Positions 1-64,000 of a stretch of DNA of 64,000 nt are shown one piece after another (the first letter of the stretch is position 1; the number at the start of each line of letters is the position of its first letter). The stretch spans positions 1 to 64,000 of the forward strand of contig NZ_FONL01000003.1 of NCBI RefSeq assembly GCF_900112895.1, given 5' to 3'. A program made the position numbers and the translations under genes. The notes under the pieces are model-generated. The model searched no databases, had not been told where the DNA came from, and saw only the letters and a list, made by a program, of their open reading frames with translations. The DNA comes from Succiniclasticum ruminis DSM 9236. Lineage in GTDB: Bacteria > Bacillota > Negativicutes > Acidaminococcales > Acidaminococcaceae.

Positions 1-3000
1 CATCCGCGCTGAAATTGTACTTCGTGTTTTTATAGTGCACGCCGCCGTTGTTCCACACGATTTCGCCGGCCAGCGCAGCCGTGCTTACGTTTTTCTCGCC
101 AACGGTGTATGTCAGTTTCGCTTTGGCAGCATCCAGGCTCAGTGTATCCGTATGCGTACCGGTAAAGGTAATGCCTTTATCCGCAATTGTGTCCGTAAAA
201 TCGTAGGTAAAACTTGTCTTCGTACCAGCGTCCAACGCTTTCAGCGATTCGCCCTTTGCGTTTTTAATCGCGCCCGTCGCATCCACAATCGTCATGGTGT
301 TGCCTGGTTCCATGGCGGTGCGGCTGTCTTTTGAGAATTTCAGACTGTCCGCATTGATCGTCGCGCCCGTTGCGTCATAAACGCCGGTCAGGGTTGCGGC
401 CGTGCCGCCGTCCGTGAAGGTCATTTCCCCAAGGGTAATGTTCTCCACGTTCTTCTTCATCGCAAAATAGGTCAGTGCAGCCCCGTTGTTTGTATCTTTG
501 ATGCCGCCCAGCTTATGACCCGTAACAGCAACGCCGTTCAGTTTTTCGTTGAAAGCGTCGCCGTTTCCGAATTTGTTGATGCCCTCAATCTTATCTGACG
601 AGAAATAACCGGCCGAAGCGGTCAGGATATCCCTTGATGTGCCAGCTTCCAGCTCAGGCAGGTTGTTTATGTTGTCCGTATAAACCGTGACCGCCGTCCC
701 GCTCTTCGCAGTCCAGCCGCTTGGAACCGCGGAAGAAGCAACACCGTCCCAACCTGCCAGTTCCACACTGTCCAGGGTCATGCTGCTGGCCGTATAATTA
801 ATCGCACCCGTCGTTTCCTCACTCGTTGTTGTCTCGCTTGTTACAGCTGCCCCCGCTACTGTGGCCACCGTACCCGTTAAAGTAGCCCTCAGAGCCACAC
901 CGTTAGGTGCGCTGTAACTAACTTCCTGCGCAACGCTTGTCTTGCCGGCACTGTAATTGACGGCCATCCCCGCCGGTAAACCCGTGGCGTTGGCAAACAG
1001 CGTCATGGTACTGCCGGAGGCAAGGGAAGCCTTCTGGCTTTCCTCTGCAAACGTAAAACTGAGTTTTTCCGCGCTGATGGATGTGTTATCGTTAAACCGG
1101 TCCGAAGCCGCTGCCTCATAATATGCGGACCCTGTATTCCAGGGAACAGTGCTGAACGCGATGTCCTTATACGTATTATGGGCATCGTAGGTCAGGGCTT
1201 TCTGGTCCGCCGCCAGTGAAACAGAAAGACTGTCAAAGGTTGCATCGATGCCGGCTTTTGGCTGCGCCTGTTTAACATTCGTATCTACCGTGCTGCCCGC
1301 TGTCAGGGACTTGCCATTCACGGTTTTTGCCGAAACAGTCCCCCCCGCGCTGATCAGGGAGCCGTTTGTATTCTGCGCCGGATTGAAGTCGCTCACGTTA
1401 AGGTCGGTGACATTGACATCGCCAACAGCGGACACGGCCGCCCCGCTGGCAGGAACCGCCGACAGAGCCAGCGTTCCCGCCGTAAGATTTCCACCGGCAG
1501 AGATAGTGTCCCCGGCAGACATAGCGTCCGCGCTGATGTTGGCGCTTGCGCTGATACTGCCGTCGGCGATAACATTGGCTGCGGTAATGCTCCCGGCTGC
1601 AATCGCACCGCCGGCGGAAATATTAGTTGCACTTACGACCTGTCCGTCCGCGTTGATATTTTTACCTGCAGAAAGGTTCAGTTCTTTATCTGAGGGATGC
1701 GTTGCGCCGGCGCCCACCGTGAGGGTCCCTCCTGCGCATACATCGCCGTAAGCATTCGTCAGCGCATGACGGATAGCGATATCCCCGGCAGCCTGAAGAA
1801 CGCCGCCGCTCATGGAAACCTCCCCGCCGTTTTCCGTGCTGATATTCGCTGCGGAAAACGTTCCGCCGCCGCTGACGGTAAGTGAACTGCCGCTGGTCTG
1901 GACCGTCACGGCGCCCCCGGCGATTAGCGTACCGCCGGAATTCACCGTGATGCCGCCGCTGCTGTTGATTTGAAAACCGTTTTGCGTTTCCAGCGTGCCG
2001 CCGGAGACTGTAAACGAAGAAAAGTTATTGGTTCCGCCAAGGGGGATCTGCCCGCTGCCGCCGTCATAGACAACATTACCGTGGCCTCCTACCGTACCGG
2101 ATGCTATGGCCCCGCCTGCCATGGACAGTGTGCCTCCGTCAAGGTTGACGCCGTTTGCCCTGCCGCCACTCAGAACGAATTGCGTGCCACCGCCTGTCAC
2201 AGTGATATTATTCGCCGTGCCGCCGGAATTTACGTTTTGCACGCCTTTAAAGGTTTTGCCTTCCACAGAAATTTCTTTGAGTGTGCCGCCCGAAGCCGAG
2301 GCGCCCGCCTCAATGGTCTGTGTGCCTGCGAGGATACCGCCCTCCGTGGCACTCTGCGTGCCGCCTGACATAATTACAGCATTCAGGGAAACGCCTTTGT
2401 TCGTGATTGCCTGGATTCCTCCGCTGGTGACGGTTGTATCCCGCGCCATGCCGCCGGTGACGGTTTGGTTACCATACGCGGAAAAGATTGCGCCGACAAC
2501 GGTGCCGCCTTCAAAGACCTCCTGATAGCCACGAGTGTTGGTATTCACCCCGCTGAACGTGCCGCCGGAAGCCACACCGCCGCTGCTGACAATCTGCTTG
2601 CCTTTATTTTTCAGGGTCGTGTCCGTCGCTGTGCCGCCGCTCAGAACGGATTGCGTGCCGCCGTTGTCTATGGTCGTGCTTATGGCCATGCCACCGTAAT
2701 TGACATTTTGCACGCCGCCGCTGTTGACGGTGGTGTTTGACATCGCGCCGCCAGACAACACTTGCGCAGTGCCGCTGCTATTGACAGTGGTGCTGATGGC
2801 CGTGCCGCCGCCGGAAACGTACTGGACACCGCCTTCGTTGACAGTAGCTTGTATGGACTGGCCACGGCTTAAAACGTACTGCTTGCCGCCGCTTCCCACG
2901 GTGGTCTTTGACGTCGTGGCATATTCGGTCACTACTTCAGTACCACCCCGGTTGACTGTGGTGTCGGATACCACGCCGCCGGCCAATACCTGCATCGTGC

Positions 3001-3904
3001 CGCCGTCACCGACAGTGACGCTTATGGCAGTACCGCCGTTCCCCAGCTCCAGGATATGGCCGGAAAAAGTGGTACCGCTCTGGGTGGCTCCCACCACCAG
3101 CCGATGGATGCCCCCCGACGCGAAGGTAGCATTATCAATGATTGCCCCTTCGCCATTTTCCTCCAATACGCCGCCGCTCATGACGTGGGTATCCTTCGAT
3201 GTGCCACCGTTATAGACGATTTGCTTGCCGCCGCTCATCAGGGAGGAGACCGTGCCCGTGCCGCCGTCCCAGATGGTCTGCCCGCCGCTGCTGTTGAGGT
3301 TCGTGACCGTACCCGAGCCTCCGATTTCAACAATCTGCCAGCCGCCGCTGTTAAGGTTCGTGACCGTGCCTGAACCGCTGACGTACTGATTGCCGCCGTT
3401 CATGGTCACAATCGTGCCCGTACCGCCACTGTTGATGGTCTGATAGCCTTTGCTCATGGTCGAGATTGTGCCCGTGCCGCCGTCGTTGATCATCTGCGTG
3501 CCGTTCATGGTCTCGACCGTACCCGTACCGCCACTGTTGATGATCTGCGTGCCGCTCATGTTCTCGACCGTACCCGTACCGCCACTGTTGATGGTTTGCA
3601 TGTCATCTTCGGTCATCGTGCCGCCGTTCTCGGTCCAAGCGGCGCTTTTGATATCGCCGTAAGGTATGGTTTGCTCCGCCGCCTCTGCCGTCATTTCCGG
3701 CATCACCGCCTGCACCGCGTCAGCCAGCACGCCTGCGGCAGCTAACCGGGCGCCGCCCTGTACCGGCTCCATGTAGCCGCCTCGGGCAGACAGGTCCCTT
3801 GTCATGTTCACATAGGGAAGCACCATCGGCGCACCCACATTCAGTATGTTCACCACCGATACGGCTACCGCTATTTTTTTCTGCAGTTTCTTTTTCCGGC
3901 TCAT
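1..3904 (-). CDS. AIDA-type autotransporter adhesin, N-terminal part (runs off left edge)
   Basis: One uninterrupted minus-strand frame from ATG at 3904 to the left edge (1,300 complete codons, no stop; frame checked at several points). RBS-like GAGGGG lies about 10 bases upstream. Residues 1-30 form a basic then hydrophobic signal region (MSRKKKLQKKIAVAVSVV). From about residue 90 to 640 the protein is built of strand-loop-strand repeats: first 17-18 residue units of the type NSGGTGTVENMSGTQ, then classic AIDA units of about 20 residues (GG-A-STTVNSGGVQNV). About 720-830 has short ISAGG/ITA units, and 880-1300 has longer modules. The C-terminal beta-barrel would lie outside the window. Such repeats are the known substrate of Aah/TibC heptosyltransferases, and two family members lie at 5059-7477. 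Function inferred: surface adhesin or aggregation factor. Repeat identity is firm; the transport class depends on the unseen C-terminus. Confidence 0.88.
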   Translation of the reverse strand, partial: MSRKKKLQKKIAVAVSVVNILNVGAPMVLPYVNMTRDLSARGGYMEPVQGGARLAAAGVLADAVQAVMPEMTAEAAEQTIPYGDIKSAAWTENGGTMTEDDMQTINSGGTGTVENMSGTQIINSGGTGTVETMNGTQMINDGGTGTISTMSKGYQTINSGGTGTIVTMNGGNQYVSGSGTVTNLNSGGWQIVEIGGSGTVTNLNSSGGQTIWDGGTGTVSSLMSGGKQIVYNGGTSKDTHVMSGGVLEENGEGAIIDNATFASGGIHRLVVGATQSGTTFSGHILELGNGGTAISVTVGDGGTMQVLAGGVVSDTTVNRGGTEVVTEYATTSKTTVGSGGKQYVLSRGQSIQATVNEGGVQYVSGGGTAISTTVNSSGTAQVLSGGAMSNTTVNSGGVQNVNYGGMAISTTIDNGGTQSVLSGGTATDTTLKNKGKQIVSSGGVASGGTFSGVNTNTRGYQEVFEGGTVVGAIFSAYGNQTVTGGMARDTTVTSGGIQAITNKGVSLNAVIMSGGTQSATEGGILAGTQTIEAGASASGGTLKEISVEGKTFKGVQNVNSGGTANNITVTGGGTQFVLSGGRANGVNLDGGTLSMAGGAIASGTVGGHGNVVYDGGSGQIPLGGTNNFSSFTVSGGTLETQNGFQINSSGGITVNSGGTLIAGGAVTVQTSGSSLTVSGGGTFSAANISTENGGEVSMSGGVLQAAGDIAIRHALTNAYGDVCAGGTLTVGAGATHPSDKELNLSAGKNINADGQVVSATNISAGGAIAAGSITAANVIADGSISASANISADAMSAGDTISAGGNLTAGTLALSAVPASGAAVSAVGDVNVTDLNVSDFNPAQNTNGSLISAGGTVSAKTVNGKSLTAGSTVDTNVKQAQPKAGIDATFDSLSVSLAADQKALTYDAHNTYKDIAFSTVPWNTGSAYYEAAASDRFNDNTSISAEKLSFTFAEESQKASLASGSTMTLFANATGLPAGMAVNYSAGKTSVAQEVSYSAPNGVALRATLTGTVATVAGAAVTSETTTSEETTGAINYTASSMTLDSVELAGWDGVASSAVPSGWTAKSGTAVTVYTDNINNLPELEAGTSRDILTASAGYFSSDKIEGINKFGNGDAFNEKLNGVAVTGHKLGGIKDTNNGAALTYFAMKKNVENITLGEMTFTDGGTAATLTGVYDATGATINADSLKFSKDSRTAMEPGNTMTIVDATGAIKNAKGESLKALDAGTKTSFTYDFTDTIADKGITFTGTHTDTLSLDAAKAKLTYTVGEKNVSTAALAGEIVWNNGGVHYKNTKYNFSAD
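3000..3620 (-). repeat. Tandem 51-54 bp coding repeats in adhesin passenger
   Basis: The start of the passenger has consecutive 17-18 codon units (NSGGTGTVETMNGTQMI and variants). The units between about 3420 and 3600 are nearly identical at DNA level, sharing the block accgtacccgtaccgccact. They grade into more diverged units towards 3000. Similar DNA copies in direct orientation could recombine and change repeat number; that is inference. Confidence 0.75.
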
Positions 3905-3987
3905 GATTATATTACCCCTCTGTTCAAAACATTACGGACTGCCGCGCCGGACGGCGCTGCCGCCGTGCGGGACAGGTTACACATTGA

Positions 3988-4797
3988 TCATTCGATTTCT
4001 TCGAAGCCTTCGAACCTGAAAGGAGCGTTTTTTGGCTTGCAGAGAACATTATAGGAAACAACCTGCAGGGCAAGCTTTCTTCCGTCTTCCAGTATCTTAT
4101 CTACCTTAAATACGTTTTCAGGATTGTGAAAATAATTGTCCGGATTATAAAGAGGCGGCTCGTGCCTGTACAGGCGGTAGCCATGGGAACGGAGATACGC
4201 GAACAGCGCGTCTTTCTTATCTTCACGGTCTGCCTCGGCATAAATAACCGGCTGATACTTCCGGATCGTTTCTTCTGCGCCCTGCAGGACCTGAAGCTCC
4301 ATGCCTTCCACGTCGATTTTCAGGAAGTCGCAGCCCGGAAGGTCAAGGGAATCAATGGTGATGGCCTCCACCGGTTCTCCCTCAGCGGAGTGTTCAAGTT
4401 CCACTCCGCCCCAGTTGTTAATCCGGTTCACATCAAGCACGGGAACCGGGATTGTGCGCTTACCGCTCCCTATAAGGCATTTCTGCAGGCAATGGACGTT
4501 CGTGAGGCTGTTAAGCGCAACGTTTCCGGCAAGGAGCTGAAAGACGAGCCGTTGCGGCTCAAACGCCCAAACCTGTCCCTGATCGCCTGCAAGCTGCGCC
4601 AGATGGATTGTATGGGAGCCGATATTGGCGCCTGCTTCAACCACGATATGGCCCGGCTTGACGATTTGCTCGAAAATATCCGCTTCGCCCTGGCTGTATT
4701 CCCCGTAAAGCCGTAACGACCTCCCGATAAATTGATCCAGCTGGTTGTACATGATTTTGCCGTAACGGAAATCATGGCAAAGATTAACAGGCCACAT
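3988..4797 (-). CDS. FkbM family SAM-dependent methyltransferase
   Basis: 269 aa from the Met at 4797, preferred over the upstream ATG at 4827 because GGGGGA lies 6-7 bases ahead of it. The SAM-binding motif I is visible (VVEAGANIGSHTI), followed by an acidic FEPQ after strand 2 and the Methyltransf_21 signature FLKIDVEGMELQVLQGA. FkbM enzymes O-methylate hydroxyls, often of sugars or polyketides. It lies 83 bp downstream of the autotransporter start but on the same strand, so it is transcribed toward the adhesin gene, and it is divergent from the heptosyltransferases. Inference: it may methylate the sugar placed on the adhesin, or an unrelated glycan. Family call is strong; substrate unknown. 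Confidence 0.85.
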   Translation of the reverse strand: MWPVNLCHDFRYGKIMYNQLDQFIGRSLRLYGEYSQGEADIFEQIVKPGHIVVEAGANIGSHTIHLAQLAGDQGQVWAFEPQRLVFQLLAGNVALNSLTNVHCLQKCLIGSGKRTIPVPVLDVNRINNWGGVELEHSAEGEPVEAITIDSLDLPGCDFLKIDVEGMELQVLQGAEETIRKYQPVIYAEADREDKKDALFAYLRSHGYRLYRHEPPLYNPDNYFHNPENVFKVDKILEDGRKLALQVVSYNVLCKPKNAPFRFEGFEEIE

Positions 4798-4827
4798 AAG
4801 GTTTCCCCCAAGTATATGATACTCCAA

Positions 4828-5058
4828 ATATATGATATGTGTTTAATTATTATCCAACCATATTATATAGCAAAATCGGTCGCTTATCAATAAAAATAAG
4901 ACAAAGCCTGCATATTATACAAGCTGTGCCCGGATGCTGTACTACCGGCCGAGTCCGTGCTGTCGTCAGCATTTATAACAGACCGCCGGCCGGAACGCCC
5001 TCTTGCATTTTTCCGGTGTTTTCGTTAAATTAGTAAGTAGGAAACGGAGGTTTCATTT
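4828..5058 (+). promoter_or_regulatory. Divergent intergenic region with candidate promoter for the heptosyltransferase pair
   Basis: This 231 bp region separates the leftward methyltransferase/adhesin genes from the rightward heptosyltransferases. A candidate rightward promoter is TTGCAT (5003-5008), 16 bp, TTAAAT (5025-5030). A good RBS (ACGGAGG) precedes the ATG at 5059. The AT-rich stretch 4840-4910 may carry the leftward promoter, but no clear boxes were identified. Confidence 0.4.
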
Positions 5059-6285
5059 ATGGCGGAGGGGAAGAGAAAAACATACGTGAGTTTTGACGCA
5101 GGGCCGGTGACGCTGGACAGCGGCCTGGCGGGCGTGAAGCTTGATTTCAATTACGGGGCGAGGGTACTGCTGCCAGACGATGGGGAATACCGGGTCCGCT
5201 TTACGGATCTGGACACCAGCTCCATCCTGTACGATGCAGTGGGGCGCAACGCCCTTGTCACCAGTACAAAAAAATATTACATCAATTTCCGGGTGGAAAT
5301 CTGGAAGGATGGCGTTCCTGCGCTGGTCCACGACCTTGACCTGGCGGGCCGCAACGTGCATATCCGTTACCCCGTGGGTACGCTGGGGGACATCCTGGCC
5401 TGGTTCCCCTATGCGGAGGAATTCCGCAAAAAGCACCGGTGCAATGTTTATTGCTCTATGAGTCCGGAGATTGCCGGTCTTTTTGCTCCCGCTTACCCCC
5501 GGATCCGGTTTATCGAACCCGGCACGACACCGCCGGACTGCTATGCCACCTATTATATGGGCATCTTCTTTCCGGCGGACGACCGCTTCCACCAGCCGGC
5601 TGATTTCCGCGTGACCGGGCTGCAACTCAACATACCCTACATTCTGGGGCTGGACGTGGTGGAGCGGCGGCCTGTGCTGACACCGTCAAAAAAACGGCCT
5701 GTCAAAGAGCCGTATGTCTGTATTGCAACCCAGGCTACCAGCCAGGCCAAATACTGGAACAACCCCCGGGGCTGGATTGAGACGGTGGATTATCTGAAGG
5801 CGTTGGGCTACCGGGTTCTGTGTATTGATAAGGAGAAATGCCACGGCTACGGGCGGCACTGGCACACCATCCCCTACGGGGCTGAGGATTTCACGGGAGA
5901 CCGGCCCCTGCAGGAGCGGGTGGATTATCTGGGGCATGCGGATTTCTTCATCGGTCTGTCCAGCGGACTGTCCTGGCTGGCCTGGGGCGCGGGCGCGCCG
6001 GTAATCATGATTTCCGGTTTTACCCTGCCTTATAATGAGTTTTTTACCCCCTACCGGGTCATCAATTTCCACGTATGCAACGGTTGCTGGACGGACAGCA
6101 GCGAGGAATTCGTCCACGCGGACTTCGGCTGGTGCCCCCGCCATGCGGGAACGGAGCGGGAGTTCGAGTGCAGCCGATTCATCAGCTCGGGTCAGGTCTG
6201 CCAGACCGTGCAGCGGCTGATGGCGGACTACAACCTGCATCCGGAACAGGGAAAGGTAAGAAGGAGAAAAGCAAATGGAAAATAA
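5059..6285 (+). CDS. Autotransporter strand-loop-strand O-heptosyltransferase, copy 1 (TibC/Aah family)
   Basis: 408 aa. The layout matches the bacterial autotransporter heptosyltransferase family: an N-terminal beta domain (1-100), then a GT-B-like catalytic part. GTLGD with Asp111 and SQAKYWN with Lys231 match the positions of the Asp and Lys reported as essential in E. coli TibC. PYGAEDFTGDRPLQERVD and GLSSGLSWLAWG form the nucleotide-sugar side. The C-terminal finger has Cys340, Cys343, Cys359 and Cys371 (CxxC-x15-C-x11-C), as in the iron-binding finger of TibC. Known family role: transfer of heptose from ADP-heptose to serines in autotransporter repeats, in the cytoplasm, by dodecameric rings. 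The likely substrate is the divergent adhesin at 1-3904. Overlaps copy 2 by 11 bp, so they are co-translated. Confidence 0.88.
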   Translation: MAEGKRKTYVSFDAGPVTLDSGLAGVKLDFNYGARVLLPDDGEYRVRFTDLDTSSILYDAVGRNALVTSTKKYYINFRVEIWKDGVPALVHDLDLAGRNVHIRYPVGTLGDILAWFPYAEEFRKKHRCNVYCSMSPEIAGLFAPAYPRIRFIEPGTTPPDCYATYYMGIFFPADDRFHQPADFRVTGLQLNIPYILGLDVVERRPVLTPSKKRPVKEPYVCIATQATSQAKYWNNPRGWIETVDYLKALGYRVLCIDKEKCHGYGRHWHTIPYGAEDFTGDRPLQERVDYLGHADFFIGLSSGLSWLAWGAGAPVIMISGFTLPYNEFFTPYRVINFHVCNGCWTDSSEEFVHADFGWCPRHAGTEREFECSRFISSGQVCQTVQRLMADYNLHPEQGKVRRRKANGK

Positions 6286-7477
6286 CGCCGTGGGAAAAGA
6301 ACCTTATATGGTGTTCGACCCGCCTGTCGAGCCCACCCAGGAAACGGATGTGCCAGGGCTGCGGTTCGATTTTAATAACGGCCTCAGGGTGTCAGTGCCG
6401 GAGGGAGATTACCGGGTGCGGTTCATTGACCGTGACAGTCATCTTACGGTGTACGACGCAAAGGCTTCCAACGTAATGGCTACCAGTACGAAGCGGTATT
6501 TTGTGAATTTCCGTCTGGAGGTCTATACAACCCGGCCGGAAGAAACTCTCCTGTTTGCCCACGACTACGACGCCAAAGGCAAAAAGGTGCTGCTGAAATT
6601 TGCAGGGGCGGCCCTGGGGGACATGCTGGCCTGGTTTCCCTGTGCGGAAGATTTCAGGGAAAAGCACGGCAGCGAGCTTTATGTGCTGACGGATAAGCGC
6701 TATTGTGAAATTTTGCAGGCGGGCTATCCGGACATTCACTTTCTGACGCCGGAGGATCCGCGCCCCTCCGATCTCTACGCAACCTATTACGTGGGGCTGT
6801 TCGCCCCCTGGGAAGACCGGAACCTGCAGCCGGTGGACTGGCGGGTGATGGGACTGCAGGCCCACGGGGCGTATCTGCTGGGTTTGGAACCGGCGGAACG
6901 ACGGCCGCGGCTTCTGCCTTCAGCGAAGGCTTCGGAGATCCGTCCCAAAGAACCGTATGTGTGTATTGCCACCCAGGCCACGGCCCAGTGCAAATACTGG
7001 AACAACGCCCGGGGCTGGATGGACACGGTTGCCTATTTGAAGGAACTTGGCTACCGGGTACTCTGTGTGGACCGGGAACGGGTGACGGTGAACGGAGTTT
7101 TCGGTAATACGATTCCCTACGGCGCGGAAGATTTCACCGGGGACCGTTCCCTGCAGGAGCGGGTAGACCTGATCTCCGGGGCGGCATTCTTTGTGGGCCT
7201 GGCCAGCGGCCTTTCCTGGCTGGCCTGGGGCGCGGGCGTCCCTGTGGTGATGATTGTGGGCTTCACCGCGCCGGGAACGGAGTTCCACACGCCCTACCGG
7301 GTGCAGCAGTTCCACACCTGTCACAGCTGTGCCAATGACCAGCGTTACGAACACAAATATGACGATTTCGGCAGTTGCCCGCGCCACCGCGGCACCGATC
7401 AGGAATTTGAATGTACCCGCTGCATTACATCTGAGTATGTGCGGGACATGATTGACAGGGTGAGGGGCGGGTCTTAA
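6275..7477 (+). CDS. Autotransporter strand-loop-strand O-heptosyltransferase, copy 2 (TibC/Aah family)
   Basis: 400 aa, clearly homologous to the preceding gene along its whole length but well diverged. The key positions are kept: GAALGD with Asp116, AQCKYWN with Lys240, PYGAEDFTGDRSLQERVD, GLASGLSWLAWGAG, and the finger cysteines Cys349, Cys352, Cys368 and Cys380 with the same spacing; Cys383 is extra. AAGGAG lies 8 bases before the ATG, inside the end of copy 1. Two intact paralogs suggest a hetero-oligomer or different acceptor or donor preferences; this is inference. The alternative is a recent but non-redundant duplication serving another adhesin. No obvious terminator follows before the next promoter at 7493. 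Confidence 0.87.
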   Translation: MENNAVGKEPYMVFDPPVEPTQETDVPGLRFDFNNGLRVSVPEGDYRVRFIDRDSHLTVYDAKASNVMATSTKRYFVNFRLEVYTTRPEETLLFAHDYDAKGKKVLLKFAGAALGDMLAWFPCAEDFREKHGSELYVLTDKRYCEILQAGYPDIHFLTPEDPRPSDLYATYYVGLFAPWEDRNLQPVDWRVMGLQAHGAYLLGLEPAERRPRLLPSAKASEIRPKEPYVCIATQATAQCKYWNNARGWMDTVAYLKELGYRVLCVDRERVTVNGVFGNTIPYGAEDFTGDRSLQERVDLISGAAFFVGLASGLSWLAWGAGVPVVMIVGFTAPGTEFHTPYRVQQFHTCHSCANDQRYEHKYDDFGSCPRHRGTDQEFECTRCITSEYVRDMIDRVRGGS

Positions 7478-7492
7478 AATGTTTCAGATTCG

Positions 7493-7522
7493 TTGACAAG
7501 TTCCGATTATAAAGGATATAAT
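7493..7522 (+). promoter_or_regulatory. Sigma-70-type promoter of the ZTP riboswitch-purH transcript
   Basis: TTGACA (7493-7498), 18 bp spacer, TATAAT (7517-7522). Both hexamers match consensus perfectly. Transcription would start near 7530, just ahead of the riboswitch. Confidence 0.85.
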
Positions 7523-7530
7523 AAAACACA

Positions 7531-7635
7531 GAAAGGTCATGTGACTGACGGAAGTGGATTCACCACATGGAGCATGACTGTGAATGCCGACCGTCTGGGC
7601 GAAAGCACAGGACTGGCCGGCTTTTGCTTTTATAG
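7531..7635 (+). ncRNA. ZTP (pfl) riboswitch with expression-platform terminator
   Basis: The leader carries the two conserved halves of the pfl motif: GGTCATGTGACTGACGG (7535-7551) with its paired strand through AGCATGAC (to 7578), and GCCGACCGTCTGGGC (7586-7600). ZTP riboswitches sense ZMP/ZTP (AICAR phosphates) when 10-formyl-THF is short and turn on purine/one-carbon genes. An overlapping hairpin, GCCGACC (7586-7592) with GGCCGGC (7615-7621) followed by TTTTGCTTTT, would sequester the 3' pseudoknot strand, giving transcription attenuation relieved by ligand. The downstream gene consumes AICAR, so the logic fits. No search against Rfam RF01750 was possible. Confidence 0.85.
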
Positions 7636-7727
7636 CAGTGAAGTGTTTGACCGGATCATCCTGTCGAATCAGTCTTTTGTAAATAGTGAATCAGGTTTAA
7701 ACGCAAAACGCAAGGAGGAATCGACAC

Positions 7728-8903
7728 ATGAATGAAATGGCGCTGAAGTATGGCTGCAACCCCAATCAGAAAATCGCGAAAGTGTATATGAAAGACGGAA
7801 AGGATCTGCCTTTTACCGTACTGAACGGCCGGCCCGGCTTTATCAACCTGCTGGATGCCTTTAACAGCTGGCAGCTGGTAAAAGAATTAAAAGAAGCTAC
7901 CGGTTTGCCGGCAGCGGCGTCCTTTAAACATGTAAGCCCGGCAGGCGCGGCGGTTGCCACGGAGCTGAGCGATACGCTGAAGAAAATTTATTTTGTAGAC
8001 GACCTTGAACTGACACCCATTGCTTCCGCCTATGCCGCAGCCCGGGGCGCGGACCGCATGTCTTCCTACGGTGACTTTGCCGCCCTGTCCGATATCTGTG
8101 ACAAGGAAACGGCGCTGCTGCTGAAACGGGAAGTGTCCGACGGCGTCATTGCTCCCGGTTATACGGAAGAGGCCCTGGAGATCCTGAAAAGCAAACGGAA
8201 AGGTACCTACCTTGTGATGCAGATGGATCCGGACTACGTGCCGGAGGAGCAGGAGACCAAGCAGGTCTTCGGCATTTCCTTTGAGCAGAGCCGCAACAAC
8301 GCGAAGATCACAGCGGACCTGCTGGCAGAACGTCCCACGAAGAACAAAGATATTCCCGACGCAGCTGTCCGTGACCTTCTGGTATCGCTGATTACGCTGA
8401 AATACACCCAGTCCAATTCGGTCTGCTATGTAAAAGACGGCATGACCATCGGCGTGGGCGCAGGACAGCAGTCCCGCATCCACTGCACCCGTCTGGCAGG
8501 CAACAAGGCAGACATCTGGTGGCAGCGGCAGAACCCGAAAGTCATGGCCCTGCCTTTCAAAGCGGATATCCGCCGCCCGGACCGGGACAACACCATCGAC
8601 GTATATATTTCCGATGACTATGAAGACGTGCTGGCGGAGGGCACCTGGCAGCTGTTCTTTACGGAAAAACCGGAACCGCTGACCAAAGAAGAAAAGAAAG
8701 CCTGGGCGGCGAAGCTCACCGGCGTGGCATTAGGCAGCGACGCCTTCTTCCCTTTCGGCGACAACATCGAACGGGCCCACCGCAGCGGCGTGCAGTACGT
8801 GGCCGAAGCCGGCGGCTCCATCCGGGACGACCATGTGATCGAAACGGCGGATAAATACAACATGGCAGTTTCCTTTACGCATCTGCGGTTGTTCCATCAT
8901 TGA
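7728..8903 (+). CDS. purH: Stand-alone AICAR formyltransferase (PurH transformylase domain only)
   Basis: 391 aa; start supported by AAGGAGG 10 bases upstream. It aligns by eye with the AICAR transformylase part of PurH: YGCNPNQK at the N-terminus, AASFKHVSPAGAA (with the Lys-His typical of the active site), YTQSNSVCY, GVGAGQQSR, and the terminal GSDAFFPFGDNIERA and RLFHH. It converts AICAR plus 10-formyl-THF to FAICAR in purine synthesis. Bifunctional PurH is about 510-530 aa; the IMP cyclohydrolase domain (about 120-190 aa) is absent, so the cyclohydrolase must be encoded elsewhere. Controlled by the ZTP riboswitch at 7531. The end reads SFTHLRLFHH, slightly unusual but compatible. Confidence 0.9.
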   Translation: MNEMALKYGCNPNQKIAKVYMKDGKDLPFTVLNGRPGFINLLDAFNSWQLVKELKEATGLPAAASFKHVSPAGAAVATELSDTLKKIYFVDDLELTPIASAYAAARGADRMSSYGDFAALSDICDKETALLLKREVSDGVIAPGYTEEALEILKSKRKGTYLVMQMDPDYVPEEQETKQVFGISFEQSRNNAKITADLLAERPTKNKDIPDAAVRDLLVSLITLKYTQSNSVCYVKDGMTIGVGAGQQSRIHCTRLAGNKADIWWQRQNPKVMALPFKADIRRPDRDNTIDVYISDDYEDVLAEGTWQLFFTEKPEPLTKEEKKAWAAKLTGVALGSDAFFPFGDNIERAHRSGVQYVAEAGGSIRDDHVIETADKYNMAVSFTHLRLFHH

Positions 8904-8973
8904 TATGACGTTTGCTTGCGAGGCAATGCATAACAAGCTGCAAATTGCCGGCAGAATCATAGTATAAATCATT

Positions 8974-9564
8974 ATGAACCATTTGTTTTTCCGACAGGAT
9001 ACCGTGGAGCTGGCCCGCAAGCTGTTGGGCTGTCTGCTGATACACCGTACTCCCGACGGCGTTGCCGGCGGTATGATTGTAGAAACAGAAGCATATGTGG
9101 GCGCCATTGATAAAGCCTGCCACGCATACCGGAACCGGAGCGAACGCACGGAAATCATGTACCACGACGGCGGGTATGCCTATGTGTATTTCATTTACGG
9201 CATGCACTACTGTTTTAACGTGGTGACCGGTCCTGAAGGAGAAGGCAACGCCGTCCTGATCCGGGCACTGGAGCCGGTTATCGGGCTTGACCTGATGCGT
9301 AAGAGGCGGCGTATGAATCAGCTGCGAAACTTGTGCAGCGGACCGGGGAAAGTGTGTCAGGCGCTGGACATTACAAAAAACGAATATGGGTTGGACCTGT
9401 GTAACGCGGACAGTCCGTTACGCCTGATTCAGTACAGGTACATTCCGGATGCGAAAATTGGGGCATCTCCCCGCATCAACGTGGCTTATGCGGGAGAAGC
9501 GGCAGCATGGCCCTGGCGTTTTTATGTGAAAGATAACCCATATGTGTCAATCATCGGTAGTTGA
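8974..9564 (+). CDS. DNA-3-methyladenine glycosylase (AAG/MPG family)
   Basis: 196 aa. Family hallmarks are an early RKLLGCLL, ETEAYVGAIDKACHA with the catalytic Glu, RTEIMY, YFIYGMHYCFNVV, the LIRALEP segment and GPGKVCQALDI. The enzyme excises alkylated bases such as 3-methyladenine and hypoxanthine to start base excision repair. It starts 70 bp after purH with no terminator seen between, so it may be part of the riboswitch-controlled transcript. No strong RBS stands out before the ATG. Confidence 0.93.
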   Translation: MNHLFFRQDTVELARKLLGCLLIHRTPDGVAGGMIVETEAYVGAIDKACHAYRNRSERTEIMYHDGGYAYVYFIYGMHYCFNVVTGPEGEGNAVLIRALEPVIGLDLMRKRRRMNQLRNLCSGPGKVCQALDITKNEYGLDLCNADSPLRLIQYRYIPDAKIGASPRINVAYAGEAAAWPWRFYVKDNPYVSIIGS

Positions 9565-9593
9565 GCAGTAATGATTTTAATCTTAAAATAATA

Positions 9594-9640
9594 AAGAAGC
9601 GTGCAAGATTTTATTAAAAATCTTACACGCTTTATTTTAT
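9594..9640. terminator. Bidirectional rho-independent terminator
   Basis: The inverted repeat aagcgtgcaagatttt / aaaatcttacacgctt (one mismatch) is flanked by A-rich and T-rich tails. It can end the glycosylase transcript rightward and the convergent transglycosylase transcript leftward. Confidence 0.8.
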
Positions 9641-9649
9641 AAACAATAA

Positions 9650-10645
9650 TTATTCCAGCAGCAGTGTCCTGCCGTTTTTCAGTGTCACGCCCTTTGCCAG
9701 GGCTTCTTTCAGTTCAGTGTTGCCGATATACCCGTATTTCAGCATTTCTTTCAATACGAGCCGTACCCGTTTGGCGCAGCCGCCCGGGTTCTCATAGGGA
9801 TTCAGGGCGCTGGGGGCGTATGGCATGGCTGCCAGCATGGCGCTTTCAGGCAAAGTCATTTGTGACGGATCTTTGCCAAAATACTTTTTTGCCGCGTCCC
9901 GGATACCGTAAGCTCCGGCGCCGAAGTAAGTGGTGTTGAAATACATTTCCAACACTTCGTCTTTGGAATATTTGCGTTCGACCCAGGTCGCCAGAACAGC
10001 CTCTTCTGCTTTGCGGGCCATTGTCTGTTCGCTGCTCAGAAAAACATTTTTAACCATCTGCTGGGTGAGTGTACTGCCTCCCTGCCGCACTTCTCCTGCT
10101 TTCAGGTTGACAAAGGCCGCCCTGACGATGCCGGTGATGTCCAGGGCGCCGTGTTTATAAAAGTCATGATCTTCGATGGCAAGCAGCGCTTTCCGGGCGT
10201 GGTCCGGAATTTTCCGGAGGCTTATCCAGTCCGGATTTGAGCGTAGCGAGTTAACGGTTTCTTCCACATGCCAGACAGTAGAAACTTTCACTAAAGCGGA
10301 ATCACCGCCCTGTTTTACCTGTTTGCCCAGTTTGTCTGCGCCTTTGGCGGCAGAATCCGCCAGCTTTCCGGCATTGTCCGGCAGGTTGGTATCTTTCAGC
10401 GTCTTGCCCGCTGTTTTGGCCGCATCGCCGACTTTATCGGTTACGGCTTTTGCCTGGTTTCCTGTCAGGTCGATGATGTTTTCTATTTTAGGATTCTTTT
10501 TAAAGTCATCCGTTGCCTGGCTTATCGGCTTGGGAATCTCAAGTTGCGGACCCAGCATATTCCAGCCGATAAAGAGCAGAATGAAGAGGACTGTCAGCCC
10601 CACTATCTGCGGAAGACGGCTTTTCTTTTGTTTCTTCTTGCGCAT
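9650..10645 (-). CDS. Monofunctional peptidoglycan transglycosylase (GT51) with long helical linker
   Basis: 331 aa from the ATG at 10645, which has GGAG 7 bases upstream; a longer reading would need a TTG at 10684. Basic N-terminus (MRKKKQKKSR), one membrane segment (about 11-30), then a roughly 80-residue Ala/Lys/Asp-rich helical linker (about 40-120), then the GT51 domain. Motifs are EDHDFYKHGALD (catalytic Glu), RQGGSTLTQQMVKN, RKAEEAVLA, EMYFNTTYFGAGAYGI and LPESAMLAAMP. There is no transpeptidase domain, so it polymerises lipid II only. The linker is longer than in typical MtgA (about 230-270 aa in total) and may span part of the periplasm. Confidence 0.9.
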   Translation of the reverse strand: MRKKKQKKSRLPQIVGLTVLFILLFIGWNMLGPQLEIPKPISQATDDFKKNPKIENIIDLTGNQAKAVTDKVGDAAKTAGKTLKDTNLPDNAGKLADSAAKGADKLGKQVKQGGDSALVKVSTVWHVEETVNSLRSNPDWISLRKIPDHARKALLAIEDHDFYKHGALDITGIVRAAFVNLKAGEVRQGGSTLTQQMVKNVFLSSEQTMARKAEEAVLATWVERKYSKDEVLEMYFNTTYFGAGAYGIRDAAKKYFGKDPSQMTLPESAMLAAMPYAPSALNPYENPGGCAKRVRLVLKEMLKYGYIGNTELKEALAKGVTLKNGRTLLLE

Positions 10646-10860
10646 GGTATCTCCGTGAAAAGGTTGTCTTTTCCTGACCTGCAAATTATCGCTATTTACC
10701 TTATGATACCATCATTTTACCAATTGGAAGCGTATTTGGCAAAGCCGCTTTGTGAAATTTTTACTATTAAAATGTGAAAGAATATGGTAAAATACTAAAT
10801 TATAACAGGAAAACCTTTTACAGCCTGTTCTTAACTTCCATAAAGATGAGAGGGGTTATC

Positions 10861-11802
10861 ATGAAATTAAAGCATAAGGATTTGTTGTGCATCCATGATT
10901 TATCGACAGAGGAAGTGTTGCTGGTTCTGGACGTGGCGAAAAAGCTGAAGAAAATGCAGAAGATGGGCGTTCCTCATGAATTCTGCAAAGGTAAAACCCT
11001 TGCCATGATGTTTTCCAAAGCATCTACCCGTACCCGTGTTTCCTTTGAAACGGGCTTCCATCAGCTGGGCGGGCATGCGATTTACCTGAACGACCGGGAT
11101 TCCCAGATCGGCCGTGGCGAACCGATCCGTGACACTGCCAGGGTGCTGTCCCGTATGGTGGACGGCATCATGATCCGTACTTTTTCCCATGATTCCGTTA
11201 TCGAACTGGCAGAATATGCCTCCATTCCTGTCATTAACGGTCTGACGGACCTGCTGCATCCCTGTCAGGCCCTGACGGACCTGCTGACCATTGAAGAGCA
11301 GTTGGGCTCGTTAAAAGGCCGCAAGCTGGTGTATGTAGGAGACGGCAATAATATGGCCCATTCCCTGATGTACGCCTGTGCCAAAGTCGGCATGGATATG
11401 TTCTGCGCCAGCCCGAAAGGTTACCAGCCGGATCCGATGGTTTTGAAACAGGCGCAGGAAGACGCGGCGCAGACGGGGTGTACCATTTCCGTGGAAGAAG
11501 ATATTGCCAAAGCAGTCAAAGGCGCTGATGTATTATATACAGATGTCTGGACCAGCATGGGACAGGAAGCGGAACGGGAAATCCGTCTGAAAGCGCTCCA
11601 TGATTACCAGATCAACAGCGAATTGCTGAAGGCGGCCAACCCCGGGGCTATCGTGCTGCACTGCCTGCCGGCCCACCGGGGCGAGGAGATTACGGAAGAA
11701 GTGCTGGAAGGCCCGCAGTCCTTTGTGTGGGATCAGGCGGAAAACCGTCTGCATACACAGAAAGCCATTATGGTGCTGTTGATGAGCGATGCGGAACTGT
11801 GA
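10861..11802 (+). CDS. argF: Ornithine carbamoyltransferase
   Basis: 313 aa from the ATG at 10861, preceded by GAGAGGGG; an in-frame ATG at 10774 would add 29 unlikely residues. Motifs: SKASTRTRVSF (carbamoyl phosphate), HPCQALTDL, GDGNNMAHS, DVWTSMGQE and HCLPAHRGEEI. It makes citrulline from ornithine and carbamoyl phosphate in arginine synthesis. It precedes argG-argH on the same strand but is separated by 239 bp with a promoter, so it may be its own transcription unit. A catabolic role (ArcB) is possible in amino-acid fermenters, but the argGH neighbourhood favours biosynthesis. Confidence 0.95.
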   Translation: MKLKHKDLLCIHDLSTEEVLLVLDVAKKLKKMQKMGVPHEFCKGKTLAMMFSKASTRTRVSFETGFHQLGGHAIYLNDRDSQIGRGEPIRDTARVLSRMVDGIMIRTFSHDSVIELAEYASIPVINGLTDLLHPCQALTDLLTIEEQLGSLKGRKLVYVGDGNNMAHSLMYACAKVGMDMFCASPKGYQPDPMVLKQAQEDAAQTGCTISVEEDIAKAVKGADVLYTDVWTSMGQEAEREIRLKALHDYQINSELLKAANPGAIVLHCLPAHRGEEITEEVLEGPQSFVWDQAENRLHTQKAIMVLLMSDAEL

Positions 11803-11884
11803 TGCATATCGTTTCAGCACAGGAAACGTCTGTTCTTTTCAGTGTTGCAAAGTGCAACAGCACACTATGCAATGCATGAAATAT

Positions 11885-11956
11885 TTTATAATTATTCAAA
11901 AAAAATGAAAAAATTTGCATAAAAACACTTGCATTTTTTTCATTACGTGCTACAAT
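11885..11956 (+). promoter_or_regulatory. argGH promoter with candidate ARG box
   Basis: TTGCAT (11929-11934), 16 bp, TACAAT (11951-11956). Just upstream, TTTATAATTATTCA (11885-11898) resembles an ArgR operator half-pair (consensus TGAATAATTATTCA, 11 of 14 from the right end). ArgR repression by arginine is inferred from this match and the gene order. A hairpin-forming GTGTTGCA-AAG-TGCAACAGCAC sits at 11842-11863, upstream of the promoter. Confidence 0.5.
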
Positions 11957-12041
11957 AAGCATGTTAAAACTTTATCTGCAGCAACTGCGACAGGCAGGGC
12001 TATGCAGGAAATCACAATTACGACAAGGGAGGCCCGTTAAA

Positions 12042-13271
12042 ATGGCAAAAGTAAAAAAGGAAGACATCAAAAAAGTTGTATTAGCATACAGCGGCGGTCT
12101 GGATACCTCCGTTATCATCCCCTGGTTAAAGGAGAATTATAACAACTGCGAAATCATCGCGGTCTGCGCTGACCTGGGTCAGGGCGACGAACTGGATCCG
12201 GTGCATGACAAGGCTATCAAATCCGGCGCCAGCAAATGCTACATTCTGGATCTGAAAGAAGACTTCATCGCCAATTATGTATGGCCCTGCGTAAAGGCCG
12301 GCGCCGTATATGAAAAGAAATATCTGCTGGGGACGTCCTTTGCCCGTCCGCTGATCGCCAAGCACCTGGTGGACATTGCCCACAAGGAAGGCGCCGATGC
12401 GGTGGCTCACGGCGCTACCGGCAAGGGCAACGATCAGGTACGTTTTGAGCTGACCGTAAAATCTCTGGATCCGGATCTGGCCATCATCGCTCCCTGGCGT
12501 GAATGGGAACTGCGTTCCCGCGATCAGGAGATCGATTACGCGGCAGCTCATAACATTCCCATTCCCGTATCCCATGAAGACGACTATTCCATGGACCGCA
12601 ATATGTGGCATCTGTCTCATGAAGGTTCCGATCTGGAAGATCCCTGGAACGCGCCTCAGGCGAAGATGTTCCGGGTAACCTGCACGCCGGAGACCGCACC
12701 GGACAAACCGGAAATGATCGAGCTGGAATTCGAACAGGGCGTTCCGGTATCCGTAAACGGGAAAAAGATGAGCCCGGCCCGGCTGGTGGAAACCCTGAAT
12801 GCCATCGGTATCCGCAACGGCGTAGGCATCAGCGATATCGTGGAAAACCGTCTGGTGGGTATGAAGAGCCGCGGTGTGTATGAAACTCCGGCGGGCGCCA
12901 TCATCTACTATGCCCACAATGAACTGGAAAACCTGTGCCTGGACCGGGATACCTATCATTACAAAGAAGGCCTGGCCATCAAATATGCGGAACTGGTGTA
13001 TGACGGAAAATGGTTCTGCGCGCTGCGGGAAGCTTTGGAAGCTTTCGTTAACGAAACCCAGAAGACCGTTACCGGTACGGTTCGTCTGAAACTGTATAAA
13101 GGCAACATCATCAGCGCCGGCGCCAAATCCCCGTATTCCCTGTACAGCCAGGAATATGTGACCTTCGGCGAAGACGAAGTATACGATCAGAGCGACGCAA
13201 CCGGTTTCATCAATCTGTTCGGCCTGCCGTTAGCCGTACGGGCCATGATGAAGAAAGGCACGTTAAAATAA
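12042..13271 (+). CDS. argG: Argininosuccinate synthase
   Basis: 409 aa from the ATG at 12042, with AAGGGAGG upstream; an in-frame ATG at 11961 is rejected. The N-terminal PP-loop [10 protein letters not shown] is diagnostic, followed by [16 protein letters not shown] and the Asp-rich substrate region. It joins citrulline and aspartate with ATP to argininosuccinate. The stop overlaps the argH start by one base, consistent with translational coupling. Confidence 0.97.
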
Positions 13272-14683
13272 TGGCCAAATTGTGGGGCGGTCGGTTCAGT
13301 AAGAATACGAACGAATTAGTGGACGCATTCAATGCGTCCATTAATTATGATAAGCGTTTGTATCAGGAGGATATCCGGGGCAGTATTGCCCATGCCAGGA
13401 TGCTGGTAAAATGCGGCATTATTCCGGAGGCAGACGGAACGAGGATCGTGGCGGGGTTGCAGGATATTCTGAAAGACATTGAAGCCGGCAACTTTGAATT
13501 CAGCGTAGCGCTGGAAGATATCCATATGAACGTGGAAGCGCGCCTGACGGAACGGATCGGGGATGCGGGGGCAAGACTGCATACGGCCCGGAGCCGCAAC
13601 GACCAGGTGGCGCTGGATATGCATATGTATATGAAGCGGCAGATCGTAGAGGTAGCGGAACTGCTGCTGGAGTTTGAAAAAGTGATCCTGTCTGTGGCGA
13701 AGCAGCACGACAAGACGCTGATGCCCGGCTACACCCATCTGCAGCGGGCCCAGCCTATTACGTTTGCCCATCACCTGCTGGCTTATTTTAATATGTTGCA
13801 GCGTGACTTCCGCCGCCTGCTGGGCGTGTGGGAGGATGCAGACATCATGCCCCTGGGAGCCGGGGCCATCGCGGGAACCACGTTCCCCATTGACCGGTTC
13901 TATGTAGCGGAGCAGTTAAATTTTAAAAATGTGTATGCAAACAGCATGGACGCGGTCAGCGACCGGGATTATGTGCTGGATTTCCTGTCTTTTGCCTCTG
14001 TATTGATGATGCACATGAGCCGCCTGTCCGAAGAGCTGTGCCTGTGGAGCAGTACGGAGTTTGGTTTTGTGGAGCTGGACGACGCCTTTGCCACCGGTTC
14101 TTCCATGATGCCCCAGAAGAAAAATCCGGATATTTCCGAGCTGGTGCGGGGCAAGACGGGCCGCGTCTACGGCGAGCTGATGGCTATGCTGACTACATTG
14201 AAAGGCTTGCCGCTGACATACAATAAAGATCTGCAGGAAGACAAGGAAGGTCTGTTTGATGCCATCGACACGGTGAAGTTTACGCTTCAGGTCTACAGGG
14301 ACATGATCGCTACCATGACGGTAAATACTGACCGGATGCGGTGGGCGGTGTCTCACGATTTTTCCAATGCTACGGATCTGGCAGACTATCTGGTCCGGAA
14401 AGGGGTACCGTTCCGCAAGGCCCATGCTGTAGTAGGACAGTGCGTGGCCTATGCCATTAAAGAACACAAATTCCTGCTGGATATGACACTGGATGAATAT
14501 AAGCAGTTCTGCGAACTGTTTGAGCCTGATCTGATGGAGGCCCTGGATCCGGAACATTGCGTTAACGCCCGGGTTTCCTACGGAGGCCCCAGCTACGTGA
14601 AAAACGACAAGCAACTGGAGAAAGGCGAGGCAATCGTGAAAGAACAGGAAGAAACGCTGAAGGGACTGCGGGAAAAGGCCTGA
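13271..14683 (+). CDS. argH: Argininosuccinate lyase
   Basis: 470 aa. Carries the fumarase/lyase superfamily signature GSSMMPQKKNPD, plus SRNDQVALD, TAHSR-like TARSRNDQ and the TPGYTHLQ-like PGYTHLQRAQP. It splits argininosuccinate into arginine and fumarate. Last gene of the argGH unit; a hairpin with a T tract lies about 80 bp after the stop. Confidence 0.97.
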   Translation: MAKLWGGRFSKNTNELVDAFNASINYDKRLYQEDIRGSIAHARMLVKCGIIPEADGTRIVAGLQDILKDIEAGNFEFSVALEDIHMNVEARLTERIGDAGARLHTARSRNDQVALDMHMYMKRQIVEVAELLLEFEKVILSVAKQHDKTLMPGYTHLQRAQPITFAHHLLAYFNMLQRDFRRLLGVWEDADIMPLGAGAIAGTTFPIDRFYVAEQLNFKNVYANSMDAVSDRDYVLDFLSFASVLMMHMSRLSEELCLWSSTEFGFVELDDAFATGSSMMPQKKNPDISELVRGKTGRVYGELMAMLTTLKGLPLTYNKDLQEDKEGLFDAIDTVKFTLQVYRDMIATMTVNTDRMRWAVSHDFSNATDLADYLVRKGVPFRKAHAVVGQCVAYAIKEHKFLLDMTLDEYKQFCELFEPDLMEALDPEHCVNARVSYGGPSYVKNDKQLEKGEAIVKEQEETLKGLREKA

Positions 14684-14765
14684 GTGAAGCAGAATAGGAA
14701 AGCCAGACAGGCTCAAAAATCTGCCGGAGTGCATACGAATAAACAGTGTTTCCTTAAATATAACT

Positions 14766-14837
14766 GAAAAACTCTTTTGTCTGAAGATTTTCATGGTTTT
14801 TTGGAAATTTTCTGCAAAAGAGTTTTGTTTTTTATAG
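14766..14837 (+). terminator. Terminator after argH
   Basis: AAAACTCTTTTG pairs with CAAAAGAGTTTT, followed by GTTTTTTAT. The roughly 35-nt loop is unusually large for an intrinsic terminator. Confidence 0.65.
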
Positions 14838-14928
14838 CGAAATCTACTACATTTTGTTATAATATAATGTACAGGTTTATGACCTATATATTTTTTGTTA
14901 TTCTTTTGTTATTCTATAGAAAGACAGG

Positions 14929-15825
14929 GTGAAACTGTTGCTGGAACAATTTCAGGCATTAGCAAGGACAATAGGTATCCTGGACGTAATTGATACCGGC
15001 CTTGTTGCTTTTTTTCTGTACAGAATTTATATTATGCTGAAAAATACCAGAGCTGCGGCATTGGTCAAAGGACTGATGGTACTGGCGGCGCTGGTTATCG
15101 TCAGTAAATGGCTGAACCTGCACGTCATCAACTGGATATTGGAAAAAGCCATGACTATGATGATGGTTGCTTTGCCTGTTGTATTCCAGCCGGAACTGCG
15201 TCGCGCGCTGGAACAGATCGGCCGTGGCCGTCTGTTCCGTAAACGTGTGGAACTGGATGAAGCAGAACTGAACGACATGATCGAAGCGGTGGCTAATGCC
15301 GCGGTCATAATGGGGCAGAGAAAGGTCGGGGCCCTGATAGTGTTTGAAAGGGCCGTCGGACTGGAAGAAAGAATTGAAACCGGCATTAAGATCGACGGAC
15401 TTGTGACGGACAGTCTCCTGTTGAATATTTTTGAAAAAGACACGCCTTTGCATGATGGCGCGGTCATCATCCGGGGCAATCGTATCATTGCGGCTTCCTG
15501 TCTGCTTCCGTTGACGGACGCCAGGGGTCTGAGCCAGGAACTGGGGACGCGGCACCGGGCGGCTATCGGTATTTCCGAACAGTCGGATGCGCTGGTAGTA
15601 GTGGTCAGCGAGGAAACAGGTACGGTCTCTGTTACCAGGAATGGCGAAATCTACCGTTACCTGCGGCGGGAAGATGTTGTCGACATGTTACAGTCTGCTT
15701 TTGTGGGGAACAATCATTTTACGCTGAAACAGATGATTTTGGAGAAGCTGGATAAAATCCGTAATAAAAATGAGAAAGAAGCAAACGACGTTAAGCAGAT
15801 CGTGAAACCGGGAGGCAAATCATGA
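14929..15825 (+). CDS. cdaA: Diadenylate cyclase CdaA (c-di-AMP synthase)
   Basis: 298 aa from GTG at 14929. A TTG at 14938 with AGGGTGA just upstream is an equally good start. Three hydrophobic segments lie in the first 90 residues, then the DAC domain with LHDGAVII (DGA motif) and GTRHRAAIG (RHR motif). It makes c-di-AMP from two ATP at the membrane. It overlaps cdaR by four bases (ATGA), the usual pairing with its regulator. Confidence 0.95.
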   Translation: MKLLLEQFQALARTIGILDVIDTGLVAFFLYRIYIMLKNTRAAALVKGLMVLAALVIVSKWLNLHVINWILEKAMTMMMVALPVVFQPELRRALEQIGRGRLFRKRVELDEAELNDMIEAVANAAVIMGQRKVGALIVFERAVGLEERIETGIKIDGLVTDSLLLNIFEKDTPLHDGAVIIRGNRIIAASCLLPLTDARGLSQELGTRHRAAIGISEQSDALVVVVSEETGTVSVTRNGEIYRYLRREDVVDMLQSAFVGNNHFTLKQMILEKLDKIRNKNEKEANDVKQIVKPGGKS

Positions 15826-16766
15826 TTAACAAGAACACTGAGAATCGTGATAAATGGTTTGCCAGGTTTATGTGTGTGCTTATTGCCTGTTGTTTATGGC
15901 TGTACGTGATGAGCGAGCAGAACCCCATCGTTGAAAAGGAATTTGCGGTTCCACTGGTTTCACGCAATCTGACAGAAAGCATGATTGTGTTTAATGTTCC
16001 TGAAAAAGTAAGCGTAAGGGTCAGGGGTACCCGTACGGCGCTGGCTAACATGCCGGAAAGCGATATTTTTGCTTTTGTTAATTTGAACAAGCTTTCTGTA
16101 GGCACACATACGGTCCTGATCAATGCCCGTTTTGCCAGAGGGGATGTAGTGCAGGTTACCCCTCCGGCAGTAAATCTGTTTATTGATGTGAAGAAGGACA
16201 AAATCGTGCCTGTCACTGCGGAGATCATCGGTTCTCCCAATAAGGATTTTGCAGTAGAAGAACACAGGCTTACACCCTCTGAAGTTAAGATTCAGGGAGC
16301 GGCTACCCGCCTGGAAGCGTTGGATAAGATTTTTGTTCCTGTAGATGTGGGGGGGCGGAGTGAAGAATTTACTGTGACACAGAAACCGCTCGCTGTGGCG
16401 AAAGACGGTATGGACATGCAGGATGTGACAATTGATCCGGCTGAAGTCATAGTGCACACAAAATTTAAAAAGAGATCCCAGACGGCGACGGTTCTGGTTA
16501 AGGCTGTCTATAAGGGCGCATTACCGGATGGGTTAAAAATCACAAGTTCTACTGTCAATCCGTTTAAAGTTACCGTGTCCGGGGCTCCGTCCGTAATTGA
16601 TAATCTGAAAGAATTGGAACTGGAACCGGTCCGGTTGGACAGTATTACTAAAAACACGACCGTGCCGGTGAAGATAATTTTGCCTGACGGAGTAAGAGCG
16701 GACAGGCAAACGGTTGACATTGATCTTACGGTGGAAAATACTTCTGCGGAAAACACAAATGAATAG
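15822..16766 (+). CDS. cdaR: YbbR-domain protein CdaR, regulator of CdaA
   Basis: 314 aa, start at 15822 with GGGAGG upstream. One N-terminal membrane segment (about 15-33: FMCVLIACCLWLYVMSEQ), then three to four YbbR repeats outside the cytoplasmic membrane, visible as recurring V-VRGTRTALANM / VKIQGAATRLEALDKI / VTVSGAPSVIDNLKELE units. CdaR binds and tunes CdaA. In most Firmicutes glmM comes next; here it does not. Confidence 0.92.
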   Translation: MINKNTENRDKWFARFMCVLIACCLWLYVMSEQNPIVEKEFAVPLVSRNLTESMIVFNVPEKVSVRVRGTRTALANMPESDIFAFVNLNKLSVGTHTVLINARFARGDVVQVTPPAVNLFIDVKKDKIVPVTAEIIGSPNKDFAVEEHRLTPSEVKIQGAATRLEALDKIFVPVDVGGRSEEFTVTQKPLAVAKDGMDMQDVTIDPAEVIVHTKFKKRSQTATVLVKAVYKGALPDGLKITSSTVNPFKVTVSGAPSVIDNLKELELEPVRLDSITKNTTVPVKIILPDGVRADRQTVDIDLTVENTSAENTNE

Positions 16767-16781
16767 ATGTTGAAATAATTA

Positions 16782-16857
16782 GGAAAGAGCAGAGGAAAAT
16801 TTATTCGTTGCCGGCAGAATAGGCGTGAAGGAAAGCTCTTTCCTTTTATTATTATTA
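16782..16857 (+). terminator. Terminator after cdaR with branched loop
   Basis: GGAAAGAGC (16782-16790) pairs with GCTCTTTCC (16835-16843), followed by TTTTATTATTATT. The 44-nt loop can form an inner hairpin (ATTC...GAAT). Confidence 0.65.
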
Positions 16858-16897
16858 GAACTTATAATATTTTCATGGCAGACTGGAGAAGAATGCA

Positions 16898-18583
16898 ATG
16901 ACGGTTATGCAACTGCGGGTAAATGATGTCCGGATGAGCCTGCTGAAAGAGAAAACATTAAAAGAATGTGTGGCGGACAAGCTGAGCGTAAGGAAGTCGG
17001 CATTGCAGAAGGTACAGGTGCTGCACCGCGCTGTCGATGCGCGCAGAAAGAATAATATAGAACTGCTGTATCACGTTACCGCGGAAGTGGATTTGCCCCA
17101 GTCTGTTAGCCGGAACATACTAAAGAAACCGGGTGTCAGCATATTTGTCGCTGCACAGCCGGAAGCCCCCCAACTGGGAGAAATGCCCATGAAAGAACGC
17201 CCCGTTATCATCGGCGCAGGTCCGGCCGGTCTTACCGCGGCTTTGGAACTGGCAAAATACGGATACAGGCCTGTGGTTATTGAACGGGGAAGGACAGTAG
17301 AGAAAAGGGTGGCGGATGTTGACAGGTTCTGGCGAACCGGAAGGTTTGACCCGGTGTCTAACGTTCAGTTCGGTATGGGCGGAGCCGGAACCTTTTCGGA
17401 TGGCAAGCTGACTACCCGTGTCAATGATCCGGTAATGGCCGACATCCTCCAGGCGTTTGTTAAAGCCGGGGCTCCGCAGGAGATTTTAACTGAGCACAAA
17501 CCTCATGTGGGAACGGATAAGTTACGGGCCATGGTGCAGGGATTGGCTGCGGAAATTGAACGCTGCGGAGGCGAGATCTGCTGCGAGACCCAGGCTGTTG
17601 ATTTTCTGGTAAAAGGTAAGCAACTGACCGGTCTGTTGCTGGATAACGGGACGGTACTTCCGGCAGAAACGGTTATCCTGGCCTGCGGACACAGCGCAAG
17701 GGATACATATAAGGCGCTGGCTGCCATCGGTGTTGGCATGGAAGCGAAAGCGTTCGCCATAGGTGTGCGCGTGGAACATCCCCAACTGTTGATTGATAAA
17801 GCGCAGTATGGGGATTTTGCCGGACACCCACGGCTTGGTGTGGCTGATTATGCGCTGGTTTATCATACGGAAGATAAAAAACGCGTAGCCTATTCTTTCT
17901 GCATGTGCCCGGGCGGGCAGGTCGTCGCCGCAGCTTCCGAGGAAGGCGGAGTAGTAGTCAACGGTATGAGCCTGTATCAGCGGGACAGCGGCATTGCCAA
18001 CAGCGCGCTGGTGGTTAATGTTACCCCCGATGATTTTGGGCTGGATCCGTTGGCAGGTGTAGCGTTTCAGAGAAAATATGAAGCAATGGCTTTTGCGGCA
18101 GGCGGTAAAAACTATAAAGCCCCTGCCCAAAGCGTACAGAGCTTTTTGCAGGGGAATCAGCCCACATTACGTGACGCACAGAAATACCTGGAAGAAGTGG
18201 CAATGCAAAACAAGACTGTAAGTCCGGCCGGACAAGCCGAAAAGTCTTTTTCTGCAACCATGCCAAGTTACCGGCCTGGTGTGGCGGAATGTGCATTGGA
18301 ATCGATTCTCCCGAACTATGTAACAGATACATTAAAACAGGGGATCCAATACTTCGGCCGCAGGATCCGGGGATTTGACGGGCCATCTGGCGTTCTGACA
18401 GGAGTAGAGACACGTACGTCAGCGCCTCTGCGGATTGTACGCGGCGCAGATTTCCAAAGCGTGACCCATGAGGGACTTTTCCCTTGCGGTGAAGGCTGTG
18501 GCTATGCGGGTGGCATTATGAGTGCGGCTCTTGACGGGTATCATGTAGCCAGAGCTGTTATGAGGAAATTTAAGCCGTTTTGA
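16898..18583 (+). CDS. FAD-dependent dehydrogenase, COG2509 type
   Basis: 561 aa. An N-terminal helper domain of about 95 residues is followed by the Rossmann FAD site VIIGAGPAGLTAALELAK and ERG acidic end. Further on are GGAGTFSDGKLTTR, the VILACGHSARDTY segment, YSFCMCPGG, and a C-terminal FAD loop GEGCGYAGGIMSAALDG. This architecture fits the uncharacterised COG2509 flavoproteins widespread in Firmicutes. The substrate is unknown. It has its own AT-rich upstream region and is separated from cdaR by a terminator. Confidence 0.85.
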   Translation: MTVMQLRVNDVRMSLLKEKTLKECVADKLSVRKSALQKVQVLHRAVDARRKNNIELLYHVTAEVDLPQSVSRNILKKPGVSIFVAAQPEAPQLGEMPMKERPVIIGAGPAGLTAALELAKYGYRPVVIERGRTVEKRVADVDRFWRTGRFDPVSNVQFGMGGAGTFSDGKLTTRVNDPVMADILQAFVKAGAPQEILTEHKPHVGTDKLRAMVQGLAAEIERCGGEICCETQAVDFLVKGKQLTGLLLDNGTVLPAETVILACGHSARDTYKALAAIGVGMEAKAFAIGVRVEHPQLLIDKAQYGDFAGHPRLGVADYALVYHTEDKKRVAYSFCMCPGGQVVAAASEEGGVVVNGMSLYQRDSGIANSALVVNVTPDDFGLDPLAGVAFQRKYEAMAFAAGGKNYKAPAQSVQSFLQGNQPTLRDAQKYLEEVAMQNKTVSPAGQAEKSFSATMPSYRPGVAECALESILPNYVTDTLKQGIQYFGRRIRGFDGPSGVLTGVETRTSAPLRIVRGADFQSVTHEGLFPCGEGCGYAGGIMSAALDGYHVARAVMRKFKPF

Positions 18584-18639
18584 TCAAGTCCAAACAAAGG
18601 AAATACAGATTTTCTGAAATGATGAATTTCAAATAAAAA

Positions 18640-18692
18640 AGGGTTGTAACAAAAACTGTAAAAAGCTTTGTTACAACTCTTCTTTTTTGTTT
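18640..18692. terminator. Bidirectional terminator between converging genes
   Basis: AGGGTTGTAACAAA and TTTGTTACAACTCT form a 12-bp stem flanked by A and T tracts, between the COG2509 gene and the leftward exonuclease gene. Confidence 0.8.
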
Positions 18693-19324
18693 TCGTATTC
18701 TTTGAGAAGGCACCGGTAAAGGGCCCAGGCGGAGTAGCAGTCGACCAGGGCGCGATGCTCACCGTCCGCCTGGAGATTGTAATATTTCATCAGCGCGTCC
18801 AGACCGAATTTGCCGCCTGTCTGTGTAGGCAACAGGCGTTTGGCGATGCGTTCCGTGTCCAGAAATCTGGGCAGGAAAAGCTTCTGACGGTGAAATCTGC
18901 GACAAGCCATATTGATATTCATAATATCGTTGTAACCGATATCATGCCCTAATACAATGCTGTCACCGACAAAGGCAAAGAAATCATCCAGCACATCGGC
19001 TAATTTTGGTTTTTCCGCCAGCATATCTTCGGTAATTCCGGTTATGGCGACGACCCGCTTGTTCAATTTTGTAATCGGTTTTACCAGTTGCTGGTAGATT
19101 TCCTGGACTTCACCGGAAGGAGAAACCCGAATAGCGGCAATTTCTGTAATATCTTCTTCCAGAAAGCCGGCGCCTTCCAGGTCAAAAACGATAAAACCGC
19201 AACGGCAGGGATGGGGGATTTCATTTTTGTTAACCTGGTTTTGCACCTGCCTGCGCCAGTTTTGTCTCCGTTTTTTGGCCAGCGCAAGCTGTTTCTGCTT
19301 TGGTGTCAATATAAGTTCTTTCAT
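18671..19324 (-). CDS. DEDDh 3'-5' exonuclease (DnaQ/epsilon-like)
   Basis: 217 aa from the ATG at 19324, with AGGA about 9 bases upstream; an extension to 19360 is less likely. A basic N-terminal segment is followed by the exonuclease fold: ExoI FDLEGAG (Asp, Glu), ExoII around LGHDIGYND, ExoIII with EHRALVDCYSAW (His and Asp). These residues bind two metals for nucleotide hydrolysis. Could act in DNA repair or RNA trimming; not the replicative epsilon subunit by context. The last codons overlap the terminator stem. Confidence 0.83.
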   Translation of the reverse strand: MKELILTPKQKQLALAKKRRQNWRRQVQNQVNKNEIPHPCRCGFIVFDLEGAGFLEEDITEIAAIRVSPSGEVQEIYQQLVKPITKLNKRVVAITGITEDMLAEKPKLADVLDDFFAFVGDSIVLGHDIGYNDIMNINMACRRFHRQKLFLPRFLDTERIAKRLLPTQTGGKFGLDALMKYYNLQADGEHRALVDCYSAWALYRCLLKEYENKKEEL

Positions 19325-19549
19325 ACTACTCGTCCTGAAATGTTTGTAAGATAAAACCATTATAACATATCAGAATTTTGCCTCCAAATGAAATTTTGGT
19401 TTTTGTCCCGAAAATGCAATGGTTGCAGGAAGATAAAGCGCCTGCGAAATCAGGAAAATGAAACGGCGAAACGTTTCTGTTTTCAGATCCGTTTCGCCAT
19501 TTTGTGATGTCTTTTCCTGACTGCACGAGTTAAGCGGGTTAATTTACAA

Positions 19550-21466
19550 TTAGTCGTTTACTTTCTCGTCAATATCCTTCTGCAAGCGGGCGATGAAGTC
19601 TCCCAGGCTCATGGCTCCCAGATCACCGCCGTGGCGCTGGCGGACTGCAACGGTACCGGACTCGGCTTCCTTTTCGCCGACGATCAGCATGAAAGGAACC
19701 TTCTGCACCTGGGCTTCCCGGATCTTCTTGCCAATCTTTTCATTGCGGTCGTCCAGCTGGGTACGATAGCCAAGTTCAAACAGTTTGTCATTGACTTCTT
19801 TGGCGTACGCCTGCTGCTTGTCGGTAATGGGCATTACACGGACCTGATTGGGAGCCATCCATACGGGGAAGGAGCCGGCATAATGTTCGATCAGGATGCC
19901 GATGAAGCGTTCAATGGAACCGTAAACAACGCGATGGATCATAACCGGGCGGTGCTTCAGTCCGTCTTCTCCGGTATATTCGCAGTTGAATTTTTCCGGC
20001 AGTTGCATGTCCAGCTGAATGGTGCCGCACTGCCAGGTTCGGCCGATGGAATCCTGAAGATGGAAGTCGATTTTCGGGCCGTAGAAAGCGCCGTCTCCTT
20101 CATTGATGATGTAATCCAGATGGTTGGCTTCCAGCGCTTTGCGCAGGCCTTCTGTGGCCAGTTCCCAGGAAGCGTCATCGCCCATGGAATTCTCCGGGCG
20201 GGTGGACAGTTCTGCATGGTATTTCAGGCCGAACGTGGAATACACTTCGTTAAACAGCTTAATCACGTTGGTGATTTCCGGCTGGATCTGCTCCGGGGTC
20301 ATGAAGATATGGGCGTCATCCTGGGTGAAGCAACGGACACGGAACAGGCCGTGCAGCGCGCCGGATAACTCATGACGGTGAACCAGGCCCAGTTCCGCGT
20401 AACGCAGCGGCAGTTCCTTGTAGGAATGGGGGCGGGTATTGTAAACCAGCATACCGCCGGGGCAGTTCATGGGCTTGATGGCGTAATCCATATCGTCGAT
20501 CTTGGTGAAATACATATTTTCCCGGTAATGATCCCAGTGGCCGGAACGGATCCACAGATCACGGTTCATGATCATGGGGGTCATGACCTGTTCATACAGG
20601 TATTTGCGGTGTACCTGGTGCCAGTATTCCAGAATGGCATTGCGCAGGCGCATGCCATTGGGATGGAAGAAGGGGAAGCCGGGACCTTCATCGTGCATGC
20701 TGAAGATATCCAGTTCTTTACCCAGCTTACGGTGATCGCGCTTTTCAGCCTCTTCCAGCATGTGCAGGTAGTCGTCCAGTTCTTCCTTGCTGGGGAATGC
20801 GGTTCCGTATATACGCTGCAGCATCTTGTTTTTTTCGTTGCCGCGCCAGTAAGCTCCGGCCAGGCTCATGAGTTTAAAAGCTTTTACCCGTCCGGTGGAG
20901 GGGCAGTGGGGGCCGGCGCACAGGTCGGTAAAGTCGCCCTGGGTATACAGGCTGATGACCGCGTCTTCCGGCAGATCGTTAATCAGTTCCACTTTATAGA
21001 TTTCTTTTTCCGCGGCAAAACGGGCCAGGGCATCCTTGCGGGGAACTTCACTGCGTACCAGCGGAAGATTTTGTTTTACAATTTTTGCCATTTCCTTTTC
21101 AATGGCGGCCAGGTCTTCCGGCGTAAAGACATGTTCGCTGTCGATGTCATAATAGAATCCGGTGTCGATGGCAGGACCGATAGCGAACTTTACTCCCGGG
21201 AACAGGTGCTGGATGGCCTGGGCCATCACATGGGATGCAGTATGACGGATGGCATGCAGGCCTTCCTTGGTGTCGGGCGTAACAAATTCAACGACAGCGT
21301 CTTTTTCAATAATATCACTGAGGTCTTTGTTCACTCCGTCCACCACGGCCAACAAAGCCTGCTTGCCTAATTTCTGGTTTAAGCTCTTTGCGATTTCCAG
21401 ATAGCTGGTGCCGGCGGCAAACTCTTTTACACTGCCGTCTTTTAAGGTTACTTTTACATTTGACAT
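19550..21466 (-). CDS. thrS: Threonyl-tRNA synthetase
   Basis: 638 aa from the ATG at 21466, with TAGGAGG upstream. Domains in order: TGS (1-62), editing/SAD domain with HTASHVMAQAI (HxxxH), class II catalytic core (motif 2 with FRVRCFTQDDAHIF, motif 3 region), and the anticodon-binding domain at the C-terminus. It charges tRNA-Thr and edits Ser. Upstream T-box on the same strand gives control by uncharged tRNA-Thr. Confidence 0.97.
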   Translation of the reverse strand: MSNVKVTLKDGSVKEFAAGTSYLEIAKSLNQKLGKQALLAVVDGVNKDLSDIIEKDAVVEFVTPDTKEGLHAIRHTASHVMAQAIQHLFPGVKFAIGPAIDTGFYYDIDSEHVFTPEDLAAIEKEMAKIVKQNLPLVRSEVPRKDALARFAAEKEIYKVELINDLPEDAVISLYTQGDFTDLCAGPHCPSTGRVKAFKLMSLAGAYWRGNEKNKMLQRIYGTAFPSKEELDDYLHMLEEAEKRDHRKLGKELDIFSMHDEGPGFPFFHPNGMRLRNAILEYWHQVHRKYLYEQVMTPMIMNRDLWIRSGHWDHYRENMYFTKIDDMDYAIKPMNCPGGMLVYNTRPHSYKELPLRYAELGLVHRHELSGALHGLFRVRCFTQDDAHIFMTPEQIQPEITNVIKLFNEVYSTFGLKYHAELSTRPENSMGDDASWELATEGLRKALEANHLDYIINEGDGAFYGPKIDFHLQDSIGRTWQCGTIQLDMQLPEKFNCEYTGEDGLKHRPVMIHRVVYGSIERFIGILIEHYAGSFPVWMAPNQVRVMPITDKQQAYAKEVNDKLFELGYRTQLDDRNEKIGKKIREAQVQKVPFMLIVGEKEAESGTVAVRQRHGGDLGAMSLGDFIARLQKDIDEKVND

Positions 21467-21577
21467 TTCCTTTTTCCTCCTAAAATAACGAATGCTTCTT
21501 CGGAAACGCGGGATTTCAAACAAAACCGGAGAACTGTTCCACCCAGACCGTTGAACGAATCACAAAAGTTTTCCGGA

Positions 21578-21838
21578 AAATAAAAAACCCCCGTTCCCTA
21601 CACACAGGGACGAGGTTAATCGCGGTTCCACCCTCATTGGCTGCAAAGGCAGCCCACTCAAGAACCGGTAACGCAGTTTACGCGGCGCTTGCTAATCAGA
21701 TAAAACTTTTCACAAGGCAGTTTGAAGGTGGTTCCGTTTTACGCTTGCGCTGCCGCTCTCAGCAATTGCGGCATTTTCTGTAAGGCAGTATGCAAAACAT
21801 CGTCCTTCGCATTACTTTTAAGGTTTTTGTTTATGCGT
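21578..21838 (-). promoter_or_regulatory. T-box riboswitch leader of thrS
   Basis: Read on the minus strand, the conserved T-box core AGGGTGGAACCGCG lies at 21634-21621. It is followed by an antiterminator/terminator hairpin (CCTCGTCCCTG / TAGGGAACGGGGG) and a T tract near 21583. Stem I lies at about 21830-21700; ACCACC at 21732-21727 offers a Thr (ACC) specifier. Known mechanism: uncharged tRNA-Thr binding prevents termination. Confidence 0.88.
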
Positions 21839-21840
21839 AA

Positions 21841-21868
21841 ATTATAGCACTTTAAACTTACGTGTCAA
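21841..21868 (-). promoter_or_regulatory. thrS promoter
   Basis: On the minus strand TTGACA (21868-21863), 16 bp, TATAAT (21846-21841), directly upstream of the T-box leader. Confidence 0.8.
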
Positions 21869-22005
21869 GCGTGAAAATTTTCGTAATGTAAATAAAAATC
21901 AGAATGTGTACTTTCCTTTTAAATGAGCTTGCGTTATAATTATATAATACAAAACTAAAATGGTATATTATGCTTTCTACATAAGGGAGAATATCTGACT
22001 TAATT

Positions 22006-23658
22006 ATGAACAAATTACGGTTGTTTAAGACATTTATAACTTTGTTCAGTTTCATATTGTGCGTGCTTTCCGGAACGGCAGCGTTGGCAAAAGAAAAAAC
22101 AGCACTTCTGTTTATTCCTCTGGATAACCGTCCGGTCTGCTTTTCTTATCCGGTGAAAGTTATGGAAGCGGCTGGCTATAAAATCTATACGCCGCCGGAA
22201 AATCTGCTGGCCACCCGTACTTCTGCAGCAGATACGGAAAAGCTTTGGAAATGGTTGGAGAGCAGGGCGGAAAAGGTAGATGCTGCCGTAATTTCTACAG
22301 ATGCCCTGATTTATGGGGGGCTGGTAGCTTCCCGCACCCATTCGCTTACCATGGCAAATCTGGAGGCCAGGGTTAAACGTCTCCGTGACTTGCAAGTGGA
22401 TAAAGACACCCGTTTTTATGGATTCAGTACTCTGATGCGCACTCCCCGGGAAAGCTATGGCAATGTAGAACCGGAGTACTATTCCAATGTGGGGCCGGCC
22501 ATTTATCGGTATTCCCAGCTTTCTGACAAGTCGGACCTGCATGCGGAAACACTGTTGGAAGATTTTGAAGTCGGCGCATTTGAACGGAATCTGGCAAAGG
22601 ACCATCTGAAAGACTGGCTGGACCGCCGCAATAAGAACATGGCAATCAACCACCAGCTGGCAATGCTGACCCGGGTGGGACGGTTTGATTATTTTGCCAT
22701 CGGCAAGGATGATAACGCTCCTCTGTCTCACACACATATGGAAGCACGAAAAATATCCCTGAACAATGCATACCTGTCTGATGAGTCCTTCCAGATACTG
22801 CCCGGTGTGGACCAGTTGGGTTTGTTGATGTTAACACGTGCGGTAAACGACTTGGAAAACCGGACTCCGGCGGTTTGCCCGCTGTATGTGGAAGGTGTCG
22901 GTCCCAAAACCATTCCGCAATATTCTGATATGCCGCTGGGGAAATCGGTTCCGGAGCAGATCGTTGCTGCAGGCGGAAAAATTGTATACAGCCCCGACGC
23001 AGCGGATGTTGTCCTGGCCATCAATACGCCTGCGGACGGGACAATGTACGACTCTACCAATCTCTCAAACCAGTATTATGCTTCCCCGGCAAATAAACGT
23101 TATATTGTAAATCTGGGAAAAATGTTAGAAAAAGGCGCAAATGTTTCACTGGCTGATGTAGCCTTTTCCAATGGCGGTGATAACGGCTTTATGAATGAAA
23201 TGTCACTGCGGGGCTTTACGGATAAATTATCTGCCTACAACGGATGGAATACAGCAGACAATACCGTCGGTTTCGCGATTGCCCAGGGAATGCTGGCGCC
23301 CCGGATTGCGAAAGAGAAACAGCTGATGCTGATGCGGGAGCGCATTTTGGATGATTGGTATTATCAGTCTAATGCCAGGCGGCTTATTACGGACGAACTG
23401 GAAAAGAATAAAAAGTCGGCATATAAATACACATTAAATGAAATGATGCCGAAAATCAAAAAACAGGCTCTGGACATTATCAGCAGGTTAGCAGTTAATT
23501 ATGATATAACGGCAGGTACGAAATTTGATGTGGTATTCCCCTGGAACCGGTTGTTTGAAGTGGATATCGTAAAACTGCAGCAGGATAAAAATAAATTCCG
23601 GTCACGCAGCCGTTCTGCCAAAGGGATGCTTCCGGATGTACCGGTGTATTCGAAATGA
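22006..23658 (+). CDS. DUF4127 family secreted protein
   Basis: 550 aa. Signal peptide (hydrophobic core about 8-27, cleavage near ALA-KE). The hallmark FIPLDNRPVCFSYP of DUF4127 follows directly, then VDAAVISTDALIYGGLVASR, FGFSTLMRTPRESYG-like YGFSTLMRTPRESYG, IGKDDNAPLSHTHMEA and DVAFSNGGDNGFMNEM. The family is widespread in Firmicutes without an assigned activity; the conserved Asp, Arg, Lys and Asn clusters suggest an enzyme. Export across the inner membrane is inferred from the signal. A short membrane protein gene follows 42 bp later. Confidence 0.85.
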   Translation: MNKLRLFKTFITLFSFILCVLSGTAALAKEKTALLFIPLDNRPVCFSYPVKVMEAAGYKIYTPPENLLATRTSAADTEKLWKWLESRAEKVDAAVISTDALIYGGLVASRTHSLTMANLEARVKRLRDLQVDKDTRFYGFSTLMRTPRESYGNVEPEYYSNVGPAIYRYSQLSDKSDLHAETLLEDFEVGAFERNLAKDHLKDWLDRRNKNMAINHQLAMLTRVGRFDYFAIGKDDNAPLSHTHMEARKISLNNAYLSDESFQILPGVDQLGLLMLTRAVNDLENRTPAVCPLYVEGVGPKTIPQYSDMPLGKSVPEQIVAAGGKIVYSPDAADVVLAINTPADGTMYDSTNLSNQYYASPANKRYIVNLGKMLEKGANVSLADVAFSNGGDNGFMNEMSLRGFTDKLSAYNGWNTADNTVGFAIAQGMLAPRIAKEKQLMLMRERILDDWYYQSNARRLITDELEKNKKSAYKYTLNEMMPKIKKQALDIISRLAVNYDITAGTKFDVVFPWNRLFEVDIVKLQQDKNKFRSRSRSAKGMLPDVPVYSK

Positions 23659-23700
23659 ACAGGATACGGCGCAGGAGTTTATCAAAAGGAGAGCAGGCTT

Positions 23701-23907
23701 ATGCTGGATTCTATTTTTGAACCGGGCGTTACGGGTATCAGCCCTTTTGCTATCATAATATCCCTGTACCTTGCCTACTATGTGCATAACGACGCGCGCA
23801 ATCATAATAACCCGCGGGCGCTGTTGTGGGCTTTCGGAACCTTTATGGCATGGATCATATTTTTTCCCCTGTACTGGTTTAAAAATATGCGGGGACGACG
23901 CGACTAA
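23701..23907 (+). CDS. Small membrane protein of unknown function
   Basis: 68 aa with a good RBS (AAAGGAGAG) before the ATG. Two hydrophobic stretches (about 15-28 and 41-60: LLWAFGTFMAWIIFFPLYWF) with a basic end (KNMRGRRD). It lies between the DUF4127 gene and the CHR transporter genes on the same strand, with short gaps, so co-transcription is likely. No family recognised with confidence; the pattern recalls short phospholipase D N-terminal-like (PLDc_N) membrane hairpins. Confidence 0.65.
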   Translation: MLDSIFEPGVTGISPFAIIISLYLAYYVHNDARNHNNPRALLWAFGTFMAWIIFFPLYWFKNMRGRRD

Positions 23908-23940
23908 GAATCCGCTGACTTTTTTCAGCTGGAGGGATAC

Positions 23941-24540
23941 ATGGATAAAACGAAAGATGCAGAAGAAAAATTGGAAAAAGCGGCTTTTAAAGAGCCGTTC
24001 AGTTACCGCAAATTATTCATTTCCACTTTTCTTATCAGTGCTTTTACCGTGGGCGGAGGATTTGTTCTCATTCCTCTGATGAAAGCAAAATTTGTGGATG
24101 AGTATGGCTGGCTGGAAGAAAACGAAGCGCTGGACCTGGTTTCCATCGCTCAGAGTGCGCCGGGTGTTATGGCGGCAAATTCTTCTATTATTATGGGGTA
24201 CCGGATGGGCGGCTTTCTGGGAAGCCTTACGGCGTTGTTTGCTACCGTCCTTCCACCGCTGATCACCCTTACCATCATTTCGTTTTTTTATGATGCCTTT
24301 GCTTCCAACCCGTATGTGAGGATGTTTTTGAAAGGGATGCAGTGCGGCGTGACGGCTATACTGATAAAGGTGGTACTGGATCTGGTGGTCAAGCAGGTGA
24401 AGAAAAAGCTGGCAATACCTCTCATTGTCATGGCGGGAACCTTTATTGCCGCGGTTGTTTTCAAAATCAACATCATGCATATTATAGCAGTGGACGCCAT
24501 CATCGGACTGTTTCTGATGCGCGACCCCCAATATGATTAA
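23941..24540 (+). CDS. CHR family (chromate) transporter subunit A
   Basis: 199 aa single-domain CHR protein. Signature motifs after a cytosolic N-terminus: FTVGGGFVLIPLMKA, AQSAPGVMAANSSI and GYRMGGFLGSL, and several hydrophobic helices to the end. Short-chain CHR proteins work as pairs; the partner follows 14 bp downstream. Annotated chromate or sulfate transport is by family; the natural substrate is uncertain. Confidence 0.9.
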   Translation: MDKTKDAEEKLEKAAFKEPFSYRKLFISTFLISAFTVGGGFVLIPLMKAKFVDEYGWLEENEALDLVSIAQSAPGVMAANSSIIMGYRMGGFLGSLTALFATVLPPLITLTIISFFYDAFASNPYVRMFLKGMQCGVTAILIKVVLDLVVKQVKKKLAIPLIVMAGTFIAAVVFKINIMHIIAVDAIIGLFLMRDPQYD

Positions 24541-24554
24541 GGAGGTGGAAGCAG

Positions 24555-25130
24555 ATGGATATTCTGTTACAGTTGTTCCTCAGCTTCGCTGCGGTAGGAC
24601 TTGTCTGTGTAGGCGGCGGCTATGCGTCCATGCCCTTGATTCAGGCAGAGGTAATTGACCGGCATGGCTGGCTTACCATGAATGAATTTGTGGATATCTT
24701 CACACTCTCCCAGATGACTCCCGGACCTATCGGCATTAATGCTGCGACCTTTGTGGGAAGCAAAGTAGCCGGTATTCCCGGTTCCATTGCAGCCACGTTG
24801 GGTTTTGTTTTCCCCTCTGTTTTTATTGTCTTGTTTTTAGGTTACCTGTATTATAAGTATGGAAATGTATCCGCTATCCGCGGAATTCTGAATGGATTGC
24901 GCCCAGCTGTGGTGGCACTGATCGGCAGTGCCGGCCTTAATTTCATATTACTGGCCTTCTGGAATAAGGAGAAGCTGCCGGTAGATTTGGCAAAGACAGA
25001 TTTGGTCGCGGTAGTAATTTTTGTTTTGGCCTGGTTCGCCCAGAAGAAAAAGACTGGCACTATCACGCTGTTGTTTTCTTCCGGTGTGGCAGGTCTGGTA
25101 CTTTATCTGGTTACGGGGTTGCATCCGTAA
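24555..25130 (+). CDS. CHR family (chromate) transporter subunit B
   Basis: 191 aa, start preceded by AAGGAGGTGG. Carries VCVGGGYASMPLIQAEV, LSQMTPGPIGINAATFVGSKVAG split over two helices, and five to six membrane segments. It forms the second half of a two-gene CHR transporter with the previous gene. Confidence 0.9.
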   Translation: MDILLQLFLSFAAVGLVCVGGGYASMPLIQAEVIDRHGWLTMNEFVDIFTLSQMTPGPIGINAATFVGSKVAGIPGSIAATLGFVFPSVFIVLFLGYLYYKYGNVSAIRGILNGLRPAVVALIGSAGLNFILLAFWNKEKLPVDLAKTDLVAVVIFVLAWFAQKKKTGTITLLFSSGVAGLVLYLVTGLHP

Positions 25131-25171
25131 TAATTAACAGTGCCCGGGTTTTAAAAAAATCTGCAGCATAC

Positions 25172-25200
25172 TTGACATTGCACGAGCTCTGTGCTATTAT
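25172..25200 (+). promoter_or_regulatory. Promoter of the infC-rpmI-rplT operon
   Basis: TTGACA (25172-25177), 17 bp, TATTAT (25195-25200). Confidence 0.8.
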
Positions 25201-25204
25201 ATCC

Positions 25205-25315
25205 CAGTAACAAAGAAGAAGCCATCCGCTTCTCACCTTGCGGCTACGCTCGACAGGGTTGAATACAGCGATTCGCGCGGGTGGATTTTGTTCCGCCCGC
25301 GTTTTCATTTTTGTT
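25205..25315 (+). promoter_or_regulatory. infC leader with attenuator terminator (L20-leader type)
   Basis: Between the promoter and infC, a GC-rich hairpin GCGGGTGGA / TCCGCCCGC (25277-25300) is followed by TTTTCATTTTT, a typical intrinsic terminator inside a leader. Upstream pairs such as GAAGC/GCTTC (25210-25236) could form an alternative fold. In Bacillus, the homologous leader is bound by L20 for autogenous attenuation; the same is inferred here from position and structure. Confidence 0.65.
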
Positions 25316-25343
25316 ACATATCCTGTTTTGGAGGTGAACCGCT

Positions 25344-25859
25344 ATTAGCAAGGCAGACTTACGCATTAACGATGATATCCGCTGGCGCGAGGTACGCGTA
25401 ATTGACGAGAACGGACAGCAGTTGGGCATTATGTCCAGCCGTGAGGCGAATGCCATTGCCCAGGAACGTCATCTGGACCTGGTGGAGATTTCCCCGCAGG
25501 CCCGTCCCCCCGTGTGCAAGATATTGGATTATGGCAAATATCGTTATGAGCAGCAGAAACGGGAAAAAGAAGCCCGTAAGAAACAAAAAGTCTTTGAAAT
25601 TAAAGAAGTAAAGCTGCGCCCCGGTATTGAAGACCATGACTTTGGCGTTAAGTTTAAGAATGCGGCGCGTTTCCTGGAGGAAGGCAACAAGGTCAAGGTC
25701 ACGATTATGTTCCGTGGCCGTGAAATGAGCCATCCGGAACTGGGCGAGGCGTTGCTGGTCAGAATGGCTGAGGAATTGGGTCCTGCAGCCGTCGTAGAAA
25801 AGAAACCGAAATTGGAAGGACGCAACATGACCATGATCGTTGCGCCTAAAAGTAAATGA
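25344..25859 (+). CDS. infC: Translation initiation factor IF-3 (ATT start)
   Basis: 171 aa from ATT at 25344, preceded by TTGGAGGTG at ideal spacing. The frame then reads SKADLRINDDIRWREVRVID, the normal IF-3 N-terminus; the first ATG (25422) would cut 26 residues of the N-domain. Later motifs are VEISPQARPPVCKILDYGK, KEVKLRPGIEDHDF and KVKVTIMFRGREM. IF-3 discriminates against non-standard start codons, and the AUU start is the classic autoregulatory device. Confidence 0.95.
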   Translation: MSKADLRINDDIRWREVRVIDENGQQLGIMSSREANAIAQERHLDLVEISPQARPPVCKILDYGKYRYEQQKREKEARKKQKVFEIKEVKLRPGIEDHDFGVKFKNAARFLEEGNKVKVTIMFRGREMSHPELGEALLVRMAEELGPAAVVEKKPKLEGRNMTMIVAPKSK

Positions 25860-25874
25860 AGGAGGATGTAAATT

Positions 25875-26072
25875 ATGCCTAAGATGAAAACCCGCAGAAG
25901 CGCGGCAAAACGCTTCAAAGTTACCGGTACCGGTGAATTCAAACGCGCGAAAGCATTTCGCAGCCACATTCTGGAACATAAATCTCCTGCCCGTAAGAGA
26001 AATCTGCGTAAAGCGGGTCTCGTTCACAAAACCGATCATGAACGCGTAGCAAAAATGCTGCCGTACGCATAA
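25875..26072 (+). CDS. rpmI: 50S ribosomal protein L35
   Basis: 65 aa, [20 protein letters not shown] start and the basic composition are diagnostic. GAAGGAGG precedes the ATG; 15 bp after infC in the conserved infC-rpmI-rplT order. Confidence 0.97.
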
Positions 26073-26101
26073 GAGTTTGAGGATACAGGAGGAGAACAAT
26101 C

Positions 26102-26455
26102 ATGGCAAGAATTAAAGTTGGCGTAACTGCCCATCGTCGTCATAAACACATTCTGAAACTGGCAAAAGGTTATCGCGGAGCAAAGCATCTGTTATTCAGA
26201 AAAGCTAATGAAACCGTAATGAAAGCGCTGATGTATGCACGTCGTGACCGTCGCGCCAAAAAGCGCGAGTTCCGCCGTCTGTGGATTGCCCGTATCAATG
26301 CTGCAACCCGTGCTAACGGCCTGTCCTATAGCCGTTTCATCTGCGGCCTGACCAAAGCCGGCATCGCTCTGGACCGTAAGGTGCTGGCTGATATGGCAAT
26401 CAACGACGCTGCCGCATTTGCAAAGCTGGTTGAAACCGCAAAAGGCGCGCTGTAA
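26102..26455 (+). CDS. rplT: 50S ribosomal protein L20
   Basis: 117 aa, basic N-terminal arm ([19 protein letters not shown]) and the globular part with [11 protein letters not shown]. Assembles early on 23S rRNA and likely represses its own operon through the leader at 25205. An intrinsic terminator follows. Confidence 0.97.
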
Positions 26456-26477
26456 TTTGTGAAAAATATACAAGAAG

Positions 26478-26512
26478 AAAGAACCTGAATTCATTCAGGT
26501 TCTTTTTTTATA
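26478..26512 (+). terminator. Terminator after rplT
   Basis: AGAACCTGAA-TTCA-TTCAGGTTCT followed by TTTTTTT. Confidence 0.9.
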
Positions 26513-26557
26513 TGTTATAATTATCTTAAAACAGGAATTGTTTTGGGAGTGGATAAT

Positions 26558-27367
26558 ATGGAAATCATTACCAGCGTTAACAACCAGCGCGTAAAAGATG
26601 TTGCAAACCTGAAACAAAAAAAGTACCGGACGGAAACAGGGACATTTTTTGCGGAAGGTCTGCGCGCGGTGACAGAAGCGGTGCAATTTGCTGACGTGTC
26701 CGAGCTGTTTTTCATAAAGACTGAAGAGAACAAATTAACGGAAATCATAAAAACAGCAGAAGAAAAGGGCGTGCGCCTTTATTGTGTCGATGAAAAAGTA
26801 ATGGCAAAACTCAGTGATACAAAAACGCCCCAGGGCGTGCTGGCTTTGATTAAAATGCCGGAGGACAGTCTGCAGAAGCTTAATCCGGGAACGTCATCGG
26901 ACAACAACGCGCCCGTTATCATTCTGGACCGTGTCCAGGATCCGGGTAACCTGGGGACGATTATCCGCACGGCAGATGCGGTAGGGGCTCTGGGAATCAT
27001 TCTATTGGAAGGCTGTGTAGACGCATTTTCGCCAAAAGTGGTGCGGGCTTCCATGGGTTCGCTGTTCCATTTGCCCGTTATTCAGGATGTTTTTCCGGAA
27101 GAAGCGCTTACCTGGTGTTATCGCCATGGCTATGAACCGGCAGCTACCGCTTTGAAGAATGCGCAAAATATGTATAAAGCAGACCTCAGTAAAAAGATGG
27201 CTTTTATTTTCGGGAATGAAGCCAACGGCGTGGCGGAAGAACTGCAGGCTGCGGCGGAAACACGCCTGTTCATTCCCATGGCAGGACAGGCTGAATCCAT
27301 GAATGTGGCCATGGCGGCAGGTATCATTTTATTTGAAGGGTTACGGCAGCGTAAGTTTTTCCGTTAA
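26558..27367 (+). CDS. SpoU/TrmH family RNA 2'-O-methyltransferase
   Basis: 269 aa from the ATG at 26558 (GGGAGTGG upstream). N-terminal substrate-binding domain with TFFAEGLRAVTEAVQ, then the SPOUT knot: motif 1 ILDRVQDPGNLGTIIRTADA, motif 2 FIFGNEANGVAEE, motif 3 IPMAGQAESMNVAMAAGI. Methylates a ribose in rRNA or tRNA; the exact site cannot be told. Follows rplT after a terminator, an arrangement common near pheST in Firmicutes. Confidence 0.92.
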   Translation: MEIITSVNNQRVKDVANLKQKKYRTETGTFFAEGLRAVTEAVQFADVSELFFIKTEENKLTEIIKTAEEKGVRLYCVDEKVMAKLSDTKTPQGVLALIKMPEDSLQKLNPGTSSDNNAPVIILDRVQDPGNLGTIIRTADAVGALGIILLEGCVDAFSPKVVRASMGSLFHLPVIQDVFPEEALTWCYRHGYEPAATALKNAQNMYKADLSKKMAFIFGNEANGVAEELQAAAETRLFIPMAGQAESMNVAMAAGIILFEGLRQRKFFR

Positions 27368-27380
27368 CTGTTTGCAATTG

Positions 27381-27428
27381 AAAACCGCTGCGTTGGGAAA
27401 ATCTTTCCCACGCAGCGGTTTTGTTTTA
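27381..27428. terminator. Strong bidirectional terminator
   Basis: AACCGCTGCGTTGGGAAA and TTTCCCACGCAGCGGTT form a near-perfect 17-bp stem with a 3-nt loop and T tract. It serves the methyltransferase gene and the convergent gene at 27445. Confidence 0.92.
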
Positions 27429-27444
27429 CTGTATAAGAATTAAG

Positions 27445-28044
27445 TTACTTCAAATCATTGACAAAGTCGTTGCAGATGCGGTTCAGCATGCCGTCGTAAC
27501 CGGAATCCTGCCGTTCCCGGGTATCGATGCAGTTATAAACGGTATGCCCGGTGTTGCGGTCTTTCAGCGTAAACTCCACTTCGGCATAAGCATTGGTAAT
27601 CCATTCGCCCGGATGCTGGATCAGCCTTTTTACCGGGATGGTGATGGAGCGTTCCCTGCCATCTCTGCCTTTCTCAACAATTTTCTTGTTTTCATATATT
27701 TCCTCCACCCAGGGTTCTTTCCAGTAAGTGTAGGTGGCAAGGGTATGAACGGCAAGAAGCAGGTCTAATCTTGCTCTTGTGGGTTCCTCAGGGGGTATAA
27801 TAAGATTTTTATTCTTCTTAGCGAGGGCGGTTCGCAGGGAGTTCAGGGCGCGGCCTGTAGGATTGCTGTCTTCCTGCAGATCGTGGGGATGATTTGATTT
27901 GGGCGTGTAAACGCATTCCGCCAGATACAAATTCATTATGTTGCTGAAATTGTAATTAGGATCTTTAAACTTGCTTTTAGAAGCGGACACGGAACCCATG
28001 AAAGTCATCATCAATACGAGTGTAAGAATAAACAGCTTTTTCAT
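27445..28044 (-). CDS. Secreted protein of unknown function
   Basis: 199 aa from the ATG at 28044 with CAGGAGGGG upstream. Signal peptide MKKLFILTLVLMMTFMGSVSA. The mature part is about 175 residues with YLAECVYTPKSN, ARLDLLLAVHTLATYTYWK and a C-terminal NRICNDFVNDLK; three cysteines could give a disulfide. Composition suggests a soluble periplasmic protein. No family recognised. It lies between a strong terminator and the dehydrogenase gene, 33 bp downstream of the latter's... opposite end, on the same strand, upstream of neither a clear partner nor a transporter; it is the last gene of a possible two-gene unit with 28078-29295. Confidence 0.7.
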   Translation of the reverse strand: MKKLFILTLVLMMTFMGSVSASKSKFKDPNYNFSNIMNLYLAECVYTPKSNHPHDLQEDSNPTGRALNSLRTALAKKNKNLIIPPEEPTRARLDLLLAVHTLATYTYWKEPWVEEIYENKKIVEKGRDGRERSITIPVKRLIQHPGEWITNAYAEVEFTLKDRNTGHTVYNCIDTRERQDSGYDGMLNRICNDFVNDLK

Positions 28045-28077
28045 ATTTAACCCCTCCTGCAAAATTCACAAGTATTT

Positions 28078-29295
28078 TTAGAAATCAACTTCCGTATCGT
28101 AGTAGCAGCACTTCAGCAGCTTCACCATTTCTTCCTGGCTGGGCTGGCGCGGATTGGAACCGGTGCAGGCATCCAGGATGGCGTCGGCGGCGATGCGTTC
28201 CACTCTCTCCAGGAACACTTCCTCCGGCACAAAGCCTTTGTCTTCCGGCAGGCCCTTCGGTCCGTAGTGGTTGATGCTGTGGGGGATGTTCAGGTCGTCG
28301 TTCATCTTCCGCAGGTAGGCGATCAGCAGATCGACTTTTTCTTCGTCGCTCTTGCCGCCCAAGTGCATGTAGTCCGCAATGACGCCGTACCGTTTCAGGG
28401 CGGCAGGGTCTTTGGAGTTAAATTTGATTACTTTCGGCAGGTACATGGCGTTGGCCGCACCGTGGATGATGTGGGCGCCGTAATCAGCAAAGGCCGCGCC
28501 GGTCTTGTGAGCCATGGAGTGAACGATACCCAGCAGTGCGTTGGAGAAAGCCATGCCGGCCAGGCACTGGGCGTCATGCATGATGTCCCGGGCTTCCATG
28601 TCGCCATTGTAGGATTTTACCAGGTTTGCCTGGATCAGTTCAATGGCATGGATAGCCAACGCGTCCGCATATGCACTATGGGCAGTGGAAACATAAGCCT
28701 CGATAGCGTGGGTCATGGCGTCCATGCCGGTGTGGGCCGTCAGTTTCTGGGGCATGGTGTGAACCAGGTCCGGATCCACGATGGCGATGTCCGGCGTAAT
28801 TTCAAAATCGGCGATGGGATATTTGATGCCCTTCTGGTAATCGGTGATGATGGAGAACGCCGTGACTTCCGTAGCAGTTCCGCTGGTAGAAGAGATAGCG
28901 CAGAAATGAGCCTTGGTGCGCAGTTTCGGCAGTCCGAATACTTTGCACATATCGGCAAAGGTGGTTTCGGGATATTCGTATTTGATCCACATTGCCTTGG
29001 CAGCGTCGATGGGGCTGCCGCCGCCCATGGCTACGATCCAGTCGGGCTGGAATTCCTGCATGACGGCCGCGCCGTTCATGACGGTTTCCACGGAAGGATC
29101 GCTTTCAATCCCTTCGATCACCTTGGTTTCCATGCCGGCTTCTTTCAGATAGGCCAGCGCCCGGTCCAGAAAGCCGCCGCGTTTCATGCTGCCGCCGCCT
29201 ACACAGACGATAGCCCGTTTGCCTTTTAAGGTTTTCAGTGTTTCCAGCGCGCCTTTTCCATGATACAGGTCGCGGGGTAATGTAAATCTTGACAT
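28078..29295 (-). CDS. Iron-containing alcohol dehydrogenase
   Basis: 405 aa from the ATG at 29295 with AAAGGAGG upstream. Nucleotide-binding VCVGGGSMKRGG and MGGGSPIDAAKAMW; family signature SSTSGTATEVTAFSII; metal site built from Asp in TPDIAIVDPDL, His in AHTGMDAMTHAIEAY and the HSMAHKTGAAF and HGAANA regions. Reduces aldehydes or oxidises alcohols with NAD(P)H in fermentation. Length and motifs fit butanol/1,3-propanediol-type dehydrogenases; the substrate is not predictable. Divergent from the GAF gene at 29495. Confidence 0.93.
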   Translation of the reverse strand: MSRFTLPRDLYHGKGALETLKTLKGKRAIVCVGGGSMKRGGFLDRALAYLKEAGMETKVIEGIESDPSVETVMNGAAVMQEFQPDWIVAMGGGSPIDAAKAMWIKYEYPETTFADMCKVFGLPKLRTKAHFCAISSTSGTATEVTAFSIITDYQKGIKYPIADFEITPDIAIVDPDLVHTMPQKLTAHTGMDAMTHAIEAYVSTAHSAYADALAIHAIELIQANLVKSYNGDMEARDIMHDAQCLAGMAFSNALLGIVHSMAHKTGAAFADYGAHIIHGAANAMYLPKVIKFNSKDPAALKRYGVIADYMHLGGKSDEEKVDLLIAYLRKMNDDLNIPHSINHYGPKGLPEDKGFVPEEVFLERVERIAADAILDACTGSNPRQPSQEEMVKLLKCCYYDTEVDF

Positions 29296-29494
29296 GATAA
29301 AGACCTCCTTTATAATGAAAAACCGTAAAAAAATTTGTGAGAGCCTTGCTGTAAATATTATACTACAAGGCAGGCGCAATTTCGAGCGAACAAACTGTGA
29401 ATAATGCGGATATATTTGCTTTTTTGTGTAAAAGCAGATATTATTTTGATTAAAGAAGAAAGCCATCGTTTCTTCTACAGGACAGGTGAGAATA

Positions 29495-29989
29495 ATGAAT
29501 AGTAGTAATAATATGACACCCAGGCATATGACACCTGATTACGATTTATTAGTGCAGCAGGTAAAAGCTCTGGGCGAAGAAGAGAACTACTGGCTGCCGG
29601 TACTGGCCAACACCTCCGCGCTGTTGATGAACGCCCTGCCGGATTTAAACTGGGCCGGCTTTTATCTCATGAACCGTGACTCCTTAGTGCTGGGACCGTT
29701 TCAGGGAAACCCGGCCTGTATCCGTATTCCCTTGTGCGCCGGTGTGTGCGGAGCGGCAGCACTGCACGACAAGGTGCAGCGGGTGGATGACGTGCATCAG
29801 TTCCCCGGGCATATTGCCTGCGATAGCGCAAGCAATGCGGAAATCGTGATTCCCATCCATAAAAATGGGAAACTGGTAGGCGTGTTGGATATTGACAGCC
29901 CGGTAAAGAACCGTTTTACGGAAGCGGACGAAGCGGGGCTGAAGAAAATTGTGGCCGCGCTGGAGGAGATTGCGGAGTTTACAGATTAA
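29495..29989 (+). CDS. msrC: GAF-domain free methionine-(R)-sulfoxide reductase
   Basis: 164 aa from the ATG at 29495 (AGGTGAG upstream; a GTG at 29486 is also possible). A single GAF domain with LNWAGFYLM, GNPACIRIPLCAGVCGAA and HQFPGHIACDSASNAEIV. The cysteines match the fRMsr catalytic set, and Cys in IPLCAG is an extra one where Gly is usual. Reduces free Met-R-sulfoxide with thioredoxin. Confidence 0.88.
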   Translation: MNSSNNMTPRHMTPDYDLLVQQVKALGEEENYWLPVLANTSALLMNALPDLNWAGFYLMNRDSLVLGPFQGNPACIRIPLCAGVCGAAALHDKVQRVDDVHQFPGHIACDSASNAEIVIPIHKNGKLVGVLDIDSPVKNRFTEADEAGLKKIVAALEEIAEFTD

Positions 29990-30002
29990 ACGTCACTTTC
30001 CC

Positions 30003-30031
30003 TTGCCCAACGTTCCTAGTTGTGCTATAAT
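30003..30031 (+). promoter_or_regulatory. pheST leader promoter
   Basis: TTGCCC (30003-30008), 17 bp, TATAAT (30026-30031), directly upstream of the T-box leader. Confidence 0.6.
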
Positions 30032-30061
30032 ACTTAAGTCAATTGCATAACGTCCCTAATC

Positions 30062-30346
30062 AAAACATTGCACAAGGAACGGGAGAGTAGCGTTTTCAAA
30101 GCATAAAGAGAGTCCGGGCAGGTGGGAGCCGGATTGCGGAAACTGCGTGAAGTTCACCCGGGAGTGCCTTTGCTGAACCTGCGGGAGTATAAAGTAGGCA
30201 GAGCGTTTGCCGCGTTAAGGCGCAAGAGTATAGGAGTCACGGATTGATTTGTCTGAACTTGTTTAATCTGTAATTCCTTTAAAGTAGGGTGGTACCGCGG
30301 AACATCACTTTCGCCCCTTCACAGGGACGGAAGTTTTTTATTTTAT
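30062..30346 (+). promoter_or_regulatory. T-box riboswitch leader of pheST
   Basis: The T-box core AGGGTGGTACCGCGG lies at 30286-30300, followed by a terminator hairpin (ACTTTCGCCCC / GGGACGGAAGT) and TTTTTTATTTT at 30334-30345. Stem I spans about 30070-30200. GAAGTTCACC at 30150-30159 presents TTC (30153-30155), a Phe codon, as the likely specifier. This explains the 379 bp between msrC and pheS. Confidence 0.9.
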
Positions 30347-30368
30347 TGCTTTCACAGGAGGCATGAAC

Positions 30369-31400
30369 ATGAGCATGAAAGAAATGCTGCTGGAGCTGAA
30401 GGAAAAAGCGCTGGCAGACCTGGAAGCAGCAGCCAGCTCCCAGGAGTTGCAGGATTTGAAAGTAAAATATCTTGGTCGCAAAGGTCCCATGACGGAAATC
30501 CTCCGGGGCATGGGCAAGGTGCCGGCAGAAGAACGTCCGAAGATCGGCGAAATCGTTAACCAGGTAAAGCAGACGCTGGAGCAGTGCCTGAAAGACCGCA
30601 CGGAGATTTTGCGGGCGGAAGCACTGAAAGCAAAAATTGCCAACGATAAAGTGGACATCACCCTGCCTGGGCGCAAACCAGCGGGCGGGCATCTGCATCC
30701 CATCACGCTGACCAACCGGGAAATCAAAAAGATATTCATGCACATGGGCTTCGATGTAATCGAAGGCCCGGAAATCGACAACGACTACTTTAACTTTGAA
30801 GCGCTGAACCTGCCCAAGGATCATCCGGCCCGTGATATGCAGGATACCTTCTACATTACGGACAATTTCCTGCTGCGCACTCAGACCAGTGGCGTGCAGG
30901 CCCGCACCATGCAGAGCAAGGAGCCTAACACTCCCATCCGCATGATTTCCCCCGGCGCGGTGTACCGAAACGATTACGACGCCACCCATTCCCCCATGTT
31001 CCATCAGGTGGAAGGACTTGTGGTGGATAAAAATATCAGCCTGGCAGATTTGAAAGGTACTCTGGAAACCTTCTGCAAGGAAATGTTCGGCAGCAGCGTG
31101 AAGATTCGTCTGCGTCCCAGCTACTTCCCGTTCACGGAGCCAAGCTGCGAGGTGGACATCAGCTGCGTGATCTGCGGCGGCAAGGGCTGCAACGTGTGCA
31201 AACATTCCGGCTGGCTGGAAATCTTGGGCGCCGGGGAAGTGCATCCCAACGTGCTGGAGATGAGCGGCTACGATTCCAAAGTCATGAACGGCTATGCCTT
31301 CGGCATGGGGGTGGAACGAATTGCCATGCTGAAATACGGCATTGACGATTTACGGTTATTCTTTGAAAACGATCTGCGGTTCATCCGCCAGTTCAGGTAA
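30369..31400 (+). CDS. pheS: Phenylalanyl-tRNA synthetase alpha subunit
   Basis: 343 aa from the ATG at 30369; CAGGAGG lies 7 bases upstream. ATGs at 30363 and 30375 are too close or too far. N-terminal coiled coil (1-90), then the class II core: [13 protein letters not shown], motif 2 region [10 protein letters not shown], and motif 3 GFGMGVERI-like [16 protein letters not shown] Cys-rich insert ([17 protein letters not shown]) is present as in many bacterial PheS. Forms alpha2-beta2 with PheT. Confidence 0.96.
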
Positions 31401-31414
31401 GGGAGGGAAAGATA

Positions 31415-33847
31415 ATGTTAGCTTCGATTGCATGGTTAAAACGCTATGTTGACATTGATGTAACTCCCGAAGAATTGGCTGACAAGCTGACCCGGGTAGG
31501 GCTGGAAGTGGAAAGCGTAATTCATCAGGGACAGGGGATTACCGGTGTGGTAACTGGTAAGGTTACAGCTATTGAGAAAAACCCCAAAAGCGATCATCTG
31601 TGGGTCTGCCAGATGGATTACGGCAGCGGTGAGATCGTCCAGATCCAGACCGGGGCCCAGAATGTGAAACTGGGGGACATCGTTCCCGTGGCAACGTTGG
31701 GCGCGGAACTGCCCAACGGCATGAAACTGAAAAAAGTAAAAATGGCCGATGTGTATTCTTACGGCATGCTGTGCAGTGCGGCAGAACTGGGTATTGACAA
31801 CAAGCTGCTGTTGCCGGAACAGCGGGAAGGCATTCTGATTTTATCGCCGGATACACCTATAGGAAAAGATATTAAAGATGTGCTGGGCCTCAACGATACA
31901 GTGTTGGATATTGACCTCACCGCCAATAAACAGGACTGCTTCTGCATGACCGGCATAGCCCGGGAAGCGGCTGCGGTATTGGGCAAGACCATGCGCATGC
32001 CGGATACCAGCGTAAAGGAAACAGCTGGCGGTGACGTTCACGACATGCTGCGTGTTGCTATTGAGATTCCAGAACTGTGCAGCCGTTTTACCAGCCGCGC
32101 GCTGAAAAATATTAAAATTATGCCGTCTCCGGACTGGATGCAGAACGAGCTGCGCGCCTGCGGTGTGCGTCCCATCAGCAATGTGGTTGACGTGACCAAC
32201 TATGTGATGATGGAACTGGGGCAGCCCATGCACGCCTATGATTACGACACGCTGGCCGGTCAGGCACTTATTGTGCGACGGGGCAAAGCAGGGGAACACC
32301 TGCAGACCCTGGACGATCAGGACCGGGAACTGACACCGGACATGATCACCATTGCGGATACGGAAAAAGCCGTGGGCCTGGGCGGCGTCATGGGCGGCCT
32401 GATTACCGAAGTAACGGATAAAACCAAAACCGTTATTCTGGAAGCGGCAGCCTTCAACGGTCCGTCGATCCGGCGCACCTCCAAAGCGCTGGGCCTGCGC
32501 AGTGAAGCCTCTATGCGTTTCGAGCGGGGCGTGGACATTGCCAACTGCCATCGCGCGCTGGACCGGGCGGCTCATCTGCTGGAAGAAATGGGCGCCTGCG
32601 AAACGGTCTGCGGTATTGCGGATGCGTATCCGGTGCCCTATCATCCCGCAGTGATTACCGTAACACCGGAAACCATCAACACCCGTATCGGTGTGAATAT
32701 TCCCAAAGCAGAAATGACAGAGATTCTGCAGCGTCTCCAGTTTAAAGTGAAGGAAGACAACGGCGCTCTGGTAATTACGGCGCCTACCTGGCGTCAGGAC
32801 GTGACCTGTGATGCGGATATTTCCGAGGAAATCGCCCGCATGCATTCTTATGATAAAATTGAAAGCCACAATCCGGAACTGGCACTGCGCCAGGGCAAGG
32901 AAGATCCCATGGAAGAAGTGAAAAGCGAAGCGGAAGACTATCTGGCTTCCGCCGGTCTGGACGAAGTGATGACCTACACCTTCACCCATCCGTCTTTTGT
33001 GGATAAGATGATGCTGAAAGCAGACGATGCCCGCCGCAACGTCATCAAACTGATGAACCCCATCAGCGACGAGTTCGGCGTGATGCGTACCACCATGCTG
33101 CCCAGCCTGCTGAACACGGCGGCATACAATCTGGCCCGGCAGGCGGAAAGCGTGAAGATTTTTGAAGTGGGCCGGGTGTACCTGCCCAAGTCCCTGCCCC
33201 TGACTGAACATCCGGAAGAACGGCGGGTCATCGGTGCCGTGATGAGCGGCCGCCGCAATGAACTGAACTGGACCAGCGGCAAGGACAACGTGGACTTTTA
33301 TGATATAAAAGGCGTAGCAGAAGGTTTGCTGACAAAGATGCAGCTGACGGACTATGAACTGGCTGCCTGTGAGGAAACTTACATGCACCCGGGTAAGAGC
33401 TGCGTCGTAAAAGTTGGAGAAAAGGTAATCGGCTATTTCGGCTGCCTGCATCCTACGGCTGCGGCTAATTTCGATGTGCCTGAAGAAACCTATGTGCTGG
33501 AACTGGAGCTGGCGCCTCTGGCCGAATCGGCTCTGAAGGTTCCCCAATACACGCATCTGGCCAAATTCCCCGGCACCAGCCGTGACATTGCGGTAGTGGT
33601 TCCCAAAAACGTGACCATGCAGGAGCTGGAGAGCGTACTGCGGACCAATGCCAGCGAACTGCTGAAAGGGATCCGCGTCTTCGACGTGTACACCGGAAAG
33701 CAGGTGGCGGAAGGCTGCAAGTCCGTGGCCTTTAATCTGACCTTCCAGGCAGAAGACCGCACGCTTACCGACGGCGAGATTGATCCCGTCATCAAAAATG
33801 TGGTGGAGAAAGTGGCGGAAGCCTACGCGGCAGAACTGAGAAAATAA
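31415..33847 (+). CDS. pheT: Phenylalanyl-tRNA synthetase beta subunit
   Basis: 810 aa, GGGAGGG before the ATG, 14 bp after pheS. Domains in order: tRNA-binding EMAP-like domain (about 40-150), B3/B4 editing domain, B5 domain, class II-like core and C-terminal FDX-ACB anticodon-binding domain (FPGTSRDIAVVVPKNV). Usual full length. Edits Tyr-tRNA-Phe and supports aminoacylation. Confidence 0.97.
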   Translation: MLASIAWLKRYVDIDVTPEELADKLTRVGLEVESVIHQGQGITGVVTGKVTAIEKNPKSDHLWVCQMDYGSGEIVQIQTGAQNVKLGDIVPVATLGAELPNGMKLKKVKMADVYSYGMLCSAAELGIDNKLLLPEQREGILILSPDTPIGKDIKDVLGLNDTVLDIDLTANKQDCFCMTGIAREAAAVLGKTMRMPDTSVKETAGGDVHDMLRVAIEIPELCSRFTSRALKNIKIMPSPDWMQNELRACGVRPISNVVDVTNYVMMELGQPMHAYDYDTLAGQALIVRRGKAGEHLQTLDDQDRELTPDMITIADTEKAVGLGGVMGGLITEVTDKTKTVILEAAAFNGPSIRRTSKALGLRSEASMRFERGVDIANCHRALDRAAHLLEEMGACETVCGIADAYPVPYHPAVITVTPETINTRIGVNIPKAEMTEILQRLQFKVKEDNGALVITAPTWRQDVTCDADISEEIARMHSYDKIESHNPELALRQGKEDPMEEVKSEAEDYLASAGLDEVMTYTFTHPSFVDKMMLKADDARRNVIKLMNPISDEFGVMRTTMLPSLLNTAAYNLARQAESVKIFEVGRVYLPKSLPLTEHPEERRVIGAVMSGRRNELNWTSGKDNVDFYDIKGVAEGLLTKMQLTDYELAACEETYMHPGKSCVVKVGEKVIGYFGCLHPTAAANFDVPEETYVLELELAPLAESALKVPQYTHLAKFPGTSRDIAVVVPKNVTMQELESVLRTNASELLKGIRVFDVYTGKQVAEGCKSVAFNLTFQAEDRTLTDGEIDPVIKNVVEKVAEAYAAELRK

Positions 33848-33866
33848 GAAAAAATAGCGGAAACAC

Positions 33867-33895
33867 TTGCCCCCATAAAAAAATAAGGGTAAAAT
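33867..33895 (+). promoter_or_regulatory. Candidate promoter of the CofE-like gene
   Basis: TTGCCC (33867-33872), 17 bp, TAAAAT (33890-33895). Confidence 0.45.
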
Positions 33896-33954
33896 ATATA
33901 GTGGTATGCTTTTTTGAAATCCGGCCTCATGGCCTTAAGAAGGGAACATTTTAT

Positions 33955-35154
33955 ATGGAAAACAAAGAACGTTTAGTAGGTACTGTATCCAGAGGCATCC
34001 GTTTACCCATCATCCGTCAGGGCGATAACCTGGCAGACATTGTAACGGAAAGCGTGCTGAAAGCCGCGGCAAGCGAAGGCTTTGCCCTGCGCGACCGGGA
34101 CGTTATCTCCATCACGGAATCCATCGTGGCCCGTTCTCAGGGAAACTATTGCTCCGTAGATGACATTGCAGCGGATGTGAAAGCGAAGTTGGGCGGTGAG
34201 ACCATCGGCGTCATCTTCCCGATCCTGTCCCGCAACCGGTTTGCCATCTGCCTGCGCGGTATTGCCAAAGGTGCGAAGAAAGTCGTGCTGATGCTGAGCT
34301 ATCCTTCCGATGAAGTAGGCAACCATCTGGTAAGCCTGGATCAGATCGATGAAGCGGGCGTAAATCCGTTCAGCGATGTGCTGACCCTGGAAAAATACCG
34401 CGAATTGTTCGGCGCGACGGTTCATGAATTCACCGGCGTGGATTATGTTGACTATTATAAAGAACTGATGGAGTCCAGCGGCGCGGAAGTGGAAGTAATC
34501 TTCGCCAACCATCCGGAAGCTATCCTGAAATATGCGGACAAGATTTTGAACTGTGACATCCACACCCGTGCCCGCACAAAACGGATTTTGAAAAAAGCCG
34601 GCGCGAAAGTGGTCTGCGGTCTGGACGATATTATGACGGCATCTGTCAATGGCAGCGGCTACAATGAAAAATACGGTCTTCTGGGTTCTAACAAATCCAC
34701 GGAAGACAAGGTAAAACTGTTCCCGCACCAGTGCCAGTCCCTGGTGGAAGAAATCCAGGCAAGGGTGCTGAAAGCTACCGGCAAACACGTGGAAGTCATG
34801 GTATACGGCGACGGCGCCTTCAAAGATCCCCAGGGCAAGATCTGGGAACTGGCGGATCCGGTGGTTTCCCCGGCCTTTACCAGCGGTCTGGTAGGAACAC
34901 CCAATGAACTGAAACTGAAATATCTGGCAGACAATGATTTTGCGAACCTGTCCGGCGAAGAGCTGAAGAAGGCCATTACCGACAGTATCGTGAAGAAGAG
35001 CGGCAGCCTGGTTGGCAATATGGCGTCCGAAGGCACCACGCCCCGTCAGCTTACCGACCTGATCGGTTCTCTTTGCGACCTGACCTCCGGCTCCGGCGAC
35101 AAAGGCACCCCGGTTGTTCTGGTGCAGGGCTATTTTGACAACTATTCCAATTAA
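33955..35154 (+). CDS. Coenzyme F420-0:L-glutamate ligase-like protein (CofE/FbiB fold)
   Basis: 399 aa from the ATG at 33955 (AAGAAGGGAAC upstream). The N-terminal RGIRLPIIRQGDNLADIV and DVISITESIVARSQGN match the start of the F420 ligase domain; further AICLRGIAKGAKKVV, SGYNEKYGLLGSNKS and EVMVYGDGAFKDP. It is longer than archaeal CofE (about 250 aa). No F420 synthesis genes are visible nearby and fermentative Negativicutes are not known F420 users. Likely a gamma-glutamyl or amide ligase on another substrate; that is inference. Monocistronic by its own promoter and terminator. Confidence 0.78.
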   Translation: MENKERLVGTVSRGIRLPIIRQGDNLADIVTESVLKAAASEGFALRDRDVISITESIVARSQGNYCSVDDIAADVKAKLGGETIGVIFPILSRNRFAICLRGIAKGAKKVVLMLSYPSDEVGNHLVSLDQIDEAGVNPFSDVLTLEKYRELFGATVHEFTGVDYVDYYKELMESSGAEVEVIFANHPEAILKYADKILNCDIHTRARTKRILKKAGAKVVCGLDDIMTASVNGSGYNEKYGLLGSNKSTEDKVKLFPHQCQSLVEEIQARVLKATGKHVEVMVYGDGAFKDPQGKIWELADPVVSPAFTSGLVGTPNELKLKYLADNDFANLSGEELKKAITDSIVKKSGSLVGNMASEGTTPRQLTDLIGSLCDLTSGSGDKGTPVVLVQGYFDNYSN

Positions 35155-35161
35155 ACTGTAT

Positions 35162-35207
35162 TGCATAGCAGGCCTGAATGAAAGCCTGCTATGCATTTTG
35201 TAATTTT
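35162..35207 (+). terminator. Terminator after the CofE-like gene
   Basis: TGCATAGCAGGC / GCCTGCTATGCA, 12-bp perfect stem, then TTTTGTAATTTT. Confidence 0.88.
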
Positions 35208-35259
35208 AAGGCAGGAAACAAGAAATAATAGTTCTTACAAATCCTAAGGAGGCTCATTT

Positions 35260-36243
35260 ATGGAACAGGCAAAACGTCCGGAAACGATGGAACGGATTAC
35301 GACAGCCGAACTGGCAAAAGCGTTTATTGATGAACAGGTTGGGGAACTGCGTAAGCAGATTGGCGATAAAAAAGTGTTGCTGGCGCTGTCCGGCGGCGTA
35401 GATTCCTCCGTTGTAGCTGCGTTGCTGATCAAAGCGGTAGGGCAGCAACTTGTATGCGTGCATGTAAATCACGGTCTGCTGCGTAAAGGAGAACCGGAGC
35501 AGGTCATCAAAGTGTTCCGGGACGAGATGAAGGCAAACCTGATTTACGTAGATGCGACGGAACGGTTTTTAGGCAAGCTGGCTGGTGTCAGCGATCCGGA
35601 AACCAAACGCAAGATCATCGGCGGTGAATTTATCGAAGTATTTGCGGAAGAAGCGAAGAAACTGGAAGGTATTGAATTCCTGGCTCAGGGTACCATTTAT
35701 CCTGACATTCTGGAAAGCGAACAGGGCATCAAGGCCCATCACAATGTGGGCGGTCTGCCTCCCGAACTGAACTTTGAACTGGTGGAACCGGTGAAACTGT
35801 TATACAAGGACGAGGTCCGCGTAGTAGGCAAGGAATTGGGGCTGCCTGACAACATGGTATACCGTCAGCCTTTCCCCGGTCCGGGGCTGGGCGTGCGGTG
35901 TCCGGGTGCCATTACCCGGGACCGTCTCGAAGCGGTGCGGGAAAGCGACGCGATTCTTCGGGAAGAATTCGCGAAGAACGGACTGGAAGGAAAAGTATGG
36001 CAGTATTTCACTGTAGTGCCTGACTTCAAGTCTACTGGGATCCGCGATGGTAAGCGTACGTTCGACTGGCCGGTCATCATCCGTGCCGTCAACACTAAGG
36101 ACGCCATCACCGCAACGGTGGAAAATGTTCCTTATGAACTGATGCAGCACATCACCGACCGCATCGTCCATGAAGTGAAAGGCGTGAACCGTGTACTGTA
36201 CGATTTTACCCCGAAGCCCACGGCGACGATTGAATACGAATAA
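35260..36243 (+). CDS. guaA: GMP synthase, ATP-pyrophosphatase subunit without glutaminase domain
   Basis: 327 aa, TAAGGAGG 9 bases before the ATG. PP-loop ALSGGVDSSVVAALL, VHVNHGLLRKGE, GTIYPDILES, QPFPGPGLGVRCPG and the dimerisation-domain end RVLYDFTPKPTATIEYE are all GuaA hallmarks. Bacterial GuaA is about 510-525 aa because of an N-terminal class I glutaminase domain; here that is absent, and no remnant lies in the 105 bp upstream, which hold a terminator. It either uses ammonia or pairs with a separate glutaminase subunit, as in archaea. Makes GMP from XMP. Confidence 0.93.
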   Translation: MEQAKRPETMERITTAELAKAFIDEQVGELRKQIGDKKVLLALSGGVDSSVVAALLIKAVGQQLVCVHVNHGLLRKGEPEQVIKVFRDEMKANLIYVDATERFLGKLAGVSDPETKRKIIGGEFIEVFAEEAKKLEGIEFLAQGTIYPDILESEQGIKAHHNVGGLPPELNFELVEPVKLLYKDEVRVVGKELGLPDNMVYRQPFPGPGLGVRCPGAITRDRLEAVRESDAILREEFAKNGLEGKVWQYFTVVPDFKSTGIRDGKRTFDWPVIIRAVNTKDAITATVENVPYELMQHITDRIVHEVKGVNRVLYDFTPKPTATIEYE

Positions 36244-36362
36244 TTTTGCAGTAAACATCAAAAACAGTTTATATTACGATTCATATAAAATGTGAATTTG
36301 CAGCTTGCGAATTGAAAAAAGGTCCATAAAACAAATCATCAAAAAAGAGAAGGTAAGTAAGA

Positions 36363-37976
36363 ATGGCAGTTTTGAATTTGGAACAGTACGGTATTACCGA
36401 TGTAACGGAAGTCATCCACAATCCGTCCTACGGATTCTTATATGAAGAAGAAATGAAACCCGGACTGGAAGGGTATGAAAAAGGCCAGCTGACTGAACTG
36501 GATGCTGTGAACGTCATGACCGGCATATACACCGGGCGCTCACCCAAAGACAAATACATTGTCATGGATGAAAACTCCAAAGACACAGTGTGGTGGACGA
36601 CACCTGAGTATCCGAATGACAACCACGTCATGAGCGAAGAAGTTTGGGCGAAGGTAAAAGAAGAAGCCGTTAAGCAGCTTTGCGGCAAGCGGCTGTTTGT
36701 AATGGACGCTTTCTGCGGCGCCAACGCGGACACCCGCATGGCCGTCCGTTTTATTATGGAAGTGGCCTGGCAGGCGCACTTTGTGAAGAATATGTTCATT
36801 GCTCCCACAGAGGAAGAACAGGAAAACTTTAAACCGGATTTCGTAGTGTACGCTGCGTCCAAGGCAAAAGTTGCTGATTATAAAGAACTGGGAATCAATT
36901 CCGAAACATGTATCGCCTTTAACATTACCAGCCACGAGCAGGTCATCCTGAATACCTGGTACGGCGGTGAAATGAAAAAAGGCATGTTCTCCATGATGAA
37001 CTACTACCTGCCGCTGCAGGGCATCGCTTCCATGCACTGTTCTGCCAACACGGACCTGAAAGGCGAAAACACCGCGATTTTCTTCGGTCTGTCCGGCACC
37101 GGCAAAACCACCTTGTCCACAGATCCCAACCGCTACCTTATCGGCGACGACGAGCACGGCTGGGACGACAATGGCATTTTCAACCTGGAAGGCGGCTGCT
37201 ATGCCAAGGTCATCGACCTGGACAAAGAGTCCGAACCGGATATCTATAACGCGCTGCGTCGCGACGCGCTGCTGGAGAATGTTGCCGTGGACGCAGAAGG
37301 CAAGGTGGATTTCCATGACAAGAGCGTGACGGAGAACACCCGTGCTTCCTATCCTATCAAACATATTGAGCATAATGTTAAGCAGATCCGTGATACTTCT
37401 TCCGGCCCTGACGCGAAGAACGTGATCTTCCTGTCTGCAGACGCATTCGGCGTGCTGCCTCCGGTTTCTATCCTGACTCCGGAACAGACCAAGTATTACT
37501 TCCTGTCCGGATTCACTGCCAAGCTGGCCGGCACGGAACGGGGCATTACCGAACCGACACCGACTTTCTCCGCCTGCTTCGGCCAGGCTTTCCTGGAACT
37601 GCACCCGACAAAATATGCGGACGAACTGGTGAAGAAAATGGAAAAATCCGGCGCTAAGGCGTTCCTGGTGAACACCGGCTGGAACGGAACCGGTAAACGT
37701 ATCTCCATTAAAGATACCCGCGGCATCATCAACGCAATTCTGAACGGGGATGTGAATAAGGCTCACACCAAAAAAATTCCCGTATTTAATCTGGAAGTTC
37801 CTACCGCGCTGCCCGGTGTGAATCCGGCGATTCTGGATCCCCGGGATACCTATACGGATTCTGCGGAGTGGGACGTGAAGGCTAAAGATCTGGCAGAACG
37901 GTTTATCAAAAACTTCAAAAAATATGAAGGGAATGCTGAAGGGAAGAAACTGGTAGCTGCAGGCCCGAAGCTGTAA
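36363..37976 (+). CDS. pckA: Phosphoenolpyruvate carboxykinase (ATP)
   Basis: 537 aa. Signatures: [12 protein letters not shown], the kinase-1a loop [29 protein letters not shown] and [14 protein letters not shown]. Interconverts oxaloacetate + ATP and PEP + CO2. In anaerobic succinate or propionate producers it often runs toward oxaloacetate with ATP gain; that direction is inference. An intrinsic terminator follows at 38031. Confidence 0.97.
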
Positions 37977-38030
37977 GGAATATTTCATCGTGTGAAGATA
38001 AATACCCTGACTGTTTACGGAAAACGTAGA

Positions 38031-38072
38031 AATTCCGGAATGTGCTCCACGGCACATTCCGGATTCTTTTAT
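38031..38072 (+). terminator. Terminator after pckA
   Basis: AATTCCGGAATGTGC / GCACATTCCGGATT stem followed by CTTTTAT. Confidence 0.85.
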
Positions 38073-38098
38073 AAGGTTATTTTGAAAGAGGAGAGCGG

Positions 38099-39334
38099 AT
38101 GGACAAAGTATTGCGCGAAGACGCCGAAAAAATCATATATGCCGCGCTTCAGGCAGTGCAGCCGGATGAAGCGGTACGGCGCACGCTGAGGGATTACCGG
38201 TTTAATACCGGACGGAAAATTTTAGTAGCGATCGGCAAAGCGGCCTGGCAGATGGCAAAGGCGGCGACAGATACGCTGGGACAGGTGGACGCCGGTATTG
38301 TCATCACAAAATACAAACATGTGAAGGGCGATATTCCCGGTGTGGAATGTTATGAGGCTGGCCATCCGATTCCGGATGAAAACAGTTTCGCGGCAACCAG
38401 GAAGGCGCTGGAAATGGTAAAGAACCTGGCGCCGGAGGACACGGTGATTTTTCTTGTGTCCGGCGGAGGCAGTGCATTGTTTGAACTTCCGCTGATTCCT
38501 GAGGAAGAACTGCAGAAGATTACGCTGGGTTTGTCAAACAGCGGCGCGGATATAGTGGAACTGAACAATGTCCGCAAGCGCCTCAGCGGCGTAAAGGCGG
38601 GACGGTTTGCCCTGGCCTGTTATCCGGCGAAGGTGCTGAGTATCGTTCTGAGTGATGTATTAGGCGACCCCCTGGACAGTATCGCCAGCGGGCCGGCCTA
38701 TCCGGACAGCAGTACCTGTGCCCAGGCAAAAGCCATAATAGAAAAATATAAAATCCATCTGTCTCCGGAAGCAGCAGCGCTGCTGGAACAGGAAACGCCG
38801 AAAGAACTTAACAATATAGAAACACATGTTAACGGTTCGGTGAAGGAACTTTGCGCTGCAGCGGCGCGGACGGTGGAAGAGATGGGATATAAAGCGTTAG
38901 TTCTGACTGATGAACTTCGGTGTGAGGCTAGTTCGGCAGGCAGTTTTCTTGCCAGCATTTTGAAAAGCCATGCCTGCAGCAAACAGTCTCTCGCATTTAT
39001 CGCCGGTGGCGAAACCGTTGTCCGTGTCACCGGGTATGGCACCGGAGGACGGAGCCAGGAACTGGCGCTGGCAGCAGCGCCTGGTATTGCCGGGCTGGAA
39101 GGCGCCGCGATTTTCTCCATTGACAGCGACGGCACAGACGGTCCTACCGACGCGGCCGGCGGCTATGTGGACGGGGAAAGCATCGCTGCCCTGGAAGAAA
39201 AAGGAATCAATTTTGACAGTATGCTGCGGGAGAATGATTCATATCACGCGCTGGAAGCCATCGGCGGGCTGATCATGACAGGCCCCACAGGCACTAATGT
39301 GAATGATCTGGCGGTTGCGTTGCTGAAAAGATGA
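38099..39334 (+). CDS. Glycerate 2-kinase (DUF4147/MOFRL family)
   Basis: 411 aa, GAGGAGAG before the ATG. N-terminal DUF4147 part with VAIGKAAWQMAKAA and FLVSGGGSALFELP, then the MOFRL part with AGGETVVRVTGYGTGGRSQE and DGTDGPTDAAGGYVD. Phosphorylates D-glycerate to 2-phosphoglycerate, feeding lower glycolysis next to PEP carboxykinase. Family is firm; the exact substrate (glycerate versus hydroxypyruvate) is assumed. Confidence 0.92.
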   Translation: MDKVLREDAEKIIYAALQAVQPDEAVRRTLRDYRFNTGRKILVAIGKAAWQMAKAATDTLGQVDAGIVITKYKHVKGDIPGVECYEAGHPIPDENSFAATRKALEMVKNLAPEDTVIFLVSGGGSALFELPLIPEEELQKITLGLSNSGADIVELNNVRKRLSGVKAGRFALACYPAKVLSIVLSDVLGDPLDSIASGPAYPDSSTCAQAKAIIEKYKIHLSPEAAALLEQETPKELNNIETHVNGSVKELCAAAARTVEEMGYKALVLTDELRCEASSAGSFLASILKSHACSKQSLAFIAGGETVVRVTGYGTGGRSQELALAAAPGIAGLEGAAIFSIDSDGTDGPTDAAGGYVDGESIAALEEKGINFDSMLRENDSYHALEAIGGLIMTGPTGTNVNDLAVALLKR

Positions 39335-39388
39335 AGGAATCACTTAAGCAGCGGACACTTCCGTTTGAATCAAATATTGAAGACGCAC

Positions 39389-39433
39389 AAAAATCCGGAA
39401 TACCTGGAAAACCAGGTGTTCCGGATTTTTTGC
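39389..39433 (+). terminator. Terminator after the glycerate kinase gene
   Basis: AAAAATCCGGAATACCTGG-AAAA-CCAGGTGTTCCGGATTTTTTG, a long stem with one mismatch. Its outer TCCGGAAT also occurs in the pckA terminator. Confidence 0.9.
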
Positions 39434-39599
39434 TGTTCTCAGTTCAAATTCAATTTATTCCTCTGCGAAAATATGGTAAAATTAATAAACAAAGTGATGT
39501 CCGGTGTTGCAATGACATACTATTGTCGAAAAATCGATATAACATGAAAAGAGTACAAATAAAAAATGTGCCGTTATTGTGCGAAAAGGAGGTTATCAC

Positions 39600-40958
39600 A
39601 TGAATAAGATGAAAACGGCAGCAACTGTACTTGCAGCAGTTTTTGCGTTTGCTGTCGCGCCGGTTTTTGAAACAGGCCTTGCAGATACAAGCGGCCTTGC
39701 GGGGACAAATGGGGTAACCGGTATAAGCTGGTCGCGTCCTGTTTTTGCCGAAGGTAACGGCGTGGATTACCAGCTGGGGCTGCACTACATTCCGCTGGTG
39801 ACGCGTACGGAACATTATGACGTGAGCGACGAGAAGGGTGACCTTTTACGCGCCCGCTGGACAGGCATCCGGGTAACCGGCCCCGTGCCGTTTGAACCGA
39901 ATATTAACAAAGCACTGGATGCATACACTGCAAATGAAAGTAAAAATTTCGCTGCTTCAAGCAGGAAAATGTTGTCCGATGCTAAATTAGACCACAGCGA
40001 ACGGGCGAAGTATGGCGCTACGTTCTTTCCCGCTTTTGAGGATAACAGAGATATCTATGTGCGGCGGGCCGACTCCCTCGTGGTGAGCCTGCTGGAATCC
40101 GGTTCCAGTTATATGGGCGGCGCCCATGGTATGTATGGTTTCACAGGCAAAACCTTCGATACCTACACAGGAAAGGAGATGCAGCTGACTGATATTTTCA
40201 CAAGCCCCACTGCCATGACAAATGCCATCAAACAACAGCTGATGTTTGATTATCCCAAAGCATCATTTCAGGGAAACAACGGCGCCAGCATGCGTGAGAT
40301 GGTGGACCAGCTGGCGAAGGAGGGGCATCTGTTCTGGACCATGGATCCCCGGGGCGTGACTTTCTATTTCAATCCGTACATCCTCGGTTCGTATGCGGAA
40401 GGGGTTTTCACCACTACGCTGCTGTATTCCGAGAGGCTCGATATTTTCAAACATGATCAGTACACGCAAGCCATTAGTTGGCGGGGGCCGAAAGCCTATT
40501 GCATGGAAATTCCTTCCTACCTGCCCGTACGTTTAAGCGACAGCCCGCGCGGTGACAGGCTGTCCGTGATGAACGATCCGGAAGAACTGCTCATTGATTA
40601 CTGCGGCGAACAACTGAAAGATAAGTTTAATGCAAAACAGATCCGCGCCACACTGGTGTCTATGCCGGAGGGTGAACGGTACCTGTATGTGGATTATCAG
40701 AAGGAAGACTGGAAGCACGCCGTACGGGTATATGCCCTCCGCAACGAACCGGTCTTTGTGGGCGAGTATGCCATGACGCGTTTTATTTCGGATATGGTAG
40801 GGAATAATGGCTCGGACTGGTACGTGATGACAGATCCCCAGGCGTTTTACATGACGGCCATGCCGGGCAGCGGCTATGCTCCCTGGACAAAGCTGACCTG
40901 CCGGATAGGCGCAAACGGTGCGCCGGAAGTGTATGAAGTGGAAGGCGGGAAAGGGTAA
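39600..40958 (+). CDS. Secreted DUF3298 (RsiV-like) domain protein
   Basis: 452 aa from the ATG at 39600 (AAAAGGAGG upstream). N-terminal signal segment (KTAATVLAAVFAFAVAPVF). The middle (about 60-290) has the DUF4163/DUF3298 pattern: YSGGAHGMYG-like YMGGAHGMYGFTGKTFDTYTGK, LTDIFTS, and FYFNPYILGSYAEGVFTTTL. The C-terminal 160 residues are unassigned. Such domains occur in sigma-factor regulators and peptidoglycan deacetylase-linked proteins, generally facing the outside. It opens a run of nine exported-protein genes. Confidence 0.75.
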   Translation: MNKMKTAATVLAAVFAFAVAPVFETGLADTSGLAGTNGVTGISWSRPVFAEGNGVDYQLGLHYIPLVTRTEHYDVSDEKGDLLRARWTGIRVTGPVPFEPNINKALDAYTANESKNFAASSRKMLSDAKLDHSERAKYGATFFPAFEDNRDIYVRRADSLVVSLLESGSSYMGGAHGMYGFTGKTFDTYTGKEMQLTDIFTSPTAMTNAIKQQLMFDYPKASFQGNNGASMREMVDQLAKEGHLFWTMDPRGVTFYFNPYILGSYAEGVFTTTLLYSERLDIFKHDQYTQAISWRGPKAYCMEIPSYLPVRLSDSPRGDRLSVMNDPEELLIDYCGEQLKDKFNAKQIRATLVSMPEGERYLYVDYQKEDWKHAVRVYALRNEPVFVGEYAMTRFISDMVGNNGSDWYVMTDPQAFYMTAMPGSGYAPWTKLTCRIGANGAPEVYEVEGGKG

Positions 40959-40971
40959 CAGGAGATTCAAC

Positions 40972-41355
40972 ATGAAAAAGTTTATTGTTGCGGTGCTTTT
41001 GTTGACAGTGGCAGTGTTTTCTGTTTCGGTTCTTCCCTGCGAGGCAAAGGATATCTGGGTGGATCGCTGGCAGAACAGTAATGCGGACGTTTATGTGATG
41101 GACGAAACGCTTGTCTGGGAAGAGAATCTGGAAGGTAAGTTTTTCAGGGTTTCCACAAAAGAGGTGCAGAACGGAAGACTGAAACGCATCGTAAAATGGA
41201 AATATATAAAACATGGGCAGGAAATGTGGCGCTATGAAACGAATCAGATGGACGGCAGCCATATGACAGTGGTTTCGCCCGGGGACAAAGTATTTGACTT
41301 CTGCATGAAAAGAATCGGCTGGCAGTACCGTACGGAAGATTTCTGGTGCTATTAA
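40972..41355 (+). CDS. Small secreted protein, unknown
   Basis: 127 aa from the ATG at 40972 (CAGGAG upstream), 13 bp after the previous stop. Signal peptide MKKFIVAVLLLTVAVFSVSV with cleavage near CEA-KD. The mature part has about 100 residues rich in Trp and aromatic residues (KDIWVDRW, WQYRTEDFWCY). No domain recognised; probably co-transcribed with the DUF3298 gene. Confidence 0.7.
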   Translation: MKKFIVAVLLLTVAVFSVSVLPCEAKDIWVDRWQNSNADVYVMDETLVWEENLEGKFFRVSTKEVQNGRLKRIVKWKYIKHGQEMWRYETNQMDGSHMTVVSPGDKVFDFCMKRIGWQYRTEDFWCY

Positions 41356-41507
41356 AACCGCATTAGTCTAATTCGACAGCTTGATTTGAAACTGAACCTG
41401 TAAAGCACATGCGGAGGCTTTAACCTGCTTTTGGTGCTTTAACCGGGTGTGCGTATGATTGTTTGTTGAAAACGGTCCGATACATTTTTTGCCGGAGGAA
41501 ACCGGGG

Positions 41508-42356
41508 ATGAAAAAGTTTTTATTATTAGTGCTTTGCATGACAACATTGTTCATGTCAGGCTGCGGTGACAAGTTCGCAAAGGAAAAAGAAGCCATCAGC
41601 AAAGCGGAAAAAACGGCTATGTCCATGCAGATGCCGGTTCTCGTGAAACCGGATGACTGGAAGCAGCCACGTCCGCCCAGGCAGGAGTATACGCAATATC
41701 AGGCTGGCCTGGATAAACTGATTGCAACTGAAAAGAAGATTCTGGCAGAGATGCGAAAGTCAGATGCGCAGATTACCGCGTTGTTAAATCAGGCCGGCGA
41801 CGAAACGGAAAAGAAAGACCTGTTGGCGTTTAGAGATAAAGTGCGTCAGGACCGCATCAATTTTGTAAGGAAGATTTCCCGTAACCGGCTGAGCGGGGAT
41901 CCGTTTGTTGTAGGCGTCGGCAGTACATGGGAAGAAGTGGAAATGGTTTATGGTAAGCCTTCCGGTACTGGCAAGCCATTTATCGGCGCAAAAGAATATG
42001 ATTATAAAGGGGTGAGCTTTAAAGACTGGATCGGCGGCGGTGTTCCGCCTCTTGAAGTAAGGAAAAAATGGGTATCAAGGACGGTATTGTACGCTTCGAC
42101 GACAGATAAAAAGATTGTATCTGACGCCGGTATCAGGGTTGGCATGACCCGGGACGAAGTGTATAAGATTTTAAAATCCAAATATGTAAATAAGACTTAT
42201 AATGCGAAGAGAAACGCGATGCAGGTTGACAAATCAAAGAAAGAAGATGGAACCGATATAGTGGTCCAGTTTGCGATGAAAGAAACGGGACCGAATCTTA
42301 TGTTCTTAGAGTTTAAAAAAGGCAGACTGGTCAGGTATACGGCCGGCCCCAATTGA
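41508..42356 (+). CDS. Lipoprotein with SmpA/OmlA-like repeats
   Basis: 282 aa from the ATG at 41508 (GGAGGAAA upstream). Lipobox at residues 17-20 (MSGC). Lys/Glu-rich helical stretch follows (about 21-125). Then two units of the form VGVGSTWEEVEMVYGKPSG and IRVGMTRDEVYKILKSKY, typical of the SmpA/OmlA (BamE-like) fold that begins with G-T-x-x-E-V. Likely anchored in the inner or outer membrane, facing the periplasm. Function unknown. Confidence 0.7.
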   Translation: MKKFLLLVLCMTTLFMSGCGDKFAKEKEAISKAEKTAMSMQMPVLVKPDDWKQPRPPRQEYTQYQAGLDKLIATEKKILAEMRKSDAQITALLNQAGDETEKKDLLAFRDKVRQDRINFVRKISRNRLSGDPFVVGVGSTWEEVEMVYGKPSGTGKPFIGAKEYDYKGVSFKDWIGGGVPPLEVRKKWVSRTVLYASTTDKKIVSDAGIRVGMTRDEVYKILKSKYVNKTYNAKRNAMQVDKSKKEDGTDIVVQFAMKETGPNLMFLEFKKGRLVRYTAGPN

Positions 42357-42453
42357 GCGGCAGAGTTAATTGTTGGTTCCGGACGTTCAGGAAAGGTATA
42401 AGCGTGTTGCGACGATTTCATCCAAAGCGTCATTAAGGATGTGTGGAAATAGT

Positions 42454-43173
42454 ATGAAAAAGGTAAACTGCTGGCTGTATAGATTGTTTTTTCTGGTCGC
42501 TCTGTTTTGCTTATTTGCGCATGCGGCTTTTGCCACACCTGCTATACCGGTGGACAGGGACGAGTTCTCCATAGGCAATACCGTCACAGCAGAGTTCACT
42601 GCCTATGGGGTGAAAGCACAGCATACGGGTTATAAGGAAGAAATTAAAGATTCGCGGATTTTTTACACGCGAAGGGGTACGGCAGACCCTGGTCAGCCGC
42701 TGCGGTTTACTCTTGCGGCGAAGCAGTCGCTGCAGGGGGCGGTTCAGGAATTGGAAGTTACGATGCAACCCTATGCGGAAATGAACCGCTACGCAGGAAA
42801 GAAGCTGGAAAAATTCTATCGTAAAATAAAAGGCACGGCGGGAAAACGGCTGAACGTGAATATGGAATATACGCTGCCGAAAAATTCGCGCCTGCTGGTA
42901 GCCACGGTGCAGCTGAAAGATTATTACAAAAATGGTAATCAGGTGCTGCCGCGCTACACTACGGTAGAATATGAACTGAATGTGGTTGGCTTTGCGGAAG
43001 CCAATGCGACGCAGCTAAGCGGTAAAACTGTAAAGAAGGTGAACGACAGCAAAGGCAAGCTGATGATTATCGAGAAAAAAGGAACGGATGCCGCTGTCGC
43101 GGCAGCAGGCATTGGCATTCCGGTCCTCGCGGCATTGCTCTATTGGTTTATCCATAAACGCGGGAAAAAATAA
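42454..43173 (+). CDS. Exported protein with C-terminal membrane anchor
   Basis: 239 aa from the ATG at 42454. Signal peptide KKVNCWLYRLFFLVALFCL with cleavage after AFA. An extracytoplasmic part of about 180 residues (beta-rich pattern, LEVTMQPYAEMNRYAGKKL) follows. A C-terminal hydrophobic helix (GIGIPVLAALLYWF) ends in IHKRGKK, a stop-transfer layout placing the domain outside. Plan resembles the N-terminal half of the gene at 46027. No family recognised. Confidence 0.68.
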   Translation: MKKVNCWLYRLFFLVALFCLFAHAAFATPAIPVDRDEFSIGNTVTAEFTAYGVKAQHTGYKEEIKDSRIFYTRRGTADPGQPLRFTLAAKQSLQGAVQELEVTMQPYAEMNRYAGKKLEKFYRKIKGTAGKRLNVNMEYTLPKNSRLLVATVQLKDYYKNGNQVLPRYTTVEYELNVVGFAEANATQLSGKTVKKVNDSKGKLMIIEKKGTDAAVAAAGIGIPVLAALLYWFIHKRGKK

Positions 43174-43192
43174 TATTGCTTTAGCGACGGTT

Positions 43193-43231
43193 AAAACATC
43201 CCGGTTCCGTACGATGACCGGGATGTTTTTA
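43193..43231 (+). terminator. Terminator after 42454-43173
   Basis: AACATCCCGGT / ACCGGGATGTT stem with an 11-nt loop, then TTT. Confidence 0.8.
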
Positions 43232-43323
43232 GTATAATATGTGTGAATCATTATCGGTTTATGATATAATTATTATAATAATTTTTATATTTGTAAATTA
43301 TGCGGTTAAACGGGAGAATTGTT

Positions 43324-43956
43324 ATGGCGGACAACACCTATAAAAGTAAAAACATTACCATGTGCTATGACGGAAAATACCGTTGGGTGTATGAACTGGA
43401 CATGTACAAATCTCCGGTGATCATCAAAGAAGTGTGGAGAGCGATGCTTGTCGCCGGTGTGATAGTGCTGGCAATTTTGTTTGCGATAAATATTATGGAT
43501 GGCGATTTAATGGAAACGCTGCAGTTTGTGGCGCAGGCGGCGGCAATCCTGTTTGGTATTTTTCTTGTGCTCAGCATCATCGGATATCTCGTTTTTGCGT
43601 ACATAATCGGCGGAAAATATTGCGTAGTGTTTGAGATGGATGAGGAGGGCATCAATCACAAACAGCATGATAAGCATGTAAAGAAATCTGAACTGGCAGG
43701 TGCGATCACTGTCCTCGCAGGACTGGCAGGCGGCAATTTGAGTACCGTAGGCACAGGTATTCTGGCGGCGTCGCGCACATCTATGCTGACTTATTTTGAC
43801 GATGTGAAAGAACTGGAGATTTTGCCTAAAGAGCACCTGATCTGTTTGAATGAAACGCTGAGCCGTAACCAGGTGTATGCAGAAGACGAAGACTTTGCGT
43901 TTGTGGCGAATTATATCAAAAGTCATTGCAGGAACGCAAAGGTGAGAGAAGGATAA
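43324..43956 (+). CDS. Membrane protein of unknown function
   Basis: 210 aa from the ATG at 43324 (GGGAGA upstream). A cytoplasmic N-terminus with KYRWVYELDMYKSPVI, two membrane helices (about 45-63 and 74-100), then a soluble C-terminal part of 105 residues with KYCVVFEMDEEGI and a Gly-rich segment (LAGLAGGNLSTVGTG). The layout, a pair of helices followed by a beta-rich domain, recalls bacterial PH-like (bPH) proteins; this is a guess. Has its own AT-rich promoter region after a terminator. Confidence 0.65.
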   Translation: MADNTYKSKNITMCYDGKYRWVYELDMYKSPVIIKEVWRAMLVAGVIVLAILFAINIMDGDLMETLQFVAQAAAILFGIFLVLSIIGYLVFAYIIGGKYCVVFEMDEEGINHKQHDKHVKKSELAGAITVLAGLAGGNLSTVGTGILAASRTSMLTYFDDVKELEILPKEHLICLNETLSRNQVYAEDEDFAFVANYIKSHCRNAKVREG

Positions 43957-44089
43957 AAGGAAGAATGTAATTATGAATGTTATAGCAGCAAATTGATTTG
44001 GAAAAATCCAAGGTTGTCGGAACATGGTAAGATTGGTATTGTATAACGTTACGGTTGTTATGGCGCGGTTTTAGAGCGGGGATTTGGTT

Positions 44090-46000
44090 ATGGGACTGAC
44101 AAAGTTTTTGAAAGGAACAGCGGCAATTCTTACTGTTGCGGTGTTGGCGGTTGCATTGAGCGGATGCGGCAGCGGAGGCAGGAAAAAAGAAATCAAGGGC
44201 TTTTCTGTACCTGCAAATAAGTTGCCGGAGGGCGTTATTTCTGTTATCAGGCCGAAACCGAATAATGAAACTCTTTTTGTCCGCGCATTGGTTTTTGAAG
44301 CTGTTCGCCGTAATCAGGTGGCCAGATTATACACTGAAGCGCTGATTCATTTCGATCCGAAAAAGGGGAGCCCTGCAGATCATGAAAGGCTGCTGAAAAA
44401 AATGAAAGCAGCCTGGAAGAGCGCACAGGAGTCTGCTTCGGTGGCAACATTTTATGCCCTGGGCCTGTCTCAGTTGGAGAGAACAGAAGGATATAATCCG
44501 TATCAGAAAAAGACAGCAATGCTGACGCTTCCGGAAATCCGCCTGGTGCCGACAGTGTATGCGGAAGAAAAAAGCAAACAAGTAAAATTGCCTAAAAGCT
44601 TAGAAGGTAAAAAGTTGATGAGTATCTCGCAGGCTTTGCGCCACAGCAGTGCAAAAGCATGTGATGTTGCGGATACGATGAAACCAAGATATGATAATGC
44701 AGAATTTTACGATGCCGCCTATAAAGCCGCAAATGTAGCTAAATCAGCGGGGAAGGTTGCCGGTCTTGTTATTGCCGGAGGCGCGGCAACGGCTACTGCT
44801 CCTGTTGCAGTGTGTATTGCCGGAGGCGCGGCATTTACGGCAAACTTTCTTGATACAGGGTTAGATGTCTTACAGACAGGCGTGGTTCTTCTAAAGGGAG
44901 AAGAAGATAAAACCCTGGAGAAAGTTCAGGTTTATACCGGAGCTGCTAATTTTTTTCTCAATATTGCTTCAAATGCAGCTTCATGGGTAAACGATAGTAA
45001 GTCCGCTTTTAATTATGCAAAAACTCTTGCCGATAAAAAAGGAGCCGCTCAGAGTAGTAAATATCTTGTAAAAAGGTTAGCTAAGAATTCGATAGATAAT
45101 TATTCTAAGGCTTTTAAAAATTGGAGTGAACACAACCCCACGTGGGAAGACGCCGATACCATCACATCGGTACCGGATTTTTGTATAGATTTTCACGAAT
45201 TACGAGAGAATTCCGGAGAGATTTGCGGAGATGTGAAAGAATTGTGGAAGTCGCTGAAAGGTGATGACGCCCTGGCAATTAATATGCGTAAAACGGAAGA
45301 CGGCAGTACTGAAACCCGCGTAGGTTCTCTAGCGTTAAAGAAAACGAATGCCAGGGATAAAGAGAAAGCAGAAGCCCTGGGTTTGAGCGGTACGATGGAC
45401 GACTTAAGAAAAAAGGCGGAAACTGCGGAAAAGGAAAAAGCTTCTAAAACTGTCGCTACATCTAAAGATCTGGAAAAAGAAGCGGAAGAAGTTTCCAATG
45501 CAGGGGACGCCGGTAAATATGAAAAAACATTCAACACGTTTATGAACTCGACATTACAGGGACTGATCAAGTCTGTTTTAGGGCCGGGGGGAAATATCCG
45601 CGACTTGGATAAACTGATTAGCGAAGCGGCCGGGGAAGAAATGAAAGCAACCGGAATTATGGTTTCAAGAGATGAAAAAGGGAACATAACCAAAGCGGCA
45701 ATTGTTGGGGAAAAGAAAAAAGTATTGGCGCCTTTTGCACCTGAAAAAGTGGCGGGAACCTATAGCGTATATGTGGCAAAAGAAAAAAAGAGAGTAACTG
45801 TCAGAGTAAGGAATAATGGAGGAAAACTGTCTGTAATATACAGTTATCATTGGGGACCTGAAGGGCATGAAGATGAAGAATTGACTACAGTAGGACCATT
45901 CACCCCATCCTATGACCCTCAGACCGGAAGGGGTCACGCAGGAGAATACTCCTTCCAGTTTACCAATAACGGTAGCGGTATGAGCTTGAGCGTGCACTGA
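44090..46000 (+). CDS. Large lipoprotein of unknown function
   Basis: 636 aa from the ATG at 44090. Lipobox ALSGC at about 22-26. Helical region to about 200, then a Gly/Ala-rich hydrophobic segment (about 220-270: VAGLVIAGGAATATAPVAV, TANFLDTGLDVLQTGVVLL) that looks membrane-inserting, a Lys/Glu coiled-coil stretch (about 415-480), and a C-terminal beta-rich module (about 560-636) with GTYSV, VRVRNNGGKLSVIY and GPFTPSYDPQTGRGHAGEY. The middle (44580-45760) is visibly richer in A+T than neighbouring genes, possibly acquired or fast-evolving. No known family identified. Confidence 0.68.
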   Translation: MGLTKFLKGTAAILTVAVLAVALSGCGSGGRKKEIKGFSVPANKLPEGVISVIRPKPNNETLFVRALVFEAVRRNQVARLYTEALIHFDPKKGSPADHERLLKKMKAAWKSAQESASVATFYALGLSQLERTEGYNPYQKKTAMLTLPEIRLVPTVYAEEKSKQVKLPKSLEGKKLMSISQALRHSSAKACDVADTMKPRYDNAEFYDAAYKAANVAKSAGKVAGLVIAGGAATATAPVAVCIAGGAAFTANFLDTGLDVLQTGVVLLKGEEDKTLEKVQVYTGAANFFLNIASNAASWVNDSKSAFNYAKTLADKKGAAQSSKYLVKRLAKNSIDNYSKAFKNWSEHNPTWEDADTITSVPDFCIDFHELRENSGEICGDVKELWKSLKGDDALAINMRKTEDGSTETRVGSLALKKTNARDKEKAEALGLSGTMDDLRKKAETAEKEKASKTVATSKDLEKEAEEVSNAGDAGKYEKTFNTFMNSTLQGLIKSVLGPGGNIRDLDKLISEAAGEEMKATGIMVSRDEKGNITKAAIVGEKKKVLAPFAPEKVAGTYSVYVAKEKKRVTVRVRNNGGKLSVIYSYHWGPEGHEDEELTTVGPFTPSYDPQTGRGHAGEYSFQFTNNGSGMSLSVH

Positions 46001-46026
46001 ATAATTTGAAAAGGAGTATCAGCTTT

Positions 46027-47118
46027 ATGAACCTTGTTTTAAAAACTGCTTTACAGTTTTTGCTGATAGGCGTGTTCCTGGTGTTTTCTGCCATACATGT
46101 ATCTGCTGCAGAGGTGCGTCGCGTACCGGATTATGATTTGGTGGGACAGGGCTTAATGGCTCTTACGTTGGACGTGGAAGGATCAGACAACTTCCGCTAT
46201 GCCGGGCTGGAAAACAAAATGCATACCTATCGTGGAAAAATAAAGCTGGAAAGCAAGCTGAAATTTGTGATTAAGGCCACACTGGCAGGAACAAAGACTT
46301 TGCCGATTACTGGGCGGAGCTGTTCCATTCGTATGCAAATCGTTGCAAAAAAGAAAGGAAAAGTGATTAAAACACAGAATTATAAGAAAGATAACAAGAG
46401 TAATCTGTTCCTCAGTTATACGGCGCCCAAGGGGGCAGATACCATTGAAGTCAGTGAAACCTTTATATTGAACAACAAGAGTAAAAATAAAGAGTATAAC
46501 AAGCAATTGATTGAGAGGAACAAGTTGATTCTTACTACTTCTGACGTGAGCGCCGCCGTTGTGTCGACAAAATCAGCCGGAGGCAATAAAGGCGCAACTG
46601 GCAGTAGTAATGATAAACAGAACGGTGAAGATAAAAACAAAGCTGAGGGAGGTAACGCTAATGAAGGTAAAACCTTCAGTACGGGCATGCTGGCTGGCGG
46701 CGCAGCGGCAGTAGCGGTAATTGGCGGCGGAGTATTCTTCTTCATGAAAAAAAGGAAGGCAGACCAGGCCACTAACGAAGAAAGAACACGTACAGAACAA
46801 TTGCGTCAACAAGCGATTCAGCGTCAGCAGGAATTGCAACAGCAGAATTTGCAGCGCCGCCAGGAAGAGATTAATCAGCATAACCGGACGCTGGAAGAAA
46901 ACCGGATGCATCAGCGGCAGAAAAGCGGACCACAGCCGGGAGTGGCAGGCAATTATGTGGCCGGTACAGCAGGTGTGATGGGCAACGCACAAAGTAATGC
47001 AACGGAGAATCCGGTACAAACTATGCCGGACGCGCCCCCCCATTTTTGCCAGAACTGTGGCGCACCGTTAAAACCCGATACCAGGTTCTGTGAAAACTGC
47101 GGGACAAAAGTGAAATGA
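46027..47118 (+). CDS. Membrane-anchored protein with C-terminal zinc ribbon
   Basis: 363 aa from the ATG at 46027 (AAAGGAG upstream). Signal peptide (1-27), outer domain of about 145 residues, a Gly/Asn/Lys linker (about 180-215), one membrane helix (GMLAGGAAAVAVIGGGVFFFM) with MKKRK stop-transfer. Then a Gln/Arg-rich coiled coil (about 245-300), and at the end a zinc ribbon with CQNCGAPLKPDTRFCENC. The signal and anchor place the ribbon in the cytoplasm. It overlaps or abuts the next gene (ATGA at 47115). A signalling or scaffold role across the membrane is conceivable but unproven. Confidence 0.75.
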   Translation: MNLVLKTALQFLLIGVFLVFSAIHVSAAEVRRVPDYDLVGQGLMALTLDVEGSDNFRYAGLENKMHTYRGKIKLESKLKFVIKATLAGTKTLPITGRSCSIRMQIVAKKKGKVIKTQNYKKDNKSNLFLSYTAPKGADTIEVSETFILNNKSKNKEYNKQLIERNKLILTTSDVSAAVVSTKSAGGNKGATGSSNDKQNGEDKNKAEGGNANEGKTFSTGMLAGGAAAVAVIGGGVFFFMKKRKADQATNEERTRTEQLRQQAIQRQQELQQQNLQRRQEEINQHNRTLEENRMHQRQKSGPQPGVAGNYVAGTAGVMGNAQSNATENPVQTMPDAPPHFCQNCGAPLKPDTRFCENCGTKVK

Positions 47119-47132
47119 AAAGAGGTATAAGC

Positions 47133-47630
47133 ATGGAAAAGATCAGGGTTATTACATTGTGTTTCGTTTTGTTGTTTGGCTTTGCAAGCTTTACGCATGC
47201 AGAACTTCCAGCCAGCCGAATCGCCTTAGGCGTGCAGCTGGGCGCTAAGTTTGAAGATGCGAAGAACGTATTCGGCGTTCCCGAACGTGTCACGATGGAA
47301 GAGGTGAAATCGGAAGCCTATGGTGATTTTGTGGAGTCCACGTTCATTTATGAAAAAGAATCCATTATTGTGAAATTTTATAATGAAAACGCCTGGCGGA
47401 TTGAATCCAATGGTAAAAACGGCTGGGCAACCCCCGACGGTGTGACGGTAGGCATGTCGTTAAAGGATATGTACGCGCGGTTGGGAAAGGAAGATATTAA
47501 AAACCCGGCTGAAAACGGCGAAACGCTGTACTGGTATAATCATGATACAAAACAGCAGGTTAATGTCGGCAATCTATATGTGTTTGTAAAGAATGGACGT
47601 GTTTCAAGAATTGTGATCGCGTATCAGTGA
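47133..47630 (+). CDS. Small secreted protein with BamE-like motif
   Basis: 165 aa from the ATG at 47133 (AAAAGAGGT upstream; the ATG at 47115 overlaps the previous stop and would add 6 residues). Signal peptide EKIRVITLCFVLLFGFASF with cleavage near THA-EL. Two G-x-x-x-x-D/K units, LGVQLGAKFEDAKNVFGVPE and VGMSLKDMYARLGKED, resemble the SmpA/OmlA motif also seen at 41508. No lipobox. Function unknown. Confidence 0.72.
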   Translation: MEKIRVITLCFVLLFGFASFTHAELPASRIALGVQLGAKFEDAKNVFGVPERVTMEEVKSEAYGDFVESTFIYEKESIIVKFYNENAWRIESNGKNGWATPDGVTVGMSLKDMYARLGKEDIKNPAENGETLYWYNHDTKQQVNVGNLYVFVKNGRVSRIVIAYQ

Positions 47631-47692
47631 CAATTTCGAAAACGCATAAGCAATATAAAGTTTAAATAAAACCAGCATAAAGGAGGCAGGGC

Positions 47693-48619
47693 ATGAAAAA
47701 GAAAACCGATGTAAAAAAATATTCAGGCACTTTTAATAAAATTTTGCCTTTCCTTTTTGTTTGCTATGCTTTTCTGTTAACATTAACCTGTGTATCCGGC
47801 TTTGCGGCAAACCCTTCTTCCGAAAAAGCAATTGGTCCCGAGGATATCCCGGAAGGCGTATACCGGCGTTTTTCTCCCAGAGAAGAAGTAACCTATCTGG
47901 TGGTGATGCACAAAAAAGGAACGCTGGCGGGGGATCCCTTTAAACGTACTTACATAGGTATTGAATCCGTGCGGCGGAGCCATCCTTCCCATCCGGATGG
48001 CAGCGTGTTCATGGCAGCCCGTCTGCGGAGCTCGAAAGAGTTTAAACTGAATCCGGCCAAGGAGGCCGGTCCGGTTCCGACTGACGATATGGTCGCGTTT
48101 ATGCTGGATTACGCGGAAACCGTCAATGCCGACGGGACAAAGGGGCTGAAGAAAAACCAGTCCCAGGCATATGTGATGCAGCCTGCGTTCGACGGACGCA
48201 TCAACATCATAGGTTCGGAAACGCTGTCTGCGCCGTTATGCGGACATTATATCCCTGTAACCGACAGGCCTGCTCCGTTGGTGCTGCAGCAGGCCATGAT
48301 CAAATACATGTTGGAAGATTTCATCCCCGCCGCGACCAACATGGACAACCGTTCCCAGTTCTATGATTACAAGATGGAGTTCCTGACGGGGGACAATCCT
48401 CCGGTGGATTGCTGGGCAGGCTGGTACCTGGTTCAGGTATGGGAAGACAGGAACATGGATAAGTACGATTCCCGCTACCAGATGAATTTTATCGTGGGTG
48501 ATACAGGCAATGAAATCAAATTGCTTACTTTATACGACGGAAAAATGTGGCCGGTGTATGAGGACGACCGTCTGAAGGGCAAAACAAACCGGGGCCCGCA
48601 GGTTGTGCCGAAAGGATAA
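47693..48619 (+). CDS. Secreted protein of unknown function
   Basis: 308 aa, AAGGAGG before the ATG. Long N-region (MKKKTDVKKYSGTFNK) then a signal or anchor helix (about 17-38: ILPFLFVCYAFLLTLTCVSG). The mature part begins GPEDIPEGVYRRFSPREE; conserved-looking WAGWYLVQVWEDRN and LTLYDGKMWPVYEDDR near the end. Resembles no family I can name. Ends the exported-protein run, with a terminator at 48678. Confidence 0.7.
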   Translation: MKKKTDVKKYSGTFNKILPFLFVCYAFLLTLTCVSGFAANPSSEKAIGPEDIPEGVYRRFSPREEVTYLVVMHKKGTLAGDPFKRTYIGIESVRRSHPSHPDGSVFMAARLRSSKEFKLNPAKEAGPVPTDDMVAFMLDYAETVNADGTKGLKKNQSQAYVMQPAFDGRINIIGSETLSAPLCGHYIPVTDRPAPLVLQQAMIKYMLEDFIPAATNMDNRSQFYDYKMEFLTGDNPPVDCWAGWYLVQVWEDRNMDKYDSRYQMNFIVGDTGNEIKLLTLYDGKMWPVYEDDRLKGKTNRGPQVVPKG

Positions 48620-48677
48620 TATGCTGTTGTATTGCCTTTCATGACAACAAATTGTAAAATATTTAAGTAAACTGCGT

Positions 48678-48714
48678 GAGGAATGGGTTTTTCCATTCCT
48701 CATTTTAATTTTTA
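48678..48714 (+). terminator. Terminator at end of exported-protein block
   Basis: GAGGAATGG-GTTTTT-CCATTCCTC followed by ATTTTAATTTTT. Confidence 0.85.
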
Positions 48715-48793
48715 ATGGTATAATAAAAAGAGTATTCCAGTGACCAGTTATCCTTTTATAAAAATATTAAGCTTGCCGGGGAGGGAAATCATT

Positions 48794-49429
48794 ATGGCGG
48801 ATCCGAGAACAGAACGCAACGCCTTATTAGGCGCCACACTGGTGAAAAAGTTACAGGCGCGGGCCTTTGACGCATATTACTGCGCTACGAAAGAGGAAGC
48901 GCTTAAGCAGGCGCTGGCTCTTATTCCGGAAACAGATGTGATTTCCTGGGGCGGTTCCGCTACCATTGCGGAAATCGGTCTGCTGGAGTATGTGCGGAAG
49001 AATTTTAATTGTATTGACCGGGATACCGCGAAAACACCGGAAGAGCGCATGGAGATTATGCGGAAGGCCTTGCTTTGTGATACATTTTTAATGAGTACCA
49101 ACGCCCTGACGACAGAGGGTGAACTGGTGAACATAGACGGCAACGGAAACCGTTGTGCCGCTATGATTTACGGGCCGAAACAGGTCATTGTCATCGCCGG
49201 GCTGAACAAGGTTACAGGGAATTTGCACAGTGCCATTGACCGCGCCCACACAACGGCTGCAGCTATCAACATCCAGCGTTTCGGCGCCAAAACGCCCTGT
49301 GCGCTGACCGGAGTCTGCGCGAACTGTAACTTTGCCGATACCATCTGTAACTATATCGTTGTCACCCGCCGCAGCAAACCGGCTCATAAGATCAAGGTTA
49401 TCCTTGTAGGTGAAGACGTAGGATTTTAA
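48794..49429 (+). CDS. LUD-domain protein (LutC/YkgG-like)
   Basis: 211 aa from the ATG at 48794 (GGGAGGGAAA upstream). VISWGGSATIAEIGLLEYV, ALLCDTFLMSTNALTTEGELVNIDGNGNR, GPKQVIVIAGLNKV and a C-terminal TGVCANCNFADTICN with clustered cysteines. This stand-alone LUD type is widespread in anaerobes. Lactate-utilisation LutA/LutB partners are not adjacent; the role is unclear. The next gene, an Rrf2 regulator, starts 14 bp downstream. Confidence 0.88.
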   Translation: MADPRTERNALLGATLVKKLQARAFDAYYCATKEEALKQALALIPETDVISWGGSATIAEIGLLEYVRKNFNCIDRDTAKTPEERMEIMRKALLCDTFLMSTNALTTEGELVNIDGNGNRCAAMIYGPKQVIVIAGLNKVTGNLHSAIDRAHTTAAAINIQRFGAKTPCALTGVCANCNFADTICNYIVVTRRSKPAHKIKVILVGEDVGF

Positions 49430-49443
49430 GGAGATAAACGATT

Positions 49444-49914
49444 ATGCAATTTTCTTCCCGTTTTACGATTGCCGTACATATTCTGTTGGCAGTCAATGAA
49501 TTTGAGGGACAGTTCAAGACGACGTCCTTCTTTTTAGGCAACAGCGTCAACGTAAACCCTGTCATTATCCGCAAAACGCTGGGACAATTAAAAGATGCCG
49601 GACTGGTTACTGTGGAGGCCGGTGTGGGTGGCGCGGCTCTGGCGAAAGAACCGAAAAAGATCACACTGTGGGATATTTTCTGCGCTGTGGAAGACAAAAA
49701 GGAAGATCTGTTCCATTTCCACGATCCCAACCCGGACTGCCCCGTGGGAGGAAATATCCACGCGGTCATGGACGGGCGTCTGAAGAAGTTCAAACGGAAC
49801 CTGCAGAAAGATATGGACGATGTAACCCTGCAGGATCTGGTTAAGGATCTGCGTAAGGAACTGAAGAAGAACCGGAAGCTGGGATTCGCGCCAGCGCCTG
49901 CGGAAGAGGAGTAA
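49444..49914 (+). CDS. Rrf2 family transcriptional regulator
   Basis: 156 aa. N-terminal winged helix: MQFSSRFTIAVHILLAVNE, then the recognition region VNPVIIRKTLGQLKDAGLV and the Gly-rich wing EAGVGGAALAKE. Only one cysteine (NPDCPVGG), so it is not the three-Cys Fe-S type (IscR/NsrR). C-terminal Lys/Glu helical tail. May control the LUD gene, itself and the GTPase genes downstream. Confidence 0.9.
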   Translation: MQFSSRFTIAVHILLAVNEFEGQFKTTSFFLGNSVNVNPVIIRKTLGQLKDAGLVTVEAGVGGAALAKEPKKITLWDIFCAVEDKKEDLFHFHDPNPDCPVGGNIHAVMDGRLKKFKRNLQKDMDDVTLQDLVKDLRKELKKNRKLGFAPAPAEEE

Positions 49915-49957
49915 GCATAAGGTTTCCGTGCAGGAAGGACTCGGAGGTGTATTCCCA

Positions 49958-51079
49958 ATGAAAGAAGAGGACGTAAAGAAATTAATCGATAAACTGCAGT
50001 ATTTTGATTACGACAAAGTACTGGACAAGATACGCAAGAACGTTAAAAAACCGAGCGTCCTTGTGACCGGTGGTACCGGTGTGGGAAAGAGCAGCCTGAT
50101 CAATCATCTCTTCGGTATGGACGTGGCTGCCACAGGCAACGGCAAGCCCTTGACGGACCGCATTACCCGCTATGAGCCGGAGAATCTGGACGTGGTGCTG
50201 TATGATACCCTGGGCTACGAAGTGGGGGAAGATAAACAGCAGCAGTTTTATAAAGACGTAATCGGCTTCGTGAAAAATGCCAACGGCCAGGGGGATGTCC
50301 AAAAGTATGTGCATCTGGTCTGGTATTGTATTTCTGCCGCCAACAAACGGGTGACCCCTACGGATCTGGACGCAATCGCCGCGTTGGAAGGACTTACCAA
50401 GGTCTGCGTGGTGCTGACACAGATCGACGCGGCTACCATGATTGAATTGGACGAGATGAAAAAAGTTTTGCAAAAGAAACTGCCGAAGACAGACGCGTTC
50501 ATGGTGAGTATCGATCCGCGGATTCCAGAAGAAAAAATGCAGTGGGGCGAGCTTCTGAACTGGTCGGTTGAGCATCTGGACGCCGGATTGCAGCTGGCGT
50601 TTGCCCAGGCTCTGGGGCAGGAACTGAGCGCGAAGCATATCCAGGCAGACAAGCTGATTCACAGGTACGTGGCGGCTGCCGCCGGCGCAGTAGTGTGTCC
50701 GTTACCCATGACGGACTCTGCAGCGCTGATTGCCATCCAGACTACTATGGCGACGCATCTTTTCAATTTCTGGGGCATCGACCGGGGAACTGACAAAATT
50801 AAAGAAGTTTTTGTCAACGTGGTGGTAGCCAATACGGGGCGGATATTTTCCCGTTCCCTGTTGAAGCTGATTCCCGGCGCGGGCTCCGTTGCAGCGGCTG
50901 TAGTGAACAGCGGCGTGGCCACCTCCTTCACGTATGCCTTTGGCCGGGCGGTTAATGAAGTCTGTTATAAAACCGCGTCCCGTATGGCAAAAGGGGAAAA
51001 GGTGGATATCACGTCTGCCTTTGCCATGGACGTGATTATGCAGCTGATTCAGAAGTATTATAAAAAGAATGCAGTATGA
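49958..51079 (+). CDS. Era/HSR1-like GTPase with DUF697-like C-terminal domain
   Basis: 373 aa from the ATG at 49958 (CGGAGGTG upstream). G1 GGTGVGKSS (38-46), G3 DTLG (83-86), G4 TQID (154-157). The second half (about 215-350) has the DUF697-like hydrophobic pattern: AAAAGAVVCPLPMTDSAAL, IQTTMATHLFNFWG and SLLKLIPGAGSVAAAVVNS. Proteins of this plan associate with membranes; function unknown. 43 bp after the Rrf2 gene and 26 bp before a second GTPase. Confidence 0.85.
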   Translation: MKEEDVKKLIDKLQYFDYDKVLDKIRKNVKKPSVLVTGGTGVGKSSLINHLFGMDVAATGNGKPLTDRITRYEPENLDVVLYDTLGYEVGEDKQQQFYKDVIGFVKNANGQGDVQKYVHLVWYCISAANKRVTPTDLDAIAALEGLTKVCVVLTQIDAATMIELDEMKKVLQKKLPKTDAFMVSIDPRIPEEKMQWGELLNWSVEHLDAGLQLAFAQALGQELSAKHIQADKLIHRYVAAAAGAVVCPLPMTDSAALIAIQTTMATHLFNFWGIDRGTDKIKEVFVNVVVANTGRIFSRSLLKLIPGAGSVAAAVVNSGVATSFTYAFGRAVNEVCYKTASRMAKGEKVDITSAFAMDVIMQLIQKYYKKNAV

Positions 51080-51105
51080 TTTTTAGCAATCGTTACAGGT
51101 GACTT

Positions 51106-52284
51106 ATGTCAATGAGAATCTGGAACCGTACGGGAAGCAAAGGACCTCATAAAAAAGAAGGTTCTCCTTCAGGAACGGAAATGGCCGCGAAGGATTACCG
51201 CGGCCAGCAGAAAACAGAACAGAAAACTAAACCGCACAAACCCGCTGTGAGGAATATTCTTGTGCTGGGAAAAACCGGGGTGGGCAAGACTTCCCTGCTG
51301 AATTACCTTTACGGCTTTGACCTGCCCACAGGAGCAGGCCTGCCTAAAACGGGGAAAGGTCTCCACGAGAATGTGATTACCCGCAACGGGACAGCTTACC
51401 ATGTTTTCGATACCTGGGGGATTGAGGCGGATTCTCTGCCGGAATGGCGGAAGGAAGTGCTGGCGCTGGTGCGCAAACGCAATACATCCCCCCATATCAG
51501 AGACTGGTTCCATGCAGTGTATTACTGCTTTTCCGCCAACACCGCCCGCATTGAAGAAACGGAGATTGAAGAGATCCTTGTGCCGTTGCTGCAGTCCGGC
51601 TGCAAGGTGATCGTGGTTCTGACCAATGCGGAGGACGGTTTCCGGAAGCAGGAAAAGATAGAAGGCATGAAAGAGTATCTGCAGGAAGAGATGACAAAGC
51701 GCCTGCATCGCGACCCGCAGCTTGAAATTATCCCTGTTGCCAGTATTGCCGGCGAGACGCTGGCGGGAGATTCCATTTCCCGCTTTGGCCGTACCGAATC
51801 GCTGGAAGCGGCGCAATATAATCTGGCGGACGATATTGAAAAACGCCTGCCGGCCATTTATAAAATGAACGTGCTGAACAAGCTGGGAGCATGGAAGGAA
51901 CGCAGCCTGCTCCTGCTTGCCAACGGTAAGATCAGCTTTGTGTTGAATAATAATTCTGCCAGGCAGCTGATTGATCTGATTAATTACGATTTGCTGAATA
52001 CTTTCGGCGCCATTGATGCGGATGGCGATAAGCTGGAAGCAGAAGCCAACGAATACCTGTTGGCGGCGGGGGACAAAAAACCAATGGACCGGCGCTGGCG
52101 TCCGGACTTCAGCCGCATCACCTATGTAAAAGGTTACGAATACAGCAAAGGCTTATCTGTCGGGCTTGCGGTGGATGTGGCTGCCAGTCTGCTGCGTTCT
52201 TCGAAAAGCATCCGTGAAAACCTGAGCCGTCGGGTAGAGAAGACCTATGCTGCAATCATGGACAGCATGAAGAGCAGGAGATAG
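51106..52284 (+). CDS. Second Era/HSR1-like GTPase, divergent C-terminus
   Basis: 392 aa (ATG at 51106; the ATG at 51112 has better spacing to AGGTGA). Basic, disordered N-terminus (1-48). G1 LGKTGVGKTS (54-63), G3 DTWG (102-105), G4-like TNAED. The C-terminal half is helical (KRLPAIYKMNVLNKLGAWKE, SVGLAVDVAASLLRSSK) and lacks the DUF697-like helices of its neighbour. Only the G domains are comparable. The pair may form a heterodimer; this is inference. Confidence 0.82.
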   Translation: MSMRIWNRTGSKGPHKKEGSPSGTEMAAKDYRGQQKTEQKTKPHKPAVRNILVLGKTGVGKTSLLNYLYGFDLPTGAGLPKTGKGLHENVITRNGTAYHVFDTWGIEADSLPEWRKEVLALVRKRNTSPHIRDWFHAVYYCFSANTARIEETEIEEILVPLLQSGCKVIVVLTNAEDGFRKQEKIEGMKEYLQEEMTKRLHRDPQLEIIPVASIAGETLAGDSISRFGRTESLEAAQYNLADDIEKRLPAIYKMNVLNKLGAWKERSLLLLANGKISFVLNNNSARQLIDLINYDLLNTFGAIDADGDKLEAEANEYLLAAGDKKPMDRRWRPDFSRITYVKGYEYSKGLSVGLAVDVAASLLRSSKSIRENLSRRVEKTYAAIMDSMKSRR

Positions 52285-52355
52285 AAGCATTTAGAATATT
52301 AATATAAAAATAAACTTAAGGCATACAAGTAAACTTTAGAGAGGGCGACTCCGTT

Positions 52356-53879
52356 TTGTTAAAAGACATACTAAAGGAAAAATTCAGTGAAGTCATCCGG
52401 GCTATCTTCCCGGTTGTGGCAATCGTTTTGATACTTTCTGTCACAATAGTGCCCATGCCTACCCATGTGGTGATGGTTTTCTTATACAGCTGCATCCTGC
52501 TGATGATAGGGATGGTATTCTTTACCATCGGTTCAGAACAGGCTATGGAGCCTATGGGCAATCATGTGGGAACCCGTATTACAAAAACCCGCAAACTGTG
52601 GCTGATATTGCCGCTGGGTTTTTTGCTGGGCTTTATGATCACGATTTCTGAACCGGACCTGCAGGTATTGGCTAACCAGGTCCAGTCCATTCCTAACAGA
52701 GTGTTGATTTTGTCGGTATCAGGCGGCGTGGCGCTGTTTCTTCTGGCAGCCATGATCCGTATGGTGTTGGGTATTTCACTGCAGCGGATGTTGCTGTTCT
52801 TTTATGTCATTGCTTTCATATTGGCATGCTATGCACCGCCGGATTTTCTGGCGGTGGCGTTCGATTCCGGCGGTGTGACCACCGGTCCCATGACGGTGCC
52901 GTTTATCATGGCTTTTGGCGTAGGCGTTTCGGCGTTACGGGGCAGCCGCCATTCTTCCCAGGACAGCTTCGGTCTGATAGCCCTCTGTTCCATCGGGCCT
53001 ATCATCGCCGTACTGCTTCTGAGCCTGATTTTTAAACCGGAAGACGCGACGTTTGAACCGGTTGTGATTCCGAGAGTGCTGCATTCCCTGCAGTTAGGCG
53101 GGCTGTTTTTGGCCGAGCTGCCGGATCAGATGCATGAAATTGCCCAGGCAGTTCTGCCCATTGCCATATTTTTCGGTATTTTTCAGCTGGTTTTACTGCA
53201 TCTTCAAAGGAAGCCGCTGCTCCGCATTCTTCACGGTATTATATGTACCTATATCGGTCTGGTACTGTTCCTGACAGGCGCTAATGTGGGCTTTATCCCG
53301 GCAGGATTCGACCTGGGAAGCATTTTGGCCACACTGCCCTATAACTGGATCATTATACCCATCGGCATGCTGATTGGTTACTTTATCATCAAGGCGGAAC
53401 CGGCAGTGTATGTGCTGATGAAGCAGGTGGAAGATATTACTGCCGGCGCTGTCAGCGGAAAATTACTGCTTCGCAGCCTGTCCATCGGTGTGGCGATTTC
53501 GGTAGGCCTGGCCATGGTACGTGTGCTGACAGGAATCCATCTGTTTTATATGCTGATACCGGGGTATCTCATCGCGTTGATACTTACATTTATTGTGCCT
53601 CCCGTGTTTACTGCCATCGCCTTCGACTCAGGTGGTGTGGCATCCGGTCCCATGACAGCGACGTTTTTGCTGCCTTTTGCGATAGGAGCCTGTATGACTC
53701 AGGGCGGCAATGTTGTGACAGATGCGTTCGGTGTGGTAACTATGGTAGCCATGACACCGTTAGTCACGATCCAGCTGCTGGGAGTTATGTATATGGTAAA
53801 AGCACGCAGAACTCCCAAAACCAGCGTCAGCCAGAGTACGCTGGAGAATTTCGGGGACTACGATATTATCGAGTTGTAG
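52356..53879 (+). CDS. Duplicated DUF1538 membrane transporter (UmpAB-like)
   Basis: 507 aa from TTG at 52356, GAGGG 10 bases upstream. About 12-14 membrane helices in two homologous halves; the motif AFDSGGVTTGPMTVPF (around 168-183) recurs as AFDSGGVASGPMTATF (around 422-437), offset 254 residues. DUF1538 proteins have been reported as cation/proton antiporters. The downstream PII-like gene starts 13 bp after the stop, a pairing seen in this family. Cation specificity and direction unknown. Confidence 0.87.
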   Translation: MLKDILKEKFSEVIRAIFPVVAIVLILSVTIVPMPTHVVMVFLYSCILLMIGMVFFTIGSEQAMEPMGNHVGTRITKTRKLWLILPLGFLLGFMITISEPDLQVLANQVQSIPNRVLILSVSGGVALFLLAAMIRMVLGISLQRMLLFFYVIAFILACYAPPDFLAVAFDSGGVTTGPMTVPFIMAFGVGVSALRGSRHSSQDSFGLIALCSIGPIIAVLLLSLIFKPEDATFEPVVIPRVLHSLQLGGLFLAELPDQMHEIAQAVLPIAIFFGIFQLVLLHLQRKPLLRILHGIICTYIGLVLFLTGANVGFIPAGFDLGSILATLPYNWIIIPIGMLIGYFIIKAEPAVYVLMKQVEDITAGAVSGKLLLRSLSIGVAISVGLAMVRVLTGIHLFYMLIPGYLIALILTFIVPPVFTAIAFDSGGVASGPMTATFLLPFAIGACMTQGGNVVTDAFGVVTMVAMTPLVTIQLLGVMYMVKARRTPKTSVSQSTLENFGDYDIIEL

Positions 53880-53892
53880 GAGGTAGCAGGCT

Positions 53893-54573
53893 GTGGAAGT
53901 CTATTTGATGATAACTATCACAAGCAGGGAGAAGCTGCCTGGCTTTCTTGAATTTTATGATAAGAAGCTGCCGGTGGGGTTTGTTTTGTTAGGTTACGGT
54001 ACTGCCAAAGATGAGATTCTTGATATGCTGGGGCTGGACCGGTCTGAGAAAGCGGTCTGCCTGAATGTGGTGACAGATGAAGTATGGAAAGAAACCAAAG
54101 GGCATTTGCGGAAAAAGCTTTATATTGACGTACCAGATACGGGTATTGCATTCATCGTTCCCATGAGCAGCATCGGCGGCAAACGGGAGCTGGCGTATCT
54201 GACGGCAGAACAGAATTTCCGGAAGGGAGAAGAATCCGTAATGAAAGATACAACAATGGAGTTATTGATCATTGTCAGTAACCAGGGGCACAACGACATG
54301 GTCATGGACGCGGCCCGTGCGGCCGGGGCCTATGGCGGTACGGTGCTGCATGCCCGGGGCACCGGTGTGAACCGGGCCGAACTTTTCTTCGGCGTGCCGC
54401 TGGCTTCGGAAAAGGATGTGACTTTAATCGTTACCCAAAAGAAACAGAAGAATGCAATCATGCAGGCCGTGATGCAAAAGGCCGGCATGGATACGCCGGC
54501 CCAGGCCATTCTGTTCTCGCTGCCGGTAACAGATGCAGCAGGACTGCACGCAGTAGAGGAAGATAACGGATAG
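53893..54573 (+). CDS. Tandem PII-like regulatory protein
   Basis: 226 aa from GTG at 53893 (AGGAGGTAGC upstream). Two ferredoxin-like PII halves: 1-110 (VLLGYGTAKDEILDMLG, KKLYIDVPDTGIAFIVPM) and 115-215 (MELLIIVSNQGHNDMVMDAARAAG in two pieces, LHARGTGVNRAELFFGVPL). PII proteins bind nucleotides or small ligands and gate membrane transporters; here it probably controls the DUF1538 protein just upstream. The T-loop tyrosine of classic GlnB is not evident. Confidence 0.85.
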   Translation: MEVYLMITITSREKLPGFLEFYDKKLPVGFVLLGYGTAKDEILDMLGLDRSEKAVCLNVVTDEVWKETKGHLRKKLYIDVPDTGIAFIVPMSSIGGKRELAYLTAEQNFRKGEESVMKDTTMELLIIVSNQGHNDMVMDAARAAGAYGGTVLHARGTGVNRAELFFGVPLASEKDVTLIVTQKKQKNAIMQAVMQKAGMDTPAQAILFSLPVTDAAGLHAVEEDNG

Positions 54574-54588
54574 GGCAGATAATAGTAA

Positions 54589-54630
54589 AATCCCGTTATG
54601 CGGAAGCGCCTGCATAACGGGATAAATATT
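54589..54630. terminator. Bidirectional terminator
   Basis: ATCCCGTTATGC / GCATAACGGGAT stem (10-nt loop) between the PII-like gene and the convergent reductase gene, flanked by A/T runs. Confidence 0.82.
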
Positions 54631-54648
54631 TATAATGTAAAAGTTGTT

Positions 54649-55680
54649 TTAATCGTTGTGATGCTCTGCGTAAAACTCGTTATAATCCTTTAACATATAC
54701 TGCAGCAGGGACGGGGTATCCAATCCGTAAGGGCAACGGCTCTTGCACAGGTCACAGTGTACGCATTCTTCGATTTTCTGCATTTTGGCATACCACTCAT
54801 CACTCATGAACCGTTTATAGGGTGAGCGGCGTAACAACATGGCCATTCTGGCCGCCTGGGGGATGTCAATACCCACTGTGCAGGGCATACAGTATCCGCA
54901 GCTCCGGCAGAAATTCCCCGACAGTTCCTTCCGGTCTTTATCGATAACAGCCTGCAGTTCTTCAGTCATCTGCTGATTAATTTCCGTCAGTTTCAGCCAC
55001 TGCTCCAATTCCCACTCGTGCTGGATGCCCCAGATGGGAACCACGTTGTCGTGCTCCTGCATGAAAGCGTAACAGGCTGCTGCATTGGTCAGCATACCGC
55101 CGGACAGACCTTTCATGGCAATAAAGCCCATGTCGTGCGTTTTGCAGTCTTTTACCAGTTCGACATCTTTATCCGTCGCAAGGTAGCAGAAAGGGAACTG
55201 CAGCGTTTCATATAATCCGGAATCAATGGCCTGATGCGCTACTTTCAGCCGGTGATTTGTGATGCCTATATGCCGGATGTAGCCTTTCTTTTTCGCGTCA
55301 AGCGCCGCAGCATATGCTCCCTTTTCATCTTCCGGGGAAGGCATGACAGCGGGATTATGGAACTGGAAAAGGTCGATGTAGTCTGTCTGGAGGCGTTTTA
55401 AAGAAAGCTCGATATGCTCTGTTACCGTTTTGTAATCCGTGCCGCCGCTTTTGGTGGAAATAATAACGTTCTGGCGGACATCGTGCAGAGCCGCGCCGAT
55501 TTTTTCTTCGCTGTCGGTATACATATTGGCGGTATCAAAATAATTGATGCCGTTGTCATACGCTTTGCGCAGCAGTTTTTTTGCCGCTTCCAATGAGATG
55601 CGCTGGATGGGCAGGCAGCCCATTGCGGTTTTCGTGACCCATAAACCGGTCTTCCCTAATCTGATTTTATTAATGTCCAT
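54649..55680 (-). CDS. Aldo/keto reductase with C-terminal 4Fe-4S domain
   Basis: 343 aa. AKR TIM barrel (1-250) with FDTANMYTDSEEKIG (Asp, Tyr of the catalytic set), ISTKSGG (Lys) and LFQFHNP (His). Then a ferredoxin-like part: CRSCGYCMPCTVGIDIP and CVHCDLCKSRCPYGLDTP, two Cys clusters for 4Fe-4S centres. This AKR plus ferredoxin layout is common in anaerobes; electron partner and substrate unknown. Divergent from yebC. Confidence 0.9.
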   Translation of the reverse strand: MDINKIRLGKTGLWVTKTAMGCLPIQRISLEAAKKLLRKAYDNGINYFDTANMYTDSEEKIGAALHDVRQNVIISTKSGGTDYKTVTEHIELSLKRLQTDYIDLFQFHNPAVMPSPEDEKGAYAAALDAKKKGYIRHIGITNHRLKVAHQAIDSGLYETLQFPFCYLATDKDVELVKDCKTHDMGFIAMKGLSGGMLTNAAACYAFMQEHDNVVPIWGIQHEWELEQWLKLTEINQQMTEELQAVIDKDRKELSGNFCRSCGYCMPCTVGIDIPQAARMAMLLRRSPYKRFMSDEWYAKMQKIEECVHCDLCKSRCPYGLDTPSLLQYMLKDYNEFYAEHHND

Positions 55681-55865
55681 GATTCCCCTCCCGGTAATTG
55701 TTTTCTTTTATAATATTGATATAATCTTTAGCGGTTTTGGGATTCTGATTAAATTATATACGATAATTTCCGATTTGAATATAACTGAATAAAGAAAAAT
55801 TGTTTCAGCGGGCTTAAATCAGTGAAAATAATAGTAAAGAAATCCGGCAGATGTTAAGAAAATGA

Positions 55866-55894
55866 TTGTCATGAAGGGGAAAATATAGTATAAT
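55866..55894 (+). promoter_or_regulatory. yebC promoter
   Basis: TTGTCA (55866-55871), 17 bp, TATAAT (55889-55894). The rest of the 265-bp divergent gap is AT-rich with no other clear feature. Confidence 0.75.
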
Positions 55895-55945
55895 ACGATA
55901 GTTAAATTTACTTATCTTATAAGCTGATATATTGGAGGAATTAAC

Positions 55946-56689
55946 ATGTCCGGACATTCTAAATGGGCAAATATCAAACACAAAAAAGGCAAAGCAGATG
56001 CAGCCAGAGGAAAAATAACCACAAAGATCGGTCGTGAAATCACGATTGCCGTACAGATGGGCGGCCCAGACCCGGTTGGTAATATGCGTCTGAAACTGGC
56101 GTTGGCGAAGGCAAAGGCCAATAACATTCCGAAAGATAACATTAAGCGTGCGATTGCCAAAGGCGCCGGTGAAACGAACGGTGCAAAATACGAAGAAATT
56201 ACGTACGAAGGCTATGGCCCGGCCGGCGTGGCCATCATGTTGGATGTGCTGACTGACAACCGCAACCGTGCGGCGGCAGATATCCGTCATGCATTTACGA
56301 AACACGGCGGAAATATGGGTGAAACCGGTTCCGTTGGCTGGATGTTCAAACGCAAAGGTATCTTTACGATTGACAAAGAAGCAGGCTACGATGAAGATGA
56401 AGTTATGATGATCGCGCTGGATGCCGGTGCGGAAGATATGAAATCCAATGAAGACAGTTTTGAAATTGTGACCCAGCCGGAAGACTATGACGCCGTAGAA
56501 AAAGCGCTGGCCGATAACAATATTGAAACCGTTATGTCGGAAATCACCATGGTCCCGGACACAATGGTCACGCTGTCTGATGAGGATGCCGAAAAAGTCC
56601 GTAAAACAATTGATATGTTTGACGATATGGACGACGTACAGGAAGTCTATACCAACGCTGACTTGCCGGATGAAGACGACGAGGAATAA
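55946..56689 (+). CDS. yebC: YebC/PmpR family protein
   Basis: 247 aa, TTGGAGGAA upstream. MSGHSKWANIKHKKGKAD is diagnostic; also GGPDPVGNMRLKLALAKAKA, NNIPKDNIKRAI and KHGGNMGETGSVGWMF. Members act as transcription regulators or, as shown recently, assist translation of difficult peptide stretches. Its place before ruvC is conserved in many bacteria. Confidence 0.95.
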   Translation: MSGHSKWANIKHKKGKADAARGKITTKIGREITIAVQMGGPDPVGNMRLKLALAKAKANNIPKDNIKRAIAKGAGETNGAKYEEITYEGYGPAGVAIMLDVLTDNRNRAAADIRHAFTKHGGNMGETGSVGWMFKRKGIFTIDKEAGYDEDEVMMIALDAGAEDMKSNEDSFEIVTQPEDYDAVEKALADNNIETVMSEITMVPDTMVTLSDEDAEKVRKTIDMFDDMDDVQEVYTNADLPDEDDEE

Positions 56690-56698
56690 GAAAGAGCA

Positions 56699-56729
56699 GG
56701 CAGGCTTCAAATGAGCCTGCCTTTTTTAT
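56699..56729 (+). terminator. Terminator after yebC
   Basis: GGCAGGCT / AGCCTGCC stem then TTTTTT. A promoter-like TATAAT (56760-56765) follows for ruvC. Confidence 0.85.
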
Positions 56730-56811
56730 ATTGTTTCACATTTTCGTCATTTGTACCCTGTATAATAGATTATACTAAGATGCTTTGATGCAGAAGGCTG
56801 GAGGAAACAGT

Positions 56812-57360
56812 ATGTTGGCGTTAGGAATTGATCCCGGCACTGCTATCTGCGGTTATGGTGTGGTGGAAATGAAAGGCAGTGTTATGAAGCCGGTGTTTTA
56901 CGGTTCCATACTGACTGACAAAGACTGGCGTCCGGAAGAGAGGCTGCTGAAGATCCATCAGGATGTTTCTGACATTATTGGCCATTTTCAACCGGAATTT
57001 ATGTCCATTGAAAAATTGTATTTTAACCGCAACGTCAACACTGCGATACCGGTTGCCCAGGCGCGCGGTGTAGTATTATTGGCCGCTGCCGAGCATAATC
57101 TGCCGATTTTGGAGTTTACGCCGATGCAGATAAAAAAATCGGTCACAGGGACCGGCGGGGCGGGAAAAAACCAGATTATCTTTATGGTGCGGCGACTGTT
57201 GGGGATTCGTGAAGAAATTAATCCGGACGATACGGCGGACGCGTTGGCTGCCGCGATCTGCGGCCTGAATCAGGCAAGGGTGCTGCAGCTGCAGGCAAAA
57301 GGCGGCGCACGAATCGGGGAGATTCTGGAAAAACAGCGGAACCCGCTGAGCAAGAGATGA
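56812..57360 (+). CDS. ruvC: Holliday junction resolvase RuvC
   Basis: 182 aa from the ATG at 56812 (CTGGAGG upstream). Acidic active site: Asp in LGIDPGTAICGYGV, Glu in SIEKLYFNRN, and the DDTADALAAA pair. YTPMQIKKSVTG-like FTPMQIKKSVTGTGGAGK is the DNA-binding loop. First gene of the ruvCAB run. Confidence 0.96.
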   Translation: MLALGIDPGTAICGYGVVEMKGSVMKPVFYGSILTDKDWRPEERLLKIHQDVSDIIGHFQPEFMSIEKLYFNRNVNTAIPVAQARGVVLLAAAEHNLPILEFTPMQIKKSVTGTGGAGKNQIIFMVRRLLGIREEINPDDTADALAAAICGLNQARVLQLQAKGGARIGEILEKQRNPLSKR

Positions 57361-57428
57361 AAGACAACTGTAATAAATAAACTGTATTATAATTATGGTT
57401 TTGATAAACGGCATTTGGAGCGTGTATT

Positions 57429-58040
57429 ATGATTGGTTCAGTAAGAGGAACGGTAGCGTATCAGGCGGCAGAATATTGTCTGATTGAAACGGCGGGTGGT
57501 GTCGGATACCGTGTGTTTATGCCGGTGTCCCAGATGCGGACCTTGTCCATGGGACAGGAAGTTCGTGTCCTGACATATACGTCAGTTCGGGAAGATGCAA
57601 TTCAGTTGTACGGCTTTTTGACACAACAATATTATGATCTGTTTGCGCTTCTGTTAAGCGTAAGCGGCATAGGGCCCAAAGTTGCGATTGGCATTTTAGG
57701 AGCGGCAAGGCCGGAAGATTTTTATCTGGCGGTGCAGAGCCGGGATCTTAAAATGCTGACCAAGCTCCCCGGTATCGGAAAGAAAACGGCAGAGCGCATG
57801 GTGTTGGAACTGAAGGACAAGATCGGTACACTGGAAAGCGAAGAAAACGACAGAGAATTTGCCGCCGCAGTCAACGGTGAAGGCAAATCGGAAGCAATCA
57901 ACGAAGCTATGGCTGCACTGGCTGCGTTAGGCTATTCCAATTCGGAAATTTTGCCGGTGTTGCGGAAGATTCCGGACTATGGCACATTAAAACGGGATGA
58001 ACTGATTCGCAAAGCTTTGCAGATGTTTGCAAAAAAGTAA
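57429..58040 (+). CDS. ruvA: Holliday junction DNA helicase subunit RuvA
   Basis: 203 aa. N-terminal OB fold (MIGSVRGTVAYQ), helix-hairpin-helix units SVSGIGPKVAIGIL and LTKLPGIGKKTAERMVLEL, C-terminal RuvB-binding domain (AMAALAALGYSNSEI). Tetramer that loads RuvB on junctions. Confidence 0.96.
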   Translation: MIGSVRGTVAYQAAEYCLIETAGGVGYRVFMPVSQMRTLSMGQEVRVLTYTSVREDAIQLYGFLTQQYYDLFALLLSVSGIGPKVAIGILGAARPEDFYLAVQSRDLKMLTKLPGIGKKTAERMVLELKDKIGTLESEENDREFAAAVNGEGKSEAINEAMAALAALGYSNSEILPVLRKIPDYGTLKRDELIRKALQMFAKK

Positions 58041-58148
58041 GAAAAGAGCATCTTCAGTACCTGGTCGATTTTAACAGAATCGACACATGATTGATATTGT
58101 AATTTATTATTTTCGTTAATAATTAAGATGAATAAAGGGGATAACGGA

Positions 58149-59192
58149 ATGGAATTTGATGACCGGCTGGTGACATCGGAAGTTATGGAGTCTGATGGGG
58201 AACAGTACAGTCTTCGCCCCCGGACGCTGGAAGAATATATCGGGCAGGATAAAGTTAAACAGAATATCTCGGTATTCATTGAAGCGGCGCTGAAACGGAA
58301 TGAAGCGCTGGATCATGTGCTTCTTTTTGGCCCTCCCGGTCTGGGGAAAACGACACTGGCCAATATTATTGCTAACGAACTGCATGTAAACATGCGTGTT
58401 ACATCAGGTCCTGCCATTATGCGCCAGGGCGATCTGGCTGCGATTCTCAGTACGCTGTCGGAAGGGGAAGTGTTGTTCATCGATGAGATCCACCGTCTGC
58501 CGAAAGCAGTGGAAGAGATACTGTATTCAGCCATGGAAGACTACCAGCTGGATATTGTCATCGGTAAAGGACCGGGTGCCCAGAACGTCCGGCTGCCTCT
58601 TCCAAAATTTACACTGATTGGAGCCACCACAAGGCTGGGCTCTCTGGCGGCACCGCTGCGTGACCGTTTTGGGGTGCAGTGCAGACTGGAGTTTTATCAG
58701 CCGGAGCAGTTGCGCATTATCGTCAACAAGTCTGCGGAAAAGCTGGATGTAGAGATGACGCCTGAAGGCGCGCTGGAAATCGCCCGCCGTTCACGGGGAA
58801 CGCCCCGCGTGGCAAACCGCCTTTTGAAACGGGTACGCGACTTTGCCCAGGTTCTGGGACAGGCTGTCATTGATCAGAAGTTGGCTGATGAAGCTCTTTC
58901 CCGTCTGGAAGTTGACCGTTACGGTCTGGACCAGAATGACCGGCGTATCCTGCAGACAATTGTCAGGACGTTTGGCGGTGGACCGGTGGGCGTGGATACC
59001 ATTGCGGCTGCTGTCAGTGAAGAAGCCGGCACCATCGAAGACGTGGTGGAACCGTATCTGATGCAATTAGGTCTGCTGCAGCGCACACCCCGTGGCCGCG
59101 TGGCGACCAGGGAAACCTATCGCTATCTGGGAATTCCCTACCCGGAGGATGCAAGTGGCAAGCCAAAGGTCGAACAACCGTCTCTGCTGTAA
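58149..59192 (+). CDS. ruvB: Holliday junction DNA helicase subunit RuvB
   Basis: 347 aa from the ATG at 58149 (AAAGGGG upstream; a Met at 58128 would add 7). [18 protein letters not shown], Walker [13 protein letters not shown], Walker [10 protein letters not shown], sensor [18 protein letters not shown], and the C-terminal winged helix. AAA+ motor for branch migration. Confidence 0.97.
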
Positions 59193-59195
59193 AAT

Positions 59196-59268
59196 GAGCT
59201 GATTTATGTGAGGAAGGAAAACAGGCGATAGTTTCCCGACAGAAATGTGGAAAAATAAATCAGCGTCT
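59196..59268 (+). other. Candidate structured RNA element between ruvB and queH
   Basis: GAGCTGATTTAT (59196-59207) is complementary to ATAAATCAGC-GT-CTC (59255-59268, two-base bulge). This would close a fold containing an inner hairpin GGAAAAC-AGGCGATA-GTTTCC (59216-59236) and possibly ACAGAAATGT. No T tract follows, so it is not an ordinary terminator. It lies 37 bp ahead of queH, whose own RBS is weak. No known class recognised; it does not match the preQ1-I consensus. Confidence 0.35.
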
Positions 59269-59305
59269 CCCTTGATGATTACTGTGTATTGAGAAAGATA
59301 GAACG

Positions 59306-59977
59306 ATGAAATTATTATTACATGCCTGCTGCGGTCCCTGTGCCTGTTATCCGACAAAAATACTGAGGTCGCAGGACGTAGATTTTACGCTGCTGTATTA
59401 TAATCCGAATATTCATCCCTATAAAGAATTTAAACACCGATTGGCTGCATTACGGGAGCTGGCGGAAAAACAGGATTACCGACTGATCATTGATAAGACC
59501 TATCCGCTGGAAGAATGTGTGAAAGGGATGCTGGAGGAACCGGTCGTCCGCTGTGCGTTCTGCTACCGGATGCGGCTGCGGTATGCGGCAAAATATGCGG
59601 CAGACAACGGGTTTACCGCATTCTCTACAACGTTGCTGTACAGTCCGTATCAGAAGCATGAACTGATTGTGCAGATGGCGAAAGCAGCAGCGGAAGAATT
59701 TGGTGTGGAATTTTATTATCAGGATTGGCGACCTCATTATCAGGAAGGCGTGGATATCAGCCTGGCTTTGGGATTGTACCGCCAGCCCTATTGCGGTTGT
59801 GTGTTCAGCGAACGGGACCGCTATATGGAATGGAAAAAAACCAAAACCGAAGCGGGATCTGCTCAGGCTTCCAATTACATTGATACAAGTGCTGCTGAAC
59901 CGGAAAACAAACCTTTTGTCCGCATAAACAAAAACATTATTCAGCTTGCGAAAAAAGACACGATACTGTTCAAATGA
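59306..59977 (+). CDS. queH: Epoxyqueuosine reductase QueH
   Basis: 223 aa. HACCGPCACYP at the N-terminus, then VRCAFCYRMR, STTLLYSPYQKHE and QPYCGCVFSERDR: the DUF208/QueH cysteine set for a 4Fe-4S cluster and metal. Last step of queuosine synthesis, replacing the cobalamin-dependent QueG. Fits with queA and tgt downstream on the same strand. C-terminal tail of about 45 residues is extra and poorly conserved in look. Confidence 0.93.
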   Translation: MKLLLHACCGPCACYPTKILRSQDVDFTLLYYNPNIHPYKEFKHRLAALRELAEKQDYRLIIDKTYPLEECVKGMLEEPVVRCAFCYRMRLRYAAKYAADNGFTAFSTTLLYSPYQKHELIVQMAKAAAEEFGVEFYYQDWRPHYQEGVDISLALGLYRQPYCGCVFSERDRYMEWKKTKTEAGSAQASNYIDTSAAEPENKPFVRINKNIIQLAKKDTILFK

Positions 59978-60016
59978 TGTTATACATGCTTTCAAGTTGT
60001 GTTGCAGGTAAACGGT

Positions 60017-61375
60017 ATGATGAAACATGCTGCTGAAAAATATTTCAGAAAGATTATAGTTATAGCAATTTTCTGGTTGACTGTACTTTTTACAGTTCCG
60101 GTCCGCGCATCATCCGTGATTGATGTGGGCCTGACCGTTTCCCAATTCTCTGCGGAACTGGTTGCGCCCTCCCCGTTTGTTGCTACAGAACCGGACGGGA
60201 CGAAAGCGACGCTGAACAAAGGCAAATACTTTATTGCGGCTGATAAGGGAAAAATTAAACTGGCAGGCAGGCAGCTTGCCAGCGGAACCGTTTTGGAAAT
60301 TGCAGAACAGGAAGATAAAAACGAAACTCCCGCCGGCCGTCCTCCCCGGCATTTTACCGTGAACCGCCAGGAGTACCGGGGAACGCTGAAAATCTATCTG
60401 ACAAACGATGGAAAGAGCTTAACCGTTGTAAACCGGGTGCCCATGGAGTTTTATGTGAATTCTGTGCTGGGACCTAAGTCTTCTCCTATCTGGCCGGATG
60501 AAGCAATTAAAGCGCAGGCGGTGGCAGTCCGCAGTCTGGGCTGGTATTATAAGCATCATCCGGAAAGCAATTTGTTTGACGTCCGGGCGGTGGAACCGGA
60601 TGCTTTTTATGGCGGCATTCGCAACGAGAATAAGAATGTAACCAAGGTGGCAGCCAGGACCACCGGCCAGGTTTTATATTTTAAAGGCAGCCCTGCAATG
60701 ACTTATACCTGTGAAAGCAGCGGTGGCAGAACAGTGAGCGCTTCAGAAATCCTGCAGAAAGATATTCCGTATTTACAGGCAGTGGAAGACTATGATACGG
60801 ACTGTCCCAGTTTCACCTGGGAAAAAAAGATACAGGCTGTGACTATCAGCCGGCTTCTTGAACAGGGCGGACATAAGATTGGACGGTTACGGGGATACCG
60901 TGTATCTGACAGTGAAAAGCCGGATCAGAAAGACCGCTATCCCAGCGGCAGGGTTAAGACGATTTACTGGCAGGGAGAACTGGGCAGCGTAACCATGGCC
61001 GGTCAGGAGCTGGCGGATATGCTGGCCCTGAGCAGTAACTGGTTTGATGTGTATATTACCGACCCGGTGCCGCAAAGGCTGGATGTGCCGATTGAAAACG
61101 GTTATGGCATAGAAGTCGGGAAAAAGCAGATTCCCATAGAAATTAAGGGCCGTGAAAAACAATCGTGGCAGTCTGCTATTCCCGGATATCACTTTTTAGA
61201 AGGAACCGCGGAAGAAACCATTTTGTTTAAAGGAAAAGGGATCGGCCGCGGTCTGGGTCTGTCTAAGTGGGGAGCTAAAGGCATGGCTGACGCAGCGCCG
61301 GAAAACACGGAGGATTATTATAAAACCATTTTGCAACATTATTATCCGGGGACTGAACTGGTCTCTGCGTACTAA
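60017..61375 (+). CDS. SpoIID/LytB-domain secreted protein
   Basis: 452 aa from the ATG at 60017 (the following ATG at 60020 and a GTG at 59999 are alternatives). Signal or anchor helix IIVIAIFWLTVLFTVPVRA. SpoIID part with VVNRVPMEFYVNSVLG, AIKAQAVAVRSLGWYY, VAARTTGQVLYFKG, YTCESSGGRTVSASE and a C-terminal GRGLGLSKWGAKGMA. SpoIID enzymes are peptidoglycan lytic transglycosylases. The canonical Cys/Gln pair near the middle is not obvious. Sporulation is not implied; Negativicutes carry such homologs outside spore loci. Confidence 0.85.
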   Translation: MMKHAAEKYFRKIIVIAIFWLTVLFTVPVRASSVIDVGLTVSQFSAELVAPSPFVATEPDGTKATLNKGKYFIAADKGKIKLAGRQLASGTVLEIAEQEDKNETPAGRPPRHFTVNRQEYRGTLKIYLTNDGKSLTVVNRVPMEFYVNSVLGPKSSPIWPDEAIKAQAVAVRSLGWYYKHHPESNLFDVRAVEPDAFYGGIRNENKNVTKVAARTTGQVLYFKGSPAMTYTCESSGGRTVSASEILQKDIPYLQAVEDYDTDCPSFTWEKKIQAVTISRLLEQGGHKIGRLRGYRVSDSEKPDQKDRYPSGRVKTIYWQGELGSVTMAGQELADMLALSSNWFDVYITDPVPQRLDVPIENGYGIEVGKKQIPIEIKGREKQSWQSAIPGYHFLEGTAEETILFKGKGIGRGLGLSKWGAKGMADAAPENTEDYYKTILQHYYPGTELVSAY

Positions 61376-61466
61376 TAGCATATTAAGAATAGGAATTGCC
61401 TGCCGGTACGTTGTTGCGTAAACGGGTTTGTGCAATGTTTCCTGTACAAAGAAAAGAGACTTACCG

Positions 61467-62498
61467 ATGAAAGTTACTGATTTTGATTATGATTTGCCCA
61501 AAGAACGGATCGCCCAGCATCCGATGGAACCGAGGGATCACAGCCGGCTGCTGGTGGTAGATAAGAATACCGGCGTCATGGAACACCGGCATTTTTATGA
61601 TTTGCCCGAATATCTTCGCCCCGGCGATGTACTGGTGTTTAACGATACCCGCGTCATCCCGGCCCGCCTGTACGGGTTTAAGGATACCGGGGCCCATGTA
61701 GAAGTGTTCCTGCTGACCCGTCTTAACAATACGGACTGGGAAGTGCTGGTCCGTCCGGGGAAGAAGCTGCAGGTTGGAGCCCATATAAAATTTGCGGAAG
61801 AATTATCCGGAACGATCATCGACCATACGGATTTTGGCGGGCGCATCATCCGTTTTGCGTTTGAGGGCGTATTTGAAGAAATACTGGACCGGCTGGGAGA
61901 GGTTCCGCTGCCGCCTTATATCACAGCGGAACTGGAAGATAAGGAACGGTACCAGACCGTATATAACCGGGACCCGGGGTCTGCCGCAGCGCCCACTGCA
62001 GGGTTGCACTTTACGAAAGAACTGCTGCAGAAAATCAAGGACATGGGCTGTGAGGAAGTGTTTGTCACCCTTAATGTAGGGCTGGGAACTTTCCGGCCGG
62101 TTACGGAGGAAAACATTGAAGACCATCCCATGCACAGGGAATTCTACAGCGTGACCCCGGAAGCCGCGGCTGCCATCAACAGGGCGAAGGCGGAAGGCCG
62201 CCGGATCGTTGCGGTGGGGACGACAGCGGTGCGCACGTTGGAATCTGCGGGCGCTACGGGAGAAGTAAAAGCCGGCAGCAGCTGGACGCAGATTTACATT
62301 TATCCCGGCTTCCAATGGCATATTGTGGACGCGCTGGTAACGAATTTCCATCTGCCCCAGAGCACGCTGCTGATGCTGGTATCTTCCCTGTCTTCCAGGG
62401 AAGTGATGCTACACACCTATGCGGAGGCAGTGAAACGGGAATACCGTTTCTTCTCTTTTGGCGATGCCATGTTTATTACAGACCTGGAACACAAATAA
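61467..62498 (+). CDS. queA: S-adenosylmethionine:tRNA ribosyltransferase-isomerase QueA
   Basis: 343 aa from the ATG at 61467 (AAGAGAC upstream). MKVTDFDYDLPKERIAQHP start, VFNDTRVIPARL, PLPPYI, AAPTAGLHFT and LVTNFHLPQSTLLMLVSS are QueA signatures. Transfers ribosyl from SAM to preQ1-tRNA forming epoxyqueuosine. 34 bp before tgt. Confidence 0.97.
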   Translation: MKVTDFDYDLPKERIAQHPMEPRDHSRLLVVDKNTGVMEHRHFYDLPEYLRPGDVLVFNDTRVIPARLYGFKDTGAHVEVFLLTRLNNTDWEVLVRPGKKLQVGAHIKFAEELSGTIIDHTDFGGRIIRFAFEGVFEEILDRLGEVPLPPYITAELEDKERYQTVYNRDPGSAAAPTAGLHFTKELLQKIKDMGCEEVFVTLNVGLGTFRPVTEENIEDHPMHREFYSVTPEAAAAINRAKAEGRRIVAVGTTAVRTLESAGATGEVKAGSSWTQIYIYPGFQWHIVDALVTNFHLPQSTLLMLVSSLSSREVMLHTYAEAVKREYRFFSFGDAMFITDLEHK

Positions 62499-62508
62499 TC
62501 TTTTGTAG

Positions 62509-63672
<1,164 letters not shown>

Positions 63673-63711
63673 AAGACATGCTGCTGCAGCGAATGAAAAA
63701 TGTTGGTAAAG

Positions 63712-63751
63712 AAAAACTGTAAGAGTAAGTTTTCCTCTTACAGTTTTTTTA
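63712..63751 (+). terminator. Terminator after tgt
   Basis: AAAACTGTAAGAG / CTCTTACAGTTTT stem with a T-rich loop, then TTTTAATTTT. Confidence 0.9.
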
Positions 63752-63834
63752 ATTTTCAATAATAATTATCAATAGCATTGTAAAAAAGTCATTTCCCTGA
63801 ATTCAAAACAGATGGCATAACTTCTGAAATGCAA

Positions 63835-63978
63835 TTGACATTTTTGTAAAATAATTGTATTATTAAAATGAACTTAAAACAGTAATAGTTACTAATAAAA
63901 TCGCTTTTTTAACAAGCTGTGCTTGAAGATGCGTGACACTGAAACGTTCGCCGGAACTGCCGGCATATTTTTCGTTTT
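63835..63978 (+). other. Promoter and terminator-like hairpin at right edge
   Basis: TTGACA (63835-63840), 17 bp, TATTAT (63858-63863). About 90 nt later GCCGG-AACTG-CCGGC (63950-63964) is followed by ATATTTTTCGTTTT, with a small hairpin CAAGC-TGT-GCTTG at 63913-63925. No open frame with an RBS was found between. It may be a short RNA of about 105 nt or an attenuated leader of a gene beyond the window. A Fur-like AT palindrome (TCAATAATAATTATCAATAG) sits at 63756-63775. Confidence 0.45.
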
Positions 63979-64000
63979 CTAAACCCGCTTCTTCCTCTCT

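Follow-up and report, generated by a model that had tools for sequence, protein, structure and literature searches.

The window, i.e., the whole stretch of 64,000 nucleotides that was analyzed, starts with base 1 of contig C14 in a 2.54-Mb genome, and its left edge is the edge of that contig. An autotransporter adhesin gene (the passenger), truncated at the edge, lies here next to a gene for an FkbM-family methyltransferase and two genes, E1 and E2, for bacterial autotransporter heptosyltransferases (BAHTs). The following features were assigned:

2-3904, minus strand: passenger, first 1301 aa (ten TIGR04415 and seven PF16168 stretches; truncated at the contig edge)
1985-3727, minus strand: strand-loop-strand repeat stretch, predicted heptose acceptor region (beta-helix model, pTM 0.72)
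3988-4797, minus strand: FkbM-family SAM methyltransferase (PF05050, 77 bits; TIGR01444, 90 bits)
4862-4890, minus strand: putative promoter-like site TTGATA-17-TATAAT on the FkbM and passenger side (11/12 in a consensus scan)
5046-5050, plus strand: GGAGG ribosome-binding site of E1
5059-6285, plus strand: E1, BAHT (autotransporter O-heptosyltransferase), putative ancestral-type subunit (TIGR04414, 541.9 bits)
6275-7477, plus strand: E2, second BAHT, of a separate, apparently derived orthologous clade (TIGR04414, 473.7 bits)

E1 and E2 are read from the plus strand, and FkbM and the passenger from the minus strand, with divergence from about 4800-5058. An earlier note on this DNA, made from the sequence alone, had described this head-to-head orientation and had placed the host among the Negativicutes; both statements were correct, the host being most likely a Succiniclasticum (Acidaminococcaceae). 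The coding regions of E1 and E2 overlap by 11 nt (6275-6285), and FkbM lies upstream of the passenger on the same strand, with 83 nt between the two genes. The likely start of FkbM is the ATG at 4797, which matches its relatives; a TTG at 4827 is possible. The G+C content of E1 and E2 is 58%, versus 50% in the rest of the window. The records that carry close relatives of E1 (96-99% identity) bear the names Succiniclasticum, Acidaminococcaceae or Selenomonadales, and most of them are MAGs from the rumen or the ruminant gut. A perfect (12/12) sigma-70 type consensus promoter is present at 7493-7522, just 3′ of E2 and ahead of the gene at 7728.

The locus is a member of the known autotransporter-heptosyltransferase (BAHT) systems. 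Two of its features look like undescribed variants: the linked methyltransferase, and an obligate enzyme pair whose counterpart at a sister locus includes a member that appears catalytically dead. Searches of the open-access literature revealed no publication that deals with BAHT pairs, with FkbM in combination with BAHTs, or with the glycosylation of autotransporters in Succiniclasticum.

E1 and E2 retain the active site of TibC

A TIGR04414 search of the 5059-7477 region (curated cut-off, 200 bits) returned E1 and E2 at full length with 541.9 and 473.7 bits, which bears out the two TibC/Aah-type heptosyltransferases proposed earlier; the genome encodes no other full BAHT. Both proteins scored above cut-off for PF21129, the N-terminal domain of TibC, and for the GT9/GT-B catalytic domain (PF01075). 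A ring-shaped dodecamer is a listed trait of the BAHT (TibC) family. Both enzymes aligned nearly end-to-end with TibC of known structure (E values of 1.9e-124 for E1 and 3.1e-107 for E2). In TibC, D110 is the catalytic base, T226, K230, R286 and W305 bind the donor, and a four-cysteine iron finger recognizes the beta-helix protein (PMC4358343). All five residues (TibC numbering) and the four cysteines are present in E1 and E2. The dN/dS values of E1 and E2 (0.07-0.09) and of FkbM (0.04) indicate purifying selection, and hence the three genes are not chance ORFs.

Donor stereoselectivity is set at position 300, which is a Pro in TibC and a Ser in Aah (PMC4358343). The TibC Pro is replaced by Ser in E1, as in Aah, and by Ala in E2. 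This position varies among E2s (Ala, Pro, Ser or Thr, with Pro in the Anaerovibrio E2), and a strict split of donor stereochemistry between E1 and E2 was therefore rejected as a rule. Thumb-tip hydrophobicity was also dropped as a trait that sets E1 apart from E2, because single-enzyme homologues likewise lack the Phe-Val pair of TibC.

The passenger and the source of the donor sugar

The giant strand-loop-strand passenger of the earlier note was confirmed by the ten TIGR04415 and seven AIDA (PF16168) stretches, and in a profile search TIGR04415 repeats were restricted in this genome to the passenger. When the repeat region was modeled with AlphaFold (pTM 0.72), the top PDB match was 4Q1Q, the heptosylated (TibC-glycosylated) TibA fragment, with a TM score of 0.84 on the target and 35% identity, and the next match was Ag43. 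By its repeats and modeled fold, the passenger is of the AIDA/TibA-like self-associating autotransporter type. Its repeat array is longer than in two sister species.

The predicted C-terminus of the passenger (last 596 aa, barrel included) was located on another contig of the same genome (G000:C27:3-1790). This stretch shares 70% identity with the terminal part of L078, a sister passenger; the three genes after it are collinear with the genes that follow the intact L058 passenger and are 97-99% identical to them. Synteny with Succiniclasticum relatives thus supports the view that the C14 and C27 halves are probably one passenger. The final residues before the C14 edge are present twice within the sister passenger, and this repetition accounts for the assembly break. 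A Pfam search of the C27 passenger end gave no match, PF03797 included; the barrel call is therefore based on homology, an AlphaFold model and Foldseek. The homologous barrel of L077 (pTM 0.72) was modeled as an N-terminal helix followed by about 12 long strands, and it matched the EspP, Hbp, BrkA and AIDA-I translocators. By way of the C27 stretch and this homologue, the passenger has a predicted C-terminal 12-strand translocator barrel. The earlier note had expected a barrel beyond the left edge; the barrel was found, but the edge itself is the end of the contig.

The genome also carries a second autotransporter family on contigs C9, C15, C18 and C23 (L023, L024, L021 and L022, respectively); several contigs of this family end within near-identical barrels, which suggests recent duplicates. 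On contig C34, a 2495-aa autotransporter without TIGR04415 repeats (L025:2060-9547) has an end that is 57% identical to the sister passenger end.

A check for ADP-heptose genes, proposed earlier, found gmhA, hldE, hldD and a gmhB-like phosphatase (score just below its own cut-off) in one operon near 200 kb on contig C27, together with two LPS-type heptosyltransferases. Since hldD is present, both ADP-heptose epimers can be made. The claim that the locus is self-contained did not hold, because the donor sugar is provided by this LPS-core operon on another contig.

E1 and E2 form separate clades that are always paired

In a tree of 120 BAHTs, E1 and E2 fell into separate clades of 18 rows (support 92) and 16 rows (support 100), respectively. 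An E1-clade gene lies directly upstream of an E2-clade gene in 16/16 non-redundant pairs from two families; the pairs were found in Succiniclasticum, two more Acidaminococcaceae genera, Anaerovibrio and other Selenomonadaceae, and in many of them the coding regions overlap. An intact E2 neighbor is missing from just two E1-clade rows, L071 and L095, both of which are E1/E2 chimeras: each is a single BAHT gene (L071:8194-9372 and L095:7491-9206) whose N-terminal part resembles E1 and whose C-terminal part resembles E2, and the breakpoints of the two differ. The L071 hybrid could be an assembly artefact, yet there is a second hybrid with another breakpoint in L095. The passenger of L071 is reduced to a 405-aa remnant that retains the barrel.

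At 12 positions, four of them within or beside the iron finger, E2 alone departs from the residue common to E1 and the single-enzyme BAHTs, whereas E1 alone departs at one; thus, E2 looks like the derived partner. The identity of E1 is 81-83% to Selenomonadaceae versus 73-78% to other Acidaminococcaceae genera. Horizontal transfer among rumen Negativicutes is likely, and the constant pairing could result from the transfer of a two-gene block.

The presence of more than one enzyme, pointed out in the earlier note, was rejected as a special feature of this locus: the BAHT family is present in 116 of 380 Negativicutes genomes, and tandem copies are frequent. A separate tandem pair is found in the Sporomusaceae-like genomes L099, L100 and L187, and arrays of at least three BAHTs in Selenomonadaceae. 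In one Selenomonadaceae genus, at least three consecutive BAHT-family genes were observed (L204:6129-12886, L200, L202, L203 and L206), and two copies of the L204 array are broken. A degraded BAHT with in-frame stops is present in another Acidaminococcaceae genome (G042; L074:9723-10517 and neighboring bases).

A sister E2 has lost catalytic residues

Two sister genomes carry a second BAHT pair, E1′/E2′ (L059:1919-3214, minus strand; L061:1572-2867, plus strand), which adjoins a different autotransporter. In E2′, D110 is replaced by Asn, and T226 and K230 by Gly, and hence E2′ was not classed as an active BAHT; R286, W305, all four iron-finger cysteines and an open frame are retained. In TibC, replacement of D110 or K230 by alanine eliminated the activity or lowered it strongly (PMC4358343). 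Every other full-length BAHT compared keeps D110, K230, R286, W305 and the four cysteines. Between the two species, the E2′ sample (two MAGs only) showed 12 synonymous and 9 nonsynonymous changes, with a dN/dS of 0.23 and neutrality rejected (p = 0.001), which indicates purifying selection on E2′ as well.

In TibC, one passenger contacts both protomers of a back-to-back dimer, and one of them is productive at a time. The simplest reading of E2′ and the TibC dimer suggests a ring built from two kinds of subunit, E2 being the one that holds the passenger. Such a mixed TibC-like ring, in which an E1-E2 back-to-back pair would grip each passenger, is put forward tentatively, at somewhat short of even odds. 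The complete active site of E2 in the window argues against it, because a non-catalytic role is not needed there. That no mixed E1-E2 complex forms is plausible, if on the whole improbable. It would fit the complete active sites of both window enzymes, the Ser of E1 versus the Ala of E2 (Pro in the Anaerovibrio E2) at the stereoselectivity position of TibC and Aah (PMC4358343), the two epimers that hldD makes possible, and the Selenomonadaceae arrays of several intact BAHTs; however, it leaves no place for a dead E2′ kept under selection, and the residue at position 300 is inconsistent across E2s. The mixed ring, if it exists, would explain the role of the second protomer in the TibC back-to-back dimer, which the TibC-TibA structure left open, and would make available a natural catalytically dead subunit for testing that role.

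FkbM is associated with BAHT genes

The gene beside the passenger had been recognized correctly as an FkbM methyltransferase, with both PF05050 and TIGR01444 above cut-off. When 380 Negativicutes genomes were searched for its subfamily (E at most 1e-40), it was found in 24, and 22 of these have a full BAHT, versus 116/380 overall (hypergeometric p = 1.6e-10, with the kinship of the genomes ignored). In a Selenomonadaceae-like family (f20), 15 of the 16 genomes with FkbM have a BAHT, versus an estimated background of roughly half. Within the genus, FkbM is present in 5/6 BAHT genomes versus 0/8 others (p = 0.003), and in the sixth BAHT genome a contig ends at that place. FkbM adjoins BAHT genes in different gene orders in Succiniclasticum, L065, L096, L245, L249, L250 and L251; in the immediate neighborhood of the Anaerovibrio E1/E2 pairs it is absent. 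Frequently, FkbM is not adjacent to a BAHT gene; this holds for many copies in Selenomonadaceae, some of which have other gene neighbors, e.g., a histidine operon.

These distant copies would be expected if FkbM were unrelated to the adhesin and acted on LPS or another glycan, its position beside the passenger being incidental, and so would the frameshifted FkbM of one sister genome (L058:11744-12487), which is either a real loss or a sequencing error. Such a role is unlikely, given the BAHT in 22 of the 24 genomes with the subfamily and the recurrent adjacency in different gene orders. Methylation of the heptose by FkbM is the reading that we favor, by a modest degree.

Proposed mechanism and comparison with known systems

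We assign a probability of roughly 0.75 to the explanation as a whole, i.e., a BAHT-type glycosylated-adhesin locus in which E1 and E2 work as one unit and FkbM methylates heptose. The LPS-core operon of the cell would supply ADP-heptose as the sugar donor. In the cytoplasm, E1 and E2 would modify Ser/Thr residues in the beta-helix repeats with O-linked heptose. Once the glycosylated passenger has crossed the inner membrane, its C-terminal beta-barrel would bring it to the cell surface. FkbM would O-methylate the attached heptose. The sugar is very probably heptose; both this sugar and its methylation are favored by the presence of the donor pathway, by active sites that are intact and by the conserved link between FkbM and BAHTs. 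Family membership, active sites, donor pathway, barrel and constant clade pairing rest on sequence, prediction or phylogeny. The earlier interpretation is partly supported, and the observation underlying it is confirmed.

A locus that combines two transferases with a methyltransferase has a layout known from glycan-building clusters, and E2 retains the ADP-heptose-binding residues. It is nevertheless very improbable that E2 extends the glycan by attaching a further sugar to the heptose on the protein, with FkbM as the capping enzyme: the TibC layout is complete in E2, down to the iron finger, which recognizes the beta-helix protein in TibC (PMC4358343), and a catalytically dead E2′ would be purposeless.

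With TibA/TibC of enterotoxigenic E. coli (PMC4358343; 4RAP, 4RB4 and 4Q1Q), the locus shares the enzyme family, domain layout, catalytic residues, four-cysteine iron finger, beta-helix acceptor fold, translocator barrel and dependence on ADP-heptose from the LPS pathway. However, E. coli has a single enzyme, whereas here two orthologous clades are always paired and FkbM is added. AIDA-I/Aah of diffusely adhering E. coli likewise combines a strand-loop-strand passenger with an adjacent heptosyltransferase, but it has one enzyme instead of an E1/E2 pair plus FkbM, and here the genes are divergently oriented and the passenger operon begins with FkbM. The Veillonella parvula adhesins are also autotransporter adhesins of a Negativicute; the paper describing them mentions neither glycosylation nor heptosyltransferases (PMC7549365).

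The proposed mechanism, if true, would mean that protein O-heptosylation occurs not just in E. coli pathogens but also in rumen commensal diderm Firmicutes, and would add a likely second modification, O-methyl heptose. A broader scheme for rumen Negativicutes, with an obligate two-subunit E1/E2 ring whose derived partner, E2, grips or orients the beta-helix and is able to dispense with catalysis, a dedicated FkbM that caps the heptose, and an FkbM-BAHT module that also acts on flagellins, is speculative and rather unlikely to hold in full. Flagellin genes are close to both FkbM and BAHT genes in the f20 genomes L245 and L249, and therefore different proteins are likely to receive the same modification. 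In Selenomonadaceae, this proximity of flagellin genes to BAHT-family genes and to FkbM suggests glycosylation of flagellin by distant BAHTs, and a substrate range of the family that goes beyond autotransporters. BAHT-family genes near flagellin or flagellar rod genes were observed in Selenomonadaceae at L245:1448-6782, L249:6036-13998 and L203:5041-13212.
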